Below, in pieces: positions 1 through 26,114 of a stretch of 26,114 bases of DNA. The position numbers and the translations under genes were made by a program. Origin of the DNA: a virus; IMG/VR virus record IMGVR_UViG_3300020421_000120, positions 1 through 26,114 of that record; one strand, 5' to 3'. How positions within the stretch are numbered: position 1 is the first letter of the stretch; every line of letters starts with the position of its first letter. Under the pieces are notes generated by a model that had not been told where the DNA came from, ran no database searches, and was given only the letters and a program-made list of their open reading frames with translations.

Positions 1-2119
1 TTGAAAATGTTACAAACTCATTTAGATCAAATACTATTTCAGGAGGTTCTGGTGCAACAGGAGGTTCTGGATCTGGTGTTGGTGTTGGTGTTGGTCCTGG
101 ATCTTCAGGATCTTCTGGTATAACAGGATCTTCTACAGGATCTTCTGGCACAGGTTCAACAGCGTCTATAGTTAGAACGTTGTTTTGTCTTACACTCAAA
201 CTGCCATTGTCAGCATTGTTTGTAATCTTAATATCATATGGTTGGTTAGCATCAGTCATACCTGATATTGTTTGTATCACAACGCTGTTGTCACTGATTC
301 TTGTTGTTACACCTGGTGTAATTTCTGTACCATCATCTCCAATAAACACCGCTGTAAGACCTGTAAACAATCTATTACCTGATATAGTAATATCATGTGT
401 ACCAGCGCCTGATACTGTTGTAGGTGATGTTGAAAATATTTGTGGTGGACGGTGAACAATAGGAACAGGACTACTTCCTGGTGGTACAAGTCCAATTGGT
501 TGTCCGCCAACAATTTCTGGATAAAATATACGTCCACCTTTTGGTATGTATGGTGGTAACACAATGTCTTCTTCACCAACTCTTGTGTGTGGATATAAAC
601 TGTCATCATTTCTTACACAACCTAAGTCCACAGTCATGTCATTGTTGATTTTCATTGATATAACACGGAATGGTGTTGTTGAAAAATTCAACATTGTTGA
701 TTGTATGCGTATGTTGTCGCCTACTTCTAATTCAAGTGCTTGTGAACTTGCTGTAAATGAAACTGATTCTTGGAATCTACTTTTGTTAAACAATAGTCTT
801 GCCATGTCTTTGGCAATAGCATAGTTTGTGATAGTAGGAAATGTTGCTGTTAGTTTGTTTTCTCTACCACCGTCTTTGTCAATGTAAGTTTGACGTTCAG
901 CAAGTGTTTCAGGATAGATAACACTTTCTACTGAGTATGCTTTGTCTGGATTCACATAGTTTATTTCTACAACGTTGTATTTTGCACTTCTTTCAATTGC
1001 TTGGTATGTAACTGCACCTTGTATGTTGTCTGAGTTGAATGTTTGTACAATAGTTGCAACACCACTTGTTATGTCTGTGGCGTTACCTGCGTCTTCAACT
1101 TTTAATTTGTATTTGCCTTGACTGTATGGCAAATAACTTCTACAACCCATAAGCAACATTTTAACGTTAGCAAAGAGGCTTTGTTGCGTGTCTAAGACGG
1201 TGTTTGTTGTTATAATAGGACCTGTTGCTGTACCAGTTGTGTATGTAACATTTGTATTGTATTTGTTTTTTGCTACTAAGAAACTGTCAAAGTCAATGTC
1301 TGTGTTTTTAAGACCTTTACCATAACGTGGATTACGTAGGTAGTCTAATAATACTTCTGCAGGGTTTGTTGAATATAATTCTGTTTCACTATCATATGCT
1401 GTTGAGCCACTTGAACTTGATATACTTGCTACCTTGCGTCCTAATAGTGTTGTTTTGATAGCAGGTATTGATCCACTAAATGGATTTGCATCTGCTTGTT
1501 CTTGTGTTTCAATTTTCTTCCATTCGTATCTAACAAATAGTGTTGCCACACCATTATAGACCATTGAACTTTTCCAACTTGGTGCGTCACTACAAGGATT
1601 CCAATCGCCACCTACTGTGTTGTTTGTTGTTGGATCTGCAAAATATCTACCATGTGAAAAACGCATAACAATTCTGTCTTTGAATTTGCCTTCATCAACT
1701 GTTACTGTTTGTCCATTGTTTAGTAGGGGTATGTATTTGGACGCTAATTGGTTATCATCAATAAACAAGTCAAACAATCCTTCAACAGTTCCTTCTGATA
1801 GTGCGTATGCTACCCAAAGATATCTGTTGTCTTGTGCACCTGTTTCTGCAAATGTAATTGCACCACCTACACGTCTAAGGCCATATACCACAGGTATGTT
1901 TACAGTACTACCATTCCTTGTAATAAGGACACCTTGTTGGCGTTCTGCTTCTGCACCTGCATCTGGCATATCTGGCATTCCGCCAAACAGTCCCATAAAA
2001 GGCTGTGTAATAAAACTAACAACACTTGAAACAACATTGACAACGGCTTTGACAACACCTACTACGGCTTTGACAATCCCTTTGACAACCTTCTTTATTG
2101 TTTTTACTACACCACTCAT
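1..2119 (-). CDS. Central tail-tip / host-attachment protein, gpJ type (partial, C-terminus outside window)
   Basis: The reading frame stays open for 706 codons to the left edge, so the C-terminus is missing. It begins ATGA, overlapping the stop of the acetyltransferase-like gene. The first 40 residues are a Val/Lys-rich amphipathic stretch ending near FITQPFMGLFGG. Residues about 62-120 (VLITRNGSTVNIPVVYG, then RRVGG and LWVAYALSEG) match the N-terminal part of lambda gpJ-like tail-tip proteins. Residues about 555-650 look like an IPT/TIG immunoglobulin-like domain (IFSTSPTTVSGAGTHDITI...). An acidic Pro-rich linker (EDP and PTPTP repeats) follows at about 652-690. Such proteins close the tail tip and carry the host-recognition domain at the C-terminus. 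Position as last gene of the tail operon fits. The gpJ-type assignment is firm; the receptor part cannot be seen. Confidence 0.85.
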   Translation of the reverse strand, partial: MSGVVKTIKKVVKGIVKAVVGVVKAVVNVVSSVVSFITQPFMGLFGGMPDMPDAGAEAERQQGVLITRNGSTVNIPVVYGLRRVGGAITFAETGAQDNRYLWVAYALSEGTVEGLFDLFIDDNQLASKYIPLLNNGQTVTVDEGKFKDRIVMRFSHGRYFADPTTNNTVGGDWNPCSDAPSWKSSMVYNGVATLFVRYEWKKIETQEQADANPFSGSIPAIKTTLLGRKVASISSSSGSTAYDSETELYSTNPAEVLLDYLRNPRYGKGLKNTDIDFDSFLVAKNKYNTNVTYTTGTATGPIITTNTVLDTQQSLFANVKMLLMGCRSYLPYSQGKYKLKVEDAGNATDITSGVATIVQTFNSDNIQGAVTYQAIERSAKYNVVEINYVNPDKAYSVESVIYPETLAERQTYIDKDGGRENKLTATFPTITNYAIAKDMARLLFNKSRFQESVSFTASSQALELEVGDNIRIQSTMLNFSTTPFRVISMKINNDMTVDLGCVRNDDSLYPHTRVGEEDIVLPPYIPKGGRIFYPEIVGGQPIGLVPPGSSPVPIVHRPPQIFSTSPTTVSGAGTHDITISGNRLFTGLTAVFIGDDGTEITPGVTTRISDNSVVIQTISGMTDANQPYDIKITNNADNGSLSVRQNNVLTIDAVEPVPEDPVEDPVIPEDPEDPGPTPTPTPDPEPPVAPEPPEIVFDLNEFVTFS
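41..155. repeat. Short tandem repeat coding for the acidic Pro-rich linker of the tail-tip protein
   Basis: The plus strand shows three consecutive GGTGTT units near 75-93 and repeated GGATCTTCTGG / AGGAGGTTCTGG units on both sides. On the coding (minus) strand they read as EDP, PTPTPTP and PEPP runs, a flexible spacer between the IPT-like domain and the missing C-terminal part. Such in-frame repeats can change length by slippage. This is coding sequence, not a separate element. Confidence 0.6.
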
Positions 2120-2580
2120 GATTCAATATCCTTGTACATCCATAGGGCTTCTTTGAATCCTACGCTTTCATATAATTTACGACTGCGTTCAACATCAATG
2201 CCTATGTCGCCTGCTGTTATTTTTTTACAATCAAATATTGCACCCCACTCTTCAACGTGGCTAATCAATTGTTTGAATGTTGAAATGTTGCGATGTTCTT
2301 TCAACACATAGATCAAATCAATATGTGCGTATACAATATTTTCATTCCATTGCGGAGTTGTCATTGTACCACTTACAAAGCCTACTGGTCTTGTGCCTTC
2401 AAATGCGTTGAACCAAAAGAAACTGTCTTGTGCTGTTCTGCCTCTGATTAAATTTATTGCACTATCATTGTCAAACTGTTCACCAATCTCTGGTAGTAGT
2501 TCACTTGCTTCAGTGGCATAATATTTGCATAGGTTGATTGTTACATCTATTTCTTCTGGTCTTATTTTTCTTACGATCAT
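2116..2580 (-). CDS. GNAT-like acetyltransferase-fold protein in the tail operon
   Basis: The 154-aa product has GNAT-like features: an N-terminal strand with IRPEEI, a central FEGTRPVGFVSG strand pair, then a helix (FKQLISHVEEW) and the typical ending KLYESVGFKEALWMYKDIE. The acetyl-CoA loop (R/Q-x-x-G-x-G/A) is poorly preserved; the matching place reads EHRNISTFKQ, so catalysis is uncertain. Start 2580 was chosen because it forms an ATGA overlap with the upstream stop; an in-frame ATG at 2595 is the alternative. It lies between the gpL-like and gpJ-like genes, where many phages carry the NlpC/P60 tail peptidase. That suggests a virion or tail-assembly role, but this is inference. Some T7-like internal virion proteins are also described as GNAT-like. 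Confidence 0.65.
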   Translation of the reverse strand: MIVRKIRPEEIDVTINLCKYYATEASELLPEIGEQFDNDSAINLIRGRTAQDSFFWFNAFEGTRPVGFVSGTMTTPQWNENIVYAHIDLIYVLKEHRNISTFKQLISHVEEWGAIFDCKKITAGDIGIDVERSRKLYESVGFKEALWMYKDIES

Positions 2581-3212
2581 TCTGTACGTCCCCATAAAAA
2601 TTCTTGGTTGCCCACAAAACCTGCTTTTTCAAATGCTGAATCATATTGTACTCCTTGGAATAACCAATTGCTCCAATCATTTGTTCTACGCCCTGCACTT
2701 CTTTCAAAGTCTGCAAAATGACTACTTGCTTCAACTGATATTGAACAAGAACTTGCTGACTCTTGTATACTTACATTGTACACTTCACCATCAAACATAT
2801 TAATGGCCGCAACACCGCCTGCACTATCTGTTCCAATAATTTGTAGAGTGTTTATATCTAAGAAACATTTGTAAACAACAACCCTTTTGCCTTCTGGTTC
2901 TTTGCCTACAAATTTGTCAATGTATCCGCTTGGTAAGCCTGACAAGTTGATTGAAAACTTGCCTACCTTAACATCAAAGTCTTCGTTGATTGCACTATGG
3001 CCTAAGAATTCGCCTTGTGCTGAATATGTATTTGTTCCTGCGTTAGGAGCCGTGTCTGAATCAAAGTCAATGTTGATACCACCACTTGCAAGATACAATG
3101 GTGCATCATTGCCTGCGGCATCCTTTAGATGTATTTCAATAAGGTCACACGCAATAGTATGATCTCTGTAATACTCATCCTTTAGATATTCTTCTCCTGC
3201 AAAACTTTTCAT
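2577..3212 (-). CDS. Minor tail protein, gpL/DUF2163-like
   Basis: The product is 211 aa. The last third reads FDGEVYNVSIQESASSCSI, then HFADFERSAGRRTNDWSNW, GVQYDSAFEKAGFV and a final FLWGRT. This ADFER..GRRTN...YD..F pattern ending in 'WG' is typical of the DUF2163/gpL-like minor tail proteins that sit between the tape measure and the tail tip. Its stop abuts the next gene by an ATGA overlap, and its start follows directly on the stop of the preceding gene (TAGATG), so translation is probably coupled. The family acts in building the tail tip. The gpL-like assignment rests on the C-terminal pattern and gene order. Confidence 0.7.
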   Translation of the reverse strand: MKSFAGEEYLKDEYYRDHTIACDLIEIHLKDAAGNDAPLYLASGGINIDFDSDTAPNAGTNTYSAQGEFLGHSAINEDFDVKVGKFSINLSGLPSGYIDKFVGKEPEGKRVVVYKCFLDINTLQIIGTDSAGGVAAINMFDGEVYNVSIQESASSCSISVEASSHFADFERSAGRRTNDWSNWLFQGVQYDSAFEKAGFVGNQEFLWGRTE

Positions 3213-3827
3213 CTACCAGGTCTCTCTCATATCCACAGTTATGTTGGTTAATCCTCCAGTGCCTACATCAAACTTCTGCACATCATTTACAAGAATTGCT
3301 GTAAATGGTACTGCTGTTAGTGTAAGGTCAGTGTCGTTGCCTACACTTGCTACCAAACTACCTGCAAATAAAAGAGTTGCATTGCCACTGCCATCTGATG
3401 TGCAAGTTGCTACCGCTTGGTATACTTTAGAATGATTATCAAACTTAAAATAATCACCTACGTATAAAACTTCTTTGTTTGCACCACAGTTGTCTAACAC
3501 AACACTCTTTGCCCCAGCCGCATAACTTGTGGTTGTTGCAGGTGTAGTGCTTGGTGGATTAGTTGATTTTGAATAACTTACTTTTGGCAATACAATTTCA
3601 AAACTTAATAAACTGCCATATGTCTGTGCAAGAAAACCTTCTACAAGTCCAGCGTCTCTTTCGCTTACTGTAGGATATTTTACTTGCCAACTGTAAAATG
3701 TATGCCCTTGTCCAACACGTCTTGTTTTACCTGAAAATGTTTCAGTTGCCAATGTTGGTGTGTTTGTTGAAATACTCACCTGATTGAAACTTGGTGATGT
3801 TGGATATTGACTTGCTATATCAGCCAT
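3213..3827 (-). CDS. Minor tail protein (distal tail / gpM-like position)
   Basis: The product is 204 aa. It opens with PTSPSFNQVSISTNTPTLAT and GKTRRVGQGHTFYSWQVKYP, continues with a Thr/Ser-rich segment, and closes with a beta-rich FTAILVNDVQKFDVGTG...VDMRETW. The ending 'V.MRE.W' is common in phage tail proteins located just after the tape measure. The start overlaps the tape-measure stop as TAATG. By position it corresponds to lambda gpM or a distal tail protein that joins the tube to the tip. The domain family is not recognised with certainty. Confidence 0.6.
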   Translation of the reverse strand: MADIASQYPTSPSFNQVSISTNTPTLATETFSGKTRRVGQGHTFYSWQVKYPTVSERDAGLVEGFLAQTYGSLLSFEIVLPKVSYSKSTNPPSTTPATTTSYAAGAKSVVLDNCGANKEVLYVGDYFKFDNHSKVYQAVATCTSDGSGNATLLFAGSLVASVGNDTDLTLTAVPFTAILVNDVQKFDVGTGGLTNITVDMRETW

Positions 3828-6406
3828 TAGAACCTACTCCTTTGTCCGCTCTCTAACATAGCATCTGATATCACTTGTTGTATAACACCTCTTCTGCTTA
3901 CTAACAATTCATCAAATCCTTGTGTGTCTACGGCTTGTATGTTAAAGTTGATGTTTACTTCTTTGCCACCTAAACTATCCATTCTATCTATTCTACCACT
4001 ACCGTTAGGTGTAAAAATCTCTGGACCAGTTTCACCAACTAAGAATGATTTACCTTCTTGTACAGGTCCACCTAATTGTCTACCTGTGTAAGTTTGTGAT
4101 TTGATAGCACTAACCTGTGCCATACCTGCCGCTACTGCCGCCGCAACATATAAGAATGATATTGGAGGTCCAGGAGGAAATGCAAGTGCCTTGGTTGCCG
4201 CACTATAAGTTGAAATCAATGCTTGTGCAATTTGTAGTTTCTTATAGGCTTCAAATGCTTGTTTGTTTTGTCCTGCCATTGATCCTAAAATGTTACCAAA
4301 CGCACTCAGTGTTCCTTGTGCCGCTCTGATACCACCTTGTTGCATCATTTCTACATTGGCCATTTGTTCTATCACAGCATTTGTTACTTCTGAACTTGTA
4401 ACACCAGCAAGTTCTAATTGTGCTCTTGCTTGGTCCTGTTTGATAGACAACATTTTCTTGCCATGCTCTTGTTCTAATCTTTGTAGTGTTCTTTGGTATT
4501 CCTTTTCATCAAGAATATTTCTTTCTCTTAATTGTTCAATACCAGCAAGTGCATCAGCATAACTTTTTCTTTGTTCTTCTGCAGGATTCAATCTTGTAAC
4601 TGCACTCATACCTGCTTGTGCTTGTTCTAATTGTGTGCTTTGTTTACGGAATGCCAAAAACTCTTTTTCAAGTGCCATTTGTTCACGTTTCTTAACCATT
4701 CCTAATTCTTGTTGTAGTATTAGGTTTCTGTGTGCTTTTGCTTCTTCGTCTGTTACGTTGGCATTTGTTGCTCTAAATTTAATTTCTGACTGTAGTGCTT
4801 TGATGTGTGCTTGTCTAACTTGTTCTGTTTCAGTTAGTAGACTCATTTCTAAGTCCAAAGCCGCTTCAGTGTTAGCAATAGCCTCTTGTTCTTTTTTAGT
4901 GTAATCAATCAGTGCTTGTGTTCTTGCTTCAGTTGCCGCTTTTTGCGCCTCTTCTGCTTTTATTTTGTTGACAAGAGCCGCTTCACTGGCACTCAACATT
5001 TTGGTTTCTTTCAACCCTGCTTGAATGCTTTCTTCTACTCTTTGATTTAGGCCTTTTTTGTATTCTGTAAAGTCAACTATGATATTGCCAAACTTGTCAT
5101 AAATTTCCTTGCCTTTGCTTGCCGCCGCTGTAAGATCGTCCATGTTAGGAACCACTTCCATAACAGTTTCACCTAAGCCTGCAATTTCTTCAATTAAGCC
5201 ATCAAATTTTTCTTTAGTGTTAGCCGCAAATTCATCTACACCACTTGTTAATTGTGTACCAAATACCCAGTCCCATGCTTTGGCTAATCCATACGCCGCA
5301 CCTGCCACAGCACCTGTTATCAATACCACTTTACTAAATGCCACACTAAGAGCAACCAATGCCCCTCTTATAAGTGTGCCAACTACAAATTTTGCAAGAC
5401 CTGTAAATGCTCTAAGCAATCCAATCACAGCAGGAACTACTGTTGCAATTAACATTGATCCTAATCCAAAGAAGAACTTGATAATTGGTATAGCAATCAA
5501 GGCTCCCATTGCATATACAACAAGGTCTAAGTTGTTTAGTAAGAATATAAAAGCATCACCTGCCGCTAATGTAGCCACAGTCAATCCTCTTGATATCTGT
5601 TGCATCAATTCGTCGTTGTTTGTAATAAATTCTGTAATTTTATCAACAGTACTGGCCAATGCCATTCCAAAGCCACCTTCACCAAGTGCCGCACTTGCTT
5701 CAAATATTGCACCACGGAAGTTTGACATTGCCAATGTTAATGGTCCAACTGTAACTGAACCAAATCGTCCGCCTTCCATACCAAGTGCCTTAAGTTGTTC
5801 TACAAGGGCACTGGCTGATTTTGCTACTGCTACTTGGTCTTCACCAATTTTTGCTGTAAAGGTACCATTTTCATTTCTTACTTTGATACCAAATTCTTTT
5901 AGACGTTCAAACTCACCTGTAAGTGCGTCTGCTACTGCTTCACCTAACTGTGTAATTGATTTACTGTTAGCCGCCGCAATGTTTGAGAACGCTTTCATTG
6001 ATTCATTTGATGTATCTAAACCAAAACGTTGGAAGATAACAAATGCTTCTGTAAGTTGGTTAACGTCTTGTGGTAAACTTCTTGCTAATTTTGATAGTCT
6101 ATCTATTTCAGCGTTGGCTAATTCTTGTGAACCAAGATAGGTAGTCAACTGTGTTCTGAAACCTTCCATTGCTGTTGTGGCACCTACGATACCACCAATG
6201 GCTCTACTTGTACCAAACGCAACCAGAGCCGCTCCTGCGGCTCTTAATGCTGTAGTAACTCTACCACCAGTTGCTTCAATGCCTTGTAAGGCTCTGCGAC
6301 TTTGTTTAGAATTACGTTCTACTCTTTTAAGACCGCGATTGACTCCACCCAGAGCACGATCAAGTTGGCGTGTATCACCTCTAAAACGTACTGTTACATC
6401 ACTCAT
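3827..6406 (-). CDS. Tail tape measure protein
   Basis: The product is 859 aa. It opens with the characteristic VTVRFRGDTRQLDRALGGVN and a basic helical segment. A helical region with QDVNQLTEAFVIFQRFGLDT (about 115-135) follows, then a long hydrophobic stretch at about 275-380 (e.g. MGALIAIPIIKFFFGLGSML). Next comes a Glu/Gln/Lys-rich coiled coil at about 430-660, and the common tape-measure tail GGPVQEGKSFLVGETGPEIF. Length sets tail length; at the usual rate of roughly 0.15 nm per residue it predicts a tail near 130 nm. No peptidoglycan hydrolase domain is seen. AGGAG lies 7 bases before the ATG, inside the end of the frameshifted gpGT reading frame. Order and composition make this a firm call. 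Confidence 0.95.
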   Translation of the reverse strand: MSDVTVRFRGDTRQLDRALGGVNRGLKRVERNSKQSRRALQGIEATGGRVTTALRAAGAALVAFGTSRAIGGIVGATTAMEGFRTQLTTYLGSQELANAEIDRLSKLARSLPQDVNQLTEAFVIFQRFGLDTSNESMKAFSNIAAANSKSITQLGEAVADALTGEFERLKEFGIKVRNENGTFTAKIGEDQVAVAKSASALVEQLKALGMEGGRFGSVTVGPLTLAMSNFRGAIFEASAALGEGGFGMALASTVDKITEFITNNDELMQQISRGLTVATLAAGDAFIFLLNNLDLVVYAMGALIAIPIIKFFFGLGSMLIATVVPAVIGLLRAFTGLAKFVVGTLIRGALVALSVAFSKVVLITGAVAGAAYGLAKAWDWVFGTQLTSGVDEFAANTKEKFDGLIEEIAGLGETVMEVVPNMDDLTAAASKGKEIYDKFGNIIVDFTEYKKGLNQRVEESIQAGLKETKMLSASEAALVNKIKAEEAQKAATEARTQALIDYTKKEQEAIANTEAALDLEMSLLTETEQVRQAHIKALQSEIKFRATNANVTDEEAKAHRNLILQQELGMVKKREQMALEKEFLAFRKQSTQLEQAQAGMSAVTRLNPAEEQRKSYADALAGIEQLRERNILDEKEYQRTLQRLEQEHGKKMLSIKQDQARAQLELAGVTSSEVTNAVIEQMANVEMMQQGGIRAAQGTLSAFGNILGSMAGQNKQAFEAYKKLQIAQALISTYSAATKALAFPPGPPISFLYVAAAVAAGMAQVSAIKSQTYTGRQLGGPVQEGKSFLVGETGPEIFTPNGSGRIDRMDSLGGKEVNINFNIQAVDTQGFDELLVSRRGVIQQVISDAMLESGQRSRF

Positions 6407-6409
6407 TCT

Positions 6410-6948
6410 TTATCTCCTTGCCTTGGCTTTGCTCATCGCTTTGCGTTCTTGTTCTGCTTCATGTTTATAAAATGCAACCCATCCTACAAACTCCGCTGAA
6501 GTCATTTGCATAACCTCGTTAACTGTGCGACCCAAATCTTTTGCCAACCTGTACATAAACATAAGGTCAGGATCGCTTCTTAGTTTTTTTCAACAATCTC
6601 CAAATTGCTGTCTAAACTCTGATTCATTTCACCACACACTCTGATAACAACACTTGGGTCAACTTCATTCATAAAAGTTGCTTTGTCATGTATTGTAAAC
6701 ATCTTAGAACCATCTTCTTTTCTTGCCTTAGTAATAAGTGTTTCAACCAATGCTTCTACAGTCTTGCCTTGTTGTGCAAGATTAAGAAGTCTTGATTCTT
6801 CCGTGAGTGTATTTGAAGATTTGAAATAAATCTTAGCATCACCCCATTCTGGGACAGTGATGTGTGTCATATCTCCGCTAATTTTTGTTCTAAAATGTGC
6901 GGTTGCTGTATCTAATACAGACTTTTGTTTTTTAGTTTCTTGTGTCAT
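6410..6948 (-). CDS. Tail assembly chaperone gpGT, made by -1 ribosomal frameshift
   Basis: The gpG frame stops at 6580-6582 just after A AAA AAC (6589-6583). After a -1 slip at that site reading continues from 6583 for 57 codons to TAA at 6412-6410. The extension contains RLAKDLGRTVNEVMQMTSAE and FVGWVAFYKHEAEQE, matching the T-part pattern (short helix, 'M....E...W.AFY') of lambda-type gpGT chaperones. The predicted fusion is about 179 aa. In lambda, gpG and gpGT coat the tape measure and recruit tail-tube subunits. The extension has no sensible start of its own and directly precedes the tape-measure gene, as expected. The frameshift itself has not been shown experimentally here. Confidence 0.87.
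6527..6589 (-). promoter_or_regulatory. Programmed -1 frameshift signal (slippery heptamer, spacer, stem)
   Basis: On the minus strand the heptamer A AAA AAC is in the right phase for a -1 slip (GAA AAA AAC TAA). Six bases (TAAGAA) separate it from GCGATCC (6576-6570), which can pair with GGGTCGC (6533-6527). The seven pairs include one G-U, and the loop is 36 nt. A canonical heptamer, a spacer in the usual 5-9 nt range and a downstream stem make a standard frameshift element. The slippery site is certain from sequence; the stem is my hand-made pairing, and a pseudoknot is possible. Confidence 0.85.
6580..6948 (-). CDS. Tail assembly chaperone gpG
   Basis: The product is 122 aa. It has the pattern of phage tail assembly chaperones: VPEWGDAKIYFK near residues 33-44 and MFTIHDKATFMNEVDPSVVI at about 83-102, followed by a variable acidic end. 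The ATGA start overlaps the stop of the gp10-like gene. It is the in-frame product of the G/GT pair. In the lambda model it is the major, zero-frame chaperone and is absent from the finished virion. Gene order (tube protein upstream, tape measure downstream) agrees. Confidence 0.88.
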   Translation of the reverse strand: MTQETKKQKSVLDTATAHFRTKISGDMTHITVPEWGDAKIYFKSSNTLTEESRLLNLAQQGKTVEALVETLITKARKEDGSKMFTIHDKATFMNEVDPSVVIRVCGEMNQSLDSNLEIVEKN

Positions 6949-7238
6949 ATTTTCTGAACTCTCCGTTTAGCACGCCTTGAAGCCACCCTCGTAATACCTT
7001 TTGGCGCTTGTTTTGAATAGCCCTCTTCTAATCTACCTATGTAAGGTACATTGTTTGAAACGTCAAAGTCTTGGCGATTAACTTTTTTAGTCCAGTTTCT
7101 TCTTGCTCTACCTGATTTAATAGGTGTTGCTTTCTTTGCCTCTTCCAAATAGATAGAAGCAACCTGTGATACTTTATCAGTAACACTTGTTCCAAGAAAC
7201 CTTATAGTTTCGTTAATGCCAAGAACTTCAACTTTCAT
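6945..7238 (-). CDS. HK97 gp10-like head-tail / tail-completion protein
   Basis: The product is 97 aa and very basic at its end. It has the pattern of the HK97 gp10-like family: an N-terminal helix, then TPIKSGRARRNW (the usual TPVDTGRLRNSW), then NVPYIGRLEEGYSKQAPKGI (the usual 'YA.ylE.G.S.QAP.G'). Family members are neck or tail-completion proteins. Here it lies after the tail-tube gene and before the chaperone, later than the usual place between connector and tail terminator. No strong ribosome site is seen before the ATG. Family assignment is good; its exact structural place is inference. Confidence 0.78.
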   Translation of the reverse strand: MKVEVLGINETIRFLGTSVTDKVSQVASIYLEEAKKATPIKSGRARRNWTKKVNRQDFDVSNNVPYIGRLEEGYSKQAPKGITRVASRRAKRRVQKI

Positions 7239-7251
7239 TCGTTTACGTTTC

Positions 7252-7701
7252 TTACGTGTTAGTGTAAGTTACGCCACCACTACCTTGGAAACTGATAGAT
7301 GCTTCTACCATGCCGTCCATAGATGAATTAAGTGTGAACCCTGTGATGATGATGTCGCCTGCGAATTTAGTTGCCGCATGGTTAGTTTCATCTGGGAATA
7401 ACTCAATTGCATAAGGTGAGTGTCCAACAGTTTCAAGCGTTGGATTCAAACCTGATAGGTTAGTTGAACTGTCTGCTGTTGGGAAAACATCTCCATCGTA
7501 GTAAATTTCAGCGGTACCTGAAAAAGAACTTAATCCTTTTAGGTATGTTCTGCTGTCATTACCCATTGTAGTGCTTTCAATTGTGTCTGATGTAATTTCA
7601 AGTGAAAATGAACGAACACTGGCAATACTTGTTAGCGTGCCTGCCGCATCATCAATCTTAACTACACCGTTGTTTCCAGTAATAATACTTGCTAAAGCCA
7701 T
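7252..7701 (-). CDS. Major tail (tube) protein
   Basis: The product is 149 aa and beta-rich. It has the layout of siphovirus tube proteins: an early IITGNNGVVKI strand, VRSFSLEITSDTIESTTMGN (the 'r.wsle...d.ie.T.mGd' pattern), SFSGTAEIYYDGD, and a final GFTLNSSMDGMVEASISFQG strand pair. A strong ribosome site (AAAGGAGA) lies before ATG, and the start overlaps the upstream stop as TAATG. It stands before the gp10-like gene, chaperone and tape measure, as expected for the tube subunit that forms hexameric rings around the tape measure. Confidence 0.88.
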   Translation of the reverse strand: MALASIITGNNGVVKIDDAAGTLTSIASVRSFSLEITSDTIESTTMGNDSRTYLKGLSSFSGTAEIYYDGDVFPTADSSTNLSGLNPTLETVGHSPYAIELFPDETNHAATKFAGDIIITGFTLNSSMDGMVEASISFQGSGGVTYTNT

Positions 7702-7940
7702 TATTTTTCTCCTTTGTTGCTGGTTTCATTAAAAGACGCTTTTTTGTCCGTGGGCGTCACATCCACTTGTTCACTGACATCTTTTTTCACATCAGTAAAT
7801 TCCTTTTTAGGTGGTTTTACAGTTGCCTTTACTTCTACGTGGGCATCTAAAAATTTAGTCCAACCTTCTTTTTCATACATTTCAACTAAAGAATGATCCT
7901 TGACCTCTTTAATTGAATTGTTTTTCTTCATTTTGATCAT
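7701..7940 (-). CDS. Small Lys-rich protein of unknown function in tail operon
   Basis: The product is 79 aa and highly charged (many Lys and Glu). It begins MIKMKKNNSIKEV with an ordered-looking segment VEMYEKEGWTKFLDAHVEVK at about 19-38. The rest is a low-complexity Lys/Thr/Asp tail that is probably disordered. GGAGAAAACT precedes the ATG; the stop overlaps the tube-protein start (TAATG), so the two are coupled. I do not recognise a family. A minor tail or assembly role is suggested only by its location. Confidence 0.75.
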   Translation of the reverse strand: MIKMKKNNSIKEVKDHSLVEMYEKEGWTKFLDAHVEVKATVKPPKKEFTDVKKDVSEQVDVTPTDKKASFNETSNKGEK

Positions 7941-7951
7941 AGTTTTCTCCT

Positions 7952-8386
7952 TTATGCTGATCCTCTTTGGAAGTAATAAGTAACCTCAAAGTTGATTACA
8001 AATTCAGCCAGAGGAGCCAACCGTTCTATTACTTCTACGCTTGTGACCATTGAATTTTGTACTTGTCCAGACGTTTTACCTCTGTATCTGTCTGAATCTA
8101 ACTGTTCTTCAATTGCCTCAATTAGTTGATTTCTTTTGTTATCTAACTCAGTGCCTCGTTGAAAGCCTCTAAGTTGAAATAAGATAGTACCACGACGAAC
8201 ACCACCAGTGCCCATTGTTTCTGTGTCACGTTCTTCTGAACCTGACTGTACTAATATTGCGGGGAATTGTGTTATTGCTAATTTTTCAACATCAAATGGT
8301 TCTCTTGTGACCAACACAGGACGTGGGTCAGCAATGTCTTTAAGAACTTCTACTATGTTGTCTGCAATTTGATTGCGTAAACTCAT
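7952..8386 (-). CDS. Tail terminator / neck protein (gpU-like, tentative)
   Basis: The product is 144 aa. It starts LRNQIADNIVEVLKDIADPR, then a beta strand with TQFPAILVQSGSEE, RRGTILFQLRGFQRG, a helix NKRNQLIEAIEEQL and a final FVINFEVTYYFQRG strand. An N-terminal helix, 'PA..v..g.E', 'l.....r' and closing 'F.V.Y' is the usual shape of tail-terminator proteins. These cap the tube at the head end and dock it to the connector. It lies between the connector and tube genes, which is the normal place. The assignment rests on fold-like pattern and order rather than a diagnostic motif. Confidence 0.7.
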   Translation of the reverse strand: MSLRNQIADNIVEVLKDIADPRPVLVTREPFDVEKLAITQFPAILVQSGSEERDTETMGTGGVRRGTILFQLRGFQRGTELDNKRNQLIEAIEEQLDSDRYRGKTSGQVQNSMVTSVEVIERLAPLAEFVINFEVTYYFQRGSA

Positions 8387-8393
8387 TTGCTAT

Positions 8394-8846
8394 CTACCTT
8401 TTTAGGCGAAGATGATGAGTTGCTACTTTTTCATTGTCTGATATTGTATTATCATTATTCAAGTCATACTCTACACCGTCTCTTAGTACTAAATCCATTT
8501 CACGTTCATACTCTGCTCTGTAGTGTTCCATCTTTCTTTCAAAGACGTCTACGTCAGGTTCAAATCGTGATAGTTTTGGATAAATGTGATACCCCAATGC
8601 TTGATAGACACAGGCACGGGTCAATTGACTTGGTGTGAATAACTCTTCGTCTGGCTCTTGATTACCACCAGCCACGTGCTTTACATCGTAAAGTCCAATT
8701 TGCTGTGTGGGCCACCAACGAATGCGTAAATCTCTAAAAACATCTGATTGTGCTTTTACGATTTCGCCGTCAAAGTCTGAAATACCGTAATTTTCAATGT
8801 CTGGCTCAAATGCCGCGACATCAGTGATTGTTGCTAATATAGCCAT
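8394..8846 (-). CDS. Head-tail connector / adaptor protein
   Basis: The product is 150 aa and mainly helical, with LTRACVYQALGYHIYPKLS at about 77-95 and a long charged helix (FERKMEHYRAEYEREMDLVL). It is the first gene after the major capsid gene, the usual place for an adaptor that binds under the portal. Near the end, DLNNDNTISDNE matches the 12-residue EF-hand/dockerin-type loop (D, N, D, T, S, E at positions 1, 3, 5, 7, 9, 12), which could bind Ca2+. CAGGA precedes the ATG by 6 bases. The adaptor function is inferred mostly from position and helical build. Confidence 0.7.
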   Translation of the reverse strand: MAILATITDVAAFEPDIENYGISDFDGEIVKAQSDVFRDLRIRWWPTQQIGLYDVKHVAGGNQEPDEELFTPSQLTRACVYQALGYHIYPKLSRFEPDVDVFERKMEHYRAEYEREMDLVLRDGVEYDLNNDNTISDNEKVATHHLRLKR

Positions 8847-8893
8847 AGGGTCCTGCTCCTAACATTATTGGTGAAGTCCTTCTTCATCCATTT

Positions 8894-8902
8894 GTATTTA
8901 TT
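8894..8902 (-). promoter_or_regulatory. T4-late-like promoter motif before the connector/tail operon
   Basis: The minus strand reads AATAAATAC 47 bases before the connector start and immediately after the terminator hairpin. It matches the core of the T4-type late promoter (TATAAATA). A promoter here would restart transcription for neck and tail genes after termination behind the capsid gene. Similar motifs occur in the other long gaps of this strand. Confidence 0.5.
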
Positions 8903-8907
8903 CGTAT

Positions 8908-8938
8908 AAAAGAATAGGGCGCCAAAACGCCCTATTCT
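8908..8938 (-). terminator. Rho-independent terminator after the major capsid gene
   Basis: Perfect 11-bp arms, 8911-8921 (AGAATAGGGCG) and 8928-8938, enclose a 6-nt loop. On the minus strand the stem is followed by a short T run (CTTTTATA). It begins 17 bases past the capsid stop. The stem is strong and the T run is short, so partial read-through is possible. This is the only clear terminator seen in the window. Confidence 0.82.
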
Positions 8939-8955
8939 AAGTCAGTTAAGATTGA

Positions 8956-9810
8956 TTAGGCAATCTGTGCGTCTGCTACTAAGCCAACTCCATAAGAGTC
9001 AAATAGTTCACTTACGCCGTAAGCCATAGAACCAACAATTTCTAAACTACGTTTAGAAGCGTTACGCTCTGTTTCAATACGCATATTGCGTTTAACCATG
9101 TAACCTAATGCATCTTGTGACATTACTGCACCAACATATGCACCAGCACTTGCGCCTGATACTACGTTAGATTCAAAAATGTCTACGCCTGCAATTTTAC
9201 CTAAGAAGCCATCTCTTAACGCATTGTTACCAGTGTCACTTAGTGAGTGAGACATAGTTGCACCTACGTTTGTTAATTGCTTTTTAAGTTGGTATGCTTG
9301 GAATGGGTGTAGTAAACACACATAGCCACCATTTTGGTCTGCATTATTAGTTCTTAGTGTTGCCGCCGCTTGAAAGATCATGTCTGCTGTGATTTCTGAG
9401 TCACCTGTTCCAAGTGATGTTGAAAATCCAGAGAATAGAGCCGCTAAGTCAGTGTCAACTTTTTCAGCCATTGCTGAACCTAATTGACGACCAATTGCCG
9501 CCGCTACATCGTCAGTTGCACCTTCAGCCGCTAAGTCAGTTAATTCAACCATTACACCTACTTCACTTGCTGTGATAGTTTTAGATGTTGTGTTGAATGC
9601 TGTGTTGGCTAAGTCAGTGCCGTCTGCTACAGCCGCCGCCGCAACTGATGGGTAAATTGGAACCTGTGCTGTTAAGCCTGGAGTTCCGCTCATGTCGTAA
9701 TTACGAACAAGAGGTCTAATGATAGTCTTCTCGTTCATTGTGTACAATGCTGATTGTACTATATTTGCGTACAGTTCTGATAGAACTGAACCTGTTGCTT
9801 CATCTGCCAT
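8956..9810 (-). CDS. Major capsid protein
   Basis: The product is 284 aa and Ala-rich. It has the N-terminal ATGSVLSELYANIVQSALYT, a strand TPGLTAQVPIYPSVAAAAVA, the helix AIGRQLGSAMAEKVDTDLAA at about 105-124, YVCLLHPFQAYQLKKQL, and a final RNASKRSLEIVGSMAYGVSE. These fit an HK97-fold capsid protein of compact type. It follows the scaffold gene with a strong AAAGGAGA site and is followed at once by a terminator, as expected for the most abundant product. There is no long N-terminal delta-like segment and no prohead protease gene nearby, so the shell may mature without cleavage. Confidence 0.92.
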   Translation of the reverse strand: MADEATGSVLSELYANIVQSALYTMNEKTIIRPLVRNYDMSGTPGLTAQVPIYPSVAAAAVADGTDLANTAFNTTSKTITASEVGVMVELTDLAAEGATDDVAAAIGRQLGSAMAEKVDTDLAALFSGFSTSLGTGDSEITADMIFQAAATLRTNNADQNGGYVCLLHPFQAYQLKKQLTNVGATMSHSLSDTGNNALRDGFLGKIAGVDIFESNVVSGASAGAYVGAVMSQDALGYMVKRNMRIETERNASKRSLEIVGSMAYGVSELFDSYGVGLVADAQIA

Positions 9811-9833
9811 GTTATATCTCCTTTAGATTGATA

Positions 9834-9842
9834 GCATTTATG
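9834..9842 (-). promoter_or_regulatory. Weak late-like motif before the capsid gene
   Basis: CATAAATGC on the minus strand lies in the 32-nt gap between scaffold and capsid genes, 23 bases before the capsid start. It departs from TAAATA at the last base. It may add capsid-specific transcription, or may be chance in AT-rich sequence. Confidence 0.25.
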
Positions 9843-10535
9843 TTATACTCTAATCCCTTTGCCTTTCATGATTTCCGCATATTGGGCTCTGTGATTAGGG
9901 TTTGTCATATCCAACTTGGATATGTCGTTGTCTACCACTGGAGTTTGCTTACCTACGCCTTGTCCTGTACCAGAACCACTTGGGCCTGCTTGTACAAAGT
10001 GTGGATTCGCACTAAGGAACTCTTTGATTAGTGAGTTAGGTGAAATGGGCGAACCATTATCATCATAACGCACTTGACCGTTTTGATCTACTACATCTAC
10101 TCCACCTGCGTCATTTAGTTTGACTTGGTTTTTCAATAGGCTTACTACTTGTTGAGGGTTGATTGCTTTTTGCGTACTTGCCTCATTTAGTAGAGCACCG
10201 TCTACCTTGATAGTATGAAGTTCTGATTGGTATTGACTTAACTTGCCGTTAAACTTTTCAGCCTGTTCTTTCAACAACTTCTCATACTCACCACGCTTTT
10301 CAAGTTCTTGTTGAGTGCGTGACTCTTCTGCTTCTACCAAAGTCTTGTAGTGATCTAAATCAACGTTTGAGAATTTCTTTTCAAACTTTGCTTTTTCTCG
10401 TGCTACCCTTTCTGCTACAATACGATTTACTTCGTCTTGTGATAAAAGGTTTTCCTTAGTTTCCTGTGTTGCTACCTGTTGTTCTGTAGGAGTAACAGTT
10501 GACTCCGTTTCATTTACCGCTGTATCTTGCGTCAT
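9843..10535 (-). CDS. Capsid scaffolding protein
   Basis: The product is 230 aa. It has a Thr/Glu/Gln-rich disordered N-terminus, then a long charged coiled coil from about 30 to 110 (e.g. VAERVAREKAKFEKKFSNV and LEKRGEYEKLLKEQAEKF). A Gly/Asn-rich middle part and a basic C-terminus ending IMKGKGIRV follow. Helical charged build, acidic start and basic end just upstream of the capsid gene are typical of scaffold proteins that template procapsid assembly. The ATG has AGAGGA 6 bases upstream. No protease domain is seen in this gene or next to it. Confidence 0.88.
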   Translation of the reverse strand: MTQDTAVNETESTVTPTEQQVATQETKENLLSQDEVNRIVAERVAREKAKFEKKFSNVDLDHYKTLVEAEESRTQQELEKRGEYEKLLKEQAEKFNGKLSQYQSELHTIKVDGALLNEASTQKAINPQQVVSLLKNQVKLNDAGGVDVVDQNGQVRYDDNGSPISPNSLIKEFLSANPHFVQAGPSGSGTGQGVGKQTPVVDNDISKLDMTNPNHRAQYAEIMKGKGIRV

Positions 10536-10591
10536 ATTATTTCCTCTTTCTATTTGGTTGAGTTACCACCTGCCCTTTGACAGTACTGTTT

Positions 10592-10599
10592 GTATTTAG
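10592..10599 (-). promoter_or_regulatory. T4-late-like promoter motif before scaffold/capsid genes
   Basis: CTAAATAC on the minus strand lies 56 bases before the scaffold start, in the 84-nt gap after the tiny basic gene. It shares the 8-mer with the motifs at 21996-22004 and 25188-25196. A 10-bp palindrome ACAGTACTGT (10580-10589) follows it closely. It probably drives scaffold and capsid expression. Confidence 0.5.
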
Positions 10600-10619
10600 T
10601 ATTTTTGTATCAAAACCTA

Positions 10620-10697
10620 CTATTTACGGCGCATACCGCCTCTTGTAGATTTCTTTTTCTTATCTTTTTTCTTTTTGCCGCCTCTTGATTTAGCCAT
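10620..10697 (-). CDS. Tiny Lys/Arg-rich peptide (25 aa)
   Basis: ATG at 10697 is preceded by AAGGAG at ideal spacing and runs for 25 codons to TAG at 10622-10620. Fourteen of 25 residues are Lys or Arg; it begins MAKSRGGKKKK and ends GGMRRK. It directly follows the 86-aa basic gene and precedes the scaffold operon. The extreme charge suggests binding of DNA or of acidic scaffold, but no function is established. The strong ribosome site and its snug place between genes argue that it is real. Confidence 0.7.
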   Translation of the reverse strand: MAKSRGGKKKKDKKKKSTRGGMRRK

Positions 10698-10698
10698 G

Positions 10699-10959
10699 TT
10701 AGTCTCCTTCTTCTATGTTATCCCAACTTGGGTGTTGATGCCAGCCACACTCTTTCATACCTTCAAGTATTTCAGCCCTGCGTGTACGGCACAAATGATA
10801 CAGTTCTAAGAGGTTTTTCCTTGCTCTTCGTCCTGCTGTTTTGTTACTTTTTGTTTCAAACTGATGAAGATTTTCGTTATACTCTGCCAACAACTCTCTA
10901 AAACGTTCTTCATTGCCCTCAATGTAGTATGGAACATCTGCAACATATCTATTCGCCAT
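10699..10959 (-). CDS. Small basic helical protein, histone-like in part
   Basis: The product is 86 aa. It has a helical first half (EERFRELLAEYNENLHQFE), then KTAGRRARKNLLELYHLCRT, which resembles the 'AGtRARKaL.el.kl' segment of small proteins in marine phages often annotated as histone-like. It ends in an acidic DNIEEGD. The ATG at 10959 lies inside the end of the portal gene (11-base overlap); a GTG at 10974 is an alternative start. Its place between portal and scaffold suggests a virion or DNA-condensing role. Function is inference. Confidence 0.65.
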   Translation of the reverse strand: MANRYVADVPYYIEGNEERFRELLAEYNENLHQFETKSNKTAGRRARKNLLELYHLCRTRRAEILEGMKECGWHQHPSWDNIEEGD

Positions 10960-12457
10960 TACCAAACAACGCACTTAGTTCTGGATGGAGGGCAAGTATC
11001 TGCTCGTCTGTATAACCCTGACTATACATCTCACGCAGATGACTTACCATCTCACCCCCTGATGTTAAGGTACCATGTACCATCTCACCTGGTGCCATAG
11101 CCCCCACGCTCTGCTCCGTATATTCTTCTTCAAAGATTGTTTCGTAAATTTTAGCATCAATGTCTTTTAACATACCTGGTGCTGTAACGTTTGCTTCTTT
11201 GGCCAACTTCAACATATTGATATCGTTAAACTTGTCTTGTATTGAGAATGAACGTGAATACTCTACATAACCATCCCATACTTGACCTTGGTACATTGCC
11301 CACATACGCCAAATCTGTTCTTCAGCGTGTTCTAAGTTCATTGCAAAGTCTGCCAATTTAGCATTTAACATTTGAAATTCTGTTTGTAATCCAATGCCTG
11401 ACAAACGTCTTGATTCAATAGAACGTATACCGCCTAAACAAGCCATTCTATCAATTGAGTCTACTTTGCGTTGCATAGAACTTAGTACTGCTTCAATTGA
11501 AGCACCATCTGGTTGTAATAGATAAGGTTTAAGACCTGGGTCCATTCCTTGTGGTAGTTGTACAATTGATCCTGCTCCTGCACTTGCTTCTGTGTCAACA
11601 GTTTTTACAAGTGTTGGGTGATTTGTTAATCTAACAATCTGTTCAATCTCACTTGAGAATTCATACAGTTCTTTTTGTACATCTGCAATGTCTCCTACAG
11701 CACTAACACCAACGCCTCTGATGTTGCCACGTTGTGCATATACACACACCGCAGGTATTCTACCTAATGTGTTTGGCAATGTTTCAAACAGATCACCGTC
11801 TTTGTCATCACCATCTATAACATACACATTTATTTGGTCTGGTGTATATTCTCTAATGTATTGCTTAGAACCAACTACTTCTTCTTTGACTTTCAAATAG
11901 TTCAAAGTATAAGCACCATTTGTTTGACGTGAATACTCCCAATCAAGGACATTATCTGGTGTAAAGATACTCACGTATGGTCTTAGACCTTGTTCTAATT
12001 CTTCTGCTCTTGTTGTAACTTGTGTTGTTGGTTTATCAACTACTACCCAAGCATTTCCATATACCATTGTAAGACTGCTTAGGTCTCTAATAAAAGCATC
12101 AAAACTTCTACCGTCTAAGTCTGCGTCTTGCATAAATGCGTTCAATGGAGCACCTTGTAAACTGCCCATGTCACGTTTTATTGGTCTACGAAATAAGAAA
12201 CTGTTGTAAATTCCTACAACACTTTTTGTATGATTGTCTACTGCTAACATACGTAGACGTTTTTCGTAGTCCTCTCTACTTTCGTAGTAGTAAGGTTCTA
12301 AATATTTTCCTGCAAAATAATCGTAGCCACCTTGGTACGAATCTCCTAAGAACTGCCATCTATTCAAATAATATTTGTAAGCACTATGCGCCTCTAATAT
12401 CATATCAATGTTGTTACGGCTGTCCCCTTTAATTACTCTATCTCTTATATAGGGCAT
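10949..12457 (-). CDS. Portal protein
   Basis: The product is 502 aa. Features include YFAGKYLEPYYYESREDYEK then RLRMLAVDNHTKSVVGIYNS and FLFRRPIKRD near residues 50-100, a pattern of DUF4055-like portals. Further on come MVYGNAWVVVDKP, a central VGVSAVGDIADVQKELYEFS, and the long C-terminal helix region with LQTEFQMLNAKLADFAMNLE. The dodecameric portal is the DNA gate and docking site for terminase. Start 12457 overlaps the TerL stop (TAATG) and has AAGGAG 9 bases upstream. The ATG at 12466 would sit directly on that site and is unlikely. Order TerS, TerL, portal is standard. Confidence 0.92.
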   Translation of the reverse strand: MPYIRDRVIKGDSRNNIDMILEAHSAYKYYLNRWQFLGDSYQGGYDYFAGKYLEPYYYESREDYEKRLRMLAVDNHTKSVVGIYNSFLFRRPIKRDMGSLQGAPLNAFMQDADLDGRSFDAFIRDLSSLTMVYGNAWVVVDKPTTQVTTRAEELEQGLRPYVSIFTPDNVLDWEYSRQTNGAYTLNYLKVKEEVVGSKQYIREYTPDQINVYVIDGDDKDGDLFETLPNTLGRIPAVCVYAQRGNIRGVGVSAVGDIADVQKELYEFSSEIEQIVRLTNHPTLVKTVDTEASAGAGSIVQLPQGMDPGLKPYLLQPDGASIEAVLSSMQRKVDSIDRMACLGGIRSIESRRLSGIGLQTEFQMLNAKLADFAMNLEHAEEQIWRMWAMYQGQVWDGYVEYSRSFSIQDKFNDINMLKLAKEANVTAPGMLKDIDAKIYETIFEEEYTEQSVGAMAPGEMVHGTLTSGGEMVSHLREMYSQGYTDEQILALHPELSALFGNGE

Positions 12458-13713
12458 TATGTCCATCTCCTTGATTGATTGTTGTTACCAGTAAATGCCC
12501 AACGTTGTGGTGTAGTTGTGTCAAAGTCTGTGCGTAGTGGGTATAGGAAGTCTACCAAATATCCAACTGCGTCAGCCATATGATCCAATTCTCCATCCTT
12601 TTCAATTACGGATGTACCTGGTTTGTAAACCATTTTTTCTAAACTGCTTATGATCTGTTTACATTTTGGATCAATAAACAATGTTCTTGTTTCTTGTGTG
12701 TTCTTTAATTTAGCATTCACACTATTAACACGGTCTCTAATTGGCGTGTGGGCATTACGCACTTGTACTTGAAACCCTGCATTTTGTAGTATTGAAATAT
12801 CTGTTCTACCACCAGCACTTGTTTTTCTTTGTCTACCTGCTGGGTCTGGATACATTACAATCCTTGACTTTGGATATCTACGTTTGATTTCATCACAAAC
12901 TTCATCTGTGTTTGATCCACGCATACATATTTCATCTATAAAATTTATTGTGTTGCCTTCTATTACACTTATTGACACACTCATTGGATCAACGTTAAAG
13001 TCAATGCCACAATGAATTTCTCTTGTGTCTTGTCCACTACAAGCCCTCACTGTTTCATCTCTATCAAAGTTGTAGTAGACCACACCTGAATATGTAGTAA
13101 ATGATGCCAAGTACTCTTGTTCAAATGTTCTTTGATCCATATCACGTTTAGCCGCTTCAATTTCCGTTTCAGGAACTTGCCCTCCGTCTATAGTGCGATA
13201 TGTAAATGAATTCCAATCTTCTGTGTCTTTAGCCATTGAATACATCTCATGACTAAATGATCCTACACCTCTTGGTGTGCCTAAGAACAATGCGTGACCG
13301 TTCTTGTCTGATAGTGTAGGTCTTAAAATTTCTGTCCAGGCTCTTGGATCTGTATCTTGGAACTCGTCCATGACAAGAAAGTTCAAACCAACACCACGTA
13401 AACTGTCAGGTGAGTCTGCGCCTTTCAAACATATTTTAGATCCGTTTTTTAATCTCATTGTTAGTTCTGCTTCGTTTGTTTGTTCTACCCAACGTAGGTC
13501 TTTGAGCCTACCTTTGAGTTGATCCCAAACAATACCTTTGGCCATTCTATAACTTGGAGCAACATACCAAACCAATTGGTTATTGTGTGATGACGCAAAC
13601 CTGGCCAATTCTCTCATTGCCACGTGTGTCTTGCCAAAACGTCTGCCAGTGACCGCTACTCTAAAACGAGCGTCACTTGAGCAAATGTCTTTTTGTGCGT
13701 CACTTAATGCCAT
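12457..13713 (-). CDS. terL: Terminase large subunit
   Basis: The product is 418 aa. The ATPase domain shows Walker A TGRRFGKT (22-29), Walker B FLVMDE (112-117) and a coupling motif ALFLGTP (141-147). The RNase H-like nuclease domain shows HCGIDFNVDP (Asp238), MYPDPAG (Asp290) and DHMADAVGYL (Asp377, Asp381), the expected metal-binding acids. It pumps DNA into the procapsid through the portal and cuts the concatemer. Length is normal to slightly short. GGGAAG precedes the ATG, and the stop overlaps the portal start. All key residues are present, so it should be active. Confidence 0.96.
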   Translation of the reverse strand: MALSDAQKDICSSDARFRVAVTGRRFGKTHVAMRELARFASSHNNQLVWYVAPSYRMAKGIVWDQLKGRLKDLRWVEQTNEAELTMRLKNGSKICLKGADSPDSLRGVGLNFLVMDEFQDTDPRAWTEILRPTLSDKNGHALFLGTPRGVGSFSHEMYSMAKDTEDWNSFTYRTIDGGQVPETEIEAAKRDMDQRTFEQEYLASFTTYSGVVYYNFDRDETVRACSGQDTREIHCGIDFNVDPMSVSISVIEGNTINFIDEICMRGSNTDEVCDEIKRRYPKSRIVMYPDPAGRQRKTSAGGRTDISILQNAGFQVQVRNAHTPIRDRVNSVNAKLKNTQETRTLFIDPKCKQIISSLEKMVYKPGTSVIEKDGELDHMADAVGYLVDFLYPLRTDFDTTTPQRWAFTGNNNQSRRWT

Positions 13714-13716
13714 TGA

Positions 13717-14037
13717 TTAATCTTCCCAAGGTAGAGGTGCTTTCGCATCGCCGTCTTCAGGTGTGTCTTTCATACCCAGATATTGTTTTGATAAAAAGAT
13801 TTGTAGCCTTTCTGATCCATCTATTGCCTTGGTGTACATTGCTCTACGCAATGATTGTCTGCCTTCTTGTCTGCCTTGTTCTATGATTTTGTTAAATCTT
13901 TTTTTAAGTACTTCTGTTGAAATACCTACTGCTTCTGCAATCTCTACATCTGAACACTGAATACACGCAAGACGAAATACCAAATCTCTATCAATAGTTT
14001 TGTATTTCTTTTTTGTGATTCTTGGTTCTTGTTCCAT
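13717..14037 (-). CDS. terS: Terminase small subunit
   Basis: The product is 106 aa. A helix-turn-helix lies at about 28-48 (CSDVEIAEAVGISTEVLKKR). The helical oligomerisation part GRQEGRQSLRRAMYTKAIDG follows, then IFLSKQYLGMKDTPED. This is the usual pattern of small terminase subunits of the 'sLrr.....A..G...m..fl.K..LG.kd' type. It recognises phage DNA and loads TerL. The start overlaps the upstream stop (TAATG) with GGAGAGAG ahead. Its position directly before terL supports the call. Confidence 0.88.
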   Translation of the reverse strand: MEQEPRITKKKYKTIDRDLVFRLACIQCSDVEIAEAVGISTEVLKKRFNKIIEQGRQEGRQSLRRAMYTKAIDGSERLQIFLSKQYLGMKDTPEDGDAKAPLPWED

Positions 14038-14366
14038 TATAGTTCTCTCTCCAATACTCTTATTCTAAAATTACGTGAGTCTTGTAAACTGTTGGTTGTG
14101 TTAATTTTATATTCTACGTTGTATATGTTACCAACAGTACCACCACTGATACTTGCTGTTGCAAGTGTGTTGGTGTTTGTTGTAGAAGCAATTACAAGTG
14201 GTGCTGAATCACCTGCTATGGCTTCTGCCGTTACTGCTATTGTGTTGATTGTGTCTCCGCTTGGCATCCAATTACCCCAATCTAAGGTATAATCAAGAAC
14301 AGCATAAGGATCTTTTTCAATATATGTTCCTTGCCTATCTTGTTTGAATCCTGTTAAGTCTGCCAT
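14037..14366 (-). CDS. Small structural protein of unknown function (beta-rich)
   Basis: The product is 109 aa. It opens ADLTGFKQDRQGTYIEKDP, then VLDYTLDWGNWMPSGDTI, and continues as a beta-rich Thr/Ala sequence ending in SRNFRIRVLEREL. The 'DP.a.ldYtlDW..Wl..GDtI' pattern followed by an Ig-like strand pattern occurs in phage virion-associated proteins. Start 14366 was chosen because GGAG lies 8 bases upstream and it leaves a 1-base gap to the upstream stop; a longer start at 14399 would overlap the neighbour. A link to fibers is suggested by its place between the fiber genes and terS. Confidence 0.7.
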   Translation of the reverse strand: MADLTGFKQDRQGTYIEKDPYAVLDYTLDWGNWMPSGDTINTIAVTAEAIAGDSAPLVIASTTNTNTLATASISGGTVGNIYNVEYKINTTNSLQDSRNFRIRVLEREL

Positions 14367-14367
14367 A

Positions 14368-15801
14368 TCATTCTCTCCTATCCAGTGGGTCGCCTGCAAC
14401 CTCCACTAATTTTTTGTGTTGTGTTTTAAGAGTTCGTGTTTCAGACGGCACATTGAATTCTCTTATCTCTTCAATAATACTATTTACCCGTGTTTCAGAA
14501 TTAGGCGTGTAAATCCGTCTTTCTTCTTCAATTCCTAACAATCTGGACTCAGAATCTATAGTATAAACTCTAAACGGATCAATTATGTAAATTGTTAGAG
14601 CACTTACTTGAACAGTAAATGCTTGGATGTCTATAATCCCGCCATTTAATTTACCACCAACCCAACGTGTAGTTTGGAAGTTACTTGACATACTTGCTTC
14701 AGCAAATACAGCCTTTATTGCATCAACTGTTGTAGTAAATGATCCTGCTTGTATAACAGTTGCGTCTGTTGTTGCTGTTGCATCTGAAGTTAAACTAAAT
14801 GAACTTGTTAGGTTAGCAACAAACGGTCTTGTTCTACTTGGAGTTGCTTGTACAGTTGCGTTCGCTTGTGGCGTTGCAACGCCTGATGCAATTCTATCAG
14901 CATCAACTACAAGTGTGCCTGATGAACTTATAGCAATTGGTTGACTGTTTACTTGGAATATACCATTTGCTACAAGTGAAGCCGCACTTGCTATTTGAAC
15001 GTTTTCACTTACAACATTTGTTGTACCTTGTGCTGTAACTGTTGCACTTACACTTAGATCTGCTGAGCCAACAACTTCAAATTGTCCTGTAACGTCAACT
15101 GTAAATGCGCCTGCTGGTGATATATTTGCTATTGCTGTTACATCACCATCTGCTGTAAGTGTTGCACTTGTGCTTATACTTGATTGACCTTGTGCAAATG
15201 CATCAGCAAATGTTTCAACCATTGGTCCCCAGACTATATCTTGAGGATCATCCCATGTTGCACTACTACTCCATAGAGTAGGATGTGTTTGGAATGCGTT
15301 GATGTCTACGACACCAACAAGGTTTGCTACTGCTGAACTTGATACAGTTGCACTTACACTTATATCGCCGCCTGGCGATACTATTGCGTTTGCTGTTACA
15401 CCTGTTGTAAAGGCAGGTGATAAACTAACAACGCCGCCTGCTATTCTATCTGCATCTGTTGAAGTTGTTGCATTTGTTGAAATGCTTGATGTAGCACCTG
15501 CAATCCTGTCGCCGTCTACTGCGGTACTAAATGCTCCTGCTGGTATACTTACACCAACAAGTGTTGCATCTCCGTCTGCTGTTGTGACAGTTATACTGAC
15601 GCTTGATGTAATTGAGCCTGAGTCAATAAGGAACCCACCCTTAGCGGTTGCTGATGCACTTGCTGAAAGTGCCGCACTACCTTCTATGGTATCTTGGGTA
15701 TATCCTACATTGACATATAGGTCACTATCTGTTCCAACGAAATTGTCTGTAACATATCCGTCAGTAAGATAGTCATTATTGGCTATTACATAAAGTGCCA
15801 T
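14368..15801 (-). CDS. Repeat-rich fiber or appendage protein
   Basis: The product is 477 aa. After a short N-terminus (VIANNDYLTDGYVTDNFVG) it carries many imperfect repeats of about 30-40 residues rich in Ser, Ala, Thr and Val, with recurrent DADRIAGG, SPGGDISVSAT and SPAGAFTVD units. A stacked-beta fiber is likely. The C-terminal part changes to a charged repeat, SESRLLGIEEERRIYTPN then SETRVNSIIEEIREFNVP then SETRTLKTQHKKL, three units of about 18 residues. No enzymatic motif is seen. It sits in the fiber block, so a virion surface or tail appendage role is likely. The ribosome site before the ATG is weak. Confidence 0.72.
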   Translation of the reverse strand: MALYVIANNDYLTDGYVTDNFVGTDSDLYVNVGYTQDTIEGSAALSASASATAKGGFLIDSGSITSSVSITVTTADGDATLVGVSIPAGAFSTAVDGDRIAGATSSISTNATTSTDADRIAGGVVSLSPAFTTGVTANAIVSPGGDISVSATVSSSAVANLVGVVDINAFQTHPTLWSSSATWDDPQDIVWGPMVETFADAFAQGQSSISTSATLTADGDVTAIANISPAGAFTVDVTGQFEVVGSADLSVSATVTAQGTTNVVSENVQIASAASLVANGIFQVNSQPIAISSSGTLVVDADRIASGVATPQANATVQATPSRTRPFVANLTSSFSLTSDATATTDATVIQAGSFTTTVDAIKAVFAEASMSSNFQTTRWVGGKLNGGIIDIQAFTVQVSALTIYIIDPFRVYTIDSESRLLGIEEERRIYTPNSETRVNSIIEEIREFNVPSETRTLKTQHKKLVEVAGDPLDRRE

Positions 15802-15816
15802 AGGGCTTGTTCCCTA

Positions 15817-16248
15817 TTAAGCCAGTGTAATAGTCAAATTGCCTGTAGTAATTTGGAAAGTATCGCCGTCTTGGATAGTTTTACTTGTTGCCAATGTACC
15901 GTAGAACAACACATTGCCTGAACCATGTGATGCACCATCCATAATTGCAACGTGAGTAATCGCACCCCAGTCACCACCGTTAGCAGGATCAAATGTTACG
16001 TTTGCGTTTGTAGTAATTGTACCACCTGGTGAACTTGCCGCCGCAAATGTTACTGCTTTTCTGGCGTAATCATTTGAGTTGCCAACTTCGTCAGTTAGTG
16101 TACCTGCTTCTAAATTAGCGTTGGTAGTTGCTGTGTCTACTGTTTCTTTGAACAACCCTACGTAAACTGTAGTAGGCGAAGTGTATGCTGTGTTTCTTAG
16201 AACATGGTCCAGTAAGGCCGTTTCTAAGTAGTTACTTGCTTGACTCAT
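15817..16248 (-). CDS. Small tail fiber-type virion protein
   Basis: The product is 143 aa. It begins QASNYLETALLDHVLRNTAY, TSPTTVYVGLFKE, and continues with YARKAVTFAAASSPGGTITT, GGDWGAITHVAIMDG and a final LFYGTLATSKTIQDGDTFQI. This 'NYLE.alldHvlrnt.yt.P..vYvaLf' family is widespread as a small structural protein in marine phages and is often called tail fiber protein. AAGGAGA lies upstream of the ATG. It is beta-rich, with no catalytic residues seen. Family recognition is good; its exact place in the virion is not known. Confidence 0.78.
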   Translation of the reverse strand: MSQASNYLETALLDHVLRNTAYTSPTTVYVGLFKETVDTATTNANLEAGTLTDEVGNSNDYARKAVTFAAASSPGGTITTNANVTFDPANGGDWGAITHVAIMDGASHGSGNVLFYGTLATSKTIQDGDTFQITTGNLTITLA

Positions 16249-16276
16249 TTTGAGATCTCCTTGTAAATGTTTAGTC

Positions 16277-16288
16277 TTGTATATACAA
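16277..16288. promoter_or_regulatory. 12-bp perfect palindrome TTGTATATACAA
   Basis: TTGTATATACAA reads the same on both strands. It lies between the late-like motif (16291-16299) and the gene starting at 16248, around where a transcript from that motif would begin. It could bind a dimeric regulator or be chance in AT-rich DNA. Confidence 0.3.
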
Positions 16289-16290
16289 AC

Positions 16291-16299
16291 ATATTTATT
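16291..16299 (-). promoter_or_regulatory. T4-late-like promoter motif before small fiber gene
   Basis: AATAAATAT on the minus strand lies in the 73-nt gap between the second paralogous fiber gene and the small fiber gene, 42 bases before its start. It matches TATAAATA except at the first base. It may drive the small fiber, repeat protein, terminase and portal genes. Confidence 0.45.
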
Positions 16300-16321
16300 G
16301 TAATTGTTGATTTAGCCTTTA

Positions 16322-16966
16322 TTATGCCAGCCTATTGATTAATAATGGTGTGTGTGGTATTGTTGAAGTAGTGTTAGTTCTGTTGCTAAACTCAATATAT
16401 GTGTCTGTACTACCTGTAAATGTAACAACGTCAGACCAATTATATGCTCTAAAATAGAAACTTATAGTTTCGCTTAGGCCTGTTAAAAGAGTTGAATCGT
16501 CACTTTCTTTCTTTAACTTAAAATTCCAAATGAAGTTAATACTTGTACCGTGTGACCCTGTAATAAATGGTGATACAGTTCCTATTTGATATGTACCAGT
16601 AGGAAATGATATTTTAGTATCGCCAGCGGTGTTAGTGCCTGTGGTAACACCAAGACTATTTCCACCTATAATTGTAAACCCACCATCATAATTGTATGAT
16701 TGTAGAGTACTTTGAAAATTTATATCAGCATCAAATTCTAATAAAATAGCATTGAATCCAATACCTGATTGAGGTTCAAATTTTGTTGTTGATGAATTGT
16801 ACATCAACACGTCATTGTTAGTTGCACCTGAAGTATCAAAAGTATCAATGATTGCGTTGGTGTTGTCTATGTTTTGTTTAATGTCAGGACGAGCAAGTCT
16901 AATTAGATCGCTACCATTGTCAACATTAGTTGTTCCTGCTTTTGTTCCGCTTGGCCAAGTAGGCAT
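16322..16966 (-). CDS. Paralogous tail fiber protein 2
   Basis: The product is 214 aa. The N-terminal part (TWPSGTKAGTTNVDNGSD, ARPDIKQNIDNTNAIIDTFD, then VLMYNSSTTKFEP) is the same module as in the upstream neighbour and in many marine phage fibers; it is probably the tail-binding part. The C-terminal half is beta-rich and differs from the neighbour except for GVTTGTNTAGD and FPTGTYQI. GGAG lies 7 bases before the ATG, and the start overlaps the upstream stop (TAATG). It is probably a trimeric receptor-binding or decoration fiber. Confidence 0.75.
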   Translation of the reverse strand: MPTWPSGTKAGTTNVDNGSDLIRLARPDIKQNIDNTNAIIDTFDTSGATNNDVLMYNSSTTKFEPQSGIGFNAILLEFDADINFQSTLQSYNYDGGFTIIGGNSLGVTTGTNTAGDTKISFPTGTYQIGTVSPFITGSHGTSINFIWNFKLKKESDDSTLLTGLSETISFYFRAYNWSDVVTFTGSTDTYIEFSNRTNTTSTIPHTPLLINRLA

Positions 16967-17622
16967 TATAGTCTCCTCAATGTTATTATAGGATGGTCAA
17001 CGTCAGAGGCTACTGAACCACCTTCATGATTTTCGTAACTAAATCTTATATCTGTTGACTCAGAAAAAGTAAAATGTGCTATTGTGTATACAAACCATCT
17101 GTAATTGAAATCACCTCTTTTAAACTCAAGGTCTGCTACTGTAGTACCATCTAATTTTTTCCACAACAATCTAAAACTTTGTGTGAACCCGCCACTTGAT
17201 GCTGTGCCTTGTGGTGCTGGTACAAAGTAAGGTATAGATATAACATAATTTCCTGCAGGGAATGTTGCTATTCTATCTCCGTCACCGTTAGTAGATGTTG
17301 TAATTCCTAAATTACTACTACCATGTTGCACCGTAAATGTTCCATCAAAAAATTCAAATACATTGGCAATGCTTGTGGCACCAAATGCTGAAAAGTTAAA
17401 CAGTCCTAAATTAGAAAGGTCTGTCATTCCGCCTAAGTCAAATTTGTTTGTACTTGAATTATAAATTAACGTGTCTTTTTGGCTTGGAGTGCCAATGTTA
17501 AATTCGTCTGTTATAGAATTTACATCTTTAACGTTTTTGAATATCTCAAAACGTGCTTCAGCAATGCTGTCACTATCTGCATCAATGTTAGATGTTGATG
17601 TAGTAGATGTTGGCCATGTCAT
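16966..17622 (-). CDS. Paralogous tail fiber protein 1
   Basis: The product is 218 aa. TWPTSTTSTSNIDADSDSI, ARFEIFKNVKDVNSITDEFN and TLIYNSSTNKFDLGG correspond in order to the next gene. GITTSTNGDGDRIATFPAGN matches the later common segment. Between and after these the two differ. The C-terminal half (RLLWKKLDGTTVADLEFKRG and onward) is beta-rich like trimeric fiber heads. The start overlaps the stop of the 54-aa gene (TAATG), with GAGG ahead. Tandem duplication followed by divergence of the tip is the simplest reading. Confidence 0.75.
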   Translation of the reverse strand: MTWPTSTTSTSNIDADSDSIAEARFEIFKNVKDVNSITDEFNIGTPSQKDTLIYNSSTNKFDLGGMTDLSNLGLFNFSAFGATSIANVFEFFDGTFTVQHGSSNLGITTSTNGDGDRIATFPAGNYVISIPYFVPAPQGTASSGGFTQSFRLLWKKLDGTTVADLEFKRGDFNYRWFVYTIAHFTFSESTDIRFSYENHEGGSVASDVDHPIITLRRL

Positions 17623-17786
17623 TACTCAACCTCGCCATTAACAATGTAAAAACCTGTTGGGTCTATACCAGCATCTGTTAATTTAGTTTCTAAGTTTGTA
17701 GTTTTTTCATCTGATGTCATTTCACTAACATCACCTACGTCTACGTTTTGTTTTGTGCCGTCAATTAATTGTATTTCTAAAATCAT
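17622..17786 (-). CDS. Small acidic protein of unknown function (54 aa)
   Basis: The ATG at 17786 overlaps the stop of the LamG-like gene as ATGA, with GGAGTATATAA ahead, and its stop TAA overlaps the next start as TAATG. The product begins ILEIQLIDGTKQNVDVGDVS and ends FYIVNGEVE; it is acidic and likely a small beta-alpha fold. The tight coupling on both sides argues for a real gene. A fiber chaperone or connector role is possible only by location. Confidence 0.68.
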   Translation of the reverse strand: MILEIQLIDGTKQNVDVGDVSEMTSDEKTTNLETKLTDAGIDPTGFYIVNGEVE

Positions 17787-20700
17787 TTATATACTCCTAC
17801 ATCATCACGAATTGCGTTTCCAGTGTCACCATCTGAACCATCAAAGTGTAACAACAACAATGTATTTTTATCATTTACAAATTGTTCTGTTGGTGCTGTA
17901 AAGTTAGATGTATATCTTGCTGTTCTACTTACTCTGAATTCATCTATATGCCCACGCCAACTTTCGCTTCCACCTCTGCTTACACCAATTAGGTATTCAC
18001 TGTTGTCTGCCCAGTTTCTGTCATCTGCGTATGTACTACCTTCTTGATTACCATCTAAGAACATTCTGGTATTGCCACTGCTGTCTCTTGAAACAGCAAT
18101 ATGATACCATGTGTTGTTGCTTATGGCTGTTGAGCCTGTGATTCTTGTAATTGCATCATTGTTTGCGGCATATTCAAACCTATTGTTTGTGTCATTGTAG
18201 ACTAAACCAAATTGATTGTTTGCGTTGAACACATACATATTACCAGTTATATCTGTATCTTTTCTAACCCATGCTTCAAATGTAAATTCACCACGACCAA
18301 TTTCAGCAAATGCATCTTCTGATGACATTTTTATACCGTCATAATCAGAATCATGATACCAACTTGAAATACCATATTTGTATTGAGCCGTATCTATTTC
18401 ACCACCAAATACTACATTAGGATTTGAAGGATATCTTAGATCATCGTCGTCAACAAGTGCACCTTCACAATGTAATAACAATATAGTATTGGAGTCATTA
18501 GTGTGTGCTGTTGTTGGTACTGTATAACTGCCTGAGTATACTGCACTTTTGTGAATTCTAATTTCATCTAAGTCACCACTGAACCATGCTGAACTACCAA
18601 ATGCTCCACCAAACCAATTTTGATAATATTCATTATCAAACACCGCTGTTCCGTGTGAAGTTGTTGACTCTTCGCCGCCATTTAGGAATTGTTTTAGATC
18701 TGTGCCATCCCATTGTAAAGCATAATGGTTCCAATCCGTTGTGCTGTATGATGAACTTGTACTCACTCCTACAGCGCCATTCCAAGTACCACCACCAACT
18801 GTGCTTGTGTAAACTTGTACTTTGCCACTGTTGGTTCTTATGAATATGCTGTTTGATTCTGTACTTGCATTACTCTGTGTCATACCAAACAAGTTCTGCG
18901 TTCCTGTTGAACCTGTCTTAAAGAAAAATTCAAGTGTCCAAGGATTAGCAACATCCCAGTCTGGATATGCTTCTATATAATCTCCTGAACCGTCAAGTGT
19001 TACTTTTTGATAACCAAATTTAGGTGTTACATCATTAAGATAAGCGTTATCAACCAAACGAGGACGAGCGGCTCTGCCCTGCATCATTCCATTGTTTGTG
19101 CTTATAAAGTGTGAATTGTCTATACCATTAAAGTCTAAAAGTAATTGTGTATCAGTAGTAGCATGAGGTGCCGCTGTTGGTACAACAATAGTTGTTGAAC
19201 TTGGATTATATCTATAGGTGTCACTTACACGCACATTGTCAATATAGGCAGTCAAAGTACCTGAGCCGTTGTTTAACATATTACTGGCACCGTCTGCCAT
19301 GCTACCAATACCCATCTTGTATCTGCTAAGTGATCCAACTGCTGTGTTACTACCAGTTACATTTTGTTGTCTTGTGCCATTAACAAAGAAACTTAAATTA
19401 CCACTGTCATCTCTAACCAACGCCATATGATGCCAAGTGCTTTGTGCAAGTGTACCTGACGCCGCGGCAACGTTCATGTCACCTGCAACATAAACCTGTA
19501 ATTTGTTATCATGGTTTCTATACAATACAAAAAAGTCGTTAGTGCCTGTGCCACCACTGTCTTGCTTATTGGATATGATAGTGTTACTTGCACTACCTGT
19601 ATCTTGCTGAACATAAAAGAAACATTCAAATGTAAATGCTTTAGGAAATATAAAATCTTCAGGATGTGTTGGCTCAACAATTATGCCTCCGTCACCAACA
19701 AAACGCATTGATGATTCATTTATTTTTGATTGTACTTCTGAAATTTTAGCGGTACCTGTTGGTGTTAGTGCAACGTGTTTGCCTGAATGTTTAAGAATTG
19801 ATTTAGGTAATGCAAAGTTGGCATTAGTTGTATCAGTTCCTGAATATTTTGCATGATTGTATACTCTTAGATCCTGATAATTTCCATTAAATTCATTTGA
19901 ATTATTAGATGAAAATTGTCCAACGTGTAGTGTTGAAAATCCTGTGTTTACACTATACCATGTTCCATTTATTGGACTTCCTTGTGCTGTTGTTTTTTGT
20001 ACTCCATCAATATAAAATCTCTTAGAACCACTGTCATTTACAATAGCAACATGGTGCCAATCACTGTCACCTAAACCAATCATATTTTCATTTCCAAAAG
20101 TTACAGTTGATCCATTGTTGAATCCAAACAACCATCTACTGCCACTGTCTGCACTTGATAGTAGCCAGTTGCCGTTTGTTGTTGAGTCTGTGGCTTTTAC
20201 CCAAAGTTCAACTGTGTATGATGCACTTGAGGCATTACCAAAGGCTGTTGCTGGTACATATGTTAATCCACTGTCGCCTGTGTTGTTGTTATGTAATGAA
20301 CTATTATAACTTGAATAATAACCACCACCTGATACTACTGAAGAAGTGCCTTGTGTTACTGTGCCTGCTGATGATTGACTTGTGCCTGTAACAAGATGTG
20401 AAACATCATTAACACCGTTTGCATCATCAAATGGAACTGCAAGTTGTAAATTAGTTGCATCTTCATCAGTTCTGTACTCTACTGCTTTTGCACCATTGTC
20501 ATCATCAAAGTGTGTTAAGGTATCTTTACCATCCATGTGTACCAATAACTGTGTGTCATCATCATTTACAAAAGGACCTTTTGGTGTAAAATTGTCTACT
20601 GTGTATCTTACTGATTTTGAAAGACGGAATTCATCTATGTGTCCGTTCATTGCATATGATGAGCCACTTGCCCAGTCACCAATTCTTCGTATACCGTCCA

Positions 20701-21232
20701 TACCTTTGTCAGCACTCATTGATCCTGCTGATCCGTTGTCATTGGTTAGTTCTGCGCCATCCCAATAAAATTTTAATGAACTGCCATTCTTAACAGCCGC
20801 AATATGATACCAAGTATCTGTTGCTGGGGTAATATCAAGATTTCTTATCTGTGTGTATGCTGTTGAACCATCTGATACTGCCATTGCAATAGTATAGGCA
20901 TTAAACTTGTTGTAGAGTGAAAGATAGTCACCTCTTGTAGAAGTTGTACACAACATACTAAAAGTGTTTATGCCTGGTAATGATGCCCAACGCACCCACA
21001 TTTCTAATGTAAAGTCGTCTGCATAATCTATATTTTGTGCTGTGTGATCTACAAGGATATAATCATCTGTGCCACCGTCAAATAACGCACTGGATCCATA
21101 TTTGTATTGTGCTGTGTCTACTTGAACTTGTTCTTTAGCACTTAGTCCAACTTTCTTACGGATAACTGTTGCTTCTGCCGTCACTGACGCCTGGAACGCC
21201 AACAACGATAATCTACTTGCTCCTAATGGCAT
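17783..21232 (-). CDS. Large fiber/adhesin with five LamG-like (concanavalin A-like) domains
   Basis: The product is 1149 aa. Five LamG-like (jelly-roll lectin-type) domains are visible at about 40-235, 300-475, 500-705, 745-930 and 955-1140. Each has a 'FTLE.WV' strand, a 'W.H.A...(D/N).....F.DG' middle and usually an ending like HIDEFRLSKSVRYT. Most are followed by a linker 'NDxxTxLLLHxDG' (e.g. VNDDDTQLLVHMDG, VNDKNTLLLLHFDG). Such domains bind glycans or proteins on surfaces. The start has AAGGAGA ahead. It is probably a tail- or capsid-attached adhesin that helps hold the phage to host polysaccharide. No hydrolase motif is seen. Confidence 0.85.
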   Translation of the reverse strand: MPLGASRLSLLAFQASVTAEATVIRKKVGLSAKEQVQVDTAQYKYGSSALFDGGTDDYILVDHTAQNIDYADDFTLEMWVRWASLPGINTFSMLCTTSTRGDYLSLYNKFNAYTIAMAVSDGSTAYTQIRNLDITPATDTWYHIAAVKNGSSLKFYWDGAELTNDNGSAGSMSADKGMDGIRRIGDWASGSSYAMNGHIDEFRLSKSVRYTVDNFTPKGPFVNDDDTQLLVHMDGKDTLTHFDDDNGAKAVEYRTDEDATNLQLAVPFDDANGVNDVSHLVTGTSQSSAGTVTQGTSSVVSGGGYYSSYNSSLHNNNTGDSGLTYVPATAFGNASSASYTVELWVKATDSTTNGNWLLSSADSGSRWLFGFNNGSTVTFGNENMIGLGDSDWHHVAIVNDSGSKRFYIDGVQKTTAQGSPINGTWYSVNTGFSTLHVGQFSSNNSNEFNGNYQDLRVYNHAKYSGTDTTNANFALPKSILKHSGKHVALTPTGTAKISEVQSKINESSMRFVGDGGIIVEPTHPEDFIFPKAFTFECFFYVQQDTGSASNTIISNKQDSGGTGTNDFFVLYRNHDNKLQVYVAGDMNVAAASGTLAQSTWHHMALVRDDSGNLSFFVNGTRQQNVTGSNTAVGSLSRYKMGIGSMADGASNMLNNGSGTLTAYIDNVRVSDTYRYNPSSTTIVVPTAAPHATTDTQLLLDFNGIDNSHFISTNNGMMQGRAARPRLVDNAYLNDVTPKFGYQKVTLDGSGDYIEAYPDWDVANPWTLEFFFKTGSTGTQNLFGMTQSNASTESNSIFIRTNSGKVQVYTSTVGGGTWNGAVGVSTSSSYSTTDWNHYALQWDGTDLKQFLNGGEESTTSHGTAVFDNEYYQNWFGGAFGSSAWFSGDLDEIRIHKSAVYSGSYTVPTTAHTNDSNTILLLHCEGALVDDDDLRYPSNPNVVFGGEIDTAQYKYGISSWYHDSDYDGIKMSSEDAFAEIGRGEFTFEAWVRKDTDITGNMYVFNANNQFGLVYNDTNNRFEYAANNDAITRITGSTAISNNTWYHIAVSRDSSGNTRMFLDGNQEGSTYADDRNWADNSEYLIGVSRGGSESWRGHIDEFRVSRTARYTSNFTAPTEQFVNDKNTLLLLHFDGSDGDTGNAIRDDVGVYK

Positions 21233-21242
21233 ATTGTTCTCC

Positions 21243-21962
21243 TTACGCTTGGAAGTCTGTTGCTATTGAGGCAAAATAGTTTGTTCCGTCTGGTGTATGG
21301 ATACTAACAATACTATCATTAGTAAGTGTTTTGTTTCCGCCTGCAAATTTATATGTACCTGTTCCTGTTGCTGATCCTGATCCACTTACAATAAGTGTAA
21401 TAGTTTGGCCTGCGGCCGCATCTGTAAATGCACTCAATGCCAATCCTGAACTAATAGTTACTGTCTTAACATTTCCTGTTGATACAGTAAGTCCTGGTGA
21501 ATCGTTTGATCCAATTGCTTCAACTGTTTCTGCGTAGTCTTTTAAGATTGGATTTGTAATAAGTTCGCCTTGTGCGTCAAGTTCTCCACCAAGTTGTGGT
21601 GAAGTGTCTTCTACAACATTAGAAATACCACCGCTTGATATAGTTGTAAAACTAAGGTTTCCGCCACCGTCTGTTTGTAGTACTTGAGCGTTTGTGCCAT
21701 CTGCTGTTGGCCAACTTAAACCATCAAGTATAACCTTACCTGATCCGTCTGGCGTGATTGTAATGTTGCCATTTGATACACTTTGAATACCTTGACCATT
21801 AACATCTAATGGTCCGCCAAGTTGTGGTGTTGTATCATCACCAAGGTCGTTCATTTTGTTTGTAAGTAGGTCAACGAAGTTGTTGTCTAATTCTGCGTAT
21901 GTGAGTGAACTACCTTTAGTAGTTGCTCCTGCACTTGATTCTTGTCTTAGCGTAATAGCCAT
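21243..21962 (-). CDS. Tail fiber protein (N-terminal tail-binding type)
   Basis: The product is 239 aa. ITLRQESSAGATTKGSSLTY with AELDNNFVDLL is the common tail-attachment start of phage fibers. Two copies of a repeat follow: DTTPQLGGPLDVNGQGI (about 42-58) and DTSPQLGGELDAQGELI (about 117-133). The last part, GTYKFAGGNKTL then SIVSIHTPDGTNYFASIAT, is a typical fiber-tip beta segment. GGAG lies upstream of the ATG. It opens the fiber operon behind a late-like motif. A virion fiber is a safe call; the receptor is unknown. Confidence 0.82.
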   Translation of the reverse strand: MAITLRQESSAGATTKGSSLTYAELDNNFVDLLTNKMNDLGDDTTPQLGGPLDVNGQGIQSVSNGNITITPDGSGKVILDGLSWPTADGTNAQVLQTDGGGNLSFTTISSGGISNVVEDTSPQLGGELDAQGELITNPILKDYAETVEAIGSNDSPGLTVSTGNVKTVTISSGLALSAFTDAAAGQTITLIVSGSGSATGTGTYKFAGGNKTLTNDSIVSIHTPDGTNYFASIATDFQA

Positions 21963-21995
21963 AATAATTGTCTCCAGGTTTTTTTTGCGTCAACA

Positions 21996-22004
21996 GTATT
22001 TAGC
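21996..22004 (-). promoter_or_regulatory. T4-late-like promoter motif before fiber operon
   Basis: GCTAAATAC (extending to GCTAAATACT) lies on the minus strand directly after the stop of the last accessory gene and 33 bases before the fiber start. The same 10-mer is found at 25187-25196, before the first gene of the strand. It probably starts the fiber transcript. Confidence 0.55.
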
Positions 22005-22466
22005 CTAACGGTTATAATAGGTGTAATAATCCGTCATTTTCGCTAAGTGATTACGTTTTTCTTGTAGTGTGCTTCGTTTTTGTAGTATTATAAGAGGTTC
22101 TGTGTAGTTGTATTCTATAGGAAATGGTGCACCTTCACTGTCAGGACACATAGCAAGGCATTCTACATCTTTTGTTTTGAACTTCTTGTTTATAGCATCT
22201 ACTTCTTTGTGTACTCTGTCAAAGTCCCAATCAAATCCATATACAATAACTGCTTCTAAGCCAAACTGTCTGTTAAACGTGGCAAAGTTTTCTGCTACTG
22301 TCATAGGTGTTGTACTTTCTACCAAACTTATACGATCCATATATTGTTGTAGGTAAGGACATATTGCATGACCACCAAGACGTTTGCGTGGCTTGGCTAT
22401 CACACGTTTTAACCATCTCCAAATATTAGTGGTGTTGTTCTTTGACGTTGGCTTGGGTAAATTCAC
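22005..22466 (-). CDS. Unknown protein with conserved CP motif (accessory cassette)
   Basis: The product is about 153 aa. It begins basic (WRWLKRVIAKPRKRLGGHAI, CPYLQQY), then FNRQFGLEAVIVYGFDWDFD, DVECLAMCPDSEGAPFPI and an ending KMTDYYTYYNR. Two Cys-Pro pairs (ICPYL, MCPDS) stand out. Its general shape recalls DUF1415-like proteins, but I cannot confirm this. GTG at 22466 has GGAG 6 bases upstream; the ATG at 22478 has no ribosome site, so GTG is preferred. It overlaps the upstream gene's end by about 40 bases. Function is unknown. Confidence 0.6.
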   Translation of the reverse strand: MNLPKPTSKNNTTNIWRWLKRVIAKPRKRLGGHAICPYLQQYMDRISLVESTTPMTVAENFATFNRQFGLEAVIVYGFDWDFDRVHKEVDAINKKFKTKDVECLAMCPDSEGAPFPIEYNYTEPLIILQKRSTLQEKRNHLAKMTDYYTYYNR

Positions 22467-22953
22467 AAGATTCTCCATTAGGTAAATGTATTACAAATTC
22501 GCATTCAGTGTTATTGAATATGTTGTCCCATAAAGGTCTCCACCATTCGTGTAGTGGACGAGGTCTTGCTCTGTCAATAAGTGTGTCCATTTGACTTGTG
22601 ATATCTGTTGACCACATACTGTCAAATCCCCATAGGTTAATTTGTTTTGAAAATCTCATTAGATACTCTGCGGCATGAAGGCCTGCGTTGTATCTGTTTT
22701 TGCGTTCATAGACAGGATGCCAATCACCGCCTATGTTTTTTCCTTGTGCTATTGTTTTGATTGTTTGAGTACAATATATAGGTACTGTGGGATGATAGTT
22801 GTGTTTTTTCATCCATACTAAAACTTCGCCATCTATGATACTCATACCTTGATGCTTTATACCATGTTGAGGAATATTGCAAACAAGATTATAAGAGTCA
22901 TCGCTTGTAAAAAGTTTATTTGAGGGTCCATTGCCTATAAGGTTACTCTTCAT
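22426..22953 (-). CDS. GNGPS-type protein, sialyltransferase / DUF115-like (tentative)
   Basis: The product is 175 aa. LIGNGPSNKLF at the start and NLVCNIPQHG after it match the 'ivGNGPS.......d.v..cN' start of GT42/GT29-like sialyltransferases and DUF115 (MptE-like) proteins. NAGLHAAEYLM at about 90-100 and INLWGFDSMWS at about 106-116 match the later 'S.G..A...a...g...I.L.GfD' part. It is shorter than full family enzymes. A nucleotide-sugar transferase role on host or virion glycans is possible. The next gene with the GT-B-like motif is in the same cassette. Overlap with the upstream gene is 11 bases. Confidence 0.55.
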   Translation of the reverse strand: MKSNLIGNGPSNKLFTSDDSYNLVCNIPQHGIKHQGMSIIDGEVLVWMKKHNYHPTVPIYCTQTIKTIAQGKNIGGDWHPVYERKNRYNAGLHAAEYLMRFSKQINLWGFDSMWSTDITSQMDTLIDRARPRPLHEWWRPLWDNIFNNTECEFVIHLPNGESCEFTQANVKEQHH

Positions 22954-23137
22954 CCAAATCAGTCTCCATTAAATGTATTTTTGTTTTTAAGACATTGTAA
23001 TCTTCTCTTAATTCATTTATAGTTTTAATGATAACCTTTTGGTTGGTTAATAAATTTGTTAGATGCTTGTCTGCACGTTCGCACCAAGCATTTAACTCTA
23101 ATAAGTTTTGATATGGATCAAAGTCACCTTTTATCAT
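22943..23137 (-). CDS. Small coiled-coil protein of unknown function
   Basis: The product is 64 aa and mainly helical. It begins IKGDFDPYQNLLELNAWCER, then ADKHLTNLLTNQKVIIKTIN and LREDYNVLKTKIHLMETDL. Regular spacing of Leu/Ile/Val suggests a coiled coil. The start overlaps the upstream stop as ATGA. I recognise no enzymatic family. A small helper or structural role is the most that can be said. Confidence 0.65.
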   Translation of the reverse strand: MIKGDFDPYQNLLELNAWCERADKHLTNLLTNQKVIIKTINELREDYNVLKTKIHLMETDLDEE

Positions 23138-23592
23138 ATTATTCTATCCCTATACCATTTCTGTGAAGGCTCTAAAGTTGCGGCATCTTGCAACGCCCAA
23201 CCTCTTTCAACCCTATGTGCAAAAGTGTGTCTCTTTATTCCATTCTCTCTTGCTATTTTGCCATAGTATGCTACTTCATCTGGATCTTGATGTTTTCTAC
23301 ATCTGTTCATGTTTGTTTCTTTGGTTGTCCATTCAACATTGCCAGGTTCATAATCACCTATCTTGCTGACCCTATCCATTACCATATCTTCACTTGGCTT
23401 TGGACCTATATGATCTAACCATTCTAAGAATCCTTCTGATCCTTTCCATTCTTCACATACTTGTATGTCTACATAATATTTGGCTTGCTTACGGCAACTC
23501 CAAATCATTTTATACCATACTCTCCATTCATCAAGATACTCTTTACGCATCTCTGTATATAATGGATCATATTCTTTTTTCTTTTTAGTCAT
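23134..23592 (-). CDS. HNH endonuclease-like protein, catalytic site degenerate
   Basis: The product is 152 aa. The middle (VCEEWKGSEGFLEWLDHIGP, KPSEDMVMDRVSKIGDYEPG, NVEWTTKETNMNRCRKH) follows the pattern of phage HNH proteins ('i...W..f..F..dmG.rPs..hsldRidn.gnYepgNcrWat..eq..Nrr'). The catalytic His before 'DR' is replaced by Met (MVMDR), so cleavage is doubtful. The end (ARENGIKRHTFAHRVERGWA) is a helix-turn-helix-like DNA-binding part often attached to this family. AAGGA precedes the ATG. It may be a retired homing-type nuclease or a DNA-binding regulator. Confidence 0.68.
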   Translation of the reverse strand: MTKKKKEYDPLYTEMRKEYLDEWRVWYKMIWSCRKQAKYYVDIQVCEEWKGSEGFLEWLDHIGPKPSEDMVMDRVSKIGDYEPGNVEWTTKETNMNRCRKHQDPDEVAYYGKIARENGIKRHTFAHRVERGWALQDAATLEPSQKWYRDRII

Positions 23593-23932
23593 TGTTTTTC
23601 CTTACGGCATGACGATCTTCCCAATCACGTTTAGGTATGCTTTTGTGTATGTTCTCCAAGCAACCTTTGATTAGGTGTTTACGTCTACTCACAACAATAC
23701 AGTTGTGCGGTCCCCATGCTTCTATTTCGTCTTTGCGTACCATAACGTATTGATACGGTTTGTTTCCCCTATGCTCTTTTACACCACTGTCTTCCCACAT
23801 GGTGTACCATGTTTCTAACGTGAATGCCCATTCATGTTTTTGAAACTTTGCTTGTGCTTTTGAACGACTGTATTTCTTAATCCAATCATAGGGTATATTC
23901 GTTGGATTGTCGTATGTCTTTGTAAACGGCAT
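23585..23932 (-). CDS. Second HNH-like degenerate protein
   Basis: The product is 115 aa. It begins PFTKTYDNPTNIPYDWIKKY, then WAFTLETWYTMWEDSGVKEH and YQYVMVRKDEIEAWGPHNCI, then VVSRRKHLIKG. This is a looser version of the neighbour's pattern ('..W...MG....Y.mvR.D..G.w.p.Nc.i....e..'), with no catalytic His in place before 'vRkD'. The two may be distant paralogs. Start 23932 has AGGAAAG 6 bases upstream; a longer start at 23974 would overlap the glycosyltransferase-like gene more. Function is likely DNA binding, if any. Confidence 0.55.
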   Translation of the reverse strand: MPFTKTYDNPTNIPYDWIKKYSRSKAQAKFQKHEWAFTLETWYTMWEDSGVKEHRGNKPYQYVMVRKDEIEAWGPHNCIVVSRRKHLIKGCLENIHKSIPKRDWEDRHAVRKNND

Positions 23933-24794
23933 TTGTTCTTTCCTGTCTAAGATAACCAGCGTCTGGATGTACATCTATCCAACTCCAATCATCTAATTCT
24001 GTTGTGTGGTATGTATAGGCACAACAACGTGTGACCCATTCATCTATAATTGTAGCATCATATTCAATAACATCACCATGTTCAAGAAAATGATCCCAAG
24101 GAGTTGCTACACTACTCGCAGGGTTCCATTCGCTTGTTACAATAGCAGGCACACCAATGCAAACTGCTTCGCTTGCCGCGGCGCTGTGATTGGCCAATAC
24201 ACAATCAAAGCCTCCTTCTCGTATCTGTGTTGACACTTGATTGTTCTTGCGACTGTCAATGCCAACTTTGTTTCTTATTTCATATGTGTAACCATAGTGT
24301 TCAAGCACAGGTCTTACACGATTCCACCAAGTGTTCCAAGTGGTGTTGTAGTACTCACGATAGTTTCTATCTGAACTTCTTATCACAAGGCAATGACGGT
24401 CTGACAGAGGTGATGTAGAACGTATGCCGTTCCATATGTCTGTGATGTCTTGTATGACGCCTCTTGAGTGTTCTTGGAGTAGTGTGTTTAATCTGTGTCT
24501 GTGTTCTTGTTGTGGAGGATATTTTGCTGGTACTGTCCAACCACAGTATGTTAGTCTTTGCCATGTCTTTAATCCTTTGGGATTGTGTGCGTGTGGATAA
24601 CGCAGATGTGGTAATAAACTGTTGTCTTGCCAAAACCAACGAAAGCCTTTGGGCTCGTCACCTGGCTTGTACATAGTGTTGGGTTCACAACCACGTAGTA
24701 GATATGTACTGCGGGTGTTTACACCGTCAAGTGGTGTTGGATAGCGACTTTGTATACCATAGTAACCCCAACCGTTGCCTTTCGCACTATCCAT
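23886..24794 (-). CDS. GT-B-like glycosyltransferase
   Basis: The product is 302 aa. The C-terminal part holds FDCVLANHSAAASEAVCIGV then PAIVTSEWNPAS (about 196-228), the typical nucleotide-sugar binding pattern of GT-B transferases ('vv.nhS.aa.eA...GvP.iv'). Before it are HCLVIRSSDRNYREYYNTTW and VLEHYGYTYEIRNKVG, strand-helix units of a Rossmann-like half. The first half is rich in Trp, Tyr, Arg and Pro. GGGGAG lies 6 bases before the ATG at 24794, so this start is preferred over 24800. It may modify virion or host surface sugars or phage DNA. Substrate is not known. Confidence 0.62.
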   Translation of the reverse strand: MDSAKGNGWGYYGIQSRYPTPLDGVNTRSTYLLRGCEPNTMYKPGDEPKGFRWFWQDNSLLPHLRYPHAHNPKGLKTWQRLTYCGWTVPAKYPPQQEHRHRLNTLLQEHSRGVIQDITDIWNGIRSTSPLSDRHCLVIRSSDRNYREYYNTTWNTWWNRVRPVLEHYGYTYEIRNKVGIDSRKNNQVSTQIREGGFDCVLANHSAAASEAVCIGVPAIVTSEWNPASSVATPWDHFLEHGDVIEYDATIIDEWVTRCCAYTYHTTELDDWSWIDVHPDAGYLRQERTNAVYKDIRQSNEYTL

Positions 24795-25026
24795 AGTCAT
24801 CTCCCCATAATATTCTACGCTGTTGTGGTGTTAGATCGTTTGCGTTTTTGTAACTCAACAAATTGGCCTGTTGTACTGTGATTGTGTCAACGTCTTCACA
24901 ACGTTTCATAATGTATTCGTTTGTGTCAAAATCAAAATCAGCCGTGTACCAACCTTGTTTGAGTTGCTCAGTTTGCCACACACCATCTTTGTCAGACGTG
25001 TTAGGGATTCGCTTTATCCTAACCAT
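24787..25026 (-). CDS. Hypothetical protein
   Basis: The product is 79 aa with this start (VRIKRIPNTSDKDGVW); an upstream ATG at 25065 would give 92 aa. Neither has a clear ribosome site. The shorter one begins 13 bases inside the end of the membrane-protein gene, which favours coupled translation. It has a beta-rich first half with WYTADFDFDTNEYIMK and a helical end LTPQQRRILWGDDYG. No family is recognised. The stop overlaps the next start region by 8 bases. Confidence 0.6.
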   Translation of the reverse strand: MVRIKRIPNTSDKDGVWQTEQLKQGWYTADFDFDTNEYIMKRCEDVDTITVQQANLLSYKNANDLTPQQRRILWGDDYG

Positions 25027-25166
25027 TGCCAAAGTATGGTTGAAATAGTAAGTGCCCAACCACATATCATTATCATACTCAGCACACCATTCAATAGCAC
25101 AGGTGATCGTGTGTAGTGTTTCAAACTGTCCATTGCATCGTTCAATTCTTTTGTTGTATCTCTCAT
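25014..25166 (-). CDS. Small single-span membrane protein (50 aa)
   Basis: Start 25166 was chosen for GAGGAGT right before it. The product has a polar helical first half (RDTTKELNDAMDSLKHYTRS) and one hydrophobic segment at about 24-46 (VLLNGVLSMIMICGWALTIS). It is the first gene of the minus-strand block. Its size and single span would fit a holin-like or other small membrane protein, but there is no endolysin beside it, so this remains open. Confidence 0.62.
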   Translation of the reverse strand: MRDTTKELNDAMDSLKHYTRSPVLLNGVLSMIMICGWALTISTILWQWLG

Positions 25167-25187
25167 AGTTACTCCTCTTTTGATGTA

Positions 25188-25196
25188 GTATTTAGC
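25188..25196 (-). promoter_or_regulatory. T4-late-like promoter motif at head of minus-strand block
   Basis: GCTAAATAC on the minus strand lies 21 bases before the membrane-protein start. It is the same 10-mer context (GCTAAATACT) as before the fiber operon. No good -35 partner is seen for it, as in T4-type late promoters. Confidence 0.55.
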
Positions 25197-25204
25197 AAGG
25201 TAAC

Positions 25205-25212
25205 ATAAATAC
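25205..25212 (+). promoter_or_regulatory. Late-like motif on plus strand (ATAAATAC)
   Basis: ATAAATAC lies head to head with the minus-strand motif at 25188-25196 and just ahead of the sigma70 -35 box. It may allow late expression of the plus-strand genes or be chance. Confidence 0.3.
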
Positions 25213-25213
25213 A

Positions 25214-25242
25214 TTGACAAACACGGCGAAAGGTGTTATAAT
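25214..25242 (+). promoter_or_regulatory. Consensus sigma70 promoter (TTGACA-17-TATAAT)
   Basis: TTGACA at 25214-25219 and TATAAT at 25237-25242 are separated by exactly 17 bases. Transcription would begin near 25249 and run into the gene at 25265, whose AAGGAGA site is at 25254-25260. The perfect match points to strong transcription by host RNA polymerase soon after infection. Confidence 0.88.
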
Positions 25243-25264
25243 ATAAGAACAATAAGGAGAAGTT

Positions 25265-25771
25265 ATGACAGTAACATTAGACATAGAAACAATCGCAGGC
25301 GCAACAGGTGTTAGCCTCAATCAAATGAACCAATATATCAATAGTCAAGGTGCAATAGCACCATCAAGTGCTCTTATCAAAGGTTGGCACGAATATGACA
25401 ACACAATTTGGAAGTGTATATTGTGTTGTGCTCGTATACTCGTAGATGACCATAAAATACAAGTACCAGGTTATGTGGACAAGGACATTGACTTCCTACT
25501 CAAGCACATAGATGAATATGGTATACACCACCACAATGTGTTGTATCCAACACCAAAAGAAACTGGTCAATTACACGGTGCAATCACACACGCCAACAGA
25601 GCCAAATATGACAAGACCATTAAGAGTCGTACATTTAGGACTATGATGAACATTCGTGAAAGCCTAAATTCTGCACTTGGTATTGACTTACCAAACGAAG
25701 ACGGTTCACAAGGTCGTTTAGACCCCACTCCTAAGGACACACTATTCACCACAGAATACATGGAAAAATAG
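25265..25771 (+). CDS. Unknown protein, likely early-expressed
   Basis: The product is 168 aa. It begins TVTLDIETIAGATGVSLNQM, has a Cys-containing segment WKCILCCARILVDD at about 49-62, and a basic region HANRAKYDKTIKSRTFRTMM. It ends in a polar tail ending LFTTEYMEK. It lies alone behind a consensus sigma70 promoter with a strong ribosome site. No domain is recognised. Opposite strand and host-type promoter set it apart from the virion genes, suggesting early host takeover or regulation, which is inference. Confidence 0.8.
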   Translation: MTVTLDIETIAGATGVSLNQMNQYINSQGAIAPSSALIKGWHEYDNTIWKCILCCARILVDDHKIQVPGYVDKDIDFLLKHIDEYGIHHHNVLYPTPKETGQLHGAITHANRAKYDKTIKSRTFRTMMNIRESLNSALGIDLPNEDGSQGRLDPTPKDTLFTTEYMEK

Positions 25772-25784
25772 TTTACCAAAATAG

Positions 25785-25813
25785 TTGACTTTGACCAAAA
25801 TATTGTGTATACT
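25785..25813 (+). promoter_or_regulatory. Sigma70-type promoter (TTGACT-17-TATACT)
   Basis: TTGACT at 25785-25790 and TATACT at 25808-25813 are 17 bases apart in the 79-nt gap between the two plus-strand genes. A second TTGACC directly follows the first box, giving a TTGACTTTGACC tandem. It would drive the 82-aa gene. Confidence 0.72.
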
Positions 25814-25850
25814 GTAAAGACAATAAGGCATTAACACTAAGGAGACTAAA

Positions 25851-26099
25851 ATGACAACATACACACACGGAGACCAAGTTTGGTTTGGTTCAAGAGAGTT
25901 TAACACATCACCAGGTAGATCAACCTATCTGTTTGATCAACAAAAAGGTATGGTTAACGGTGCTACCAATGACACCGTAGATGTTACAGCACAAAACGGC
26001 AAGACCTACCGTTTTACACTACGCAAGAACGGTGAGTTTGTTCCCCAAGGACAATCACAAGATCCAAAAGGCCGTAACACACTCAACCAAGCCCTTTAG
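25851..26099 (+). CDS. Unknown small beta-rich protein
   Basis: The product is 82 aa. It begins TTYTHGDQVWFGSREFNTSP and continues KGMVNGATNDTVDVTAQNG then KTYRFTLRKNGEFVPQG. The alternating strands with 'HGD.V.f....' and 'G.v......v.v...nGk.y.f' resemble a small SH3/KOW-like barrel. The end is polar. AAGGAGA precedes the ATG, and it has its own promoter. No certain family; probably an early gene. Confidence 0.78.
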   Translation: MTTYTHGDQVWFGSREFNTSPGRSTYLFDQQKGMVNGATNDTVDVTAQNGKTYRFTLRKNGEFVPQGQSQDPKGRNTLNQAL

Positions 26100-26114
26100 G
26101 GTTTCGCCAGAAAA

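What the first reader, a model, noticed from the sequence alone, without database searches (positions are those of the whole stretch)
21996..25196. Shared late-promoter-like motif (GCTAAATACT / AATAAATA) in every long gap of the minus strand
TAAATA on the minus strand occurs by my eye count seven times in the window. Five are in the five gaps longer than 40 bp between minus-strand genes (25188-25196, 21996-22004, 16291-16299, 10592-10599, 8894-8902); these gaps make up only about 400 bp. The other two are 10621-10626 (end of the tiny gene, beside one of the gaps) and 14481-14486 (coding). Two sites share the 10-mer GCTAAATACT. None has a clear -35 box. T4-type late promoters consist of just TATAAATA, read by a gp55-type sigma with the sliding clamp. 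Finding this layout in a siphovirus-type module with lambda-like tail genes would mean T4-style late control, or another phage-encoded factor, in an unexpected kind of phage.
Basis: partly seen in the sequence, partly recalled or inferred. Interest (0 to 1): 0.78.

Follow-up and report, generated by a model that had tools for sequence, protein, structure and literature searches.

The report
T4-type late promoters without gp55
A family of small (~30 kb) aquatic tailed phages appears to switch on its virion genes from TAAATA promoters that look just like those of the big T4-type phages, yet no T4-type sigma factor could be found in their genomes, so the protein that reads them must be disguised, borrowed from the host, or supplied by another phage.

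Summary
The motif is real and looks functional. In related contigs the site is present in 93/93 non-redundant versions of four orthologous gaps, amid diverged sequence. Aligned on TAAATA there is no -35 conservation, but a pyrimidine-purine step stands at +10/+11 (81%). That puts TAAATA at -11..-6, the geometry of T4 late promoters; the loose -12 (A/C) matches cyanomyophage late promoters. The 'coding' site 14481-14486 is also conserved, at synonymous positions, ~120 nt upstream of the terminase/portal operon. An early gene instead has a perfect sigma70 promoter.

The trans-factor is unexplained. No gp55 or sigma70 r2/r4 domain was found in the window or 19-27 relatives, four of them complete/circular; a positive control worked. 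The complete ones share no early gene and show no recognisable replication or endolysin gene. So T4-type form is well supported; self-encoded gp55/gp45 control is not. Open readings: a factor lent by a co-infecting T4-like phage (satellite virus), a cryptic own factor, a host factor. Not shown: transcription, host, or helper dependence. Sister HTVC pelagiphages lack the motif.

The parts
8895..8900 (-). Late promoter TAAATA (predicted +1 at 8889, G) upstream of gene 8394-8846, directly after the capsid-gene terminator
   Evidence: 100% conserved in 32 non-redundant relatives; YR initiator
10593..10598 (-). Late promoter TAAATA (predicted +1 at 10587, A) upstream of the scaffold and major capsid genes
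   Evidence: 100% in 28 non-redundant relatives; YR
16292..16297 (-). Late promoter TAAATA (predicted +1 at 16286, G) upstream of gene 15817-16248 (phrog_240 head protein)
   Evidence: 100% in 22 non-redundant relatives; YR
21997..22002 (-). Late promoter TAAATA (predicted +1 at 21991, G) upstream of gene 21243-21962 and the 1149-aa structural gene
   Evidence: 100% in 11 non-redundant relatives; YR
14481..14486 (-). Intragenic late promoter TAAATA (predicted +1 at 14475, A), inside gene 14368-15801, ~120 nt upstream of the small gene that opens the terminase/portal operon
   Evidence: 27 of 27 relatives correctly extracted; Asn codon AAT and Val/Ile/Leu codon ending in A in 24/24 genomes against 63% and 39-57% elsewhere in the same genes
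25189..25194 (-). Late promoter TAAATA of the divergent region, upstream of minus-strand genes from 25166 down
   Evidence: same layout in G006, LC06, G007, G020, G010; no YR at the standard distance in the window
10621..10626 (-). TAAATA formed by Lys codon plus stop of a tiny basic ORF; probably not a promoter
   Evidence: changes to CAAATA in some relatives; no YR
25206..25211 (+). Plus-strand TAAATA just upstream of the early sigma70 promoter
   Evidence: similar pairing in G006; function unclear
25214..25242 (+). Perfect sigma70 promoter TTGACA-N17-TATAAT for the plus-strand early gene 25265-25771
   Evidence: the same perfect promoter in G006 and LC06
8908..8937 (-). Intrinsic terminator (GC hairpin plus T run) after the major capsid gene, immediately upstream of the 8895 promoter
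   Evidence: sequence; present with changed sequence in most relatives
8848..8886 (-). Two 5'-leader hairpins with nAGnA pentaloops, downstream of the 8895 promoter (8872-8886 and 8848-8859; the second has one mismatch in the window)

Best explanation
The TAAATA sites are -10-only late promoters of the T4 (gp55) type that drive the head, tail and packaging operons of a lineage of ~30-kb siphovirus-like phages. RNA polymerase carrying a gp55-type specificity factor would recognise TAAATA at -11..-6, need no -35 contact, and start at a purine after a pyrimidine 11 nt from the T. Early genes are opened by host sigma70. Shown here: conservation, position and geometry of the sites. Inferred: that they are promoters at all and that a gp55-like factor reads them. 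Unsettled: where the factor comes from. My estimates: a co-infecting T4-like phage 0.40, a cryptic phage-encoded factor 0.30, a host factor 0.20, other 0.10.
For: TAAATA in 93/93 non-redundant gaps, 100% in each of four orthologous gaps; the best non-overlapping hexamer stays below 20% in its weakest gap. Base profile aligned on TAAATA shows nothing comparable at -35. YR step at +10/+11 in 81% (75-89% per gap), against at most 43% at other positions. T4 late promoters are TATAAATA at about -13..-6 with no -35 (PMC2988020), and YR at +10/+11 is also the commonest step at T4 TATAAATA, HTVC008M and cyanomyophage sites. -12 is A 67% / C 25% here and A 53% / C 34% in three cyanomyophages. Intragenic site held at synonymous positions. 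Promoter follows a terminator in the capsid gap. Motif present in all tested relatives down to 60% TerL identity and absent from HTVC026P/111P/112P/202P and most of their kin.
Against: No transcript data. T4's own YR preference is weak and spread over two positions. The window's 25189 site lacks the YR step.
Confidence: 0.75

Rival explanations
1. The phage encodes its own divergent late factor that sequence profiles do not recognise, made from a sigma70-driven early gene.
For: Each complete genome has one or a few sigma70-driven, unique small genes; the window's early protein (25265-25771) is predicted all-helical, like sigma2 domains, but at mean pLDDT 59.
Against: No early gene is shared by the complete motif-bearing genomes; the window's early family is found in 4 genomes only and has no relative among IMG/VR contigs. 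Universal non-structural families are methyltransferases, HNH, GNAT, XhlA-like and a KpsC-like fold. hhalign to gp55 gives <=1.2% probability for all families tested, control 98.9%. Foldseek of the early protein: nothing significant.
Confidence: 0.3
2. A host sigma factor (alternative, or sigma70 with a phage appropriator) reads TAAATA.
For: The early promoters are perfect sigma70 sites, so host RNA polymerase is in use; small genomes commonly lean on the host.
Against: In the register given by the initiator step, sigma70 would need T-12 A-11 ... T-7 where these sites have A/C, T and T; the invariant last A and the lack of any -35 fit no sigma70 class that I know of (own knowledge). No host is known, so no host sigma could be tested.
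Confidence: 0.2
3. TAAATA is not a promoter but a DNA operator, an RNA processing site or part of a leader element.
For: The leaders downstream are structured, and one leader begins with a palindrome.
Against: The site lies at a variable distance from the start codon (34-92 nt), upstream of the hairpins, after terminators, and carries a spaced initiator step; leaders of different gaps share nothing else.
Confidence: 0.06
4. Chance enrichment in AT-rich gaps.
For: Gaps are AT-rich and the hexamer is A/T only.
Against: 93/93 conservation with expectation 10-19% per gap; simulation p<0.001 in the window alone.
Confidence: 0.005

Closest known systems
T4 late promoters (gp55/gp33/gp45; Geiduschek and Kassavetis, PMC2988020; cryo-EM, PMC7892883)
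   Same: -10-type box TAAATA, no -35, start about one helical turn downstream, virion genes
   Different: T4 prefers TA at -13/-12 (14 of 18 sites have A at -12); here -12 is A or C. T4 encodes gp55; these phages show none.
Kyanoviridae (cyanomyophage) late promoters, Syn9, S-RIM8, S-CAM7; and Aeromonas phage Aeh1 (a/gC at -13/-12, PMC2988020)
   Same: A/C at -12, TAAATA, YR at +10/+11; GCTAAATA and ACTAAATA occur in both
   Different: Those are 170-230 kb myoviruses with their own gp55, clamp and replisome
Pelagibacter phages HTVC026P, HTVC111P, HTVC112P, HTVC202P and Dishui Lake phage DSL-LC06 (PMC10611076)
   Same: Same virion module; DSL-LC06 shares the motif in all four gaps
   Different: The HTVC phages lack the motif and have annotated exonuclease, DnaD-domain and lysozyme/peptidase genes
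Virion-encoding satellite phages of the Streptomyces Mulch and Flayer systems (PMC10690885)
   Same: Own capsid/tail genes, no recognised replication genes
   Different: No helper is known here; T4-type promoters were not described there

Membership tests
T4-type late promoter | Conserved -10-like box (TA)TAAATA | tested here: met
   93/93 gaps; first two bases looser than in T4
T4-type late promoter | No conserved -35 element | tested here: met
   Information profile
T4-type late promoter | Box about one helical turn upstream of the start | tested here: inconclusive
   Initiator step at the right distance in 81%, but starts are not mapped
T4-type late promoter | gp55-type sigma encoded by the same phage | tested here: not met
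   0 of 27 relatives, four complete; controls found. The window itself is incomplete
T4-type late promoter | Sliding clamp (gp45) and clamp loader in the same phage | tested here: not met
   None among Pfam/PHROG hits of non-structural ORFs of the complete relatives
T4-type late promoter | gp33 co-activator | not tested
   No gp33 profile was run by name; none appeared in the PHROG scans
T4-type late promoter | Activation coupled to replication | not testable with these tools
   Needs infection experiments
Satellite virus of a phage (Mulch/Flayer type) | Encodes its own virion | tested here: met
   Terminase, portal, scaffold, capsid, tail genes
Satellite virus of a phage (Mulch/Flayer type) | Lacks replication genes | tested here: met
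   None recognised in four complete/circular relatives; absence by homology only, and autonomous sister phages are also poor in them
Satellite virus of a phage (Mulch/Flayer type) | Depends on a helper | not testable with these tools
   No isolate of the motif-bearing lineage is known to me
Satellite virus of a phage (Mulch/Flayer type) | Codon usage matching helper tRNAs | not tested
   No helper identified

The most novel reading that the evidence does not exclude
The lineage is a virophage-like satellite: it builds its own siphovirus particle but uses the late RNA polymerase (gp55, gp33, clamp) and replication and lysis functions of a co-infecting T4-like phage, whose late promoter it copies.
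Probability: 0.35. Interest if true: 0.95.

Novelty: new variant of a known kind. Interest (0 to 1): 0.8.

Why it matters
T4-type late control has been regarded as a property of the T4 supergroup, where it is tied to the phage's own sliding clamp. Here the same promoter is strictly kept in an abundant lineage of small siphovirus-like phages with no visible gp55 or clamp. Either a sigma-like factor exists that present profiles cannot see, or late transcription is borrowed from another phage. The second would be a bacterial counterpart of the virophages. Both are testable with simple in vitro transcription.

Tried and rejected
Host identification through genome contigs gave one lone 28-kb phage contig in a Porticoccaceae MAG, which may be misbinned. 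Accessory genes (HNH, methyltransferases, Asn synthase) were not nearest to T4-like phages, so gene sharing neither supports nor excludes a T4-like helper. The single-subunit RNA polymerase search (PF00940) had no ringing control; I rely on the lack of an unassigned ORF of that size. The structure of the early protein was too poor to use. The TerL tree needs two changes of the motif label, with two long, unsure branches, so single origin is open. In one search one row (L008) was mis-sliced and is not counted. Literature searches found no report of the motif in this lineage, within an open-access library only.

Full report
What was checked. The window is a 26,114-base virus record, 38.8% GC. 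Its minus strand holds a late module: truncated tail fibre, tail genes, tape measure, head-tail genes, major capsid, scaffold, portal, terminase, and further structural and sugar-related genes. Five gaps totalling 409 bp hold one each; no simulation of 20,000 hit all five.

Relatives. Capsid and terminase searches gave about 80 and 65 viral contigs and five named phages: DSL-LC06 and Pelagibacter phages HTVC026P, 111P, 112P, 202P. Orthologous gene starts were located by tblastn and their upstream DNA compared. After reduction to dissimilar sequences and leaving out the motif-less clade, 93 of 93 gaps contain TAAATA: 32/32, 28/28, 22/22 and 11/11 for the four gaps. This holds down to about 27% protein identity of the downstream gene. 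Note that the motif-less loci (HTVC phages, L111, L124, L127, L136) were recognised by lacking it and then excluded; with them the figures are 54/62, 57/60, 31/31 and 15/15 distinct sequences. By terminase identity, every locus at 60% or more that could be scored has it and those at about 54% or less lack it, with one partial exception, L127. DSL-LC06 scores negative after the capsid gene only because an HNH gene is inserted there; its site stands before the downstream gene.

Geometry. Aligned on the T, the six bases are fixed, -12 is A or C, and nothing at -35 is conserved beyond gap-specific homology such as terminators and coding ends. The only other shared signal is pyrimidine-purine at +10/+11, 81% overall and 75-89% in each gap. 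If +11 is the start, TAAATA occupies -11..-6, as in T4, where the octamer lies at about -13..-6 and there is no -35 (PMC2988020). The same step is the commonest one at T4 TATAAATA sites (53%), at HTVC008M sites (73%) and at sites of three cyanomyophages (58%), although a looser T4 set peaks one base earlier. The -12 usage resembles the cyanomyophages (A 53%, C 34%) more than T4. Four of the window's five gap sites, and the intragenic one, have the step; 25189, 10621 and the plus-strand sites do not.

The intragenic site. Within the 477-aa gene, TAAATA stands ~120 nt before the next small gene, which precedes terminase small, terminase large and portal. It is kept in 27 of 27 relatives correctly extracted. 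It spans the end of a Val/Ile/Leu codon, an Asn codon and the next first base; in 24 of 24 genomes the first codon ends in A and Asn is AAT, against 39-57% and 63% elsewhere in these genes (for G006 that script picked a second in-frame site, while its main site is at 15828). This argues for selection on the DNA.

Early genes. The divergent region carries a perfect TTGACA-N17-TATAAT on the plus strand (25214-25242), and similar promoters with a neighbouring TAAATA occur in relatives. Two promoter classes are thus used.

What reads it. The gp55 profile found nothing in 27 related records but found gp55 in T4, HTVC008M and Syn9. sigma70 regions 2 and 4 and a second late-sigma family were absent. 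Profile-profile comparison of every family with gp55 gave at most 1.2% (control 98.9%). Four relatives are circular or have terminal overlaps and are taken as complete: DSL-LC06 (declared circular), G006, G007, G020 (77-91-bp end overlaps). Their shared non-structural families are methyltransferases, an HNH family, a GNAT family, an XhlA-like small protein, and one ~300-aa family. AlphaFold gives the last a confident alpha/beta model whose only near-full-length matches are KpsC-type Kdo transferases, at weak E-values. No early gene is common to them. No polymerase, helicase, clamp or endolysin was recognised. Absence by homology is not proof, and gene calls were made with a simple script.

Interpretation. 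The promoter class is well supported. Because the site is invariant across the lineage while no candidate factor is, the factor is either undetectably diverged or comes from outside. I rank a T4-like co-infecting phage first (0.40): the promoters match theirs, and the genomes look dependent. Satellite phages that encode their virions but lack replication genes are known from Streptomyces (PMC10690885). Against it: the sister HTVC phages are cultured and autonomous although also poor in replication genes, shared accessory genes do not point to T4-like phages, and no host or helper is known. DSL-LC06 was assembled from the same lake as two T4-like cyanophages (PMC10611076), which is compatible but says little.

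Leaders. The transcript leader after the 8895-type promoter folds into two hairpins with nAGnA pentaloops in 84% of relatives against 0.3% of shuffled leaders. The first hairpin covaries at four of its five pairs, 96% of cells paired. The shuffles kept only base composition, and hairpin rows were chosen by their loop, which inflates the pairing count. No Rfam family matches the window.

Noticed in passing
8848-8886 (minus strand): Twin leader hairpins with nAGnA pentaloops between the promoter and the start codon of gene 8394-8846; strongly covarying in relatives, no Rfam match. Possibly a binding site for a protein that controls translation or antitermination.
   Followed up: partly
10556-10583 (minus strand): Scaffold-gene leader also forms two conserved hairpins in relatives.
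   Followed up: partly
16279-16286 (minus strand) and relatives: In the 15817 gap the predicted transcripts of relatives begin with a perfect palindrome of changing sequence (GUUAUAAC, GUUAAUUAAC, AUCGCGAU, GUUGCAAC).
   Followed up: no
10620-10697 (minus strand): Tiny, very basic ORF (MAKSRGGKKKKDKKKKSTRGGMRRK) just before the scaffold promoter; similar ones in relatives.
   Followed up: no
25206-25242 (plus strand): TAAATA directly upstream of a perfect sigma70 promoter; the divergent layout recurs in G006 and LC06.
   Followed up: partly
L139, L155/L156, L157/L158, L165/L166: Complete/circular relatives of 30-33 kb without recognisable replication or endolysin genes but with several sugar and methyl transferases.
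   Followed up: partly
window, whole: TAAATA is about threefold rarer than in dinucleotide shuffles, as if stray sites were avoided; not tested against codon constraints.
   Followed up: no
L187: A related 28-kb phage contig sits in a Porticoccaceae MAG; host link or misbinning.
   Followed up: no
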